Both the position numbers and the translations under genes were made by a program. The notes under the pieces were generated by a model. It did no database searches. It had not been told where the DNA came from and saw only the letters and a list, made by a program, of their open reading frames with translations. This document shows positions 1 to 64,000 of a DNA stretch of 64,000 nucleotides, in pieces. Source of the stretch: Treponema sp. (GTDB lineage: Bacteria; Spirochaetota; Spirochaetia; Treponematales; Breznakiellaceae); assembly GCA_031265845.1 (NCBI GenBank), contig JAISCC010000105.1, forward strand, positions 1 through 64,000. The letters run 5' to 3'. Every line of letters starts with the position of its first letter. Positions within the stretch are counted from its first letter, which is position 1.

Positions 1-44
1 CCGGCAAATTCTTCCGCCATATCGCAACTTTTCCCCTGCGCCAT
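1..44 (-). CDS. 5' end of a minus-strand gene running off the window (MAQGKSCDMAEEFA...)
   Basis: ATG at 44 on the minus strand preceded by GGGAGGGG SD-like sequence; only about 14 codons visible. Confidence 0.4.
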   Translation of the reverse strand, partial: MAQGKSCDMAEEFA

Positions 45-326
45 ATTCCCCTCCCAGAGTTTTCGGCTTGTATGGGGAGCATTATAGCACAAGCTGTAAA
101 ATTTGTGGGTCAAGTTTAGCCTTCAGAGCGGGGAGGTTCATTTTTATGAAAATCATATCAGCTTTTCCCGAAATTAGCCTCGAACCGCAGATTCGCGTTT
201 TTCAACCGTGGTGATGAGAACGTGGCGATTCGCATCAATTTGACTCAAGAAATGTCTTGACTTCCCTTGCGGCATTTCTCAACGAATGGCGGCGGTTTCC
301 GCAGTAGGGCTTTTTTTCATTCGTTG

Positions 327-355
327 TTGATATCCCGCGCATTTTGTAGTATATT
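327..355 (+). promoter_or_regulatory. sigma70-type promoter TTGATA-17 bp-TATATT
   Basis: -35 at 327-332, -10 at 350-355, 17-bp spacer. Confidence 0.5.
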
Positions 356-361
356 AACGCT

Positions 362-1804
362 ATGACGTTGACCCAATATGAGGCGTGGTATTCATCTCAT
401 TTTCATAGAACCAGTTCGGCGTTGACAGCCATTATGTTTATCATTTCAGACCTTTTCGGCGTTATGCTTTCCTTTGGCGGCGGGTTTTTTCTGGTCAATC
501 TCTATGACATGAGTCTCATCTCTTTTAGATCGTTTGTGATGTACGCGCCTTATTTGCCGGTTTTTGTCTTTCTGTTCTGGATGAACGGGTTGTATCCGGG
601 GATTGCGCTCGCGCCGGCTGAGGAATTGCGTTCTTTTGTGGTGGGGTCTGTTATTGCGCATGGGGGCATCATCATTTCCCGTTTCATTGAAGACGGGGAA
701 TTCGACGCGATTTCGGTTGCGTTTATCATAAGTTTTGCATGTTCGTGTTTTGCGCTTTTGCTGTGCCGTTCTTGTATGCGCGGCATAATGAGCAAGGCGA
801 AATTGGGAGGGCTTCCCGCAGTGATATACGGGAACGGACGCACGGCTCATCTTGTCATTGACCGGCTTCTTAAAAGAAGGTACGCGGGGTATGCGCCGGC
901 TCTTATTCTGGATGACGACAAAACGGGAAGCGACATGTACACGGGCGTTCCGGTTATCCATGACATTGGCATTGGTCATATCATTGTGAAAAAATTTAAA
1001 ATCAAGATGGCTATTGTCGCCATGCCTTTGACAAACGCGGAGAAAATCGCCCATTTGCTCAATAAATCGGCTTCAGGATTTCGATATACGGTCATTGTGC
1101 CGGACTTTTTCAGTATCGCCAATATTTGGATGAAAGTGCGCGATTTTGACGGCATTCTTGGATTTGTCACCAGTCATAAACTGAAAATGTTTTGGAATTT
1201 AGGCGTAAAGAGGACGATAGACCTGGCGCTGACGCTCATAGGGGGAGCGATTATACTGCCGTTTCTGCTTGTCATCGCATTTCTGATAAAGATTGCTTCC
1301 CCGGGACCCGTTCTCTATGGACACACGCGGGTCGGTCAGAACGGCAAGCCTTTCACCGCGTGGAAATTCCGTTCCATGAAGGTGGACGCCCAAGAGCGGT
1401 TGCAAAAACTCCTTGATTCTGATCCCGCGATTCAAGCGGAATGGGAAATGAATCACAAGTTGAAAAACGATCCGAGGGTGACTGAAATCGGGAAAATGCT
1501 GAGGAAATTCAGTTTCGATGAATTTCCTCAGTTGATCAATGTGCTGAAAGGGGAGATGAGTCTCGTGGGACCGCGCCCCATCGTTGAGGCGGAAGCGACA
1601 AAATACGGAGAGGATTTTGAGCGCATTTTTTCGGTAAAACCCGGTATGACCGGTTTGTGGCAGGTTTCAGGCCGTTCGGATACGGACTATGCCGAACGGG
1701 TGGCGTACGACACGTATTATATGCAGAGCTGGTCTATTTGGCTTGATGTGTGGATATTGTATAAAACCATTGGAGTCGTCCTCCGGGGCAAAGGGGCGTA
1801 TTAA
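362..1804 (+). CDS. Undecaprenyl-phosphate sugar phosphotransferase (WbaP/RfbP-type bacterial sugar transferase)
   Basis: N-terminal TM segments; C-terminal sugar-transferase motifs KRTIDLAL, KFRSM, RKFSFDEFPQLINVLKGEMSLVGPRP, GLWQVSGRS. Confidence 0.9.
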   Translation: MTLTQYEAWYSSHFHRTSSALTAIMFIISDLFGVMLSFGGGFFLVNLYDMSLISFRSFVMYAPYLPVFVFLFWMNGLYPGIALAPAEELRSFVVGSVIAHGGIIISRFIEDGEFDAISVAFIISFACSCFALLLCRSCMRGIMSKAKLGGLPAVIYGNGRTAHLVIDRLLKRRYAGYAPALILDDDKTGSDMYTGVPVIHDIGIGHIIVKKFKIKMAIVAMPLTNAEKIAHLLNKSASGFRYTVIVPDFFSIANIWMKVRDFDGILGFVTSHKLKMFWNLGVKRTIDLALTLIGGAIILPFLLVIAFLIKIASPGPVLYGHTRVGQNGKPFTAWKFRSMKVDAQERLQKLLDSDPAIQAEWEMNHKLKNDPRVTEIGKMLRKFSFDEFPQLINVLKGEMSLVGPRPIVEAEATKYGEDFERIFSVKPGMTGLWQVSGRSDTDYAERVAYDTYYMQSWSIWLDVWILYKTIGVVLRGKGAY

Positions 1805-2589
1805 TGTTTTTTTTGGGAAAAAGCAAGAGGGCGGATGTTTTTTGGTGCGTCCTGTGTATGTTCGTCACGGCGCCGGTTTTGGGGCAGAATCGCTCGTTTG
1901 CTGATGTTTTTCCGGAATTAGATGAAGAAAAGACACAGATCGCGTTATCGGCGGACGGTTTTGTCACTGCCGGAAAAGGGACGGCGTTGCAGCGCATTGT
2001 TCCGGCGGGCCGCGAGTTTGCTGTTCAACAAGCCATTCTCAAGAACGCCTACATAACGGAAAGCGTCTCGCTTATTTCATCTCAAAAGACGACGGTTTTG
2101 ACGATCTACAACGCCCTTCTAAATATCCGGGACATAAAAGGCATTCTCTATCATTCGGCGACAAAAGACGCCGATGTTCCGCTTTTTGAAGACGCGACCC
2201 GCATTAAAAGCGACAAGGACACGTCCGCGATTCCTGATCCGCCGCGAGCGCTCGCAACGCCCAGTACGGAAAGGTGGTACGTACGACTGAAAGACGCCAA
2301 TTTTGGCAACTCCTATTACCGCGTTGACATCGCCGCCAACAGCAGGGCGATTATATGTACGCTCACGAATTTTAGGGATATTTCTTTTTTATTTATACCG
2401 GTCATCAAGAAAGAGAAATTTATCGCCCAGATCTACTTTGAGCCGGTCGCCGACGGACTCGTTATCTACGGCGTCGCAAGCGCGGATGTGAGCGATTTTT
2501 TCGCCTCAAAAATCCATGTGCCTTCGGCGGTGCAGAAGAGGCTTGAAGTGATTGAGCGGTGGGTGATTGGCGGACTTGGAAGAGAGTAG
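1804..2589 (+). CDS. Uncharacterised secreted protein
   Basis: ORF overlapping the upstream gene by 1 nt; N-terminal signal-like segment; no family recognised with certainty. Confidence 0.6.
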   Translation: MFFLGKSKRADVFWCVLCMFVTAPVLGQNRSFADVFPELDEEKTQIALSADGFVTAGKGTALQRIVPAGREFAVQQAILKNAYITESVSLISSQKTTVLTIYNALLNIRDIKGILYHSATKDADVPLFEDATRIKSDKDTSAIPDPPRALATPSTERWYVRLKDANFGNSYYRVDIAANSRAIICTLTNFRDISFLFIPVIKKEKFIAQIYFEPVADGLVIYGVASADVSDFFASKIHVPSAVQKRLEVIERWVIGGLGRE

Positions 2590-2705
2590 CCGTACCGATT
2601 GGGCGAAGTCCGGGGAGCGGCTGTTTTTGGAACCGGTTCGGCATGTAAAACACGAGCCTTCATCAAAACATCAGTTTCCAGGAAGGCGTTTGAAAAATTG
2701 AAAAG

Positions 2706-4382
2706 ATGAGAGAAGAAGGGTATATGCTGAGAGTAACTTTTCCAGACAATACGTCGCTTTCTTGCGAATTTGGCGTGAAGATTGAAAGCGTCGCCGGACA
2801 TTTCGGCGAGCGAAAAGCCGGATCGGAACTTGTGGCGGTACGGGTGAACAATGAAATCCTCCCGCTTTCCGCGCCGCTTGAGGTGAACGCCCGCCTTGAA
2901 CCGGTAACACGCGACAGCGTGGAAGGGACGGTCATTTACCGGCGTTCTTTGGCGTTCCTGCTCGCCTTATCCGCGCGCGCCCTTTTTTCCGATGAACGGC
3001 TTTCCATAGGACATTCGCTCGGCAGGAGCTACTACTACACGTTTGCCGATGGAAAGGTTCCTTCCGCACAGGAAATTGAGGATTTAAAAAATGGCATGAA
3101 AGTTTTGGTGAAAAAAAATCTTCCCATTGATTTTCATTACCTTGCCTATGCGGAAGCGATGGAGCTTTTCGCCAGCAACAAGCAGTACGAGACGAGTCTG
3201 CTTTTGGACCAGCGGAGCGAATCAAAGGCGCCGGTAAATGAGTGCGATGGATGGACAGACCTCTACATCGGACCCCTTGCGCCGAGGACGGGACTTCTCA
3301 TCGCTTTTGATCTCATGCAATACCATGACGGTTTTCTGCTTAGATTTCCGGGAGCTGGCAAGGGCAATGAAATCGGCGAGTTTGAGGACCATCCGGTGAT
3401 ATTTTCCGTGTACCGCGAACATAAGAATTGGGGGCGCAATATAGGAGTCACCGTAGTTGGACACCTCAACAAGCTGGTTGCGGACCGCGCCGTCAAGGAC
3501 TACATAGGGGTTGCGGAGGCGTTTCAGGCGAAGAAACTCGCTGAAATAGCGGATAAGATTTATGCGAGGCGGGATTCGGTCAAAGCGGTGTTTATAGCGG
3601 GACCGTCGAGTTCCGGCAAGACCACAACAGCAAAACGTCTTTCCATTCAGTTGAAGGCGCTGGGCATTGAGCCTATCGCGGTCAGCCTTGACGATTACTA
3701 TATAAACACGGACAAAACGCCCCGCGATGAGAATGGACAGCCTGACTTCGAGTGTCTTGAGGCGCTTGATGTGCCGTACTTAAACGAACAACTGCTTTCC
3801 CTTTTCAGGGGAGAGGAGATAACGTTGCCCATATACGATTTCAGGACGGGCAGGCGCAGGGAATCAGGCGGAAAGTCCATCAGACTGGGAGAAAAGTCCA
3901 TGCTGATTGTGGAAGGCATCCACGGTTTGAACGACGCCCTCACCCCGCTTGTGGATAAAAGCGTCAAGTTCAAGCTCTATGTTTCCGCGCTCACCCAGCT
4001 TAACCTTGACGGACACAACCGCGTTTCCACGAGCGACAACCGGCTTATCAGGCGCATGGTGCGCGATTACCAGTTCAGAGGCACCAGCGCGGCGAAGACG
4101 ATCCACATGTGGAGCAATGTACAACAAGGCGAGAAGAAGCACATTTTTCCGTTCCAGAATTTTGCGGACGCCGCGTTTAATTCCGCGCTTGACTATGAGC
4201 TTGGAGCGCTCAAGGTCTACGCGGAGCCGCTTTTGCGTTCCATAAAGCCCAATCTCCGCAGCTATGCGGAGGCGGTGCGGCTCCGGGCGTTTCTGGAAAA
4301 CTTCGCCGCCATTCCGCCCCAATATGTGCCCGGTCAGAGCATCCTGCGCGAATTTATCGGGGAGAGCGAGTTTAAGTACTGA
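2706..4382 (+). CDS. Nucleoside kinase, uridine kinase/phosphoribulokinase-like with N-terminal TGS-like region
   Basis: P-loop GPSSSGKTTTAKRLSIQL; SLDDYYINTDKTPRDENGQPDFECLEALD motif. Confidence 0.85.
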   Translation: MREEGYMLRVTFPDNTSLSCEFGVKIESVAGHFGERKAGSELVAVRVNNEILPLSAPLEVNARLEPVTRDSVEGTVIYRRSLAFLLALSARALFSDERLSIGHSLGRSYYYTFADGKVPSAQEIEDLKNGMKVLVKKNLPIDFHYLAYAEAMELFASNKQYETSLLLDQRSESKAPVNECDGWTDLYIGPLAPRTGLLIAFDLMQYHDGFLLRFPGAGKGNEIGEFEDHPVIFSVYREHKNWGRNIGVTVVGHLNKLVADRAVKDYIGVAEAFQAKKLAEIADKIYARRDSVKAVFIAGPSSSGKTTTAKRLSIQLKALGIEPIAVSLDDYYINTDKTPRDENGQPDFECLEALDVPYLNEQLLSLFRGEEITLPIYDFRTGRRRESGGKSIRLGEKSMLIVEGIHGLNDALTPLVDKSVKFKLYVSALTQLNLDGHNRVSTSDNRLIRRMVRDYQFRGTSAAKTIHMWSNVQQGEKKHIFPFQNFADAAFNSALDYELGALKVYAEPLLRSIKPNLRSYAEAVRLRAFLENFAAIPPQYVPGQSILREFIGESEFKY

Positions 4383-4488
4383 TTTTATCCGTTTTACTGA
4401 ACGCTTCCCGCAGGACGCCGCGTCAGGACGCATGTTAAAAAAGACATATTGACAAATGTTTAAAGATTTGCTATTCTTGCTGATATAT

Positions 4489-4561
4489 GGTGGATGTAGC
4501 TCAGTGGTAGAGTCCCAGATTGTGGATCTGGTCGTCGCGGGTTCAAACCCCGTCATCCACC
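4489..4561 (+). tRNA. tRNA-His (GTG)
   Basis: Cloverleaf; anticodon loop TTGTGGA; extra G-1 pairing with C73; GTTCAAACC T-loop. Confidence 0.93.
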
Positions 4562-5884
4562 TTCTTTTTCCCTTAACGCCGTCGGCGCCGTGATGGGTTG
4601 CGGCGTTGGCTGTTCAATCATCATATCCCCCAACACTTGTTTTGCCAATGCGGTGAAATACCGGACGCTTACATTTTTGCCTTGCAGGGCGCGGAGGTGT
4701 TTTGCGGCTGTTTCGCCGGAATATGCGTAAAGCGGATACACTTTGAAATTGGTGTAGCCTTTCTCGTAATGGGTGACGAGCGGCAGTACGCCCGCGCTTT
4801 CAATGGAGATCGCTCCCTCATGTTTTTTTATCCTCATCATCAACATGCCGCCAAGCAGAGTGGGGCTTTCCGCCTGAGCGGAAAGAAAATTGCCGAGCGA
4901 GTAAGCGCAGAAGGTCGTGTTGCCTTCTTTCCCGGTAAGGAATACGGCGGGTTCAAGCACATGCGGGTGGTGTCCTATGATGATGTCGGCTTTATGATCC
5001 GCAAGCAGTTGGGCGAGCCGCTCCTGTTCTTTGGTCGGCTGGAGCCGGTATTCCTCGCCCCAGTGCATGGAAACAACAAGCAGATCGCAGTTTGGCCTCA
5101 ACGCTTCAAGGTCTCTTGCAATGCGCCGGTCATTGATCAGGGGAACCAGATACGGCTTGGATTTTGGAACCGGAAGCCCGTTGGTTCCGTAGGTGTAGGA
5201 GAGAAAGCCTATCGTGATATTGTTTTTTTCGATGATCACCGGGTCGCCTGACGCTTCTTCCGATCTGTGCACGCCCAAACAGGCGATTTCCGGGTGGTTG
5301 TCCCAGAAATCCATAGTGGCGAAGACGGCTTTTTCACCTTTGTCCATGATGTGATTCGTGGCGTGGTTCACCACATTAAAACCAGCGGCGATGAGCGCGT
5401 CGCCAACGAGTTGGGGCGTGTTGAATTGAGGGTAGCCTGAATACCCAAAGTCTTTTCCGGCAAGAACGGTCTCCTGATTCACAAACGCAATGTCGGCGTT
5501 TTCCACAAGACGCGCTATCTCGGAATAAAAGTCCGATGGATCAACGGGGTCTTGTTTGGTGATGAGCGCAATCATGGGATCATGGTAAAGATTGTCGCCC
5601 ACCGCCGCAATGGTAAGATAGTCCGGTTCGGGAGGAACGGGAATTGCGTCGCCGCCGATGGCGCCGGGCGCCGTGATTTCGGGAAATTGGTCTGCTGGGA
5701 CAGGCTTTTCTTCCAGCGGCTTCTCGCCGAGCGGTTTTTGGGTGGCGCACGAGACCGCGAATATAAAGACGCATGCCCCCAACGCGCACCGGGTTAAAAA
5801 AGAAAAGCGGGCGGAGCGACGCATCGTTTGTTTTTTTGACGCCGCTTTGAAATCCGCTTTGAAACAGTTTGTATAATGCGCCAT
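4553..5884 (-). CDS. CapA family protein (PGA_cap metallophosphatase), lipoprotein-like
   Basis: VGDNLYHD, NQETVLAG, NHATNHIMDKG, MHWGEEY, GHHPHVLEP motifs; AVSCA lipobox-like sequence. Confidence 0.85.
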   Translation of the reverse strand: MAHYTNCFKADFKAASKKQTMRRSARFSFLTRCALGACVFIFAVSCATQKPLGEKPLEEKPVPADQFPEITAPGAIGGDAIPVPPEPDYLTIAAVGDNLYHDPMIALITKQDPVDPSDFYSEIARLVENADIAFVNQETVLAGKDFGYSGYPQFNTPQLVGDALIAAGFNVVNHATNHIMDKGEKAVFATMDFWDNHPEIACLGVHRSEEASGDPVIIEKNNITIGFLSYTYGTNGLPVPKSKPYLVPLINDRRIARDLEALRPNCDLLVVSMHWGEEYRLQPTKEQERLAQLLADHKADIIIGHHPHVLEPAVFLTGKEGNTTFCAYSLGNFLSAQAESPTLLGGMLMMRIKKHEGAISIESAGVLPLVTHYEKGYTNFKVYPLYAYSGETAAKHLRALQGKNVSVRYFTALAKQVLGDMMIEQPTPQPITAPTALREKEGG

Positions 5885-6092
5885 ATATCCTCTTTTTATA
5901 GCAGTGGGGTCTCATACCGCGCCCTAAAAGGCGACCTTTCAGGGCGGTTAGAGTTGGCGACGCCAACAAAAAATCACGGTGATCCCACCGTTACATAATT
6001 TCTTACAGTCGAACCAACGGTTCGACGAACCTCGTCCATAATGCAACGCGGATAAGATGTCTTGCCCTGAAGGGTGGGGAAGTTCCTTCAAT

Positions 6093-7514
6093 TTACATAA
6101 ACTGCGCTCCAAGCAGGTTCAGAAACCCCGGGTAGGTGACATCGGCGGCTTCGGCGCCGCGTATCTCAAGATCGCCTGCGGCGCCTAATCCCATTGCCGC
6201 TAAAGCCATCACCACCCGGTGATCCCCGTGTCCGTCAACCGCGCCGCCGGACGACATCCCCGGCGGCGCCCCGCCTCGAATGATAAGACCGTCAGGCAAT
6301 TCTCTGCACTGGACGCCGAGCTTGCCGAGTTCTTGCGCCATGACGGCGATCCTGTCGGTTTCCTTGATGCGAGCGTGCGCGACATTGGTCAGGTGGGTTT
6401 CGCCTTCGGCAAAAGCCGCAAGCGCGGCCATGACAGGCAACAAGTCGGGTGTGGCGTTCAGATCGAAGGCGCCGGCGTACAGTTTTTTTGCGCTTCCATT
6501 TCTGGAAACCGTAACTTCCCAATCGCCGGACATTCCCTTTGTCCGCTTCCACGCAACCGAAACGCCCATACGGGCGATCATGTCGAAGAACGCCCTGTCT
6601 CCTTGTGTGTCATGGGGATCGAGACCTTGAAGCGTAACGGACCCGCCTCCGATGATCGCCGCCGCGGCCGGAAACGCGGCTGATGAGAAATCTGCGGGAA
6701 CGCTCCCGTTTATGGGTTTGTAAACCGCGCCGCCCGGTATGCGGAAACGGGAAAAGTCCGCGTTTTTTTCGTACGGTACGCCTTGGGCGTCGAGGTAGGA
6801 AAGCGTCATGTCAATGTAGGGCTTTTCATTGAGAAGGGGAACCTCGACGCAGGTGACGCAACCTTTTTGCGCAAGCGGCGCGGCTAGAAGCAGGGCGGAA
6901 AGGTACTGGCTTGTGGGACACTCGATCCGGCATGTGCCGCCCTTCCATGGTCCCCGCACCGTTATCGGTACGCAGCCGTTCGCCGATGATGTTACGGTCG
7001 CCCCAAGCGATGTCAGGGCGGACAGAAGATTTGCCGCGCTTCGCCGCCCGATCTGTTCGTCGCCGGTGAAGGCGCGGGGCGTAACGCCGAGCGCGGCTAT
7101 AGCGAGCGCCAGAAACAACGTGGTGCCGGAGTTTCCCACATCCAGAACCGTGTTCCGCGTTGCGGCGCACTCGTCAGCGAATGAAAAGCCGGTTGCGGAA
7201 CGGGTTGCGACGCCTTGGACGATCCAGCGTTCCGGCGCTCCGGTTTTTTCTTTTTTTTCTATTATATCCGCGCCGAGCGCCGCGCATACGGCAAGGCAGG
7301 AACGGGAGTCCAGAGAATAGAGCGGATGATCAAGACGCGAAACGCCATCCGCCAGCGAGGCGATAAGCAACTGCCGTATGGTGTGAGACTTTGACGCCGG
7401 TATGCGAACGGCGCCGGAAAATGTATGCGGGGTGATAAGGGCTTGCACAAAGAAAGCATACCATAAAAACAGGAAAAAAGGAAGAGTCCGCCCGGTCTGA
7501 TCGGGACGCCGCAA
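6093..7514 (-). CDS. aroA: 3-phosphoshikimate 1-carboxyvinyltransferase (EPSP synthase)
   Basis: PASKSHTIRQLLIASLADG, LDVGNSGTTLF, HARIKETDRI, DGHGDHRVVMAL; true start uncertain (GTG at 7448 possible). Confidence 0.92.
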   Translation of the reverse strand: MRRPDQTGRTLPFFLFLWYAFFVQALITPHTFSGAVRIPASKSHTIRQLLIASLADGVSRLDHPLYSLDSRSCLAVCAALGADIIEKKEKTGAPERWIVQGVATRSATGFSFADECAATRNTVLDVGNSGTTLFLALAIAALGVTPRAFTGDEQIGRRSAANLLSALTSLGATVTSSANGCVPITVRGPWKGGTCRIECPTSQYLSALLLAAPLAQKGCVTCVEVPLLNEKPYIDMTLSYLDAQGVPYEKNADFSRFRIPGGAVYKPINGSVPADFSSAAFPAAAAIIGGGSVTLQGLDPHDTQGDRAFFDMIARMGVSVAWKRTKGMSGDWEVTVSRNGSAKKLYAGAFDLNATPDLLPVMAALAAFAEGETHLTNVAHARIKETDRIAVMAQELGKLGVQCRELPDGLIIRGGAPPGMSSGGAVDGHGDHRVVMALAAMGLGAAGDLEIRGAEAADVTYPGFLNLLGAQFM

Positions 7515-7559
7515 ATAATGCGCTCTGCGCCGCTTGCTGTGGGGCGCGGCCGGAGCGCG

Positions 7560-8180
7560 TTATATAACGCCGAGGGACAAAAGTCCGTTGTAAATGAGTT
7601 GAACCGCAAAGCCCGCGAGGATAAGCCCCATTATTTTTTCCATAACCGCTATACCCATGACGCCGAGAACACGGAGGATTAAAGCGCTTGACTTGAGAAC
7701 CGCGAACATGCACAGAAGCCCAATGAGCAGGGCGGGGAGCAAGGTCAGCGCGGTAGGCAGCCACGGGTTGTCGCCGGATACATAGGTCATTATCACCGTG
7801 AGCAGTCCTGGTCCTGCGATCATGGGGACAGCCAGAGGGAAGAGGGCGACAAAGCTGGTATGCGTTTCTTTTTCTTCGGAAGGCGGCGGCCGGTTCGTCC
7901 CGGGTTTGCTGTAGATCATGCCAAACGCAATGAGAAAGAAGAGAATGCCTCCCGATATGTAAAACGCGCCCGGTTTAATGCCGAAAAAGTCAAGGATGAA
8001 TTTTCCGGCGACAAGGAATACGCCCAACACCAATCCCGCGAGCAGAATGGCTTCTGTTATAATGCGATTGCGCGTCTTCGCATCGTAGGAGGACGTGATC
8101 GTCAGAAAAGGCGGAATAATCCCGATGGGATCCATCACCAACAGAATGGTGAGAAGAATTTGCAAAAAACCATGTTCCAT
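7560..8180 (-). CDS. MarC family integral membrane protein
   Basis: LLTILLVMDPIGIIPPFL, PLAVPMIAGPGLLT, RVLGVMGIAVMEKIMGLILAGFAVQLIYNG; ATG 8180 chosen as start. Confidence 0.85.
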   Translation of the reverse strand: MEHGFLQILLTILLVMDPIGIIPPFLTITSSYDAKTRNRIITEAILLAGLVLGVFLVAGKFILDFFGIKPGAFYISGGILFFLIAFGMIYSKPGTNRPPPSEEKETHTSFVALFPLAVPMIAGPGLLTVIMTYVSGDNPWLPTALTLLPALLIGLLCMFAVLKSSALILRVLGVMGIAVMEKIMGLILAGFAVQLIYNGLLSLGVI

Positions 8181-8299
8181 GTATGCCTGCCTGTGTTCGC
8201 CTTGCGGCTTTTTTATAAAACAACGCCCCTCCCCGCGTTGAAGGACGGAGAAGGGCGTTTTACCGCTCACGCTTGTTGTGTTGTCGCGCGGTTGCCGTC

Positions 8300-9922
8300 T
8301 TACGCTGTCCGGCGCAACCGCACATGCTCAATATCGTAGCTGAAAAGCTCCCGCAGATCGTTCAAGCCGAGCGCCATCAGCGCCATGCGGTCGATGCCTA
8401 TGCCCCACGCCGCGACCGGCACATTCACGCCGAGCGACGCCGTAACTTCCGGGCGAAAGACGCCTGAGCCGCCAAGCTCAAACCAGCCGAGCGCCGGGTG
8501 CTTTATATGCACTTCCACCGAAGGTTCCGTGAAGGGAAAATAGCCCGGCACGTATTTCACCTCTTTCGCGCCGGCGACCTCAACAGCGAACATTTCGAGA
8601 AAGCCAAGCAGGGTGCGGAGATTCACCTCTTCGCCCAGCACTATGCCTTCGGTTTGGTAGAAGTCGGATAGATGAGTCGCGTCCACACGGTCGTAGCGGA
8701 AACACCGGAGCATTCCAAAGTACTTGCCCGGAATCTTCGCGTGGGGCAGGGTTTTCGCGGACATGACGGTTCCCTGACTGCGGAGTATGAGCCGTTTGGT
8801 GAACTCGCGGTCAAAGGCGTAACTCCAGCCCCGGCTGCCCGTATCGCCGCCGTTTTCGTGCGCCGCCGCGACCTGCGAAAGCCACGGCTCCTCAATGCAT
8901 TGCGCGTGTTGCGGTTCGGTGATGCGGTACACGTCATGGATGTCCCGCGCCGAATGGAATTGGGGCATGAAGAGCGCGTCCGAATTCCAGAATTCGGTCT
9001 CCACAAGAGGCCCGTCAAATTCCTCAAAACCCAGGGACACGAGTTTGTCCTTCACATCCTCAAGAAATTTTGCGTAGGGATTCGTACGCCCCGGTATAAG
9101 GCGAGTGGGCGGCACATGCACGTTGTAGGCGCGGAACGTTGCGGTTTTCCACGCGCCGGTTTCAAGCATGTCCGGCGTGAGGGCGCCGGTTTCCTCTCCG
9201 GTAAGCCCGGCCCGCTCAAGCGCCGAGGCCACAGCGTTCCGCTCTTCGGAAAAGCCGAACACAACGGTTTCGCGGTCGAATTCACGGAACGCCGCGCCGC
9301 TTGCGCCGCGTTTCTTCGCAATGCCCGCGACAGCCGCCCGCTCTTCGGCGGAAAGCTCCGCCGCCGCAATGACGCCGCTTTCTGCGGCTTTGTCGAGCAG
9401 TCTGCGGATGAGCGCGAGGCGTTCCGCCGCCGCGCCTGCGGCAGGGCGTCCGTTTTGCGATGTGTCCTCAGGATAGATGTACGCGATCCGCTTGTCGCTG
9501 TTCATGGCGAGAACGCCCAGCTTGGAAAGCGACCCAAACGCGCTGCCCGCGTCTTTATTGTCAAGTTTCAATGTAGAGGCGATTTCAGGCAGGCTCATGC
9601 CCTGTTGTATCCTGACCAGTTCTATGATCCGCTCTTCAGGCGTCCCCTGTTCCTTCCATTGCCTGCCCAAATCGGTTAATTCAAAAAATACGGCGGTTTC
9701 ACGGCGAATTTCCCGCGCCAAACCTTTGCCTACAAGCCAAGAAAGCGCCTGATTGCCGTTTCCGCTCTTAAAATTGAGGTCTTTTTCAACCTTGTCAACA
9801 AACATCTCATCGCCTTTCTTATAAAAGAGGATGATCTTTATCTCCAGCGGGTGAAGGTTTTTTATCGCCGCGTCAGCCGCTGTTGTTGTGTCAGCATTCA
9901 TACTATCTCCAGTGCTTCTCAT
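8300..9922 (-). CDS. pheS: Phenylalanyl-tRNA synthetase alpha subunit, archaeal/eukaryotic type
   Basis: N-terminal winged-helix region; FDGPLVETEFWNSDALFMPQFHSARD, YRITEPQH, FTEPSVEVHIKHPALGWFELGGSGVFRPEV, AWGIGIDRMALM. Confidence 0.92.
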   Translation of the reverse strand: MRSTGDSMNADTTTAADAAIKNLHPLEIKIILFYKKGDEMFVDKVEKDLNFKSGNGNQALSWLVGKGLAREIRRETAVFFELTDLGRQWKEQGTPEERIIELVRIQQGMSLPEIASTLKLDNKDAGSAFGSLSKLGVLAMNSDKRIAYIYPEDTSQNGRPAAGAAAERLALIRRLLDKAAESGVIAAAELSAEERAAVAGIAKKRGASGAAFREFDRETVVFGFSEERNAVASALERAGLTGEETGALTPDMLETGAWKTATFRAYNVHVPPTRLIPGRTNPYAKFLEDVKDKLVSLGFEEFDGPLVETEFWNSDALFMPQFHSARDIHDVYRITEPQHAQCIEEPWLSQVAAAHENGGDTGSRGWSYAFDREFTKRLILRSQGTVMSAKTLPHAKIPGKYFGMLRCFRYDRVDATHLSDFYQTEGIVLGEEVNLRTLLGFLEMFAVEVAGAKEVKYVPGYFPFTEPSVEVHIKHPALGWFELGGSGVFRPEVTASLGVNVPVAAWGIGIDRMALMALGLNDLRELFSYDIEHVRLRRTA

Positions 9923-9989
9923 AATAGCAGGTTTTTATGGCAGATGCAAGGCGGCGCCCCTGGGCTGCGGTTTTTGAAACGGGATCATT

Positions 9990-11560
9990 CATACATTCTT
10001 TGTCGAACAGCCCCGCCAGCGGTACACGTTCAGCCATTACACGGTGGACGGAGAGGAGATCGAAGGCGATGTTTCCATCCTGCACAAGGACGTAACGGCG
10101 AGCGGCATGCCCCCCAGCCCGCGACCCTTAAAATCGACGGGGCTTCGATAACTATTCCCGTTCCTGCCGAGGGTGTGAATACTATAAATGTTTCCGCCGT
10201 GGTGTCGGGTGGAGTGGTTGCTGACTTTTCCGACCCCAGCGGGATATTAGCGGGAAAGACAATAAATCTCGATCTGTCCGCACCGAACGGGATGGGCGCG
10301 GGTCAAGACGGCAGAATCAACTACTCGGTGATTTCCATGATCGAGAATGCTTTCAAAACCAAAGGCGCGGCCGCCGTGTTGTCTGATACCGGCCCGGCGA
10401 TTCCGGTGTTTGATGTATCCCGTGGCAATGATTCCATATCAGCATTGATTGATTCAAAGGGGATTACGGCACAAAATCCCGAAGTCAAAATCGTAAATGG
10501 TATTACGGCACGCTACAAGAGCGGAAACAAAATCTTGGAAGTATCCGCCACATGCAACTATCCGGAAGCATATATTGTAGTGAACTTGCCGTATTGCAGA
10601 TCCAAGCAATATCATATATGCGGACGAAACTTTAATGCTTACCGAATATGGCGGTGAAATTACACTTGCCGACTTTTTGGCGGCCTATACAAATTGCGGT
10701 TTCAATCTGGACGGGGAAAACAACTTCATGCCCAAGCTCCGCCTTATATCCACAATGATGGGCAACGAGCTTTCTTTCAATATCACTGACACGGCCAAGA
10801 GCTACGACCTACAAGCTGTTCGACCGCTACCACGACAAGGGCAAGCTGGCAAACCTTGATAAATTTTATGCCGAGCTACGCCTTCGCCGGGTTTGAAAAT
10901 CTATATGAAAACACCGGGAACCTGTCATTGCCGAGTAGGCAAGGCGGATACAAAATCAAGAACTTTGCAACGGAAAGCCACCCATTGAATGGTTTTGCCT
11001 CTGAAGGAGCGCGCTTTTTCCAATACGCCACGGGTAGCGCGCGAACCTCGTCCGGTGCGGTCAAAATTATGCGCGCGCCGACTGAATCCATCGCCGCATT
11101 CAAGGCCAAGTCGAACGGGGAATCCATGTCACTGACTTTTCCCCGCGACATCAACTATGCCAAAGACGATTCCGGTATTACAAAGCTAATCGGCGCGACA
11201 TCCGAAGGTTTCGGCGCCCTGTACGCAAGCAAGCGCGATACCGGACTCTATGGGGTTTTGGAATTACAAGACTGGGCTAATGACACTCCGCCCGCCACGA
11301 AAACCGCAACCGACTTCGAGGTTGCGGGCAGGAAGCGGCCTTCGGTGGAGTTCAATCAACTCTTCTCCTCTGTAATTAAACCGTACACAAATCAAAACCC
11401 CGCTCTCATTTTAACAGGGAATCCCATGCTCCACGCCATCCTTGACGGCAGGCGCCGTACAAGTCCCGAAGCGCATCGGGGTCGCTGTAGAGGAGGGAGA
11501 ACACGCTGTCTTTGTACTGTACGCCGCGCAACAATCACTCGCATATTTAAAAAACGAAAT
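9990..11560 (+). pseudogene. Multiply frameshifted remnant of a large hypothetical (spirochetal) protein gene
   Basis: Consecutive protein-like segments in shifting frames (FVEQPRQRYTFSHYTVDGEEIEGDVSILHKDVTASG / TLKIDGASITIPVPAEG... / TEYGGEITLADFLAAYTNCGF / LFDRYHDKGKLANLDKFYAEL / GNLSLPSRQGGYKIKNF...). Confidence 0.75.
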
Positions 11561-11636
11561 TATCAGAGGTTATTCATAAATTCCTTAAATTAGAGTTGAC
11601 ATAAATAATATTGTGTGGTATATTACTTTCAATCTT

Positions 11637-11709
11637 GCCCTTGTAGCTCAGTCGGCAGAGCATATCCATGGTAAGGATAAGGTCAACGGTTCGATTCCGT
11701 TCGAGGGCT
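11637..11709 (+). tRNA. tRNA-Thr (GGT)
   Basis: Acceptor GCCCTTG/CGAGGGC, anticodon loop ATGGTAA, GGTTCGATTCC T-arm. Confidence 0.9.
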
Positions 11710-11793
11710 TGTTGAGAGTATGGAAGGAATTTCTGAAAATGTCAACCTGCGGGACGACGGTTTCGGCGGTTCTCATTATAACCGGAGGAAGGT

Positions 11794-11967
11794 ATGGCGA
11801 CAAAGAAAACGGCGATTGAACTTATTGCGCTTCAGTGTAGCGAGTGTAAACGGAAGAACTATACAACCAAGAAAAACAGGCGGAATTCTCAGGAAAAGTT
11901 TGAATTCAGTAAGTATTGTCCTTTCGACCGTAAGCACACCATTCATAAAGAGACAAAAATCAAGTGA
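11794..11967 (+). CDS. rpmG: 50S ribosomal protein L33 (57 aa; below the ORF-track cutoff)
   Basis: [66 protein letters not shown]; sits before tRNA-Trp/secE/nusG. Confidence 0.95.
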
Positions 11968-12085
11968 GCTTGTTTCCAAACGCGAACCCAAGATTCGGGT
12001 TGGTTTTGGAACGGTTTCAAGCAATTGACTTCTAAAATTTGTATGTGTTGAAGTTTTTCAGACGGGTTTTGTCTGGAATCTTTCT

Positions 12086-12158
12086 AGGCCAGTAGCTCTA
12101 ATGGTAGAGCGTCGGTCTCCAAAACCGAATGTTGTGGGTTCGAGTCCTACCTGGCCTG
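12086..12158 (+). tRNA. tRNA-Trp (CCA)
   Basis: Acceptor AGGCCAG/CTGGCCT; anticodon loop CTCCAAA. Confidence 0.95.
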
Positions 12159-12231
12159 TCGGTGTCTTCACGTGTCCGCATGGATACAGATCTTGCTCTG
12201 CGCAAGGATTGAAACTGATAAAGAGGCTCCC

Positions 12232-12432
12232 ATGGAAACGACAAAGAAAAAAGAAAATAAACTCGTTGCTTTTGCAAAAGAATCGTATGCGGAACTCCGC
12301 AAGGTGGTATGGCCAAGCAGGGAAGACGTGATCAGTTCTGTAAAAGTTGTCATCATCTCCACCGTTATTATTGCGGCTGTATTGGGATTGATTGACGTGC
12401 TGTTGCTTTTCGGCGTACAGGCGATATTTTAA
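12232..12432 (+). CDS. secE: Preprotein translocase subunit SecE
   Basis: AFAKESYAELRKVVWPSREDVISSVKVV motif and single TM; start ATG 12232. Confidence 0.92.
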   Translation: METTKKKENKLVAFAKESYAELRKVVWPSREDVISSVKVVIISTVIIAAVLGLIDVLLLFGVQAIF

Positions 12433-12530
12433 TTAATTTTCATAATGCGGTTTGCGTGGAGCCAAGGAAGCCGTTCTGGTTGCCCTAAGGCGGAGTGGCG
12501 GCGGCATTCGGCTTAAAAAAAAGGACAAAC

Positions 12531-13088
12531 ATGGCTACAGGTTGGTATATCCTTCATGTCTACTCAGGATTTGAAAGTAGAATAGAAAAAACTATCCGTA
12601 TGATGATTGATTCTGGAGATCTAGATAAAGAGATTGTACGGGATGTCAAAGCGCCCTCTGAATCTACGGTGGAAATAAAAGATGGGAAGAAGCGCACTCA
12701 AACCCGGTTGATGCTTCCGGGCTATATGCTGGTTGAGATGGATCTTCCTGATGATAATTGGAAGACTACCTGTCAAAAGATACGGCAAATTCAGGGTGTC
12801 ACCGGTTTTGTTGGAACCCCTGTCGCGAAAAAGCCCCAGCCCCTCCCTTCAGAAGAGGCGCGTTCCATCCTACAGAAATCCGGCGACATCAAGGGAGAGC
12901 GCTTCATCCACGCCCGCCAGTCGTTTTCCGAAGGCGAACAGGTTAAAATTGTTGACGGACCCTTTGAATCGTTCACCGGCGTTATTGAAGAGATCGATCC
13001 GTCGCGGAACAAGCTCAAGGTTATGGTGGGCATCTTCGGCAGAAATACGCCGGTTGAAGTGGATTTGTTGCAAGTGGAAAAGGTATAA
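12531..13088 (+). CDS. nusG: Transcription termination/antitermination protein NusG
   Basis: MATGWYILHVYSGFE start; KOW region EGEQVKIVDGPFESFTGVIEEID. Confidence 0.95.
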   Translation: MATGWYILHVYSGFESRIEKTIRMMIDSGDLDKEIVRDVKAPSESTVEIKDGKKRTQTRLMLPGYMLVEMDLPDDNWKTTCQKIRQIQGVTGFVGTPVAKKPQPLPSEEARSILQKSGDIKGERFIHARQSFSEGEQVKIVDGPFESFTGVIEEIDPSRNKLKVMVGIFGRNTPVEVDLLQVEKV

Positions 13089-13258
13089 GCGGGGGGAGAT
13101 GGATGCGGAGCGTCATTCGGGAGCCGTCCGAAGGCTTCAGAGCGCGTTTTGCGATTTCCCTCTTTATTATAGAAAGTAGGAGAGGGGCGTAGCTCCCTCG
13201 CCAGATGTGAAAAATCGCAATTCTGCAAGTTGTCACATCACACTACAAAGGAGAAGAT

Positions 13259-13690
13259 ATGGCAAAGAAAAAAATCATCGCGCTTATTAAACTGCAATGT
13301 CCTGCCGGTAAAGCGACGCCCGCTCCGCCCGTAGGTCCTGCGCTTGGTCCGCACGGGGTGAGCGCCCCTCAGTTTGTCCAGCAGTTCAACGACAGGACAA
13401 AGTCAATGGAGCCGGGGCTTGTAATACCGGCGGTCATCACTGTGTATGCGGACAAGACGTTTACCTTTATTCTCAAGACCCCGCCCGCGTCGGTGTTGAT
13501 CAAGAAGGCGGTGGGCATTGAAAAGGGGTCGCGTGAGTCGCACAAAACCAAGGTCGGCACACTTTCCATGGCGAAATTGGAAGAAATCGCCAAACTAAAG
13601 GCGCCTGACTTGTCGGCGAAAGATATTGAAGGCGCGAAAAAGATCATAGCGGGTACCGCCCGTTCCATGGGTGTTGAGGTGGAAAGATGA
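13259..13690 (+). CDS. rplK: 50S ribosomal protein L11
   Basis: [37 protein letters not shown]. Confidence 0.98.
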
Positions 13691-14364
13691 AGCGCGGCAA
13701 AAAATACCGCGATGCGGTCAAGAAATACGATGTTGCGGCAGTTTACGAAGCGAAAGCCGCTTTTGATCTGGTCAAGACAATGGCGTTCGCCGCATTTGAC
13801 GAGACTATCGATCTGTCGGTGAAGCTCCGCCTGAAGAAGAGCCAGTCTGTGCGCGATACGGTGGTGCTTCCCTATCAGTTTAAGGCTGAAAAACGGGTGC
13901 TGGTGTTTTGCAAGCCTGAAAAAGAAACCGAGGCGAAAGAAGCGGGCGCGTCTTATGTCGGCGCCGACGACCTTATCGAAAAGGTGAAGGGCGGCTGGCT
14001 TGATTTTGATGTCGCGGTCGCCACGCCGGACATGATGAAAGATGTCGGCAAGCTCGGCATGGTGTTGGGGCGCCGCGGACTTATGCCCAATCCCAAGACC
14101 GGAACCGTCACCTTTGATCTCAAAGGAGCGCTTGCGGAGCTTAAAAAGGGACGCACCGAATTCCGCGCGGACAAGACCGGCGTTGTCCACCTTGCCGTCG
14201 GCAAAGTGAGCATGGACAGCGACAAACTGACGGAAAACGCGAAAACCGTTGTCGCGGAGATCAAACGGAAAAAGCCTGCGGACGCGAAGGGTGATTTTAT
14301 TCTGTCCCTTTCGGTCGCGGCAACCATGGGGCCCGGCGTGTGGGTTTCCATTAAGGAGGAATAA
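13687..14364 (+). CDS. rplA: 50S ribosomal protein L1
   Basis: [45 protein letters not shown] overlap with rplK. Confidence 0.98.
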
Positions 14365-14903
14365 TGGCTATTGTTGCGAAAAAAGAACAGCCGACGAAAG
14401 TCGCGGGAATAAACGAGTTGAAAGAGGCTTTTAGCGTCGCTCCCGACTTTATTTTTGCGGACTATCGTGGTCTTACCGTAGAGCAGATATCCAATCTTCG
14501 AAAGCGCCTTACAGCCAAAGAAGCGACTTTCAAGGTCGTGAAGAATAATTTTGCCCGCATCGCGTTTGAGCGGCTCTCATTGCCTGACGTGTCGTCCTAC
14601 CTTGCAGGGCCTACGGCGGTTGCTATTGCGCCCAGGGATTCAAACGAAGTGGCGAAAGCCCTCCTTGACTTCACCAAAGAAGCGCCGCGTCTCAAGGTAA
14701 AGGGCGCTCTTATCGGCTCGTCGGTGTACACTCTTCAACAGGTGGACGCCTTTTCCAAACTGCCGGGCAAGTTGCAGCTTGTTTCCATGCTTATGTCCTG
14801 CATGAATGGACCAGCCCGCAATCTCGCGGCTGCTCTCAACGATGTCAATGCGCGTCTCGTGCGGACGATCAAAGCTGTCGGAGACAAGAAGGCGGAAGGT
14901 TGA
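14364..14903 (+). CDS. rplJ: 50S ribosomal protein L10
   Basis: FIFADYRGLTVEQISNLRKRL, KVVKNNFARIAF. Confidence 0.97.
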   Translation: MAIVAKKEQPTKVAGINELKEAFSVAPDFIFADYRGLTVEQISNLRKRLTAKEATFKVVKNNFARIAFERLSLPDVSSYLAGPTAVAIAPRDSNEVAKALLDFTKEAPRLKVKGALIGSSVYTLQQVDAFSKLPGKLQLVSMLMSCMNGPARNLAAALNDVNARLVRTIKAVGDKKAEG

Positions 14904-15052
14904 AACTGGAGCGTTTCCCACAACTGTCGCTCTGCGCGTTTTGGGAAAACCTCACTGTTCATAAAACCGTCAGGCTTCGTTGCTGCCGTTCCTGTCGGTT
15001 CATTATAAGTGTATCTGTATAGATAACATATTTTATTTTAGGAGAAGATAAT

Positions 15053-15445
15053 ATGGCAGAACTTACAGCGGATCAGATTTTAGACGCCATTGCGTCTATG
15101 ACCGTTCTTGAAGTTTCGGAACTGGTCAAAAAAATGGAAGAAAAATTCGGCGTTTCTGCGGCGGCTCCCGTAGCAGTCGCGGCGGTTGGCGCGGCGCCCG
15201 GCGCGGAGGCTGCGGCGGCGGAAGAAGAGAAGACCGAATTCAACGTCATCCTCAAGGCGTTTGACGATTCCAAGAAAATCGCGGTCATCAAGGAAGTCCG
15301 CAGCCTTACCGGTCTTGGCCTTAAAGAAGCCAAAGAACTGGTTGAAGGCGCGCCCAAGCCTCTGAAAGAAGGCGTTTCCAAAGAAGACGCCGCGAAGATC
15401 AAAGAGTCCGTTACCGCCGCAGGCGGCACGGTGGAGATTCAGTAA
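15053..15445 (+). CDS. rplL: 50S ribosomal protein L7/L12
   Basis: [50 protein letters not shown]. Confidence 0.98.
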
Positions 15446-15526
15446 CCATCGGCAAGCGTTTGGCAACGGCTTGCGTTGACAACGTTGCAATACCTGACAG
15501 AGGCGCGGCGCGTTGCTGGACAAGAG

Positions 15527-15562
15527 GCAGGCGGTAAAATTTTTACCGCCTGCGTTCTATTT
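15527..15562 (+). terminator. Strong hairpin between rplL and rpoB, candidate attenuator
   Basis: GCAGGCGGTAAAA(15527-15539)/TTTTACCGCCTGC(15541-15553) inverted repeat followed by GTTCTATTTT. Confidence 0.7.
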
Positions 15563-15666
15563 TGCAGGTTCATAGAGTTTTCCCGCAGGCGCGTTGTAAG
15601 GCGTTGATGAATGGGCGAGCCTGTGGAAAATTAAAAAAGTATAACGCAATAATTCAGGAGGGTTTC

Positions 15667-18600
15667 GTGGTTACAAGAGACAAAGACAGACTGCTTATTG
15701 GAAAAGACATTGAAAACGGCGTAGATTCAAAAGATGTGATGACCATGCCGGATTTAATCGACATTCAGCTTTGTTCTTATGAACGTTTTTTGCAAAGGGA
15801 AAAGTTAAAAAACCATGAACCCCTTGAAAATCAGGGGCTTGAGGAAGTCTTTAGAATGACGTTTCCCATCGAAAGCCAGAATGGGGAAACTGTTTTAGAA
15901 TATGAATATTACACTCTTGATGAAGACGAGGTTAAATTTACCGAGCAGGAGTGCAGGCAGAAAGGCTTGACGTACGCCCTGCCCCTCAAAGCCCGCATGA
16001 TCCTCATCTTTCAGCAGACCGGTGAAATCCGGCAGAAAGACATCTATATGGGCGATATTCCCATTATGACCGAGCGGGGAACCTTCATCATAAACGGGGC
16101 GGAACGGGTGGTCGTAAGCCAAATTCACCGTTCGCCGGGCGTCATTTTCAGCCATGAAAAAGGCGTTTTCTCTTCGCGCATCATTCCCTATCGCGGCTCG
16201 TGGCTGGAATTCGAGATCGATCAGAAAAAAGATCTGATTTACGCCAAGATCGACCGCAAAAAAAGGATTTTATGCACCATTTTTCTTCGCGCTCTTGGAT
16301 TTCAAACGCGGGAAGAGATTATCAGGGCTTTTTATAAGACTGAAACCATAGAGATAAAAGACGACCGCGAGACGCGGGAGAGGATCAATGCGCGGGCGCT
16401 CGCCTCTGCCGTGTGGATCGCCGCTGAAGGCGAAGACGCGGTTGATGGAAAGAAAAAACTGTACCGCGCGGGCGAGAAGATGCATCCGCATAATGTCGAC
16501 GAATTCCTCGCAAACGGCGTGGCTTCTATTGAAGTGATAGATTTTGACGCCGAAGGATCGCTCAGGTCGCCTATGCTTCTCAACTGCTTTGAGCGGGAAG
16601 AGATAAAATTTCTCACTTCGGACAGTCCGGGCGTTGACGAGCCTTCCAAGGAAGACGCCATCAACGCGGTGTACTCGGTGATCATGCCCGGGGATTCCAT
16701 CACCGTGGAAGCCGCCGAGAAAGACCTGATGAGCATGTTTTTTACCAGCCGCCGCTACAATCTGGGCAAAGTTGGACGGTACAAGCTCAACAAGAAATTC
16801 GATCTTGACACGCCGGACACGGAATTTACGTTGACCAGGAGCGATATCATCGCCACGGTGAAATTCCTTATCAAGGTGTACATCGGCGATGAAAATATAG
16901 ATGATATTGATCACATGGGCAACCGGCGCGTTCGCTCCGTGGGCGAACTCATGGCGAATGTGATGAAAACCGCGTTCAGCCGCATGGAGCGCATCGTGAA
17001 GGATCGCATGAGCCTTAAAGAGGTCGACACCATCAAGCCGCAAGACCTCATTTCCATAAAACCGATTGTTGCCGCGATAAAAGAATTCTTCGGTTCAAGC
17101 CAGCTCTCCCAGTTCATGGATCAGGTGAATCCGCTTGCGGAATTGACCCACAAGCGCCGTCTCAATGCGTTGGGTCCCGGAGGTTTGAGCCGCGACCGCG
17201 CAGGGTTCGAGGTGCGCGACGTGCATTACACGCACTATGGCAGAATGTGTCCCATTGAGACGCCCGAAGGTCCGAACATCGGTCTTATTGTGTCGCTGGC
17301 AAACTATACCCGCGTGAACGAATATGGCTTTCTTGAGTCTCCGTACCGGATGGTGGAACACGGCGTCGCCACAACCGCAGTGGAGTACCTTTCCGCTATG
17401 GACGAGGACAAGTACTACATTGCCCAGGCGTCGGCGAAACTGAACGTGGACAATTCCTTTGCGGACGATCAGGTTTCATGTCGCAGACAGGGCGATTACA
17501 CAACCAGAAGCCCGCAGGAAATTCAATTCATGGACGTGTCGCCCAAACAAATCATCTCGGTGTCCGCGTCGCTTATTCCTTTTCTTGAGCATGACGACGC
17601 GAACCGCGCGCTCATGGGTTCCAACATGCAGCGTCAGGCGGTGCCGCTGGTGTTTCCGGAAGCGCCTATTGTGGGAACCGGTATGGAAGCCAAGTGCGCC
17701 TACGATTCAGGGGTGCTCATCAAGGCGCGGCGTTCCGGTACGGCTATTAGGGTGACTTCCGATGAGATTACGATCAACCCGGATGACGGCGGCGGAGATG
17801 AAAAATTTGTGGAGACTACGGAGCAAGGGCTGGATGTGTACAAACTTAGCAAGTACCAGCGGACGAATCAGGATACGTGCTACAACCAGCGTCCCATCGT
17901 GAGGGTTGGCGACCATGTGGAAAAAGGGCAGGTGGTAGCCGATGGTCCCGCAACCCAGAACGGAGAGCTTGCCTTGGGACGAAACGTACTGGTGGGATTT
18001 ATGCCGTGGAACGGGTACAATTACGAAGATTCGATTCTCATTTCCCAGCGTGTGGTGAAGGAAGACATGTTCACCTCCATTCATATAAAGGAATTTATGA
18101 CCGAAATTCGGGAAACCAAACTGGGTCCCGAAAAAATCACCCGCGATATACCGAACACAAGCGAAAAAAGTCTGGATAGTCTTGACGCCGAAGGCATCAT
18201 CATAGTGGGCGCGAAGGTTCGGGCGGGCGATATTCTTGTGGGCAAGGTGACGCCCAAGAGCGAGACCGAAACCACGCCGGAATTCAAGCTCCTCAACTCG
18301 ATCTTCGGCGAGAAAGCCAAGGATGTACGGGACACCTCCCTGCGCGTACCCCATGGGATCGATGGCACCATTATTGAAATACAGCGTCTCAAGCGCACTA
18401 CGGGCGATGATCTTAATCCGGGAGTCAACGAGGTGGTGAAAGTGTTGATCGCCGTGAAGCGCAAGTTGCGCGAAGGCGACAAAATGGCGGGGCGCCACGG
18501 CAACAAGGGCGTTGTCGCCCGAATTCTGCCGGAAGAAGATATGCCGTACATGGAAGACGGCGCTCCGCTTGATCTGTGCCTTACTCCGCTCGGCGTGCCG

Positions 18601-19239
18601 TCCCGCATGAATATTGGGCAGCTTTTGGAAACAGAGCTTGGCTGGGCTGGACTTGCCTTGAATGAGTGGTACTCCGCGCCGGTGTTCCAATCTCCAACCG
18701 CCGAACAGATCTGCGAAAAACTGAAAGAGGCGGGTGTGTGCAACGCGGACGAAACCCGTCGCGCCAAGACCTTTTTGCGAGACGGGCGTACGGGAGAGCC
18801 GTTTGTCCACCCGATATTCTGCGGCGTGATCTACTTCCTCAAACTGCACCACCTTGTTGATGACAAAATGCACGCCCGCTCCACGGGACCTTACTCGCTT
18901 GTCACCCAGCAGCCGCTCGGCGGCAAAGCTCAGTTTGGCGGACAGCGGCTTGGTGAAATGGAGGTTTGGGCGCTGGAAGCCTATGGCGCGGCGAACACCC
19001 TGCAAGAGCTTCTCACTATCAAGTCGGATGATATGACCGGACGCTCCAAAGTGTACGAAGCCATCGTCAAAGGAGAGCCGTCCACCACCGCCGGCGTTCC
19101 CGAATCTTTCAACGTGCTTGTACAGGAACTTCGCGGGCTTGCTATGGATATGACGATTTATGATGATAAAGAGAAACAGATACCACTCACCGAGAAAGAC
19201 GAAGACCTGATCAACAAGGGCGGAGTGAAGAACGGGTAA
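15667..19239 (+). CDS. rpoB: DNA-directed RNA polymerase subunit beta
   Basis: RpoB motifs ([60 protein letters not shown]); GTG 15667 with GGAGG SD preferred over the upstream start at 15562. Confidence 0.95.
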
Positions 19240-19368
19240 TGCAAGATGCGCCGCGCATACTGGCATGAATGGATGAACCACACGCAGCCGCGCAATCTTG
19301 AAATTGAAGACCCTATTGAAGCGGTTATAAAAGATTGAAGCGGTTCTAGAAGAAAGAGGAGACTTGCC

Positions 19369-22300
19369 ATGAGAGACATACAGGACTTTAATTCAATTAA
19401 GATTCAACTTGCATCGCCTGACATGATTAGGGAGTGGTCATACGGGGAGGTGAAGAAACCCGAAACCATAAATTACCGGACGTTGAGGCCGGAAAAAGAC
19501 GGGCTTTTCTGTGAGCGCATCTTCGGCACCACCAAAGAATGGGAGTGTTACTGTGGAAAGTTCAAATCAATCCGCTATAAGGGCGTGATCTGCGACCGGT
19601 GCGGCGTTGAGGTGACGCATTTCAAGGTGCGGCGCGAGCGCATGGGGCATATTGAGCTTGCGGCTCCGGTGTCCCACATCTGGTATTACCGTTCCGTGCC
19701 GTCCCGCATGGGGCTTCTCCTTGATGTGCCGATGGCGGCGCTCCGTTCCGTACTCTACTACGAGAAGTACATGGTGATAGATCCGGGCGACACCGACCTC
19801 AAGAAGATGCAGACGCTGGCGGAAGATGAGTACGCCGATGCGCAGGAACGCTACGGCGGCGCTTTTAGCGCAGGCATGGGCGCCGACGCCATCCGAACTC
19901 TGCTTGAAAATCTTGATTTGGATGCCATGTCCGCTGAACTCCGCGCAAAGATGATCGAGAAAGGCTCCAAATCAGACAAGCGGCTTTTGAAACGAATCGA
20001 AATAGTTGAAAATTTCCGCAACTCAAACAACAAGCCCGAATGGATGATCCTTGATGTGATACCGGTTATTCCGCCGGAGCTTCGCCCCATGGTGCAGCTT
20101 GACGGCGGGCGGTTCGCAACCTCTGATCTGAACGATCTGTACCGTCGCGTCATCAACCGCAACAACCGGTTGCGCAGGCTCATGGCGTTGAACGCGCCGG
20201 ACATCATCATCCGCAACGAGAAACGTATGCTTCAAGAGGCGGTTGACGCCCTATTCGACAATTCCAAGAAGAAGCGGGTGGTAAAAGGCGCGTCCAACAG
20301 GCCGCTCAAATCCATTTCAGATATGCTCAAGGGCAAGCAGGGGCGGTTTCGCCAGAACCTGCTTGGAAAGCGCGTGGACTATTCCGGGCGTTCGGTCATT
20401 ACGGTTGGTCCCGATCTCAAAATGTGGCAATGCGGGCTTCCCACGAAAATGGCGCTCGAACTTTTCAAGCCCTTTATTATGAAACGCCTCAAGGACAAGG
20501 GCGTTGTGTACAATATCAACAAGGCGAAGCTGCTGGTTGAGCAGGAGACGCCGGAAGTGTTCGCAATCCTTGACGAGGTGGTGAAGGAGCATCCCGTACT
20601 GTTGAACCGCGCTCCTACGTTGCACCGGCTTGGCATTCAGGCGTTTGAGCCGGTGCTGGTTGAAGGCAAGGCGATCAGGCTTAATCCGCTGGTGTGCCAT
20701 GCCTTCAACGCGGACTTTGATGGGGATCAGATGGCTATTCACGTGCCGCTTACCCAGGCCGCGCAGATGGAATGTTGGACATTGATGCTTTCCGTACGCA
20801 ACCTTCTCGATCCGGCCAACGGCAAGACCATCGTATACCCGTCCCAGGACATGGTGCTTGGCTGCAATTTCCTCACCTGCGTAAAGCCGAATTCCAGGGG
20901 GCAGGGACGCCGATATCTGGATTTGGACGAGGCTCTCATGGCGATAGACAGGGGCGCTCTTGAATGGGAAGCCCTAATCAAGACAAAACCGCCCAAGTCG
21001 CCTGTGTGGGAGAAAGTCGGCAAAGAAGCGCGTGTGGGCGAGGACGGGCTTATTGAGACGACTGCCGGAAGGCTGGCGTTCAATGAGGCTATGCCGGAAG
21101 AGATTCCCTTCATCAATTGTGAATTGAAAGACAAGGAATTGCGCGCCCTTATTGAGCAGGTGTTTGTCAAACAAGGCTCATGGATCACCGTGAAGATGGT
21201 CGACGCCATCAAAGCTACGGGCTACAAATACGCCACTATTTTCGGCGCGACCATTGGCATTGATGATATTGTGGTGCCGAAAGAAAAGACGGAAATGCTT
21301 GACAAAGCGAACAAAGAAGTCGATTCGGTGCAGAGGCAGTACCAGCAGGGACACATCACCGCCCAGGAGCGGTATGATCGCGTCGTCGACATTTGGAACA
21401 AGTGCAACGACGATCTCACCAGCATCACGATGAAGACTCTGGAAGCCGATAAAGACGGGTTTAACTCGATTCACATGATGGCGAATTCGGGCGCCCGCGG
21501 AAGCCGCACCCAGATACGTCAGTTGGCGGGTATGCGCGGGCTTATGGCGAAGCCTTCCGGCGACATCATCGAATTGCCCATACGGTCGAACTTCAAAGAA
21601 GGCTTGTCGGTCATCGAATTCTTCATCTCAACCAACGGCGCGCGCAAAGGGCTTGCCGACACCGCGCTCAAAACCTCGCAGGCAGGCTATCTGACGCGGC
21701 GGCTTGTTGACATTGCGCAGGATGTGGTTGTGAACGAGGACGACTGCGGCACCATCAATGGCATCGCGTACTCGGCGATCAAGGACGGCGAAGAAATTGT
21801 GGAGCCATTGAGCGACCGCATCGTGGGGCGCTACACGCTTGAGCGGGTCAGGAACCCCATCACCGGCGAGATTATCATTGACATAAATGAGGAAATTACT
21901 GAAGAAATCGCCAAGCGGATCGATGACGCGGGCGTTGACGCCGTGGCGATCCGCACAGTGCTTACCTGCGAGGCGAAACACGGCGTGTGCCGCAAATGTT
22001 ATGGGCGCAATCTCGCCACGAATCGTCCGGTTGACATCGGCGATGCGGTCGGCACCATCGCGGCTCAGTCCATTGGGCAGCCCGGCACCCAGCTTACCAT
22101 GCGAACATTCCACATCGGCGGCGCGGCGAGCAAGATCAGCGAGGAAAATCGCATTTCCCTGAAATATCCGGTGTTTGTCAAAGAAGTGTCAGGCACTCAT
22201 GTGGAATTGCCGAACGGTATATGGCTCTTTACCCGCAAGGGGCAGACCATCGTCAACAAGGTGATGTCCGAATTCAAGATCGAAGACGGCGACACGCTCC

Positions 22301-23736
22301 TTGTGGAGGAAGGGCAGCGGGTGTACTTCGGCACGGCGCTCATTAAAAGAGAAGAGAAAGAAATCACCGCGCCGGAAAACGCCTTTGCCATGCGCATCGG
22401 CGACACGCTCTACCTTATCGGACAGGATCAGAAGATCGAAGTCCGCAACGGTTCCGAATTTCTCGTGAAAAAAGGCGATGTCGTGGTTGCCGAAAAAACG
22501 CTGGCAATGTTCGATCCCTTCTCCGATCCCATCATTGCGGAAGCGTCCGGCATTGTAAAGTACGAAGACATTGTGGCGGGTTCAACACTGAAAGAAGAAG
22601 TTGATGAGGAAACCGGCAATATTGAGAAACGTATCACCGACATTCAACTTGAAACCAAGCAACCCCGCATTCTCCTTGTTGATGACGAAGGCAATGAGCT
22701 TGCGTCATACTTCCTCCCCGGCGGCGCGTACATTCTGATCGATGAGGGCGAGCGGATAAGCGCAGGTAGAACCATAGCCAAGACCTTGAAAGAGTCCGCC
22801 AAAGCGAGCGACATCACGAGCGGACTTCCCCGCGTCAGCGAGCTTTTTGAGGCGCGCAAGCCCAAGAGCCCGTCGGTGTTGGCGCAGGTGTCAGGCGTGG
22901 TGCATTTTGAAGGCGCGGTCAAAGGCAAACGCCTTGTCGTCATACACGACGGCTTTGGCAAGGAATTCAAGCATCTAATTCCCATGACCAAGCGTCTGCT
23001 CGTACGGGACGGCGACAGCGTGGAGGCGGGAGAACCGCTCTGTGTGGGCGCCGCGAATCCGCACGAAATTCTGCACATCATGGGCGAGAGTTATTTGCAC
23101 CGGTACCTTATGGATGAGATTCAGCAGGTCTACCGTCTCCAGGGCGTGTCCATCAATGACAAGCATATCGGCGTCATCATCAGGCAGATGATGCGCAAGG
23201 TTGAGATAATGGCGGTGGGCGACACCAAGTTCATCTACGGACAATTGGTTGACAAGCGGCGATTCCATGCGGAAAATGAGCGCGTGATCGTGGAGGGGGG
23301 GCAACCGGCGATTGCCCGTCCGGTGTTTCAGGGCATTACCCGCGCCTCGCTCAACATTGACTCGTTTCTTTCGGCCGCAAGCTTTCAGGAAACCACCAAG
23401 GTGCTTACCAACGCGGCAATCGCGGGCGCTACGGACGCTCTGCGCGGCTTGAAGGAAAACATCATCATCGGACACCCGATTCCCGCAGGCACGGGCATGA
23501 AGCTCTACCGTGACGTGAAGCTCTTTGGCGGCGAAAATCAGGACCTTGACAAAGAAATGGAAGAGATTCTCGAACGTCGCAAACTCGAAAGAGCCCAGGA
23601 AGCGGCTAATGAATATGATTACGGCATGGACGATGATGATTACTATGATGACGAACTGTCGAATGACTTTGAAGGAACGGATATGGAGACTGGCGGGACA
23701 GGCTTTGACGATGATTATGACGATGACGATGATTGA
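19369..23736 (+). CDS. rpoC: DNA-directed RNA polymerase subunit beta-prime
   Basis: [14 protein letters not shown] active site, zinc-ribbon [34 protein letters not shown]. Confidence 0.98.
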
Positions 23737-23816
23737 GCGTGGCAGAGGCGCTTCGGAGAAAATGGATAAATCATTGTATTATAAATAAGTATGCTAAAGC
23801 GGTTTTCTCTTCAGGC

Positions 23817-23857
23817 TAAAAACCTCTGAAAACTCCAATTTTCAGAGGTTTTCTTTA
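23817..23857 (+). terminator. Rho-independent terminator after rpoC
   Basis: AAAACCTCTGAAAA-CTCCAA-TTTTCAGAGGTTTT followed by CTTTAT. Confidence 0.85.
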
Positions 23858-24045
23858 TATAATTCCATGTGTGTTATCCTTGTTTGTTCATTGGTTCAAC
23901 GCAATGTAAACATGTCCTAGTCAAAAAACCTGCGCGACAGGAAAAGCCCGATGGAGCAAACCTTTTCGGGATATTCTCCGTCAATTCAGATCATGTGTGA
24001 GGCAAGCCCGGCAGCAATCTTGCATGGAATGCCCCAAGACGCGCT

Positions 24046-25665
24046 TCAACATTCGGCAATAATTGAGCGCAGCTTGAGTATGCGCGAGGGTTCTACTGAA
24101 AGCTCGTCCATTTCCATCTCTACAAACGCTTTCGTCAAGCTGTAGTCCCCTCCTAAACCGCCGCAGACGCCGCACCAGATGCCCGCCTTGTGAGCGTTTT
24201 CGCAGGCAAGCCGAATAAGCCGCAGTATCGCTTCATGGCGGGTGTCACAAAATGAGGAGAGCGAATCGTTCTGCCGGTCTATCGCAAGCGTGTACTGAGT
24301 CAGATCGTTTGTGCCTATGCTGAAAAAGGCGGCTTCTTTTGCCAATACATCGCTTATAACTGCCGAAGCGGGCGTCTCCACCATAATTCCTATGGGAACA
24401 TCAGCCTTAAACGCTATGCCCTTGGACGCAAGCTCCTCGCGGGCGCTTTTAGCCATCTCTTTCGCCCTCACCAACTCTTCCAGCGAGTTTATCATGGGAA
24501 ACATGATGGACGCATTCCCGTAGATCGAGGCGCGGTAGATCGCCCGCAATTGGGTCTTGAACAGATCTGGACGGGTAAGGCAGATGCGGATAGCCCGCAT
24601 ACCTAACGCGGGGTTTTCTTCCTCAGGCAGCTTAAAGTAATCCGCCTGTTTGTCAGCCCCTATGTCAAGCGTACGGATGATGACCTGCCTGCCCCCCATC
24701 TTTTCAAGCGCCTTCCGATAACTTTCGTACTGGGTATCCTCATCCGGGTAATCGTTTCTGCCCAAATAGAGAAATTCACTGCGGAAAAGCCCTATGCCTT
24801 CCGCGTCTCCGGCAAGAGCGGCGTCAGCGTCGCTCACTGACCCTATGTTGGCGTAGAGCTTCAGGGGGCGTCCGTCTTTCGTGAGGGTCGGTTTGCCCCG
24901 CCTCTTTTCAAGGTTTTCCTTTTCCCTGCGTTGCCGCTCTTCTTTTTCCTCCAGTTTCTTGAGTATTTCAGGATCAGGGTCAATGTACAAAACGCCAGTC
25001 TCGCCATCAACCGCCGCTTGCTTGCCGGACAAATCGCCGGACAGAAACGCGCCGAAAGATATGACTGCGGGAATGCCCATAGTTCGCGCGAAAATAGCCG
25101 TGTGGGAATTGGCGGCGCCGTGACGGGACACCAAGGCAAGCGTTGCGTTGCGGTCAAGCTGGGCGGTTTCGCTTGGCGTAAAGTCATCGGCGGCAAGAAT
25201 GACCGGCCCGCCGTTCTCTCCAAGACTCTGATCCTCGCCTGAGAGTATCCGTATCACCCGCTTGGACACATCGTAGACATCTATGGCGCGGGCTTTCATG
25301 TACTCGTCGTCCATGTCGGCGAAGTCCTGCGCCAGACAGGAGCCTGCGGTATTGACCGCGTACTCGGCGCAGACTTTCTCGGATGTGATAATGTCGAGTA
25401 TAGGGTCGGTGTAATCAGTGTCTTCGAGCATCATGCGGTGTATCTCGAAGAGCAGCGCGTTTTCCTTTCCGATTTTATCGGTCATTGTACCGGCTAACTG
25501 GTCAAGCTGCTCCGCCGCTGTTGCGCGAGCGGCATGAAAGCGTTCGGTTTCTAATTCAACATTGTCTATAGCGCGTTTTTCAACGGAAAGGCTTTTCCGT
25601 TTGAGAAAGGAAAGGCGTCCCCTCGCTATGCCTCCGCTTACGCCCTTGCCTTGCAGTGTGATCAT
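24046..25665 (-). CDS. ptsI: PTS enzyme I (phosphoenolpyruvate-protein phosphotransferase)
   Basis: VSRHGAANSHTAIFARTMGIPAV, GLFRSEFLYLGR, RTLDIGADKQADYF, MFPMINSLEEL, FSIGTNDLTQYTLAIDR; ATGA overlap at 25662-25665. Confidence 0.94.
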   Translation of the reverse strand: MITLQGKGVSGGIARGRLSFLKRKSLSVEKRAIDNVELETERFHAARATAAEQLDQLAGTMTDKIGKENALLFEIHRMMLEDTDYTDPILDIITSEKVCAEYAVNTAGSCLAQDFADMDDEYMKARAIDVYDVSKRVIRILSGEDQSLGENGGPVILAADDFTPSETAQLDRNATLALVSRHGAANSHTAIFARTMGIPAVISFGAFLSGDLSGKQAAVDGETGVLYIDPDPEILKKLEEKEERQRREKENLEKRRGKPTLTKDGRPLKLYANIGSVSDADAALAGDAEGIGLFRSEFLYLGRNDYPDEDTQYESYRKALEKMGGRQVIIRTLDIGADKQADYFKLPEEENPALGMRAIRICLTRPDLFKTQLRAIYRASIYGNASIMFPMINSLEELVRAKEMAKSAREELASKGIAFKADVPIGIMVETPASAVISDVLAKEAAFFSIGTNDLTQYTLAIDRQNDSLSSFCDTRHEAILRLIRLACENAHKAGIWCGVCGGLGGDYSLTKAFVEMEMDELSVEPSRILKLRSIIAEC

Positions 25666-26933
25666 GACGCCGCTCCATAGGCTTTGAGAAGCAACGATTC
25701 CGCCTCCGCGTTCCACAAACCCTGATGAGCTTGGCAACTTGCGTGAAGCTGCGCGAACAGACTGTCGTTTTGTCCGAGCTTTTCAAAGTCGGCCAAGGCG
25801 GTCAGCGGCAGGTTAATGTGGGTATACGTGAGTATCTTGCCCGCCCTCAGTTCCGGCAGTTTCGCCACCGCCTCGGCAACCGCGTCTAGCCCGCAAATAT
25901 GCGTCACCATAACCGCCGGACGCATCTTCTTTTCAGAGGCTAAAGCGAGCGCTTCCTTAAGGTCTTCGGTATTGCCGCCGGTGCTTCCTAAAATATGGGC
26001 GCTGGTGTAATGGCAGTTGTACAGGTTCATCATCGCCGAAAAGTTCTTGTCCTGGGGTCCGGCGAAAAAGTTAAGGCAACCGTCAAATGCCAGAAGCTTG
26101 TCGCCCAACTCGGCGAGTTCCTGTATGGGCGCATAGACAAACACATCGTCATAGCCTTGTCCGCCGGAGATGTCCATAAGAAGCGCGTACTGGTCCGCGT
26201 GGCGGCTGGGATTTACGTAGCGCAGTTCAACGCCTCGCTTTTGCGCCAGTTCCGGGCTGACAAGCTGCTCAGCCCGCCGCAGTCTTCCTTCGTCCACATC
26301 GGTAACAACGATTCGCGCCGGGCGGTTGCCGCCATAAAGCGGGTACTCAACCGCGCCCAGCCCCATGGGCCCCGCGCCGCCGAGGATCAGCGCATTGCCG
26401 CCGGGCTTGATGTCCATGGCGTGTTGGTAGTTCTGCTTGTTGGTGTGGTACATCATATGATAGCCGCCGATGATGCAACTGACCGGCTCCGCAAGCGAAG
26501 CGTAAAAATAGGCGTCCCCGTCGTAGTGGAGCAGGCAGCCCAGTTCCATGACCTCATGCGGCAGGATGCAGTAGGTGGCGTCCCCGCCGAAAAACTCGTA
26601 GGAGTAGCCGGGGGAGGCGAGGCTGCCCTTGTAGTTCAGCGCCGGCTGCTGGGCGAATTTTTCGCCGGCTTTGAATTCGTTCTGCCATTGGGCGCCGACT
26701 TTGACAATATCGCCGGCAAACTCATGCCCAATGATGATGGGGTTGGTGGCTACGTTTTGAGGGCAGCGTTTGTGGTTCTTCCCCTGTTTCAATAGTTTGT
26801 AGGTTGACATGCAGATGCTGTCGCTCACCACTTTGACCAGGATTTCATCGTCTTGTATGTCGGGAAGTTCAAATTCTTCCAGCCTTAAATCATCAGCGCC
26901 GTAAAGCCGCGCCGCTTTTGTCTTCTGTCCCAT
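25662..26933 (-). CDS. Zn-dependent alcohol/polyol-phosphate dehydrogenase (sorbose-1-phosphate reductase-like)
   Basis: GHEFAGDIVKVG, LILGGAGPMGLGAVEYPL, VVTDVDEGRLRRAEQL. Confidence 0.75.
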   Translation of the reverse strand: MGQKTKAARLYGADDLRLEEFELPDIQDDEILVKVVSDSICMSTYKLLKQGKNHKRCPQNVATNPIIIGHEFAGDIVKVGAQWQNEFKAGEKFAQQPALNYKGSLASPGYSYEFFGGDATYCILPHEVMELGCLLHYDGDAYFYASLAEPVSCIIGGYHMMYHTNKQNYQHAMDIKPGGNALILGGAGPMGLGAVEYPLYGGNRPARIVVTDVDEGRLRRAEQLVSPELAQKRGVELRYVNPSRHADQYALLMDISGGQGYDDVFVYAPIQELAELGDKLLAFDGCLNFFAGPQDKNFSAMMNLYNCHYTSAHILGSTGGNTEDLKEALALASEKKMRPAVMVTHICGLDAVAEAVAKLPELRAGKILTYTHINLPLTALADFEKLGQNDSLFAQLHASCQAHQGLWNAEAESLLLKAYGAAS

Positions 26934-26985
26934 ATAATTTCTCCTTGTGTGTGGATTTGCAGGAACCTTGTACCCGCAGGGTTCC

Positions 26986-27936
26986 TTACGCGGTTTTCTC
27001 TATCCGCGTTTTTTGTAAAAGCTCGTCTACCAGAGCGCGATCAGGCGGGTTGGTTCCCGCTGTCGCGCAGGCTCCGGCTGAGGCTGCCATTGCCAGGGCA
27101 AAGCGCTGTTCCTCGGGCATTCCTTGCTCAAAGCCGTATGCCAGTGCGCCTGCCATGCTGTCCCCTGCGCCCACTGTTGAGCATACTTCCACCGGAATTG
27201 CCGCAGCCCGCCAGACGCCGTTTTCGCTTGCAAAGATAGCGCCTTCGCGGCCCATTGAAAGAGCGACCAGCTTAACGCCTTTGTCAATCAAAGAGTGGCA
27301 AAGTTCCGCAAGCCGCGCCTCTGTCACCCGCTCATCATCCGGTATGCCGAAATAATGCAGCAATTCAAAACGGTTGGGCTTGATGTAATCGGGAATCGAA
27401 TCCGGCTCCAACTGGAGCGCCTGTTTAAGGGCTTCGCCGTCCGCGTCAAGAAACACAACAGCGCCGGCGCGGCGCAACAGAACGCACAGGCGTTTGTAGG
27501 CGTCTGCGCCGGGACCCGCCGGAAGGCTGCCTGAAAGCGCGACGGTATTTCCCGGTACGCCGTAAAAGGAAAGTTTGTTTTCCATTTCGCGCCATTCCGT
27601 TGGTTTTATCTCCGGCCCGGGTTCGTTCAATTCGGTTAAAGCGCCGTCCTTGTCCACCACTTTCACATTGGTTCTGGTAAGGGCGGCGATGCGGACAAAA
27701 TCGGCTTTGATTCCTTTTTGAGCAATGCGGGACAAGAGTTCTTCTCCGGCGCCGCCTCCGGCAAATCCAACGGCAACGCTTGCGCCGCCCAAGGCGCGGA
27801 TCATCGCCGAAACATTGACCCCTTTTCCACCGGCGTCCACTTGAACATCCCGCAAACGATTAAGCGCGTTAGGCCGCATCACATCCACACGGGCAGTCTT
27901 GTCCAGCGCGGGATTCAGCGTTACGGTGATTATCAC
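26986..27936 (-). CDS. fruK: 1-phosphofructokinase-family hexose kinase (PfkB superfamily)
   Basis: VTLNPALDKTARVD, DAGGKGVNVSAMIRALGG, CSTVGAGDSMAGALAYG. Confidence 0.85.
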   Translation of the reverse strand: MIITVTLNPALDKTARVDVMRPNALNRLRDVQVDAGGKGVNVSAMIRALGGASVAVGFAGGGAGEELLSRIAQKGIKADFVRIAALTRTNVKVVDKDGALTELNEPGPEIKPTEWREMENKLSFYGVPGNTVALSGSLPAGPGADAYKRLCVLLRRAGAVVFLDADGEALKQALQLEPDSIPDYIKPNRFELLHYFGIPDDERVTEARLAELCHSLIDKGVKLVALSMGREGAIFASENGVWRAAAIPVEVCSTVGAGDSMAGALAYGFEQGMPEEQRFALAMAASAGACATAGTNPPDRALVDELLQKTRIEKTA

Positions 27937-28373
27937 GTCTTCCCTCCGGTTAACATCCGGTACACCTCGTCAACGCCAGCGTTTTTGACAAGGTTTATCG
28001 TATCTTCCCCGGTTTCCAGGTTGTCCACGATATTCCCCATGATGTCCAGGTGTTCGTCTCCTTTCGCCGCAATGCCGATCACCAGGTACACCGGATTTCC
28101 GTGCCAATCTACGCCTTCAGGATAGGCCAGCGCCACAATGCCGGTTGTGATGATGTCTTTTTTGTACGCTTCCTCTCCGTGGGGAATGGCGATAAAATTG
28201 CCTATTCCGGTGCTGAAGGAATTGTCCCGTTTGATCATGCCTTCGATATAGGTTTCGTTGGCATAGCCTGAATCAACCAGCATACGTCCGCAACGGCGTA
28301 TAACGTCTTCGCGTTCCGCCTTTGGTTGATTTAAAATGATATTTTCTTTCTTGAGCATGGGTATATCCGCCAT
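27933..28373 (-). CDS. PTS EIIA component, mannitol/fructose type
   Basis: SFSTGIGNFIAIPHGEEAYKKDIITTGI; start ATG 28373. Confidence 0.88.
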   Translation of the reverse strand: MADIPMLKKENIILNQPKAEREDVIRRCGRMLVDSGYANETYIEGMIKRDNSFSTGIGNFIAIPHGEEAYKKDIITTGIVALAYPEGVDWHGNPVYLVIGIAAKGDEHLDIMGNIVDNLETGEDTINLVKNAGVDEVYRMLTGGKT

Positions 28374-28383
28374 GACAGCTCCT

Positions 28384-30450
28384 TTATGGTAGTGTCCCGC
28401 CTCCGAAACGGGCGAGGATTTCTGTAATTTCTCTTTCAAGAACCGCCCGTATGGTCTCTTGGTTTCCGGCGCGAACCGCCTCAAGAAAAAGAGGCAGATC
28501 AATCAAGGCGCTGGAAATCCCTCCCATTAATTCGCTCACTTCATGAGGCGACGTTTCGGGCAACAACATAAGCGCACAACTTTTTGTATGCTTAAAATAC
28601 GGTTGGGTGAATTTTCCTCCTTCGGGAACAATGACCGCAAACACCGGCGCCGCGTTGCAGGCGCTGCGGATATGCAACAGTACTATTCCCAGTTCGCTGA
28701 CAATCTGGGTGACAATGGACTCCCTGTCCATAAGGGCGCTACGGACAGACTCTGGATTTTCAGGCGCAAAGCGGGCTGCGGCGAAATGGACAAGCTCCTC
28801 AAAGGAGCAGTCCGCTTTGATCGGTTCAACGGCGAAATTGTCAAGCAAGAGCCGCGACTGCATGAAAATCTCAATAAGGCTGTCAAGCCGCTTCTCTAGG
28901 GAAACCGGACGCGCCGGTTGTTCCGCATCCCGCTTGATAAAGGCGAAGGCGTCGACAGCCGTCTGAATTTTCTGATAATCTTCCGCCCCAAGCAGCGTAT
29001 TCACCTGAACAAATGGCTTGTCTGTTTCCGTTAAAGGGATGGTTGAGACAAGAAAATCAACGTCAGCCCATGAAGCCTTGTCATCACAGCCGGACACCTC
29101 GACTTCCAATTCCCCCTTGAACCGCTTGCGCACCTGATACGCCAGCATATAGGACGCGCCGATGCCGGACACACAAACAATGCCTGCCCGAAGAACCCGC
29201 CGCCTGATATTCCGCTCGCCCAAAACGGCAAGAGCTGCCAAGAAATGTATCAGGATGAACGAAATTTCATTTGATGGAACAGGAATCCCAAGACGCTCCT
29301 CAAGAACTTTCACCGCCCTGCGCGTCTTTTCATATTCTTTAGGATAATTTTTTATAAGTTCCTCTTCAAGGGGATTCGGCAGCGCTATGCCTCCCTGCAA
29401 TCTGAGCAGCGCGGCTTCCAGATGCAATGACAAGAGCCGCGTCAACTGCTCATTAGTCTTCAAGATAGCCGCTATCGGGGGATCAAAGCGGTCTATCATC
29501 CGCATGGCAAGGCTTTGGATGAGCGTACGCCTGTCCACCGGACTCGGCTCAAGCGGGCTGTCCTGTTTTGATCGGCACGCCTGAATCCATCCGGCAAGCG
29601 CCTGCCGTTCCGTTTCAGGTACGGGTAGGGAGAATTCGTGTTCCATTTCCGCCGTGATATCTTCGGCAAGGGCGTTTTGGAACGCGCCCATTGAAACATG
29701 CCCGCTGACGCGGCTATTTGTGGCGATCCTGCTCTTTCGCAAACGGTCAACCATCACCATAAGGTAAACGGCGATCAGCGAGAAAGATTCTGCGGTCATC
29801 CAGTCAATCGCATCCTTCTTTCTCCGTAGAATTTCCCGTACGCCCATCTCAATGTCCTCGCCAGGAAAATCAAAGGACGCGGTGTATGACCTGCCGCCCG
29901 AATCTCCGTCTATCATAAAGCGGCTCACCAGAGCGGCGCGAAGAGCTTCCTCGGTTCCAACGCACTGAACGCCCATGCCGCTTTTGCGGGTGACGCTGAC
30001 GCCTCGCACAGAAAGCCAGTCTTCAAGCTCGTCAAGATCGTTGCTTACCGTGGATTCGCTTACACCAAGAACGCTTGCGTAGTAAAACAGTTTTTGCACT
30101 TCGCCGGCATTGGCGATGATCTCTACCAGCAGGCGGAGCAACCGCTCCCGTTTTGAAATAGGATGGGGGGGGGGGGGGGTAAGAACCTCAAGCATTCTCT
30201 GACGGGATTCGCTATCGCCGGAAAGGGTCAATCCTTTGCCCGGAATGGAAAGCAGGGCCGTGTGAAAGGCGGACAGCGCCTCATCCGCGCTTTCCAGTTC
30301 CCGAAAGACGGTCCGGCGGCTTGTGTTCAACGCCGCCGACAAGTCGTCGATCTTCACCGGCTCATCAGAACGCGCCAACAGTTCAAGCAACCGCACCAAT
30401 CTGGGAGAAAGATTCCGCACAGGATTAGACGCCACAACCGTTTCTTCCAT
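28384..30450 (-). CDS. PRD/BglG-type transcriptional activator (MtlR-like) with HTH, EIIB-like and EIIA-like regions
   Basis: LLELLARSDEPVKIDDLSAALNTSRRTVFRELE HTH; CVSGIGASYMLAYQVRKRF EIIB-like; PRD-like region; contains a 15-nt homopolymer. Confidence 0.88.
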   Translation of the reverse strand: MEETVVASNPVRNLSPRLVRLLELLARSDEPVKIDDLSAALNTSRRTVFRELESADEALSAFHTALLSIPGKGLTLSGDSESRQRMLEVLTPPPPHPISKRERLLRLLVEIIANAGEVQKLFYYASVLGVSESTVSNDLDELEDWLSVRGVSVTRKSGMGVQCVGTEEALRAALVSRFMIDGDSGGRSYTASFDFPGEDIEMGVREILRRKKDAIDWMTAESFSLIAVYLMVMVDRLRKSRIATNSRVSGHVSMGAFQNALAEDITAEMEHEFSLPVPETERQALAGWIQACRSKQDSPLEPSPVDRRTLIQSLAMRMIDRFDPPIAAILKTNEQLTRLLSLHLEAALLRLQGGIALPNPLEEELIKNYPKEYEKTRRAVKVLEERLGIPVPSNEISFILIHFLAALAVLGERNIRRRVLRAGIVCVSGIGASYMLAYQVRKRFKGELEVEVSGCDDKASWADVDFLVSTIPLTETDKPFVQVNTLLGAEDYQKIQTAVDAFAFIKRDAEQPARPVSLEKRLDSLIEIFMQSRLLLDNFAVEPIKADCSFEELVHFAAARFAPENPESVRSALMDRESIVTQIVSELGIVLLHIRSACNAAPVFAVIVPEGGKFTQPYFKHTKSCALMLLPETSPHEVSELMGGISSALIDLPLFLEAVRAGNQETIRAVLEREITEILARFGGGTLP
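30165..30179. repeat. 15-nt poly-G (poly-C on coding strand) tract inside the MtlR-like gene
   Basis: Direct count: 6 G at 30165-30170 plus 9 G at 30171-30179; encodes T-PPPP-H. Confidence 0.95.
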
Positions 30451-30469
30451 AAATCCCTTAAAGATTCAC

Positions 30470-30733
30470 CTAAAGGTTCGCCGTTAGAAAACCCCGCGCC
30501 GCTTCAATGGCCGCAGTTTCGTCTTCGCCTTCCGCTTGCACCGTGAACGTCTGTCCGCATTTGAGGCGCAGCTTCATCAAGGCGATGAGCTTCTTGGCGT
30601 CCGCGCTTTGATCGCCGCGATTCACCATAACGCGGCTTTTGTATTCCTGCATTTTCTGTACAAGTTGTCCTGCGGGTCTCGCGTGAATGCCGTTTGGATC
30701 GGTAATCGTATACGAAAATTCCTGCATGTGCAT
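30470..30733 (-). CDS. ptsH: HPr phosphocarrier protein
   Basis: DPNGIHARPAGQLVQKMQEY; SADAKKLIALMKLRLKCGQ. Confidence 0.9.
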   Translation of the reverse strand: MHMQEFSYTITDPNGIHARPAGQLVQKMQEYKSRVMVNRGDQSADAKKLIALMKLRLKCGQTFTVQAEGEDETAAIEAARGFLTANL

Positions 30734-30750
30734 CTCCTTATTCAAAGATG

Positions 30751-30809
30751 TCTGGCGCCGACCGTTTGACGCGCCGGAAGACGCCCCTTCCGGCGCACCG
30801 TCAGACATC
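30751..30809. promoter_or_regulatory. Compound inverted repeat between the EIICB and HPr genes
   Basis: GATGTCTG...CAGACATC outer arms, GCCGGAAG-ACGCCC-CTTCCGGC inner stem. Confidence 0.5.
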
Positions 30810-30834
30810 ACCGCGTCCGCTTCGTGCGCGGCGG

Positions 30835-32244
30835 TTATTTCTTCAAGGCCGCGACAATTCCATCATATTCCGGCGCGCCAAGAAAATCTGTGATCGTTAC
30901 AAGGCGGGCTTTCGGGTTCGCGTTTCGCGCCCGTTCCTGCAATTCCTTGTGGCAGATGATAATATCCGCGTCAGCAGGGACTTCGCTCACCGGCGAATGG
31001 ATGACGGTGACGCCTGTGACGCCCGCAGTCTGTATCTTTTTCCGCAGTTTGGTGGCTCCCATAGCGCTGGAACCCATGCCGGCGTCGCAGGCAAAGACAA
31101 TTTTCTTTACCGCCGCGTTAGCCGAAGCGCCAGCCGAAGCGTCCCATGCGGTTTTGGTCGCTTCTACGGAAACGCCTTTGGACTCAGCTTTGTTCACCCT
31201 GGTTTTTGCCTGCGCCGCTTCAAGATCAGCGTCATCCTTGCCGAATGCTTTGAGCAATATCATTGACAGGAGGAATGATACGCCGCCGCCTGCCAGTATG
31301 CCCAGGATGTTAGGAATATACGCGCCTCTAGGCGTCATCATAAGCTCGGCGAAAATGGAACCCGGTGAAGCCGGAGCGATGAGTCCGCCGCCGAATATGC
31401 TTAAAACCAGAACGCCGGTAAAACCGCCGCCCATCATGGCAAGAATCAGAATCGGATTCATCAGGACGTATGGGAAGTAAATTTCATGGATGCCGCCCAG
31501 GAAGTGAATGATCGCCGCGCCGGGAGCGCTGCTTTTGGCGTTGCCCTTTCCCACCAGGCAGTACGCCAGCAGAAGTCCAAGCCCGGGACCGGGATTTGAT
31601 TCAATCATGAAATAAATGGAGCGGCCTACCGCCTCCGCCTGCTGGGAGCCGAGGGGGGTGAACACGCCGTGGTTAATGGCGTTGTTCAAAAACAGGACTT
31701 TTGCGGGTTCTACAAGTATTGACGCAAAGGGAAGCAGCTTGTGATCCACCATCCAACCGACCCCGGCGCCGAGCGCGTTGGTTGCGGTCGCGGCGATGGG
31801 GCCTATGCCGAGGTAGCAGACAACTGAAAGTGTGCCGCCAATGATCCCTGCGGAAAAATTGTTCACCAGCATTTCAAAACCGGCCGGGATATGACTTTCT
31901 ATCATATCATCAAATTTCTTGATGCAGAAACCGCCCAGGGGTCCCGCAATCATGGCGCCCAGGAACATAGGAATGTCCGCCCCCATGATGACGCCGATAG
32001 TGGCGATTGAGCCGACTAAGCCGCCTCGCACGCCGCCGCCCGCCAGCTTGCCTCCGGTATAACCAATGAGGAGCGGCAGGAGATAGGTCAGCATGGGACC
32101 GACCATGGCTCCCAGCTTTTCATTGGGCAGCCAGCCCGTGGGAATGAATAATGTCGTAATAAGCCCCCATGCGATAAAAGCGCCTAAATTCGGCATAACC
32201 ATAGCGGAAAGCGACCGCCCCACTTTTTGTACCGTCTGTTTCAT
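30835..32244 (-). CDS. mtlA: PTS mannitol-type EIICB permease
   Basis: MKQTVQKVGRSLSAMVMPNLGAFIAWGLITTLFIPTGW; FACDAGMGSSAMGATKLRKK EIIB P-site. Confidence 0.92.
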   Translation of the reverse strand: MKQTVQKVGRSLSAMVMPNLGAFIAWGLITTLFIPTGWLPNEKLGAMVGPMLTYLLPLLIGYTGGKLAGGGVRGGLVGSIATIGVIMGADIPMFLGAMIAGPLGGFCIKKFDDMIESHIPAGFEMLVNNFSAGIIGGTLSVVCYLGIGPIAATATNALGAGVGWMVDHKLLPFASILVEPAKVLFLNNAINHGVFTPLGSQQAEAVGRSIYFMIESNPGPGLGLLLAYCLVGKGNAKSSAPGAAIIHFLGGIHEIYFPYVLMNPILILAMMGGGFTGVLVLSIFGGGLIAPASPGSIFAELMMTPRGAYIPNILGILAGGGVSFLLSMILLKAFGKDDADLEAAQAKTRVNKAESKGVSVEATKTAWDASAGASANAAVKKIVFACDAGMGSSAMGATKLRKKIQTAGVTGVTVIHSPVSEVPADADIIICHKELQERARNANPKARLVTITDFLGAPEYDGIVAALKK

Positions 32245-32518
32245 ATTTCTCTCCTTTATATAGTTGATAAACGTACGCCTGTTTCAAAACGCGAACTACG
32301 TTCGGGTTAGTTTTGAAACAGCTTCCTGTTATTATTTTACGGCGTAAGCGTTAAAAAACGCAAGCAAAACACATGCAGAATTGACATGCCCATGATGTGC
32401 CAAAAATGAAGAACAGGCGAGAGTCTTGACGGCGTGGCGAGGCGCTCTCACGCGAAGGTTGTAGTAGAGCGACAGGAGGCTCTTCGCATACCCAAGTCGA
32501 GCGTTTCACCGGCGGCGG

Positions 32519-32571
32519 CGAATCTTGCCGTACTGACGCGGGCGAAGGGCCGGTCAGTACGGCAAGATTCG
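32519..32571. repeat. Perfect 19-bp inverted repeat with 15-nt loop
   Basis: CGAATCTTGCCGTACTGAC (32519-32537) / GTCAGTACGGCAAGATTCG (32553-32571). Confidence 0.9.
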
Positions 32572-32730
32572 ATTACAACAGCCGCTTCAGCATGGTTTGT
32601 TTCACGGACAGACGCCTGCCCGCGCCGTCAGACTATCTTCCCTCAAGAAGAAGGCAGGCTTGGCGTCATGGATGTGAAGCCATGCCAAAACCAATTGCCG
32701 GTTTAACAACCGTCCCTTGTCGTGCCCAAG

Positions 32731-32846
32731 AGTCGGCGCAGGAAGCAAAGTTGACGCGGGCTATAAACAAAAGAGTTTGCTATGAAGAAGGCGCGGCTAT
32801 TTCTGGCGTGTGTTTTGTATGCGGCGCCCGCGCTGTCCCGTTGCTG
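32731..32846 (+). pseudogene. Truncated 5' end of a secreted-protein gene (upstream region plus signal peptide)
   Basis: MKKARLFLACVLYAAPALSRC*; near-duplicate of 33748-33855. Confidence 0.6.
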
Positions 32847-32953
32847 AAACGCTTCTCGCGGCGCGTGTCCGCTCTTACCGGTTGCGTTCTTATATGCTAT
32901 CATATTTGAATTATTAAACCGCCGCTCACGCGGCTTATAAAGGAGTTATTGTA

Positions 32954-33438
32954 ATGAAAAATGACCGGCACAAAGACGGCGTTTCAGAAGCCGCTTTGAC
33001 GCAGGTGTATAACCAGATTGAGGCGGTAAAGACGGCGCTTGCGCCCTATACCTTCGCCCTGACCCCGCAGGAACGCCACGCCATACTCAAGATGGGAGAC
33101 AAAAGCCGTGCCTTCGTGGAAAAAACCCGCGACTACGCCCATGACAACCCCGCGCTCGTCCCCAGTTGCCTGGACATAGACGGCTTTGACAAGGATTTTA
33201 GCGACGCCCGCGACTTCTGGAGCCTCCACGCGGCGATTCGGCAGCTTGAGGAAGCCGTATCGACACGATCATGACAGCCGAAAGCGAAGCCTGCCATGCA
33301 GCCCTTGTGGTCTACCACAATGTACAGGCGGCGGCAAAACAGGACGTCCCCGGCGCAAAAGCCGTCTACGAAAATCTGAAACCCCACTTCCCCAGCGGCA
33401 AAGAGCGGAACGCCGCCGCCGAACCCGAAACACACTAA
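32954..33438 (+). pseudogene. Hypothetical protein gene split by a frameshift near 33258
   Basis: MKNDRHKDGVSEAALTQVYNQ...AIRQLEEAV continues in another frame as IDTIMTAESEACHAALVVYHNVQAAAKQDVPGAKAVYENLKPHFPSGKERNAAAEPETH*. Confidence 0.7.
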
Positions 33439-33506
33439 TCCCTTCCTCACTGACCCTCTTTGAACATCTGCGGGGACGTTTTTTCAGTCTTCTGAGACGC
33501 TACGAG

Positions 33507-33748
33507 CGTGTCCATTGACGTTCAGAACGTGTCCGTTGAGGTTCATAACGTGTCCATCGAGGTTCTGAGCGTGTTCGTTGATGCTTGGAGAGTATTACGG
33601 ACACGTTCTTTCAATGTCCGTCGATGTTCAGAACGTGTCCGTCGACGCTTAGAGCGTGTCCATCGACATTCATAAGGTGTCCGTCGACGTTTATAACGTG
33701 TCCGTTGACGCTCCGAGCGTGTCCGCTGATGTTCTGAGCATGTCCAAA
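33507..33748 (+). repeat. Degenerate 21-bp tandem minisatellite (about 10 units, interrupted once)
   Basis: Units such as GTGTCCGTTGAGGTTCATAAC, GTGTCCGTCGACGTTTATAAC, GTGTCCGTTGACGCTCCGAGC. Confidence 0.9.
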
Positions 33749-33800
33749 GGCGGCGCAGGAAGCAAAGCCGGTGTGGACTTATACATACAAGGAGTTTCTT

Positions 33801-34095
33801 ATGAAGAAGACATGGCTATTTCTGGCGTGTGTTTTGTATGCGGCGCCCGCGCTGTTCGCGCAGGATGCGGGTGATTTCCAGACAGAGCTTGCGGAATGGG
33901 CAAGTTGCCATTATTGGTTATAGCGGAAGCGCGGAAGATGTTCACATCCCAGACAGGATAAACGGGAGACCGGTTATCTCCATCGGGGATTATGCGTTTG
34001 CTGATACATCCTTAACGAGTGTAACGATTCCGAACAGTGTTACCTCCATCTGCCATAACATGCTCCTTAAAATGATTTTTATGAGCGAAATTCGA
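33801..34095 (+). pseudogene. Frameshifted and truncated BspA-like leucine-rich-repeat secreted protein
   Basis: Signal peptide MKKTWLFLACVLYAAPALFAQDAGDFQTELAE, then in another frame GYSGSAEDVHIPDRINGRPVISIGDYAFADTSLTSVTIPNSVTSI. Confidence 0.7.
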
Positions 34096-34418
34096 AATCC
34101 GCCGTTCTGGAACAGCCTGCCTTCCGGAAAGACTTTAGTTTTCTCCTCAAAGAATTATATGCCCTGCGGAATTCTGTCAAATTTTTATATATTTTTTTCG
34201 ATAAGGCTGGAAGCGGAGTCCTTTTGCCCGGTCTGCGGCAAGGCGTAGAAAGCGCCGCGTTAAATGAAGGCGTCTTTTCAAAGGCATTTTAACAATAGAG
34301 TGTAGTTAAGATATTATTCTTTATATTTTGATGACGCCATTCATTTGTCGCACGGTGGATATGACGCGGCGTTAAAATTAATGAACATCACCTCCAATTT
34401 TATTTTATTGGAATTGCC

Positions 34419-34877
34419 TTAATTATTTTTATATGGAAAATAATGTTCGGATTTTGATTGAAATTCCTTGATCATTGTTATTTTATCGCCATCAAATTCA
34501 ATAATTGAAACCCCGTCAAAAGAATGTTTATTTGTTTTTGTTTCACATTCAAAAAACCACTCTGCTATTATGACGTTATTTCGATTAAAAAACCGTTTCA
34601 TATTCCACTGTAAAACATTGTTTTCTTTTTGCCAATCGTTGAACCATTGTATAATGCGCTCCTTCCCATTATATTCAGGGCCATAACATTCGACATATTT
34701 AATATTTTGAGAAAAATGCCTTTCGATAATATTTATGTCTTTATTTATCCATGAATTAAAATATCGCTTTATTATTTCTTTTCTTGCGCTCGCTTCTTGT
34801 TCCAATGTTTTGTTGGTTTGTCTTTTGATTTTAATCCGGCGCATTTTCTTGCGGACGGAAATTTTTATGCGTTCCAT
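34419..34877 (-). CDS. Small SnoaL/NTF2-like protein (AT-rich)
   Basis: EIIKRYFNSWINKDINIIERHFSQNIKYVECYGPEYNGKERIIQWFNDW; typical NTF2-like pattern; AT-rich relative to flanks. Confidence 0.55.
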   Translation of the reverse strand: MERIKISVRKKMRRIKIKRQTNKTLEQEASARKEIIKRYFNSWINKDINIIERHFSQNIKYVECYGPEYNGKERIIQWFNDWQKENNVLQWNMKRFFNRNNVIIAEWFFECETKTNKHSFDGVSIIEFDGDKITMIKEFQSKSEHYFPYKNN

Positions 34878-35034
34878 TATTTCACCTCAGATAATTCTAT
34901 TATATCTAAAGCTGAAGTTTTGGGAAAGACCCATATCCAAAAAAATTAGCCAAAAGCGTTGCGCCCAACCTCCGCATTAGACGAAATGCGGTCTATTGAC
35001 GGACGTTGTTCTATGGTATACAATGTCCTCCATT

Positions 35035-35883
35035 ATGGCGCATTGCATTATTTCCGAAGCGGAAGCTCTATTGGACAAAAAATTTCCGGTTCTCGACAAG
35101 GGTTTCATCCGGCTTGTTGATTACATGGGCGGCGACGCTCGCGTGGTGCAGGCCGCGCGGGTTTCCTACGGCGCGGGAACCAAAAGCCTCCGCGAAGACG
35201 CGGGGTTGATAGACTACCTTTTGCGCAACCAGCACACCTCGCCCTTTGAACAGGTTGTTCTCACCTTTCATGTAAAGCTGCCGATTTTTGTCGCCCGCCA
35301 ATGGATACGGCACCGTACTGCCCGGGTGAATGAGGTGTCCGGGCGGTACTCGGTGATGAAAGACGATTTTTACGCGCCTGAACTTGAAGACATCGCCGCG
35401 CAAAGCGCGGACAACAAACAGGGGCGCGGCGCGGCGTTTGAGGCGGAAGAGGCGGCTGCGGCGCAAGCGTCGCTGAAAAGCGTACAGAAAGACATGTACG
35501 CGGCGTATGCCGAACTCATAGACAGGGGCGTAGCTCGTGAGCTTGCCCGCATCAATCTGCCGTTGTCCCTGTACACCGAATGGTACTGGCAGATAGACTT
35601 GCACAACCTCTTTCACTTTCTGGAACTGCGCCTTGACGCTCACGCCCAAAAAGAAATCCGGCTGTACGCGCAGACGCTGTTCGCTATAACGAAAAGCGTG
35701 GCTCCCCTCTGTTGCGCGGCGTTTGAGCGGCATGTACTGGGCGGCGTCAGGTTTTCCAGAGAAGAGTTTGCGGAACTCCAAAACAGGCTTGGAAACAGCG
35801 GCGGCGCTGGCTGCGGCGCGAGGCTTGCCGGCAAGGAGCTTGAGCGTTTTGAAGAAAAACTGTACGCGGGAAGTCCGACATAA
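35035..35883 (+). CDS. thyX: Flavin-dependent thymidylate synthase
   Basis: ThyX signature RHRTARVNEVSGRYS. Confidence 0.96.
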   Translation: MAHCIISEAEALLDKKFPVLDKGFIRLVDYMGGDARVVQAARVSYGAGTKSLREDAGLIDYLLRNQHTSPFEQVVLTFHVKLPIFVARQWIRHRTARVNEVSGRYSVMKDDFYAPELEDIAAQSADNKQGRGAAFEAEEAAAAQASLKSVQKDMYAAYAELIDRGVARELARINLPLSLYTEWYWQIDLHNLFHFLELRLDAHAQKEIRLYAQTLFAITKSVAPLCCAAFERHVLGGVRFSREEFAELQNRLGNSGGAGCGARLAGKELERFEEKLYAGSPT

Positions 35884-37724
35884 TGCCGGGCGTTCCGTAT
35901 CACACCAAAACCTTTTACGCGCAGTCCGACGTTCTACAAAACGCTTTTTGCATGGAAATCGCCTCGTGGACATACCGGGAATTGTGCGCCGCCGCCGGAT
36001 TGGGCGAGAAAGAGCGCGAGCCTTTTATCCAAAATAGAGACGTTTTGGTATATCCGGGCGGCTGGCAGTCATGGTCAGCGGGTTGGGAGCTTGCCGCCGA
36101 TGAAACGCTTCCCCGCTCGGTGTTGTTGTTGCGCGATCTCATCAAACTCACCAACCGCGATGGTGATGCGCCGAAGCGCGGCGAGATTGTGGGACACTTC
36201 CTCATGTACCTTCGTTCTGGCGATATGTACCTTTGCGTCGCCTCCCGCACATGGACAGGCGGCGCCAGCGGCGCCCCGCTTCCGCCCGTGACTTTCCGTA
36301 TAAACCGGAAAAAACAACGTGTTGTTGCGGAACTATTCTGTCCGGGAAAGCGTTGGACGGCCCACGAGGTGATGGCGGAACTGCGCTTCTTTGCGTGCGA
36401 AGGCTGTTTCAATCTGAAAGACACGCTCGTTGCGGTGTACCGCGCCGAAACGTCTGTTTCGGCGGGCGCTTCCGCGCTTGACTTCTTGACACGGACAAAG
36501 CCCGGTCAAGCGGCGCGCGCTGGCGGTAAAAACCCAATCGGCGGGTATGAATCGTGGTACAATCATTATACAAACATCAACGAAAAACTCATTCTGGAAG
36601 ACCTTGAGTCCCTGCCCGCGACTGACAATCTCATCAAACGTATCTTTCTTGACAAAGGCAAGCCCGCTGTCTTCCAAATTGACGATGGTTGGGAACAGCG
36701 CGTAGGGCAGTGGGAGATAGATGAAAAGAAGTTTCCTCGCGGCTTGCGGTTTTTGGCGGAGAAAATAGAACGTCAGGGCTTGACGCCCGGTTTGTGGATA
36801 GCCCCGTTCATCGTTACCAGAAAGTCAAAGATTTTTTCGGAAAAATACGAATGGGTTCTCAAAGACAAAACGGGAAAGCCGGTTGTCGCCGGCTTCAACC
36901 ACCTGTGGGACGGACGCTACTACTGTCTCGATCTTTCGCGGGACGACGCGCTCGCCTACATACAAGGCTTGATCGACAGGATGATTGACTGGGGGTTCCG
37001 GTACATCAAAATAGATTTCCTGTATGCGGGCTTTCTTTTCGGCGATTTCGCGCGCGGAGGCTCGCCGTATGAACATTACGAACGCGCCTGCGCCCTCTTG
37101 ACAAAACGCGCCGCTTCCGCCGACGCCGACGCGCCGGTCGCCTTTCTCGGCTGCGGCTTGCCGCTCGGCGCGTCGTTCCGGCATTTTCCGCTGTCGCGCA
37201 TCGGCGCGGACGCCCGCGAGGAATGGGACTGGAAGCTGGTCAAGCTCTTGGGGCATGTGGGAAGGCCAAGCGCCTACATCAACCTGCTTGACACCATAGG
37301 ACGTTCCTTTTTTGACGGCGTGATCTATTGCAACGATCCTGACGTGGTGTTCATGCGTACGCGGAACTGCAAGCTCACGGAAAACGAGAAAGAGCTTATC
37401 GCCCTGGTCAACTTTTTGCTTGCCGGGCAGATCATGACATCCGATGATCCGCTTCATCTTGAACCTGCGGACATGCAGCTTGCCAAACGCATGTCGGCGC
37501 TGTACGCGGCGCTTGCGGACGATGAATACGGCGCGGTTCGGCTTGATCGTGATGTTTTCCGCCTCGTAAGCCGTTCCGGTAAAACCACGGGCGTCATCAA
37601 CCTGTCGAACCGCCCGCATCCGTTGCGGGAGCCGCTTATGAACAGACAATTCCTCGTGGATCGCCGGAAGAATGGCGCCTATGCGCCGCACAGCATTTCG
37701 ATTCAGACCGGTACAAGCCCGTGA
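35883..37724 (+). CDS. Alpha-galactosidase, GH36/melibiase type
   Basis: FQIDDGWEQRVGQW, TPGLWIAPFIV, YIKIDFLYAG, NDPDVVFMR. Confidence 0.88.
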   Translation: MPGVPYHTKTFYAQSDVLQNAFCMEIASWTYRELCAAAGLGEKEREPFIQNRDVLVYPGGWQSWSAGWELAADETLPRSVLLLRDLIKLTNRDGDAPKRGEIVGHFLMYLRSGDMYLCVASRTWTGGASGAPLPPVTFRINRKKQRVVAELFCPGKRWTAHEVMAELRFFACEGCFNLKDTLVAVYRAETSVSAGASALDFLTRTKPGQAARAGGKNPIGGYESWYNHYTNINEKLILEDLESLPATDNLIKRIFLDKGKPAVFQIDDGWEQRVGQWEIDEKKFPRGLRFLAEKIERQGLTPGLWIAPFIVTRKSKIFSEKYEWVLKDKTGKPVVAGFNHLWDGRYYCLDLSRDDALAYIQGLIDRMIDWGFRYIKIDFLYAGFLFGDFARGGSPYEHYERACALLTKRAASADADAPVAFLGCGLPLGASFRHFPLSRIGADAREEWDWKLVKLLGHVGRPSAYINLLDTIGRSFFDGVIYCNDPDVVFMRTRNCKLTENEKELIALVNFLLAGQIMTSDDPLHLEPADMQLAKRMSALYAALADDEYGAVRLDRDVFRLVSRSGKTTGVINLSNRPHPLREPLMNRQFLVDRRKNGAYAPHSISIQTGTSP

Positions 37725-38389
37725 TGTATGGCGAAAAGGGCGAGCTGGCTGCGGTTGCTCACCCCGACTTTCCGCATCACCACCGAAATGTAATTTCTGG
37801 CCGTGCCTTTGGTAATAGAAAGTTTTTCCGCTATCTCATGGGTGGAGAAGCCTTGTGCGATGAAGCCAATGATCCGCATCTCTACGCCGGAAATGCCGGG
37901 AGGCGCCGGTTGTTTTGCAGGGCATTGCGTGTTATGCGATATGATTTTGGGATACACGCCTCCTTGCGCCATGCGCGAAAAAATAGAGCATATTTTTGGC
38001 GCGATCTGCGAGCTGATATAACTATCGCCGTGGCGGATGTTTTTGATAACCCTGCAAAGATTGAGAACGCCTTCGCGCTTGTCGACATATCCCGCTGGTC
38101 CTTGAATGAGCGCCTTGCAAATATGCTCTTCATCTTCAAGACCGGTAAAAAAAACAACAGACGTATTGGGCGACTTGCTTTTGAGCAGCGGTATGAGTCC
38201 AATGCCATCGCCGTCTTTTAACTCAATGTCCATGATGACTATATCGGGATGTTTGCCCTCAACCAGTCTGATCGCGTCATAGCAGTCTTTCCCGATCCCG
38301 ATGATGTCAAAATCACTTTGAGAAGAGAGGGTGTTTTTTATTTTATGCCGCTCCGCTTCATCGCTGTCAATAATAACAATTTTTATCAT
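37703..38389 (-). CDS. NarL/LuxR-type response regulator
   Basis: Receiver IVIIDSDEAE...PDIVIMDIELKDGDGI; HTH EMRIIGFIAQGFSTHEIAEKLSITKGTARNYISVVMRKVGVSNRSQL. Confidence 0.9.
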   Translation of the reverse strand: MIKIVIIDSDEAERHKIKNTLSSQSDFDIIGIGKDCYDAIRLVEGKHPDIVIMDIELKDGDGIGLIPLLKSKSPNTSVVFFTGLEDEEHICKALIQGPAGYVDKREGVLNLCRVIKNIRHGDSYISSQIAPKICSIFSRMAQGGVYPKIISHNTQCPAKQPAPPGISGVEMRIIGFIAQGFSTHEIAEKLSITKGTARNYISVVMRKVGVSNRSQLALFAIHHGLVPV

Positions 38390-38663
38390 AAGCCAAGCCC
38401 TTTTCAACAAGTAGAAAATAATAACAGCAACGCTTTCTCAAAACTCAGAGGGTTTGAAAAAACGTTGGAGAAGAGCGGTTTAGAAGCCCACTTTTCCGCT
38501 TAAATCTAAAAATGTAATGAGAAAATCGGGCTTTGATCGATTTTCTCAAGAGCTAGCTCCAAAACAAACCGGGTTTGGAACTAATTCAACTGTATAACTT
38601 GTTTTGAATAAAAGCAATATTTATTCTAAAAAAGGCGCATTTTTTATTATAATCGTCATAATC

Positions 38664-38697
38664 TGACAGTTATTTTATAATAACTGTGAGTTTTTTC
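38664..38697 (+). terminator. Terminator-like hairpin in the region between the response regulator and ackA
   Basis: ACAGTTATT-TTAT-AATAACTGT-GAG-TTTTTT. Confidence 0.55.
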
Positions 38698-38816
38698 TGA
38701 CCAAAATATGGTTTGGGCGGCGCCAAACCGCCGCCCTTGACAACTATACGCTAGACACACTTCGGCGTATCATAGTAAAATAACGCCATCTGTTTTATGA
38801 TTATGGGGGAGCATAT

Positions 38817-40154
38817 ATGGTTATTTTGACATTGAACTGCGGTTCGTCATCGGCGAAGTATCAGGTGTACGATTGGGACGCCAAGGATGTATTGGCTGTG
38901 GGCGTTGTGGAGAAGGTTACGTTTGACGGGTCTTTTATCGCGCATAAGGCGAAGGGCAAGGAGGAGTACACCCTCTATCAGGACTGCCCCACTCATACCG
39001 ACGCTGTGAACCTTATTATCAAGTTGCTGACCGATCCCGAACGCGGGGTCATTAATGATATGAGCGTTATCAAGGCGGTTGGACACCGGGTGTTGCATGG
39101 GGGCGACAAATTCACCAAGAGCGTGATCGTTGACGATGAGGCGATGAAGGCTTTTAACGAGGTGAAGGATTTGGGTCCGCTTCACAACCCGGCGAACATC
39201 ATGGGCATAGAGGCGGCGAAGAAGGTGTTGCCCGATGCGCCGCATTGCGCGATTATGGATACGGCGTGGCATCAAACCATGCCGGCTTCTTCTTTTATGT
39301 ATGCTGTGCCGTATGAATGGTACGAAAAGTACGGCGTACGGAAATACGGGTTCCACGGCACGAGTTTTCTGTACACGGCGAAACGGGCGTCCGTGCTGCT
39401 CGGCAGGAAGCCTTCCGGGACGAATCTTATCATCTGCCATATTGGGAACGGATCGTCCGTGTGCGCGGTTAAGGACGGCTGTTCTTTTGATACGAGCATG
39501 GGCGTCACGCCGCTTGAAGGTCTGGTGATGGGAACCCGATCCGGCGATGCGGATATGGCTATGCCGTTTTATGTGATGAGGAAAACCGGCATGAGCGCGG
39601 CGGAAATGGAGAGCGCTCTGAACAAGAAGTCCGGTCTTTTGGGCGTTACCGGCAAGTACAACGACCGCCGCGACATACAAAAGGCCGCCGAACAAGGCGA
39701 CGCGCGGGCGGCGCTGGCGCAGGATATGGAGGCGCGCCGCGTGAAGAAGTACATCGGCGCGTATATGGCGACGCTTGGACGGGTGGACGCTGTTGTACTT
39801 ACCGCAGGCGTGGGCGAATTCGCCAGCTTCATGCGCAAGAAATTCCTTGAAGGGCTTGAAGGATTGGGCATTGTCTACGATCCGGCGAAGAACGCCCTCG
39901 CCCATACGCGCAACGCCGAGACCCGCATCTCCGCGGATTCTTCGGCGATTCCCATCTTCATCATCCCGACCGATGAGGAACTCGTAATGACCGAGGACGC
40001 TTACGCGCTTATGGCGGGTACGTACGACGTTCATACGAAGTTCACCTATTCGTTCCAGAGCAAGGACTACATGAACAAGACCCGCGCTGAAGGGTTGAAA
40101 GAGGATTTGAAGAGACTGCCGGAACTGGAGAAAATTTTAGCGTTGCCTAAATAA
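38817..40154 (+). CDS. ackA: Acetate kinase
   Basis: [71 protein letters not shown]. Confidence 0.97.
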
Positions 40155-40170
40155 GGCGCGGAGGCGCTTC

Positions 40171-41250
40171 ATGCTGAAACTACAAGTGAATGATGAAGAT
40201 AAAAAGCTGGAAATGCTCTGCGTCGGCAGAGCGCTTGTTGATATTTTTGTAAAAGTCAACAATGAGCAATTCAGGAAGATCGGTATAATCAAGTTGCGCC
40301 ACATCGAATATGAGAAGTTGCTTGGGATTCTCGGGCATTTTCCCGACAGCAATGTGGTTTCCGGCGGCGGAGCCGCGAATGTCGCCAAGGTCGCCGCTCT
40401 TCTTGGAATCCGCGCGGGGTATATAGGCGCGGTTGGTCCAGATGATGAGTTTGCGAAGGTTTTTGAGCGGGAAATGGAGTCCGCAGGCGTAACGCTTTTT
40501 TTGATAAAAGAGCGGAAGCCGACCGGCGCGTGCGTTTTCCTGCAACGCAAAGGCGAGCCTAACGTTATCGCCGCGTCTATTTCCGCAGCCGATCTTCTTA
40601 AGGCGAGCGACGTGAGGGAAGACGCGATTAAACAGGCGCGGATTGTGGTGATAGACGGCTATATTCTTAACCGGGAGGATCTGGTGAGCCGCATCCTTGA
40701 GCTTGCCTCCGAATACGGCACCGTGGTCGCCCTTGACGTTGGCTCGGTTGAGATGGCCGAGACGTACGCCCGGGACATCATGCGGTACTGCAAGGAGTAT
40801 CCGCTTCTGCTCTTTATGAATAAGGAAGAAGCGGGCGCCTTCTATTGGCGCATTAACGGCGAGCCAAGCGAAGAGGAGAAAGAACCCGTCGGCTTTATGG
40901 ATTGGCTTTTTACCCGCAGAAATCCATTGCCATCGAAAATGCAAGCCTTTTTCCAGAAACTCGCCGACGATTTATTTCCGGTTATTGTGGTGAAACTCGG
41001 CGCAAAAGGCGCGATGGTGTTCGCGGGCGGCAAGGTCCACCGCGAGGACACGCTTGCCGTTATTCCCAAGGAGACCACTGGCGCGGGCGACGCTTTTTGC
41101 GCCGCTTTCTTGAGCGCGTGGTTGCGCGACAAATCGTTCGGCGAGTGCGCCGGTTTCGGCAACAAAGCCGCCCGCGAGGTGCTTGATGTTGACGGCACGT
41201 TTGTAGACAGGAAGAAAATGTCCGGCATTGCGCGGCTCCTTGGCGGATGA
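40171..41250 (+). CDS. PfkB-family carbohydrate kinase
   Basis: SGGGAANVAKVAALLG; ETTGAGDAFCAAFLSAW. Confidence 0.85.
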   Translation: MLKLQVNDEDKKLEMLCVGRALVDIFVKVNNEQFRKIGIIKLRHIEYEKLLGILGHFPDSNVVSGGGAANVAKVAALLGIRAGYIGAVGPDDEFAKVFEREMESAGVTLFLIKERKPTGACVFLQRKGEPNVIAASISAADLLKASDVREDAIKQARIVVIDGYILNREDLVSRILELASEYGTVVALDVGSVEMAETYARDIMRYCKEYPLLLFMNKEEAGAFYWRINGEPSEEEKEPVGFMDWLFTRRNPLPSKMQAFFQKLADDLFPVIVVKLGAKGAMVFAGGKVHREDTLAVIPKETTGAGDAFCAAFLSAWLRDKSFGECAGFGNKAAREVLDVDGTFVDRKKMSGIARLLGG

Positions 41251-41342
41251 CGCGCCGCGTGACGCCGATTGTTTTGCGTCTGACAAATGTCTGACAGACA
41301 TCTTGACAAAAGCCCTGTTTATGGCGCTATACTATAGCGGAA

Positions 41343-41415
41343 GGTCCAATAGCTCAGAGGATAGAGCGGCCGCCTCCTAAGCGGCAGGTCGGCCGTTCGA
41401 TTCGGCCTTGGATCA
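41343..41415 (+). tRNA. tRNA-Arg (CCT)
   Basis: Acceptor GGTCCAA/TTGGATC; anticodon loop CTCCTAA. Confidence 0.93.
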
Positions 41416-41693
41416 AGTGAATTATACAAAACTTCCGCGAAACTGCGGGAGCGGTAAATTTTCTTACTTATCAATAAGGCTGTTTCAAAAATATGGCTCA
41501 CACGAACGCCGCAAGCGATAGGCAGCCGCAGCATCCTGTTCGTTCAGGCGAGAAAAACGCGCTGAGAAAACTACAATTTTTATGACAACCTACTTGACAT
41601 AAAATAGAAAATCAGGTAGATTACACACGTATACTTTCAAAACAACGAAGTTTTCCCTGTGTGTACCGGCGCTTTGAGAAAACCTCGGAGAAT

Positions 41694-41765
41694 GTCTCCT
41701 TCGTCTAGTGGTCAGGACATCGGGTTTTCATCCCGACAACAGGGGTTCGACTCCCCTAGGAGATG
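41694..41765 (+). tRNA. tRNA-Glu (TTC)
   Basis: Acceptor GTCTCCT/AGGAGAT; anticodon loop TTTTCAT. Confidence 0.93.
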
Positions 41766-41845
41766 GTTTAATTGCGCGGCAATCGGACGGCAACATACAG
41801 GCGCGACGCGCAAGCTATTAAATTATACGCCATAAGGAAGGGCAG

Positions 41846-42364
41846 TTGTCAGAAAAAGATTTGCGGATCAATGAACAAATTAGGGTGAGGGAAGTTCGTC
41901 TCATTCGGGACGAGGGAGAGCAACAGGGAATCATGCCGACTCAGTCGGCGCTTGAAATCGCCCGTTCCTTGGGACTCGATCTTGTGGAAGTTGCGCCTCA
42001 AGCCGCTCCGCCGGTAGTTAAAATTCTTGATTATGGTAAGTTTAAATTCGAAAACGAGAAAAAAGTCCGCGACTCAAAGAAAAAGCAAAAATTGCTTAAA
42101 CTAAAAGAAATTCGTATGCAGCCCAAGATTGATGATCACGATATGGAATTCAAATCCAAGCATGTTAAAGAATTTCTCGCGGAAGGCAATAAGGTCAAGG
42201 TTACAATCAGGTTTCGGGGCAGGGAGCTTGCCCATACGGAACTGGGGTTTGGCGTTATGAACGATATGTTGAAACGCATTGAAGGCGAATATATCATGGA
42301 CAAGCCCCCTGCGATGGAGGGGCGGAACATGTCCATGATAATAAGCCCGAAAACCAAGAAATAA
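41846..42364 (+). CDS. infC: Translation initiation factor IF-3 (TTG start)
   Basis: [55 protein letters not shown]. Confidence 0.95.
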
Positions 42365-42377
42365 TGAGGATAGCAGT

Positions 42378-42578
42378 ATGCCGAAAATGAAGACAAGAAA
42401 GAGCGCAGCAAAACGTTTTTCTTTTACCGGAACGGGCAAGGTTAAGTACAAGAAGCAAAACCTTCGCCATATTTTGACCAAGAAGTCGACCAAACGGAAG
42501 CGGAATCTCCGCCACCCCGGCATCTTGTCGAAAGACAATGTCGCCGTTATTAAAAAGCAGCTTCTACCCAACGGGTAA
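42378..42578 (+). CDS. rpmI: 50S ribosomal protein L35
   Basis: [45 protein letters not shown]. Confidence 0.97.
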
Positions 42579-42599
42579 GTATAAAGAAAAGGAGAAAAT

Positions 42600-42962
42600 A
42601 TGCCGAGAGCGGTGGATGGGGCGAAACGAAAGAATCGCCGCAAAAAGATATTAAAACTCGCAAAAGGGTATTGGGGAAGACGCCATTCAAATTTCAAAAC
42701 CGCAAAAGACGCGGTGACAAAAGGGCTTTCTTACGCATACCGCGACAGAAAAGACCGGAAAGGCGATTTTCGCCGGATTTGGATTGTGCGCATCAACGCG
42801 GCGTGTCGCGCTGAAGGCATCAGTTATTCACGTCTTATAAACGGGCTTAACAAGGCGGGCGTCGTGATCAATCGGAAGGCGCTTGCGAGCCTCGCCGCTG
42901 AAGATGCGGCGGCTTTTAAAGCTGTCGCGGAAAAGGCGAAAGCGGCCTTGGAGGTGTTATAA
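42600..42962 (+). CDS. rplT: 50S ribosomal protein L20
   Basis: [51 protein letters not shown]. Confidence 0.97.
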
Positions 42963-42963
42963 T

Positions 42964-43362
42964 ATGGCTACGCTTGAAAATGTAAGACTGCTGGAGGCGA
43001 AGGTCGCCAAGGCGGTGGAGGTGGTGAAGCAGTTGGCGGGAGCCAATGCCGCGCTAGTGGAAGAAAACGGACATCTCAAGAAAAAAATTGAGGCGCTTCA
43101 AAACCAGATAAACGAGCTTGAGTTTTCAATACTTGGCTACAAGGAAGATCAGCAGAATATTGAGAGCGGCATCCTTTCGGCGCTGGACAGGCTCAATCAG
43201 GTTGAAGACTCTCTGGAAGGTAATGGCGCGGATTCAGAGCGGCGCGTGGATTCCGTTCAGCCGGACGTTCACCATGAACAGCCTGATCAGAATCCTCCTA
43301 ATAATGGGGAGATGCTCCACGACCAGGGATATCAAGGTAACAACGTCTATTACCCCTCGTGA
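42964..43362 (+). CDS. Coiled-coil protein, ZapB-like
   Basis: Leu/Glu/Lys-rich coiled coil upstream of a ZapA-like gene. Confidence 0.6.
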   Translation: MATLENVRLLEAKVAKAVEVVKQLAGANAALVEENGHLKKKIEALQNQINELEFSILGYKEDQQNIESGILSALDRLNQVEDSLEGNGADSERRVDSVQPDVHHEQPDQNPPNNGEMLHDQGYQGNNVYYPS

Positions 43363-43366
43363 AGAT

Positions 43367-43681
43367 ATGGCGAAAACCAACCTCCGCATTGAAGTATTGG
43401 GAGCCTCGCTTTCTATTGCGGCGGAGGAAGACTCCGAATACCTCAAGCGTTTGCTTGAACGGTATCAACTGGCGGTTGAGGAAACGCAGAATTCAACAGG
43501 ACTCAAAGATCCGCTCAGATTGGCTATTTTAACTGGATTCCTTGCCTATGACAATTACCTCAAGGTATGCGACCGCCATGAGGCTGAACAAGAAATCAGC
43601 ATACAAGAAGAACAGGAAACTGAAAAAATAACCCGCCATCTCCTTGAATGTATGGATGAAATACTAGAAAACGGAATATAA
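43367..43681 (+). CDS. zapA: Cell division protein ZapA-like
   Basis: LRIEVLGASLSIAAEEDSEYLKRLLERY...DPLRLAILTGFLAYDNYLKV. Confidence 0.7.
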   Translation: MAKTNLRIEVLGASLSIAAEEDSEYLKRLLERYQLAVEETQNSTGLKDPLRLAILTGFLAYDNYLKVCDRHEAEQEISIQEEQETEKITRHLLECMDEILENGI

Positions 43682-43682
43682 T

Positions 43683-44864
43683 ATGCATCCGGTTTTTAAG
43701 CTTAAAAATCAAGTGAAACACTACGCATGGGGTTCGCCGGATTGGATTCCTGAACTGCTCGGAGAAAAAAATCCTGATAAAAAGCCCTATGCCGAATTGT
43801 GGATGGGCGTTCACCGGGACGGGCAGTCCCAGACCGAATATAATGGAGAAAAAATAAGCCTTGCGGAGCTTATAGAACAGGACGCCGCATTGTATCTTGG
43901 CAAGGTGTCAGCAGGCGCCGCCCTTCCGTTTCTGTTCAAAATGCTTGCCGCGGACAAGCCGCTTTCCATACAGGCCCATCCCAGCCTCGAACAGGCGCGA
44001 GCCGGTTTTGAGCGGGAAAACAGCGCGGGCGTTCCGCTTGACGCGCCTGAGCGAAACTACAAGGACGCCAACCATAAACCGGAGATTATTTGCGCCCTTA
44101 CGCCCTTTAAGGCGATGGCGGGCTTTAGGGAAATCAATGAAATCCGCGTTCTATTTGACGCCTTTGGTATGGAAAGCCTCTCCTGTGTGAAAGCGGCGCT
44201 TGATTCGGGATTGGAGGCGTTTTTACAGGCGTTGTTCGCGCTTTCGCCGGAAATCAGGCGGCGCGTAAGCGATCACGCCGCAACACAGATGCGGCGGCTC
44301 ATTGAGTCGCACCCCCAATACCGTGAAGTGTGGGAGACGACGGCCTCTTTTGCGAAGCAATACCCATCGGATCCGGCGGCGCTTTCGCCTTTATATCTGA
44401 ACCTTGTTTTTCTTGAAAAAGGCGACGCCATGTTTCTGCCCGCAGGGGTGTTGCATGCCTACATTCGAGGGCTTGGCGTGGAACTTATGGCGAATTCGGA
44501 CAATGTACTGCGCGGCGGGCTTACACCCAAATGCATTGACTTGCGGGAATTGTTTCATATACTCACCTTCTCGGCGTTTAAACCTGAAATTTTGCATCCC
44601 AATCCTTCAAAATATCCCGTGAAATGCAAAGAATTCTCGCTTTCCGTTATGTGCGATCAAGGCGTTTGGGTGGAAGACGGTCCCGCAATCCTCGTCGTTA
44701 CGCAGGGAGAAGTTGGCGTTGTTTCTGTAGATGAAAAAAATAATGAAAACAGTGAAACAAGATTGAAACAGGGGGAAAGCGCTTTCATTGCCGCTGGCAA
44801 CGCGGGAAAACTTTCGTTAAGCGGAAATTTCGTCTTATATATTGCGGCGATTGGGTATATATGA
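43683..44864 (+). CDS. manA: Mannose-6-phosphate isomerase, class I
   Basis: LKNQVKHYAWGSPDWIPELLG, LPFLFKMLAADKPLSIQAHP, ELMANSDNVLRGGLTPKCIDL. Confidence 0.95.
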   Translation: MHPVFKLKNQVKHYAWGSPDWIPELLGEKNPDKKPYAELWMGVHRDGQSQTEYNGEKISLAELIEQDAALYLGKVSAGAALPFLFKMLAADKPLSIQAHPSLEQARAGFERENSAGVPLDAPERNYKDANHKPEIICALTPFKAMAGFREINEIRVLFDAFGMESLSCVKAALDSGLEAFLQALFALSPEIRRRVSDHAATQMRRLIESHPQYREVWETTASFAKQYPSDPAALSPLYLNLVFLEKGDAMFLPAGVLHAYIRGLGVELMANSDNVLRGGLTPKCIDLRELFHILTFSAFKPEILHPNPSKYPVKCKEFSLSVMCDQGVWVEDGPAILVVTQGEVGVVSVDEKNNENSETRLKQGESAFIAAGNAGKLSLSGNFVLYIAAIGYI

Positions 44865-44914
44865 TATACTGTTCTCCATAGAGTTTGTGAAATGTCTCAA
44901 TGGAAAATGAGCGG

Positions 44915-45373
44915 ATGAAGATTTTTGTGGATGCGGATTCCTGTCCTCGAGCGGCGCGAGAATTGGTGTTGAGAGCGGCGCGGAAACGGCGTATAGAGGC
45001 GGTTTTTGCGGCGAATAGACGGATACCGGGTGTTGAAGGCGGTTATGCCGTCATGGAAGTGTGTCCGGTCGGGGAAGGCGCGGCGGACGACCGGATTGTG
45101 GATCTGGCGCGGCGGGGCGATCTGGCGGTTACGCGGGATATTCCGCTTGCCGTGCGGCTTGTTGAACACGGCGTCGCGGTGCTGGACGACCGGGGCAGAG
45201 CGTATACCGGCGAAAACATCAGACAGTGGCTTTCCATACGAAATTTTATGGTGGAGCTTGCCGGAAATGGGCTTGGCGTGGAGCGCTCCGCTCATTACGG
45301 CAAGAAGGAACTCAAAGCTTTCGCCGATAACTTTGATAGAATGGTAACAATCTCTTTGAAAGGGGCGTTATGA
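44915..45373 (+). CDS. YaiI/YqxD family protein (DUF188)
   Basis: MKIFVDADSCPRAARELVLRAA; GDLAVTRDIPLAVRLVEHGVAVLDDRG. Confidence 0.88.
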   Translation: MKIFVDADSCPRAARELVLRAARKRRIEAVFAANRRIPGVEGGYAVMEVCPVGEGAADDRIVDLARRGDLAVTRDIPLAVRLVEHGVAVLDDRGRAYTGENIRQWLSIRNFMVELAGNGLGVERSAHYGKKELKAFADNFDRMVTISLKGAL

Positions 45374-45744
45374 AAAAGTATAGTCTGATGAGCCTTTTTC
45401 TTATTTCCGGCGTGATTATGCTCTTTGCTGGTTGCGCTGGCTCTGTCAGCGGCTCTGCCGCCAACAATATAAGCGTATATGATCTCTCATACCCTGACGC
45501 GCAACAATGCCTTTTGATTATTCCCCGGCAGATAACTGTGGTTGCCATAGACGGCGACACGGTTCAATGGAATTGGAACAACATTGAAACGCGAGTCAAA
45601 ATTCCTTCCGGCTCGCATGTTTTGTCTGTAAAAAGGAAAAAAGAAACTGTTGACATCATGTTCGACTTTATGCAGGGCGTCTTTTATACATTTAATACAA
45701 AAAGCGGCGCTGTGGCGATAGTTGAGACGGCTAAAGCGCAATGA
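45370..45744 (+). CDS. Small lipoprotein of unknown function
   Basis: Signal peptide with lipobox LFAGCAG; ATGA overlap with upstream gene. Confidence 0.65.
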   Translation: MKKYSLMSLFLISGVIMLFAGCAGSVSGSAANNISVYDLSYPDAQQCLLIIPRQITVVAIDGDTVQWNWNNIETRVKIPSGSHVLSVKRKKETVDIMFDFMQGVFYTFNTKSGAVAIVETAKAQ

Positions 45745-45868
45745 TTTCCACCTTGAGACGCGGAAGGCGCGATGTTGCGCGGCTTCATAGCCGGACAATT
45801 GTATTGGCAAGAAATTCACCCTAAAGGGCGGGATAGTAAACCAGACTTTGCGAATAAAGGAGAAGCGT

Positions 45869-47590
45869 ATGAAAATTCTGAAAAGACCGGTTCTTTTTTC
45901 TGTGTGTCTTTTGTGTTTTTTGTTTCTTATCTGCTCCTCCTGCGCGTCAACAAAAAAAAACGCTGAAATATCCGGCGATAAACTGGTAAAACCAACGGCG
46001 CTTTCTGCGGGCGAGGGAGAAGCCGAGATACTCATAATATGGCGTGGCGACGCTGAGAAGAATAAAACGTCTTACCCACTTGCGGTTATTATGGATTGGT
46101 ACGAGTCCGATGACGCGATGAATGCGGGAGACGGTGAGAAAGGGCGGCTTGTGGCTCAGATCGATAGGGGAAAATCAGAAAAAATCATCGTGAAAAACGG
46201 AGTGGCCGTCCTGCATCTTGCCGGAAGCGTGTACAATGCCGCAAACAATACGTGGAGCGCTGTAGAATCCGCAAAAGTGAAAAATTTTCCATCCTCAAAG
46301 CTCGTGCCGATTGCGCTGGAAAATAATGCCATAGGAGGAACGACCGTTGTAACGCATCCCTTGAGCAACATCATCACTATAGAGGCGCTGGACGCGGGTC
46401 TGGACTGGTATCCCGTGAATGTAAAAAAAGCCTCGCTTCCAGTTCGTGAAGATTCGCCAGCCCTTGAGGGGGATGCGGATCGGCGCGTTCAAGCCGGCGG
46501 AGAGGCGGCGGTTGAAACCAGATACAATGTCGCCGTAGAGAATCAGCCGACAGGGCCGTTTGGTATGAGCGAACTCGAACAAATGACGCAAAATGGGCGG
46601 TTGACAAAGGAGAGCCTTGTCTGGAGGGAAGGATTATCCCGGTGGGAATCCGCCGGAAATATACCGGAACTCGCGCGCCTGTTTCAAACGGCGCCGGTTT
46701 CTTCACAGCCCGCTGAAACGCAACAAGCGCAGCCCCGGTACAGCGCGGCGTTCAATGGCATTTCGTCTGGACCATATACATTGGAAGAACTCAAGTCGTT
46801 CGCTGAAAAGGGACAGTTGACGAGGGAGACTCAGATATGGAAGGAAGATTCTTCACAGTGGGCCGCCGCAAGCTCCATCCCCGAAGTCGCCGCATTGATT
46901 CCGCAGATCCCGCAGACTCAATCGCCGGCGCAGGGACTCCAGCAGGATGACTCTTCGGCGGGTAAATTTTTCATTTTGATAGACGGGCAGCCGTCTGGTC
47001 CTCTGTCTATTGACAGCCTCAAGCGACAAATAGAAAAAAGGCAGCTTGCCCGTAGCAGCCTCGTATGGAGGGAAGGATTGCAACAATGGGTCGCCGCCGA
47101 AATCATCCCGGAATTAGCGAGCATATTTCCGGTTATACCGCCGCCCCCGCCGCCCCAAAATACCCATTCGTCCATGCCGTACTATATTGCGATAAACGGG
47201 TATCCTGACGGGCCGTACACCATGGACGAACTCAGACAAAAACTTCGGAACGGACAGATCGGACAGCGCACCCTTATATGGAAAGAAGATATGCCTCAAT
47301 GGGCGGCGATGAGCGCCATACCGGAATTTGGCTCTCTGTTTACGGCCACAAAGCCTGCGCCAAGCGCCCCTGCGCCTCAAGAGCCTCCACAACAAGAGCT
47401 TCCGCAACAGTTGGCGCAGGTCAAGTACCATGTCGCCGTAAACGGTCTGTCCACCGGACCCTTTGTCATTGAAGAACTCAAACAAAAGGTTCAGTCCGGG
47501 CAGTTGACGAGAACGACGCAGGTGTGGAAATCAGGTATGACGCAATGGGCGCCGGCAGGAGCCATCGCTGAGTTGCAATCGCTGTTCTAG
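45869..47590 (+). CDS. Lipoprotein with five tandem GYF_2 (DUF4339-like) domains
   Basis: Lipobox ICSSCAS; five repeats of the pattern Y.vAvnG.ptGPf.meEL.q...nGqlt..t.vWkeGm.qW..A..IPEl..lF. Confidence 0.85.
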   Translation: MKILKRPVLFSVCLLCFLFLICSSCASTKKNAEISGDKLVKPTALSAGEGEAEILIIWRGDAEKNKTSYPLAVIMDWYESDDAMNAGDGEKGRLVAQIDRGKSEKIIVKNGVAVLHLAGSVYNAANNTWSAVESAKVKNFPSSKLVPIALENNAIGGTTVVTHPLSNIITIEALDAGLDWYPVNVKKASLPVREDSPALEGDADRRVQAGGEAAVETRYNVAVENQPTGPFGMSELEQMTQNGRLTKESLVWREGLSRWESAGNIPELARLFQTAPVSSQPAETQQAQPRYSAAFNGISSGPYTLEELKSFAEKGQLTRETQIWKEDSSQWAAASSIPEVAALIPQIPQTQSPAQGLQQDDSSAGKFFILIDGQPSGPLSIDSLKRQIEKRQLARSSLVWREGLQQWVAAEIIPELASIFPVIPPPPPPQNTHSSMPYYIAINGYPDGPYTMDELRQKLRNGQIGQRTLIWKEDMPQWAAMSAIPEFGSLFTATKPAPSAPAPQEPPQQELPQQLAQVKYHVAVNGLSTGPFVIEELKQKVQSGQLTRTTQVWKSGMTQWAPAGAIAELQSLF

Positions 47591-47742
47591 TGTTTTAAGG
47601 AAGAAATTACAGAAATTGCAATCCGGCGTTTTTGCGCCGCGATTGCGTTGCGGATATCGCGTTAAGTTTTTTCAAAATCTGCCGCCCTATGAGGGCGCGT
47701 TTTGAAAAATTTGTAAAATTTGAAAAAATGACGTGTTGTTTA

Positions 47743-47825
47743 TGCCGAGGACGGGAGTTGAACCCGTACCCTCTTGCGAGGAGGGGATTTTAAGTCCCCG
47801 GTGTCTACCATTCCACCACCTCGGC
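47743..47825 (-). tRNA. tRNA-Leu (TAA)
   Basis: Reverse complement GCCGAGGTGGTGGAATGGTAGACACCGGGGACTTAAAATCCCC...GGTTCAACTCCCGTCCTCGGCA with long variable arm. Confidence 0.95.
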
Positions 47826-48025
47826 GACAACATAATAATACTTAAAAAAAGAAATCCGGTCAAGGGCTTCTACGTTCATTTATTTTATACTATAATGAGC
47901 TTCCCCGCCTTGAAGGATGCGCCCGAAGGCGGGGACGGCTTGCAAGCGGTATATATTGTACGAAGTTCGGCGAATAGCAAGTTCGTTCCGCGTACATAAA
48001 GCGCAACAGTATATAAGAGGTGTTT

Positions 48026-49564
48026 ATGGCAAATTTACAAACCGCTCCTATCTTCTCAGACAATATGGTGGTGCAGCGAGATGTGGATGTTCCGGTGTGG
48101 GGAACGGGCGTTGAGGGGAAGACCGTTATGGTGAGTTTCGGCAATGGCGAAGTTGCGGGCAAATCCCAGTCGGTTGTGCGCAACGGGGAATGGCGGTGTT
48201 TTCTTCCGCCGCAAAACGCGGGCGTCGCGGGCAGTCTGCGCGTGTCGGATGGAAGCGATGAAATCTGTTTCAAAAACGTCATAGCGGGTGATGTATGGCT
48301 TGCGGGCGGGCAGAGCAACATGGAGCTTGAATTGCAAAACTGTCTGAACGGCAAGGACGAGCTTGCCGCATGCGCTAATCCCAATATCCGCATATATCAA
48401 GCCGTAAAACAGGCGGTTGTTGACGAGGGTTTTTTGAAAGCCGAGCGGAACAATGAATGGAAAGAGTGCGCTCCTGACACGGCAGGCGCGATGAGCGCGG
48501 TCGCTTATTTCTTCGCACGCAAGGTCGCGGCAGAGACCAACACGCCTATTGGGATCATCGGTTGCAACTGGGGCGGCACGTCCATAAGTTGTTGGATGAG
48601 CAAGGAACATCTCCAGAAGAGCGGAGCTGGTCAGCAATGCCTTGACGAGTACGCCGCTCTCATTGGAGATAAAACCGACGAGCAGTGGGACGCCGAGATG
48701 GAGGCATATTTCACGGACTGGCGAGCGTGGGACGCCCGTATACAGGCGCGCCGTGCGCTCGATCCCACTGTCGGGTGGGAAACGCTGAACGCCGAGTGCG
48801 GCGAATGTCCGTGGCCCCAGCCCGCCGGCAGAAAAAGTCCTTATTGTCCAACCAACCTGTATCATTCCATGATACGCCGCATCGTTCCCTTCGCCTTAAA
48901 GGGCTTCCTCTACTACCAGGGGGAAGAGGACTGGAGCCGCGCTGGCGACTATGCGGAATTGATGTGGCGCCTCATCGATCAGTGGCGCAAGGATTGGGGC
49001 GATGGCGCTCTGCCCTTCCTTTTTGCGCAGCTTCCCATGTATGCGTCAAAGAGCGAAGTTGACGCGGGTCTTGAAAACAGCAAGGAGTGGTGCGTTATCC
49101 AGGAGAATCAGTACAAAGTGTCGCAATTTGTCGCCAATACGGGCATGGCGGTCATCATCGACTGCGGGGAATTCGACAATATTCACCCGTTTGACAAGCA
49201 GACCGTAGGGTTCAGGCTTGCGTTGCAGGCGCTCAAGAAGGTGTACGGCAGGGATGTGTCCGCCGACGGACCCATTTTCCGCAGAGCCGTGAACGAAGGG
49301 GGAGCCATCCGCGTGTATTTTGCCAACGCCGAGATTGGACTTGAAAGCAGAGGCGCGCTGGAAGGATTTGAGGTCGCGGGTCAAGATGGCGGGTACTACA
49401 AGGCTGACGCGAGGATCGAGGGCGGAACGGTACTTGCTTTTTCGGATGCGGTGGCGATTCCTGTGCGGGTGCGTTATGCGTGGATCAAATGGGGTCCCAC
49501 GCCCCTATACGCGAAGAACGGACTTCCGGCAATGCCATTTAGAAGTTGCGAGGCCGATCTCTGA
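48026..49564 (+). CDS. Sialate O-acetylesterase-like (SGNH/SIAE family)
   Basis: LAGGQSNMELEL, IGCNWGGTSISCWM, GFLYYQGEEDW, DNIHPFDKQTVGFRLAL. Confidence 0.88.
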   Translation: MANLQTAPIFSDNMVVQRDVDVPVWGTGVEGKTVMVSFGNGEVAGKSQSVVRNGEWRCFLPPQNAGVAGSLRVSDGSDEICFKNVIAGDVWLAGGQSNMELELQNCLNGKDELAACANPNIRIYQAVKQAVVDEGFLKAERNNEWKECAPDTAGAMSAVAYFFARKVAAETNTPIGIIGCNWGGTSISCWMSKEHLQKSGAGQQCLDEYAALIGDKTDEQWDAEMEAYFTDWRAWDARIQARRALDPTVGWETLNAECGECPWPQPAGRKSPYCPTNLYHSMIRRIVPFALKGFLYYQGEEDWSRAGDYAELMWRLIDQWRKDWGDGALPFLFAQLPMYASKSEVDAGLENSKEWCVIQENQYKVSQFVANTGMAVIIDCGEFDNIHPFDKQTVGFRLALQALKKVYGRDVSADGPIFRRAVNEGGAIRVYFANAEIGLESRGALEGFEVAGQDGGYYKADARIEGGTVLAFSDAVAIPVRVRYAWIKWGPTPLYAKNGLPAMPFRSCEADL

Positions 49565-51276
49565 TGCGTTTCTCCCCATTCGTCAATGTGAGGGATCTTG
49601 TTCCCCGCGCCGTCGAGTTATTTGCCAAAGGCGGCTATTCGCGGGCGTCTTTTGGGAAAGACTGCCTTGCGGGGCTTATGGTGGGCGTAGTCGCCATGCC
49701 GCTCGCCATGGCGTTCAGCATATCGGCGGGCGGAACGCCGGCTCAAGGCTTGTACACCAGCATCATCGCGGGTTTTTGCGTGAGCGCGTTTGGCGGCAGC
49801 CGCTTCCAAATAGCGGGACCGACCGGCGCGTTTGTGGTCATCATCTTCGGCGTAACAGCGAGGCATGGCATGGAAGGGCTTGTCGCCGCTTCGGTACTTG
49901 CCGGACTCATGCTTGTCGCTATGGGGTTGTGCGGACTCGGCAAATTCATCACATACATACCATATCCGGTTACGACCGGTTTCACCGCCGGCATCGGCGT
50001 ACTGATCTTTTCTCAGCAGGTGAAAGATTTTTTCGGCATGACGATAGAGAAAAGCTCGCCTGAATTTTTTGAGGAATGGGTTCAATACATTAAGGCGATT
50101 CCTACGGTTGATTTCGCCACCCTTGCGGTAGGACTCGGCGCCATTGCGATTATCGCGCTGTTGCGCGTCTTTGCGCCCCATGTTCCGGGCGCGGTTGTGA
50201 GCGCGCTGACACTCACCGTTGTGTGCGCGGTCTTCAAAGCGCCGGTTGAAACCATTCAAACCCGTTTCGGCGGCATACCGTCAAGTTTGGCGCTTCCGCG
50301 CCTGCCGCTCATCACATGGGAAGTGGCGCGAGACGTGTTTCCAGACGCCTTTACCATCGCGTTGCTTGCCGCAATCGAGTCCCTGCTCTCCGCCGTGGTC
50401 GCCGACGGCATGACCGGCGACCGGCACAACTCCAACACCGAGCTTGTCGCGCAGGGCGTAGGCAACATCGCTTCGGTCATCTTCGGCGGCATACCGGCGA
50501 CCGGAGCGATTGCCCGTACCGCGACAAACATCAAATCCGGCGCGACAAGCCCGGTGTCAGGCGTCGTACACTCAGCCGTACTTGTGCTGTTCGTACTTTT
50601 TCTCGCGCCGGTTGCGTCCACGATTCCGCTTGCCTGCCTTTCCGCAACGCTGATGATCGTTTCATGGGACATGAGCGACATTCCTCGCGTCATCCGCATC
50701 ATAAAAACCGCGCCGAAAAGCGACGCAAGCGTGCTTATAGCGACATTCATCCTTACTATCGCGGTTGATCTGACATTCGCGGTTGAAGTGGGTGTGATTC
50801 TTGCGATTTTCCTGTTCCTGCGCCGCATGATCGAGGTGGGCGGCATAAAAAGCGCGAACAGCGATCTGATCATGGAATTGGCTTACGGAGACATCGACAA
50901 CCAGCGTGTGGACGCCGATTCGATACGGGCGTTGCATCAAAATGACGTTGAGGTGTACGAAATAACCGGGCCATTCTTCTTCGGAGTCGCGGACATGTTG
51001 CAAAACACCCTGCGTCATGTCTCAAAATCGCCCAAAGCCATTATCCTGCGCATGAAAGATGTTCCCGCCATTGATTCAACGGGCGTCACCGCGCTTGAAT
51101 CCTTCCTCGCCCAGTGCAGGCGCCGGAAAATAACGCTTATTCTCGCCGAAATAAAAGAGCAGCCGAAAAGCGCGCTTGAGAAAACCGGCTTCATAGCGGA
51201 TATGGGAGAGGAAAACATCATTTCCACGCTTAATGAGGCGATGATTCAAGCAGGAAAAAAGGGGCGCGATGAATAA
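49564..51276 (+). CDS. SulP family anion transporter with C-terminal STAS domain
   Basis: LMVGVVAMPLAMAFSISAGGTPAQGLYTSI, GPTGAFVVI, DRHNSNTELVAQGVGNI, STAS KAIILRMKDVPAIDSTGVTALESF. Confidence 0.92.
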   Translation: MRFSPFVNVRDLVPRAVELFAKGGYSRASFGKDCLAGLMVGVVAMPLAMAFSISAGGTPAQGLYTSIIAGFCVSAFGGSRFQIAGPTGAFVVIIFGVTARHGMEGLVAASVLAGLMLVAMGLCGLGKFITYIPYPVTTGFTAGIGVLIFSQQVKDFFGMTIEKSSPEFFEEWVQYIKAIPTVDFATLAVGLGAIAIIALLRVFAPHVPGAVVSALTLTVVCAVFKAPVETIQTRFGGIPSSLALPRLPLITWEVARDVFPDAFTIALLAAIESLLSAVVADGMTGDRHNSNTELVAQGVGNIASVIFGGIPATGAIARTATNIKSGATSPVSGVVHSAVLVLFVLFLAPVASTIPLACLSATLMIVSWDMSDIPRVIRIIKTAPKSDASVLIATFILTIAVDLTFAVEVGVILAIFLFLRRMIEVGGIKSANSDLIMELAYGDIDNQRVDADSIRALHQNDVEVYEITGPFFFGVADMLQNTLRHVSKSPKAIILRMKDVPAIDSTGVTALESFLAQCRRRKITLILAEIKEQPKSALEKTGFIADMGEENIISTLNEAMIQAGKKGRDE

Positions 51277-51685
51277 CGGCGCACTCAGCGGCGCAAGCGG
51301 CGTGAGCGTCGGAAAAGCCGTGGTTTTAACCGTTGTTATGGGGGCGGCCATCTTTTTTTGCCGGGCGTTCCCGTTTCTAATCTTGCGGGACAAGACGAAA
51401 GGCGTCAAGGACAAGCCGTCATTCGCCGCGTTCCTCGCCTTTGTTGAGAAGGTTGCGCCGCCGGTCGCCATGACCGCGCTCGCTTTCAACGCGCTCGCCT
51501 CTCCGGTGAAAGACGCCGTATTGGAACATCGCGTCGGCGACATCGCCGGAATCCTCTGCGCGTGTCTGCCGCTTGTCGCGGGCGCGGCGTTTACCGCCGC
51601 CTCGTATGTATGGAAGCGCAACACGCTCATCAGCATATTCGGCGGAACCATTCTGTATATGGCGCTTGGGAAGATGATCGGGTAG
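51269..51685 (+). CDS. AzlD-family branched-chain amino acid transport subunit
   Basis: FFCRAFPFLILRD...PPVAMTALAFNAL...WKRNTLISIFGGTILYMAL. Confidence 0.8.
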   Translation: MNNGALSGASGVSVGKAVVLTVVMGAAIFFCRAFPFLILRDKTKGVKDKPSFAAFLAFVEKVAPPVAMTALAFNALASPVKDAVLEHRVGDIAGILCACLPLVAGAAFTAASYVWKRNTLISIFGGTILYMALGKMIG

Positions 51686-51840
51686 CCGCGCAAGCCGAGG
51701 CTTTCCCGTTGCGGCTCAAACCGGCTTGCTGGCATGTCAACAAAACCTTTTGGACGCCGTTCCGTGTTCAAGCCCGAAGGGAATAATCTGGCGTTTGCGG
51801 CGAAATGCAATCACATTTTTTTGATTTTTTTTGAGAAATA

Positions 51841-51869
51841 TTGACTTTTCAAAAAACATGCGGTATAGT
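51841..51869 (+). promoter_or_regulatory. sigma70-type promoter TTGACT-17 bp-TATAGT
   Basis: -35 51841-51846; -10 51864-51869; spacer 17 bp. Confidence 0.7.
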
Positions 51870-51960
51870 ATTAGTCATAAAATTGTTGTGAAAGAAGCCG
51901 ATCCATGTTTGGAAGCTGGCGCGGCGGCTTTTCAACGATTTCTTAATAAGGAGGAAACGA

Positions 51961-52041
51961 ATGGTTTACAAAAAAGCGCATAGCCTAAAGAATAGAGCGC
52001 AAACAGTGGAAAAAATTGCCCCCCCCCCCCCCCATGTTTAA
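51961..52041 (+). CDS. Leader ORF MVYKKAHSLKNRAQTVEKIAPPPPHV containing a 15-C tract
   Basis: SD AAGGAGG at 51948-51954, ATG 51961, stop TAA 52039-52041 in the frame of the present tract length. Confidence 0.6.
   Translation: MVYKKAHSLKNRAQTVEKIAPPPPHV
52019..52033. repeat. 15-nt poly-C tract
   Basis: Direct count: CC at 52019-52020 plus 13 C from 52021. Confidence 0.95.
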
Positions 52042-52258
52042 TTACGCCTGAACTTCTTGAGCATTATCTTATATACAAATATTTACATGCAACCGCTTTT
52101 TTAGACGGTTCCGTCTCCTTTTTGCGCCCTGAAACGGGGGCTTTCTCTCAGTCTGCCCCGCGCCCCAAGCGCGTTGCGGAATGCGGATTGTCCGCATCCA
52201 TATATTTTACGGGAGTCTCGCCCATGCGCGGCTCCCCCATTAAAAGGAGAGGAACTTT

Positions 52259-54505
52259 ATGAAAAAAGCCCTTTATCTTTCGGTGGCGACGGCTTTGCTG
52301 TTCGCCGTGATTCTTGCCGGCTGCCAGGATGGACTTCAGGAAACCTTGAACGAGCAGATACGAACGTATCCCGCTCTTCCCGCGCCGAAAAACCTGAAGA
52401 CGACTGTCAGCCCCGGCGCCATTGTGATTGGCTGGGACGCGGTGAAAGACGCCGCTAGCTATGAGGTGTACCGCAGGGACACCGTAACGCAACAGTCGAG
52501 ACAGATTGCAAGCCTTACCGTAGCCCAGACCTCCTATATAGACAAAGTGGGTTACGACAACTACCTTGCTGACGGACGCAAGTACACCTACACGGTGGTT
52601 GCCCTTGGCAAAACGGTTGGCAGCAATAACGTGATACTGAACGGAGAGGCGACCGTTGACGCGACCGCGCAGATTCCCCCCCGGGGTAGCGACGAGGTTA
52701 TTACAGCCGAAGCTATAAAAGAGCTTGCCAGCAGGGTTATAGTAAATACCAATGGGCAAGACACATTAGAAGTGACATGGATCGGCGACCCTCTTCTGAT
52801 ATACTCCGCTCTTTACACCTACGGCAATGGAACAGTCCCGTTAAGGTATAATCTCTGGAATGATGGGAACGGTGGTGGCAATATTCTAGGAAGCGTCTAC
52901 AAACGGCATGCAATCCCCCTCGTTGGCGGCGCGACTACCGTAGAAATAACCGCGAAGTGGGAGGATAATGATAGAGAGTATTATAAGAACGTGGTGGAGA
53001 CAGAGACGTTTGAGGCGGCCGCCACGCTGCTTGCGAACGTTAAGAATTTCGATGTAACTGCCAAGGAGACCGGAATCTATACTATCACATGGGAAGCCGT
53101 AGAGGGAGCTGGATCTGGACTTGCGGGCTATGACATTTGGAAAGCCGAATTGATCGGCAACATATTAGACGATGGTAGCTATACTGACGGTGACGTGGGT
53201 TATGAAGCGGACTGGCCGTCGGCAACGCTTGGCGAATGGGAGCCGGTCATCGGGACTCTCTCCAGGGACGGGAACAAATACACGCTTATTGAGACCCGCG
53301 AAGACGTAGACACATCCAAAAAGTACTTCTACGGCATTGTCGCCAAGAACAGCGACAGTGGCGTGAAATCAGGACTGTCCACCAAGATAGTGAATGCCAT
53401 TGTCGTCCCGGCAATCGCCACAACGTTTGTGAACGGCGACATTGTTGAGATCAAAGGCGCGAACGGGAAGCCGCAGCTTATAATTTCGGTGGATGTTGTG
53501 GCAGGCGAGACCGTCACCAAACTGGAAAGGGCGGAAGCCGTGTTTGCGAGTGCTGCTGCAGCTGAGCCGCAGTCTGTCGGCGGCTACGCCGAGCTACCGG
53601 TGGCGACCCGCACCAATATTGGCGCATACTCCACATGGATTGACACGCAGACTGCTATACGCGCCTCATACGCCTACAGACTGACCATAACTAAAGACGG
53701 CGGCTATACAAAAGAGATCGTCGCGTACAAGAAGGACGGATCGTATACGCCCTTCATTGATAAGGTTACCGTATCTGTGGCGCCCGCTTTGGCAAAGGTG
53801 TACAGCCTCAAGATTTCGCTTGACAGTACTCTCGCCTATACAGGCGACTTGACGATGGTGAACGTCTATCAGGCGGAAGTGAATTCGACGGGAGCAACGA
53901 TTCTGGAGAGCGCATGGACACCGGTTACTATTCCAGCGGCGCAAAGTACTTATGAGAAGCTCTCTACCGTCGGCTTTATACAGTCCGGACTGACGGCTGG
54001 CAAGTACTATGCATATCGCGTGGTACTGACTTCAAAGGATGGTGAAAATCCCGAGAAAACGGTTTCCAACCCCGCCTCAAGCGACGGAATACAGCCTTCA
54101 GTGGCTTCTCCCAGTAGTACCGGATGGGCGAAGGCTGTGGGGACTGTCCGGTCCGGGATCGCACTGTCCGGATCCGCTGACGACGACCCTCCTGAGCTCA
54201 CGAAACTTGAAAAAGCGAAGGTGTTTGTGGTGGATGATACCTATAAGAAAGTAACTGGTGCGGCGTATGAGACAATTATTGACAAAGCCGGAAGCGTCGA
54301 CATGGCCAATCCCGACATTGCGGCATATTCTTACTTTATCCTTTTCTCAAACACTGACTTGTCAGCCCTGAAGGACACCGGCGCCAATCCGAAGCTGAAG
54401 ACTTATTATTTGGTGGCAGAGAACAATACCGGTGTATACGCCGACTCCGACTTCTCGACATTCACTGTAGACACAGATGGGAAGGTGGAATGGTTGGCGC
54501 CATAA
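52259..54505 (+). CDS. Surface lipoprotein with fibronectin type III-like domains
   Basis: Lipobox VILAGCQDG; FN3-like PAPKNLKTTVSPGAIVIGWDAVKDAASYEVYRRD...KYTYTVVAL and further copies; SD AAGGAGAGG. Confidence 0.82.
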   Translation: MKKALYLSVATALLFAVILAGCQDGLQETLNEQIRTYPALPAPKNLKTTVSPGAIVIGWDAVKDAASYEVYRRDTVTQQSRQIASLTVAQTSYIDKVGYDNYLADGRKYTYTVVALGKTVGSNNVILNGEATVDATAQIPPRGSDEVITAEAIKELASRVIVNTNGQDTLEVTWIGDPLLIYSALYTYGNGTVPLRYNLWNDGNGGGNILGSVYKRHAIPLVGGATTVEITAKWEDNDREYYKNVVETETFEAAATLLANVKNFDVTAKETGIYTITWEAVEGAGSGLAGYDIWKAELIGNILDDGSYTDGDVGYEADWPSATLGEWEPVIGTLSRDGNKYTLIETREDVDTSKKYFYGIVAKNSDSGVKSGLSTKIVNAIVVPAIATTFVNGDIVEIKGANGKPQLIISVDVVAGETVTKLERAEAVFASAAAAEPQSVGGYAELPVATRTNIGAYSTWIDTQTAIRASYAYRLTITKDGGYTKEIVAYKKDGSYTPFIDKVTVSVAPALAKVYSLKISLDSTLAYTGDLTMVNVYQAEVNSTGATILESAWTPVTIPAAQSTYEKLSTVGFIQSGLTAGKYYAYRVVLTSKDGENPEKTVSNPASSDGIQPSVASPSSTGWAKAVGTVRSGIALSGSADDDPPELTKLEKAKVFVVDDTYKKVTGAAYETIIDKAGSVDMANPDIAAYSYFILFSNTDLSALKDTGANPKLKTYYLVAENNTGVYADSDFSTFTVDTDGKVEWLAP

Positions 54506-54614
54506 CGGCGCACGGCGGGAGACGCGCATGAACGCTTGCGAAGCCTCCTATAGTAAAAGAACATAAAACCATGTAAAAATCAAGAGCGGCTTTGCAAACT
54601 GGCAAGCCCGCTTG

Positions 54615-54648
54615 GCGGATCGTCCACAAGGCGATCCGCTTTTTTTTT
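54615..54648 (+). terminator. Rho-independent terminator
   Basis: GCGGATCG-TCCACAAGG-CGATCCGC followed by about 9 T. Confidence 0.9.
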
Positions 54649-54682
54649 AGCCGGACGTATGCGCGCAACTGGCGGACATTTC

Positions 54683-54840
54683 AGGCCGGGACGCGGTTCG
54701 GCGCTAGCCGTGATATGGTGTCAGACACGATTCGGCGCCAGGCTGGGACGCGGGTCGATGTCAGCCGCAAGATGGCGTCAGACACGGTTCGATGCTGGGG
54801 CGCAGTTCGGTGTCAGAGGCATATAGTGTCAGACACGATG
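54683..54840 (+). repeat. Degenerate tandem repeat (51-57 bp period) each carrying a GTGTCAGACAC-type palindrome
   Basis: GTGTCAGACACG at 54716 and 54824, GCGTCAGACACG at 54773, with GGGACGCGG(T/G)TCG in the first two units. Confidence 0.8.
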
Positions 54841-55097
54841 CTGTGCGGGGCGAGTTTTGCAGCCGGGCCTACAGCGGCATGACACAGTGGAAGACAATCC
54901 TCTTTTATTCATATAAACACCCTCCGACAATGAATTTCCGCGCTATGATTGTCCGCCCTTTATGTAGCCGGCGAGTGATATGTCCGAACATCGAGCGATC
55001 TTCGATCCCGACCGGGCTTCCGGTCTAATCCTCTCATAGGGCGAAGAGGAGATACTAATGATAATGGGGATTCTGTCGACTTGAGGGAGGGTGGAGG

Positions 55098-58311
<3,214 letters not shown>

Positions 58312-58322
<11 letters not shown>

Positions 58323-58956
58323 TATCTTAATTGTTGGATCGGGAGGACACGCTCGAAGCGTGAGTGATATTATATTGCAAGAAAAATTATTTGCGATTGC
58401 AGGATGTATTGATAATTTGTATGAGAAATGTACCAACATCAAGTTTATGGAAGATATATCTATAATCGGAAATGATGGAATGCTGTCAGGTTTTTATAAG
58501 CGGGGATTAAAAAATGTTTTTATTGCCATAGGAGAAAATAAGCTACGAACGAAGCTTTATAATATTGTTTCAGAAATAGGGTTTACAATTGTAAATATAA
58601 TAAGCAACACTTCATCTGTTTCACAAAGGGCGCATATCGGCAATGGTGTTTGTATAATGCGTGGAGCTGTTGTTAATATAAATACTGTAATTGGGAATAA
58701 TTGTATTATAAATACTAATTGCAGTTTGGATCATGATTGTTACGTAGGGAACAATTGCCATATAGCGCCGGGTGTAACAATGTCAGGAGGCGTGCATATT
58801 GGTGACGGTGTTCAGTTGGGAACCGGAACAAGTGTTATTGATGGAGTTAAAATAGGTGAAAATTCTTTTATTGGCGCAGGATCTGTGATAATAAATGATA
58901 TTCCTTCTGGAGTAATGGCTTATGGCGTTCCTGCACGTATTATTAGAACAATATGA
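58312..58956 (+). CDS. NeuD/PglD-type sugar acyltransferase (left-handed beta-helix)
   Basis: ILIVGSGGHARSVSDII; hexapeptide repeats IGNGVCIMRGAVVNINTVIGNNCIINTNCSLDHDC. Confidence 0.88.
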
Positions 58957-59163
58957 AGCGAATGACGTTAGACAATTTTTCAGTATAGAAGAAAATATCG
59001 CTTTATCTATAGTTTCTTAAAATACGATATTTTGGAGACACATGCTTTAGATGTAAAGAGAAAAATTGGCGCTAGACTTGTTTTACAAATCTAGTTTTTA
59101 TTATAACAAAATGCTGTGAGAATATTTATTGCTCGGTAGTTTATACTAAAAGAGGAAATTGAT

Positions 59164-60270
59164 ATGTCTAAATTTTACCCGGTGGCGGTACCGGCTTTTT
59201 TGGGGAATGAAAAAAAATATGTAAATAATTGTATTGATTCCTCATGGATTTCATCAAATGGTGAATATATTAATTTATTTGAGAGTGCGTTTGCTGAATT
59301 TAATGACATCAAATATGCTCTAACTTGTTGTAATGGAACGGTTGCATTGCATCTTGCTTTAATGGCTATGGGAGTACAGACGGGAGATGAGGTGATTGTT
59401 CCTTCGTTTACGTATATAGCTACAGCAAATGCGGTGAGATACTGCGGAGCCAAGCCTGTTTTTGCTGATTGTTTATCCGACACATGGAATTTGGATCCCG
59501 CTGATTTTGAGCGAAAAATCACGCCGCGCACAAAATGCGTAATTCCGGTGCATTTATACGGTAATCCATGCGATATGAGATCTATAGCGGACATTGCAAG
59601 AAAACATAACATCCTAATACTTGAAGATGCCGCTGAAAGTCATGGAGCGGCTTATGACGGTAAGAAAGTAGGAACTTTGAGTGATATAGGAGTATTCAGT
59701 TTTTTTGGTAATAAAATAATAACTACAGGAGAAGGAGGAATGATAGTCACTGATAATGATAATTATGCTGATCTAATGAAACGTTTAAAAGGACAAGGAA
59801 TGGATCCGAACCGTAGATATTGGTTTAATATGATAGGTTATAATTATCGCATGACGAATATAGAAGCCGCTATAGGATTGGCTCAACTTGAAAATATAGA
59901 TGAACATATACAAAAAAGAAGAAATGTTGCGGAGATTTATATTCATGAACTTGAACAATATCAGGATTATATAACGTTTCAGAAAACAACTAGAAATGCG
60001 GAAAACGTTTGGTGGATGTTTTCTCTATTGCTTAATAAACCATTTAAGCTCTCAAGGGATGAGCTTATGTTGAGATTACACGAAGATAATATTGAAACAA
60101 GACCGTTGTTTTATCCTATGCATGTTATGCCGCCCTACGAAGATAAAACCGCTCAATGTCCTGTAAGTGAAGATATAGCGTCACGCGGCGTCAATTTGCC
60201 TACGCATGGCATGCTCTCGAAAGACGATATAAAATATATCTGTAGGAAATTGATAAAATATATCAAATAA
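59164..60270 (+). CDS. DegT/DnrJ/EryC1/StrS aminotransferase, GDP-perosamine synthase-like
   Basis: CCNGTVALHLALMAMG, GDEVIVPSFTYIATANAV, EDAAESHGAAYDGKKVGTLSDIGVFSFFGNKIITTGEGGMIVT. Confidence 0.9.
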   Translation: MSKFYPVAVPAFLGNEKKYVNNCIDSSWISSNGEYINLFESAFAEFNDIKYALTCCNGTVALHLALMAMGVQTGDEVIVPSFTYIATANAVRYCGAKPVFADCLSDTWNLDPADFERKITPRTKCVIPVHLYGNPCDMRSIADIARKHNILILEDAAESHGAAYDGKKVGTLSDIGVFSFFGNKIITTGEGGMIVTDNDNYADLMKRLKGQGMDPNRRYWFNMIGYNYRMTNIEAAIGLAQLENIDEHIQKRRNVAEIYIHELEQYQDYITFQKTTRNAENVWWMFSLLLNKPFKLSRDELMLRLHEDNIETRPLFYPMHVMPPYEDKTAQCPVSEDIASRGVNLPTHGMLSKDDIKYICRKLIKYIK

Positions 60271-60426
60271 TGAGCTTTTTTCAAAACTCGATTGGTTTTG
60301 AAAAAGGCTTTGGAAAGAGTATTCAGAATATCATTTTTCCACTTGAATATAAGGCGGATTTTTCAGAATTTGACATTCTGAAATTTGATTTTGAATAATT
60401 CTAAAAATAAAACTGAGTAAGATAAG

Positions 60427-61224
60427 ATGTTGGTAGATATTAAAGAGTATTTCAGGTATGTATACGAAATAAGATATTTTTGGGCGTATTTAGCGCGTTG
60501 CGATTTGCTTGCTCGCAACCGTAGATCAAAGTTGGGCATGCTATGGATCATAATGAGCCCGCTGATGCTGACCGTAATAATGGCTGTAGTATTGGGAACC
60601 GCTTTTCGCATACCAATTATTGAATACGCTCCGTATATTTTCATTGGTATGGTGATTTGGGAGTTAATTGTCAGCTCAGTAGTTTCAGGAGGCGGCTCTT
60701 TCGTGAGCGCAACGCCTTATATGAAGCAATTTAATCATAGAGTTACTATTTATACATTAAAAACAGCTTTGGTAAATACAATAAATTTTCTTATTGGCTG
60801 TATCGGGGTGTTTTTATGGATTGCCGTTACGATGCCGGCAAACTTATTTATAGGCTTTTTGACATTACCCATGACAACTTTTTTATTTTTTATCATGTCT
60901 TGGGCGTTGACGACGATAGCATCGTTTGTCAATGTTAAATATCGAGACTATCAACAAATGATGTCTTTGTTTATGCAGGCTTTATGGTATATTTCTCCTG
61001 TATTCTTTCAAGAATCGCTGTTTCAATCTAATAAATTGTTATTGTTATTGTTTCGTTTAAATCCTATTACTCATATTTTGTATCTTCTGCGAAAACCCTT
61101 GTTGAATGGAAGATTGCCATCAGTTGTTGATTATTTATTTTCCATCGGTTTTATATTGTTCTTTGGAATGCTGGCTATAATTATCAACAAGAAATATGAA
61201 AAGAAAGTCATATTCTATTTATAA
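60427..61224 (+). CDS. ABC-2 type polysaccharide export permease (Wzm-like)
   Basis: ARCDLLARNRRSKLGMLWIIMSPLMLTVIMAVVLG; FVNVKYRDYQQMMSLFMQALWYISPVFF. Confidence 0.9.
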   Translation: MLVDIKEYFRYVYEIRYFWAYLARCDLLARNRRSKLGMLWIIMSPLMLTVIMAVVLGTAFRIPIIEYAPYIFIGMVIWELIVSSVVSGGGSFVSATPYMKQFNHRVTIYTLKTALVNTINFLIGCIGVFLWIAVTMPANLFIGFLTLPMTTFLFFIMSWALTTIASFVNVKYRDYQQMMSLFMQALWYISPVFFQESLFQSNKLLLLLFRLNPITHILYLLRKPLLNGRLPSVVDYLFSIGFILFFGMLAIIINKKYEKKVIFYL

Positions 61225-61236
61225 GGAACGTCTGTT

Positions 61237-62001
61237 TTGAGAAACGAGAAGCATTTTTTTATAAGAATGCGCAATGTTGATCTAAAGTACCCTTCTACGG
61301 TTTATAATAATACTACTCTTAAACAAGAAATATTTGGGCTTATATCTAGAAAAAATAAGATTAGACGGCTTGATGATGTAGTGGCATTGCATGATTTTAG
61401 CATTGAAATAAATGAAGGCGATAGAGTCGGTGTTATTGGATATAATGGAGCGGGAAAAAGCACTTTGCTTAAAGCGATGGCCGGACTTTATCCGATTTCC
61501 AGCGGCAATATTGAAACGTCAGGAGATATACGTTCTTTACTTGAATTGACATTAGGCTTTGATATGTTTTCTACAGGCAGGGAGAATATAATGTATCGGG
61601 GGTTAATGCTTGGTTTCACGCCACAGCAAATATATGAAAGGGAAGATGAAATAATAGACTTCGCTGGATTAGGAGAGTTTATTGATTATCCGATAACATC
61701 ATATTCATCGGGTATGATGGTAAGACTGGCATTTGCTATATCGACATCAATTGAAGGAGAGATTTTATTGGTTGACGAGGTATTAAGCGCGGGAGACGCT
61801 GTATTTCAAACTAAAGCGAGAGAACGTATGATGAATACTATTGACAAGGCGAAACTTCTTGTTTTAGTGTTGCATGATATGCATGCAATTCAAGAGATAT
61901 GCAACAGAGTCATTTTATTGAATCACGGAAAGATAATTGCTGACGGCGAACCTCAAGAAGTGATTAAATTTTATTTGGAACATGCGGATAATAGTCTGTA
62001 G
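61237..62001 (+). CDS. ABC transporter ATP-binding protein (Wzt-like, no C-terminal extension; TTG start)
   Basis: GVIGYNGAGKSTLLKAMAGLYP; YSSGMMVRLAFAISTSIEGEILLVDEVLSAGDAVF. Confidence 0.92.
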   Translation: MRNEKHFFIRMRNVDLKYPSTVYNNTTLKQEIFGLISRKNKIRRLDDVVALHDFSIEINEGDRVGVIGYNGAGKSTLLKAMAGLYPISSGNIETSGDIRSLLELTLGFDMFSTGRENIMYRGLMLGFTPQQIYEREDEIIDFAGLGEFIDYPITSYSSGMMVRLAFAISTSIEGEILLVDEVLSAGDAVFQTKARERMMNTIDKAKLLVLVLHDMHAIQEICNRVILLNHGKIIADGEPQEVIKFYLEHADNSL

Positions 62002-62015
62002 ATTAGAGGGATGTT

Positions 62016-62597
62016 ATGAAAATAGAACCAAAATTTAAGATTTTATCGCTTATTATATTTATGTTTTTTTTATTCAACATGAATAAAATATCAGCTGAAG
62101 ATGTTATGAATGCTGTTGAAATTCAAGTTATTAATAAAGACAAGATTAATTCTCAAAAATTTAATGTCATAGTAAAGGTTCATTTTTATGATGTATCGCT
62201 TTATAATGAAGAAGTTTATTTGTCATACCATATTTATGATCTATCGGGAAATGTTGTTAAATTTGAAAATGAGAGATATCATATGACGCTTGATGATAAT
62301 AATGATTTCATACAAAATATAGTTGTTGATAATATAGATGATTCATGTATAGTAAAATTTGATATTGTTGATCAAAAGAATATATTTTGGTTCTTGGGCA
62401 ATGAGAATATTGAGAAAGAATTTGCGGAGATTAAACAAGAAAGAAATATGTTAACGACGGCGCTGAATAATATATTATATTCTATAAAAGAAGATATATT
62501 CTTGTTTCTTGTAAATTTGCTGTTTTTCATAATGACGATAATTATACTTCTTTCTATTAAGAAAGAGTTGTCGGCATTTAAAAGAAATGGCAAATAG
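62016..62597 (+). CDS. Membrane protein with a Wzt-C-terminal-like beta-sandwich region between two hydrophobic segments
   Basis: VYLSYHIYDLSGNVVKFENERYHMTL...IVKFDIVDQKNIFWFLGNE; N-terminal and C-terminal hydrophobic segments. Confidence 0.6.
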   Translation: MKIEPKFKILSLIIFMFFLFNMNKISAEDVMNAVEIQVINKDKINSQKFNVIVKVHFYDVSLYNEEVYLSYHIYDLSGNVVKFENERYHMTLDDNNDFIQNIVVDNIDDSCIVKFDIVDQKNIFWFLGNENIEKEFAEIKQERNMLTTALNNILYSIKEDIFLFLVNLLFFIMTIIILLSIKKELSAFKRNGK

Positions 62598-62607
62598 ATT
62601 GGCATGA

Positions 62608-64000
62608 TGAGAGGCTGGAGGCGTAATCTTGCAGAAAATAAGCTTTAAATATATTTATGGCGTCTTGTCAAAAAAGACAAAATATGCCGCAAGCATGTAC
62701 GACCAAAACTTTATCCTTTTTAAAAAGAAAGACAATCTCTTTGTAAGATTGGCATTCAGATACAAAAAGTTTATAGTGCGTGTTCCTATTTTAAATAAAT
62801 ACGCTTTGAGTTGTAAGGAGAAATATGTTGAAAATAATAAAACCGAATATTATTTAAATATTGAGCCTTATTTGGCGCAGAATAACGTTGAATTTATTTA
62901 CACAATCTATAGACTTATGTTAAATAGAGATCCGGATGAATTGGGATTTAATTTTTATACCCATCTTATACAAGACAGCGGAGACAAGTGTGTAGTAATA
63001 TATTCAATTTCAAAATCACAAGAATTTGGAAGCCGTTTTAAAATATTTAATATTGATAAGTATAAAAAGGCTTGTATGAAATATAGAATTTTAATAATTG
63101 GAAAATATATACCGTTTGTGAGAAGTTATATATATAATAAATTATCGCATAAAGCGATAATAGATTTGAGAGAATTCGTTATTTCAAAAACTTCACGTAT
63201 GGAATATGAAACATCTATCTATATAAATCAATTACGAGAACGGCTGAATACGCAAAATATTGAATTACAAACAAGTATCAATAGGCTTGAGCGGCGCGTG
63301 GAGGCGGAGTCGGGCGAGCTGCGGGAGAGCGTGTCTGGCTTGGAGCGGCGCGTGGAGGCGGAGTCGGGCGAGCTGCGGGAGAGCGTAGATTATGCTCATA
63401 TTAGAATAGATGACGTAGTCTACAGAATGGGCCCTTACATTGAAAATCAATGGCAGGAGTTGCCCGATATGCTTGAATCAAATGGCATTCTTGATATTCC
63501 TTCATATCTTAAAAAGTCGATGGAGGACGTTAATGATGTTCTTTTTGAGAATATTTCAAAATACGACAAATTTTATTTATTGCTTGCCAATTTAAGCAGA
63601 GGATCAAAAGAAAATTTACATAAATTCTGGGAGAACTATTTATATGATATCAAAAAGAGCTGTGAAGAGTGCGGGCATTTGCCTGTGGTTGATATCGGTT
63701 GTGGAAAAGGAGATTTCTTAGAATTTCTAAGAGATAATGGCATTAAAGGAGAAGGAGTTGATATAAATAAAGCAAGCGCTGAAATTGCCATTCATAAAGG
63801 GCTTGATGTAAGCGTAGCGGATGCTTTTGACTATATCAAGGCGCTTGGTGATAATTCAACAAGCGTAATCTCGTTGTTAGAAGTTGCGGAACATATATCG
63901 TTTGAATATTTTTTCAAATTATGCGATGAAATCTCAAAAAAAATAGCAAATAACGGCTGTTTTGTGATGGATACAATTAATCCATGGTGTTATTATAAAC
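62608..64000 (+). CDS. DUF4214-like + coiled coil + SAM-dependent methyltransferase; runs off the window and is absent from the ORF track
   Basis: FIYTIYRLMLNRDPDELGFNFYTHLIQ (DUF4214-like); ERRVEAESGELRESV repeats; VVDIGCGKGDFLEFLRDNGIKGEGVDIN SAM-binding motif; exact start uncertain (in-frame ATG at 62608). Confidence 0.85.
63286..63393 (+). repeat. Two tandem GC-rich 54-bp units encoding LERRVEAESGELRESVSG
   Basis: CTT/TTGGAGCGGCGCGTGGAGGCGGAGTCGGGCGAGCTGCGGGAGAGCGT... repeated at 63286 and 63340 with near-identity. Confidence 0.95.

Follow-up and report, generated by a model that had tools for sequence, protein, structure and literature searches.

Simple repeats are known to cause phase variation both from promoters and from within coding sequences (CDS). 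In meningococcal siaD, a poly-C frameshift halts translation and may expose the RNA to Rho, and in Treponema pallidum the poly-G tracts of the tpr genes act in the promoter. Simple-sequence contingency loci that act at the level of translation have been described in Neisseria, Campylobacter, and Helicobacter (PMC2823697, PMC5084427), and the tract types named in the first of these accounts are promoter, 5'-coding, and C-terminal only. T. pallidum is counted among the organisms with large repeat-mediated repertoires (PMC11868660). A sequestered ribosome binding site (RBS) that is opened in a uORF-dependent manner has been described for Salmonella mgtQ-mgtB (PMC8092293).

In the window (the whole stretch of 64,000 nucleotides analyzed here), G/C runs reach at most 7 nt, with the exception of G15 at 30165-30179 and C15 at 52019-52033. 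The C15 run lies 58 nt inside a short leader ORF upstream of a lipoprotein gene. It is far longer than composition predicts, as is characteristic of simple-sequence contingency loci, and the upstream stop overlaps the downstream start as ATGA (52259-52262), as is characteristic of translational coupling. We propose, with a probability of roughly 0.7, that the C15 run serves as a contingency locus, located in a leader that is translated, filters reading frames, and is coupled to the downstream start. The features of the locus are collected in Table 1.

Table 1. Features of the C15 leader and the lipoprotein gene in the window.
Feature	Position	Strand	Basis or remark
Promoter TTGACT-17-TATAGT	51841..51869	+	Sequence (TTGACT 51841-51846, 17-nt gap, TATAGT 51864-51869); recurs in paralogous leaders C94a, C94b, C170
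5' UTR hairpin (GTTGTGAAAGAAGCCG...CGGCTTTTCAAC) of the leader family	51884..51936	+	Aligned in 7 loci
Shine-Dalgarno (SD) AAGGAGG of the leader ORF	51948..51954	+	Sequence; kept in paralogues and in G002, G004, G006
Mini-leader ORF ahead of the tract, MVYKKAHSLKNRAQTVEKI + G, ATG 51961	51961..52018	+	Homologous starts in sister loci
C15 homopolymer	52019..52033	+	Sequence; 1 of ~179 genomic C/G runs of at least 10 nt
Passing frame (13 or 16 C), 75 codons open	52035..52262	+	Its TGA (52260-52262) shares bases with the lipoprotein ATG, forming ATGA
Early stops shutting the other two frames	52039..52051	+	TAA 52039-52041 (15 C, leader ending APPPPHV*); TGA 52049-52051 (14 C)
Anti-SD/anti-start segment	52095..52122	+	Predicted to pair with 52242-52269, 8 + 5 + 9 bp
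Palindrome ATGCGGATTGTCCGCAT	52181-52197	+	Conserved in the leader family
Hairpin GGGAGTC...GGCTCCC	52211-52236	+	Conserved in the leader family
Lipoprotein SD AAAAGGAGA (52242-52250) and start ATG 52259	52242..52261	+	Sequence; SD predicted fully paired if the leader is untranslated
Presumed regulated gene, 748-aa lipoprotein	52259..54505	+	LAGC lipobox, fibronectin-III-like repeats

The original prediction had located the promoter, SD, ATG, and C15 correctly to the base, and its stops for 15 and 14 C and its 75-codon frame for 13 or 16 C, ending in ATGA, were all confirmed. Each single-C change alters the leader frame, and a single frame gets to the lipoprotein gene. The assembled C15 represents the closed phase, from which one C more or two C fewer would give the passing frame; this tract length is that of a fragmented assembly and may be fixed in nature. 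Taken by itself, the 75-codon opening at this locus is unremarkable (p ~0.18), and it is significant only within the genome-wide set described below. The lipoprotein gene carries a separate SD, ATG, and signal peptide, located 225 nt past the tract. It has paralogues of 46-50% identity (two at C94, one at C103), and a domain search of the protein returned GH85_C only, below cutoff. The pairs of the 5' UTR hairpin are mostly conserved across the seven aligned loci, among which we observed no double-sided covariation; Rfam freshwater-2, considered as a known RNA element for this hairpin, was set aside as sub-threshold (21.9 versus 49.9 bits). The palindrome ATGCGGATNNTCCGCAT (window 52181-52197; L041) is also present alone beside an unrelated gene in another genome (G004:C76), and it may therefore be a dispersed repeat.

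We confirmed the claim that TCTCCTTTT (52114-52122) matches the reverse complement of the lipoprotein SD AAAAGGAGA (52242-52250) exactly, and found that the helix exceeds this earlier description, with GTTCC (52108-52112) facing GGAAC (52251-52255) and GCTTTTTT (52095-52102) facing AAAAAAGC (52262-52269). The duplex has a predicted energy of -27.6 kcal/mol versus -16.9 +/- 2.6 kcal/mol in shuffled leaders (p=0.003). The lipoprotein SD is predicted to be paired, and local structure would pair it also when the leader is occupied. Among five sister leaders, C94a alone retains a weaker, non-significant pairing (p=0.19) and the rest are without it, which makes the helix a local feature. Thus, the predicted anti-SD duplex exceeds chance at the window locus, but it is not conserved in the sister loci, and we rejected it as a general mechanism.

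In the same genome, further copies of the leader DNA precede three more FN3-type lipoproteins (C94 twice, here C94a and C94b, and C103), and a fragment of it sits at a contig end (C170); it is also present in three genomes of the same genus (G002, G004, and G006). All copies with complete sequence retain the promoter, hairpin, SD, MVYK..SLKK-like leader, and tract. The mini-leaders of the sister loci begin MVYQTVKSLKK, MVYKTVRSLKK, MVYKTARSLKK, MVCKKAHSLKK, and MVYEEAQSLKK, and their tracts are 15, 16, or 18 nt long. Past the tract, no single frame is conserved across these leaders. The post-tract frame ends as ATGA in the window and in G004, enters the lipoprotein ATG in frame in C94a and C103, stops 15 nt before the lipoprotein start in C94b, and stops shortly before the gene in G006. 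Stops in the homologous frame of related loci had been named as evidence that would speak against the original prediction; C94a and C103 do carry such stops, but in both another frame is open and runs into the lipoprotein ATG. In G004, the same leader lies ahead of a different, unrelated gene, again with an ATGA ending.

The 3.57-Mb genome contains about 179 C/G runs of at least 10 nt (54 + 84 + 41). The stretches taken for analysis hold 157 of them, 112 interior (>200 bp from contig ends) and 45 near contig ends. Interior runs are narrowly distributed in length, with 105 of 112 measuring 14-16 nt and 68 exactly 15, and 90 of the 112 are intergenic according to a simple codon-usage gene caller. 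At 68 of these 90 intergenic tracts, the nearest downstream gene lies in the C-sense direction, regardless of the orientation of the upstream gene. Alignment revealed several paralogous module families. In at least 33 modules, the tract is preceded at 8-32 codons (farther in one case) by a strong SD and a start codon, and most of these SD-led mini-leaders stand behind a near-consensus TTGACA-17-TATACT-type promoter. Homologous mini-leader starts recur across modules (MNKPYYA, MKKAYYVNS, MVYKTVRSLKK). In module families A, C, and D (L048, L059, L106, L075), the SD-to-start spacing is 11-17 nt, which consistently exceeds the usual spacing. Many contigs of G000, G002, and G004 break at tracts (e.g., L033, L034), and some of them end in junk poly-G of up to 54 nt, a pattern expected if sequencing or tract length is heterogeneous there.

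One module lies upstream of the native argG promoter (L098, G000:C143:42172), and its frame ends at -133. A tract was absent upstream of the argG orthologue in 17 of 17 same-family or same-genus cases examined, some with <600 nt of upstream sequence, so that no orthologous tract comparison is possible at argG. Because the argG module is present only in this genome, modules appear to be gained, at argG recently. Not every module need control the next gene.

We observed that the regions downstream of the tracts are unusually open in one frame. Two frames closed within 15 codons and a third open for at least 50 were found at 37 of 90 intergenic tracts, versus 11 of 90 on the antisense side. The longest open frame reached p<0.05 against dinucleotide shuffles in 34% of tract-to-gene regions. 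The corresponding share was 8% among 99 tract-free upstream regions (Mann-Whitney 2e-7) and 10% when the opposite strand was read (7e-6). In 32 of 53 regions, the longest open frame came within 50 nt of the gene (10.0 expected), versus 32 of 93 controls (20.1 expected). Moreover, a stop fell at -12 to +17 of the gene start in 19 of 53 tract-to-gene regions (3.4 expected by shuffle; Poisson 4e-9), and an exact ATGA was present in 10 of 53 (1.4 expected, ~7-fold; Poisson 2e-6); the SD-guided gene starts come from a homemade caller, and because some modules are paralogous and module families are not independent, these p-values are optimistic. In tract-free controls, the stop fell in the same interval in 10 of 100 (5.9 expected), and ATGA occurred twice (1.3 expected). 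Frames ending well short of the gene were found in 23 of 53 modules.

The genes that begin at an ATGA overlap are diverse. They include the window lipoprotein and four predicted lipoproteins (L048, L078, L104, and L152, the last with BspA repeats), along with a secreted protein (L059), an outer-membrane protein (L147), a glycosyltransferase (L082), a chemoreceptor (L094), and an Fe-hydrogenase-like sensor (L102); the SD of L078 is weak. Current phases are mixed, with 4 open, 12 needing +1, and 8 needing +2, which suggests drifting tract lengths. The mean codon score of the passing frame (-0.08) lies between those of true genes (+0.128) and of wrong frames of genes (-0.186), and the frame is therefore open without looking like a gene. 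Judged by its codon usage, it is apparently kept open and not kept as a protein. These genome-wide statistics strongly support the core of the proposed frame-dependent coupling, with the tract selecting the leader frame and the passing frame coupled to the start. Its anti-SD part is locus-specific.

Five other genomes were sampled, four from species of the same genus and one (G022) from another genus of the same family. The four same-genus species have equal tract lengths and similar promoters and leaders, with 4 exact ATGA overlaps (~0.6 expected) and 6 near ones (~1.5 expected), overlaps that lend independent, if weak, backing to the coupling idea. In G022, which has 123 tracts, a stop near the start was seen in 0 of 8 testable modules, with no enrichment; the stop-start rule is therefore established for this genus only, and the G022 tracts may work differently. 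In the wider order, such tracts are few or none.

A smaller group of tracts lies inside genes. The G15 run of the window, C15 on the sense strand, is located in a 688-aa PRD/Mga-type PTS regulator (28384-30450, minus strand), directly after the first HTH domain; it is currently in frame, the gene adjoins a PTS EIIBC gene, and the tract is a candidate for a classical intragenic phase-variable locus. LpoB-like secreted proteins L113 (C4:55025) and L129 (C78:5686) have the arrangement MYKTVSGL-C15-signal peptide, a pattern (MYK-VS-L, then poly-C) that places the tract inside the n-region of the signal peptide. In the lipoprotein family of L061, L114, L117, and L124, the poly-C run directly follows the lipobox, where it would be read as a Pro-rich stretch when in frame and would lead to a truncated protein when out of frame.

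The results presented above led us to a model for how a homopolymer in a leader could switch a downstream gene. What is established is the anatomy of the leader and its recurrence at scores of loci, together with a frame opening and a stop-start overlap that depart from chance and a codon usage unlike that of genes. In the model, ribosomes would start at the SD-led mini-ORF and then enter the C run, whose length would shift by slipped-strand mispairing. The bases past the run would serve as a frame filter, stopping two frames within a few codons and leaving the third open to the downstream start codon; because of this filter, a change of one C would move the locus between closed and open states. 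When closed, ribosomes would exit >200 nt upstream, and the lipoprotein SD would stay paired or the untranslated transcript would be lost. When open, ribosomes would reach the lipoprotein start, terminate, and reinitiate there. Slippage of the tract in the population, translation of the leader, and the size of the effect are parts of this model that we infer, as is the division of the effect among reinitiation, SD unmasking, and Rho polarity. The exact stop-start overlaps favor termination-reinitiation. For modules whose frame enters the gene without a shift or ends 20-50 nt short of it, a less strict effect is required, such as ribosomes that keep the RNA open or shield it from Rho. Extended to the lineage, we consider it fairly probable that a dispersed cassette of promoter, SD, mini-leader, C15, and two-stop filter sets unrelated genes under independent random frame switching via stop-start coupling, with dozens of copies per genome, each outside the gene it controls. 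The genes behind it include lipoproteins, chemoreceptors, a glycosyltransferase, a diguanylate cyclase, and others.

We considered whether the same frame switch could act through Rho polarity, such that the untranslated C-rich leader is terminated before the gene and the stop-start overlap is secondary. Poly(C) is a classic Rho ligand, a Rho gene is present in the genome, and the tract-gene distances of 150-500 nt suit Rho. Tract-to-gene regions also have a C>G skew of +0.046 versus -0.046 in tract-free controls (p=1e-5), and polarity would work for modules that reach the gene in any relative frame, read-through included. However, this skew is modest, and polarity needs no stop placed exactly on the start codon, where ATGA is enriched about 7-fold. 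Given the exact overlaps, the looser modules, the presence of Rho, and the mild skew, we rank coupling first and regard polarity as its chief rival, possible but doubtful as the primary effect. A reading in which the open frames are real proteins containing an intragenic tract, with the predicted downstream start either wrong or that of a second gene, applies to the subset comprising L113, L129, L061, L114, L117, L124, and the G15 of the window. For most modules, the passing frame is without gene-like codon usage, and the genes downstream have an SD of their own, followed by a signal peptide, lipobox, or conserved domain start. Passing frames were accordingly rejected as ordinary proteins save in the truly intragenic subset, and we judge this reading improbable as a general account.

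Still less likely is an action at the level of DNA or transcription, whether by promoter spacing as in tpr and porA, a G-quadruplex, or polymerase slippage, with frames irrelevant. Cases of long G/C tracts acting in promoters are known in spirochetes. At the window locus, however, a near-consensus promoter lies upstream of the tract, its -10 element ending at 51869 and the tract beginning at 52019, ~150 nt apart, which led us to reject promoter spacing; in most modules, the promoter likewise stands upstream of the mini-leader. A DNA-level reading also leaves the strand-specific open frame and the ATGA enrichment unexplained. That the tracts are neutral or are assembly artefacts might be suspected from the 45 of 157 runs near contig ends and the poly-G junk at some contig ends in relatives, but each of the 112 interior runs is flanked by unique sequence, six genomes agree in tract length, and tract position, orientation, and frame are all non-random. 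We therefore regard this as very improbable.

We found no description of a leader-coupled homopolymer switch in the open-access literature (most subscription papers lay outside its scope), and the dispersed, frame-filtering, translationally coupled leader looks like a new form of simple-sequence phase variation. If this is true, the leader would be a third place for such variation, and a transposable-like leader would give any gene a frame-set switch with protein and promoter untouched. It would also explain dozens of switches in one genome, including those upstream of intracellular enzymes and sensors, each locus with a predictable number of C's for its on state, and would mean that much of the phase variation of uncultured bacteria escapes gene-calling pipelines, since these disregard short leaders.

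The closest known systems each share part of this arrangement. With the loci of Neisseria, Campylobacter, and Helicobacter, it has in common a long homopolymer, a frame-dependent on/off logic, and many loci per genome, but those tracts occupy the 5' portion of the CDS under control, whereas here a separate leader ORF contains the tract and the regulated gene retains an SD and start of its own. The poly-C frameshift logic is likewise that of siaD, whose tract is in its own CDS and not in a leader. The tpr genes, from a probably related order, resemble it in having G/C homopolymers upstream of genes, but the tpr tracts are in the promoter; the window tract is transcribed and lies inside a leader ORF ~150 nt past the promoter, and the tpr analogy first drawn for it does not fit. 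As in mgtQ-mgtB and ATGA coupling, the downstream start is proposed to become accessible once a short upstream ORF is translated, but those systems respond to physiology, whereas in the present case the frame would depend on a mutable tract.
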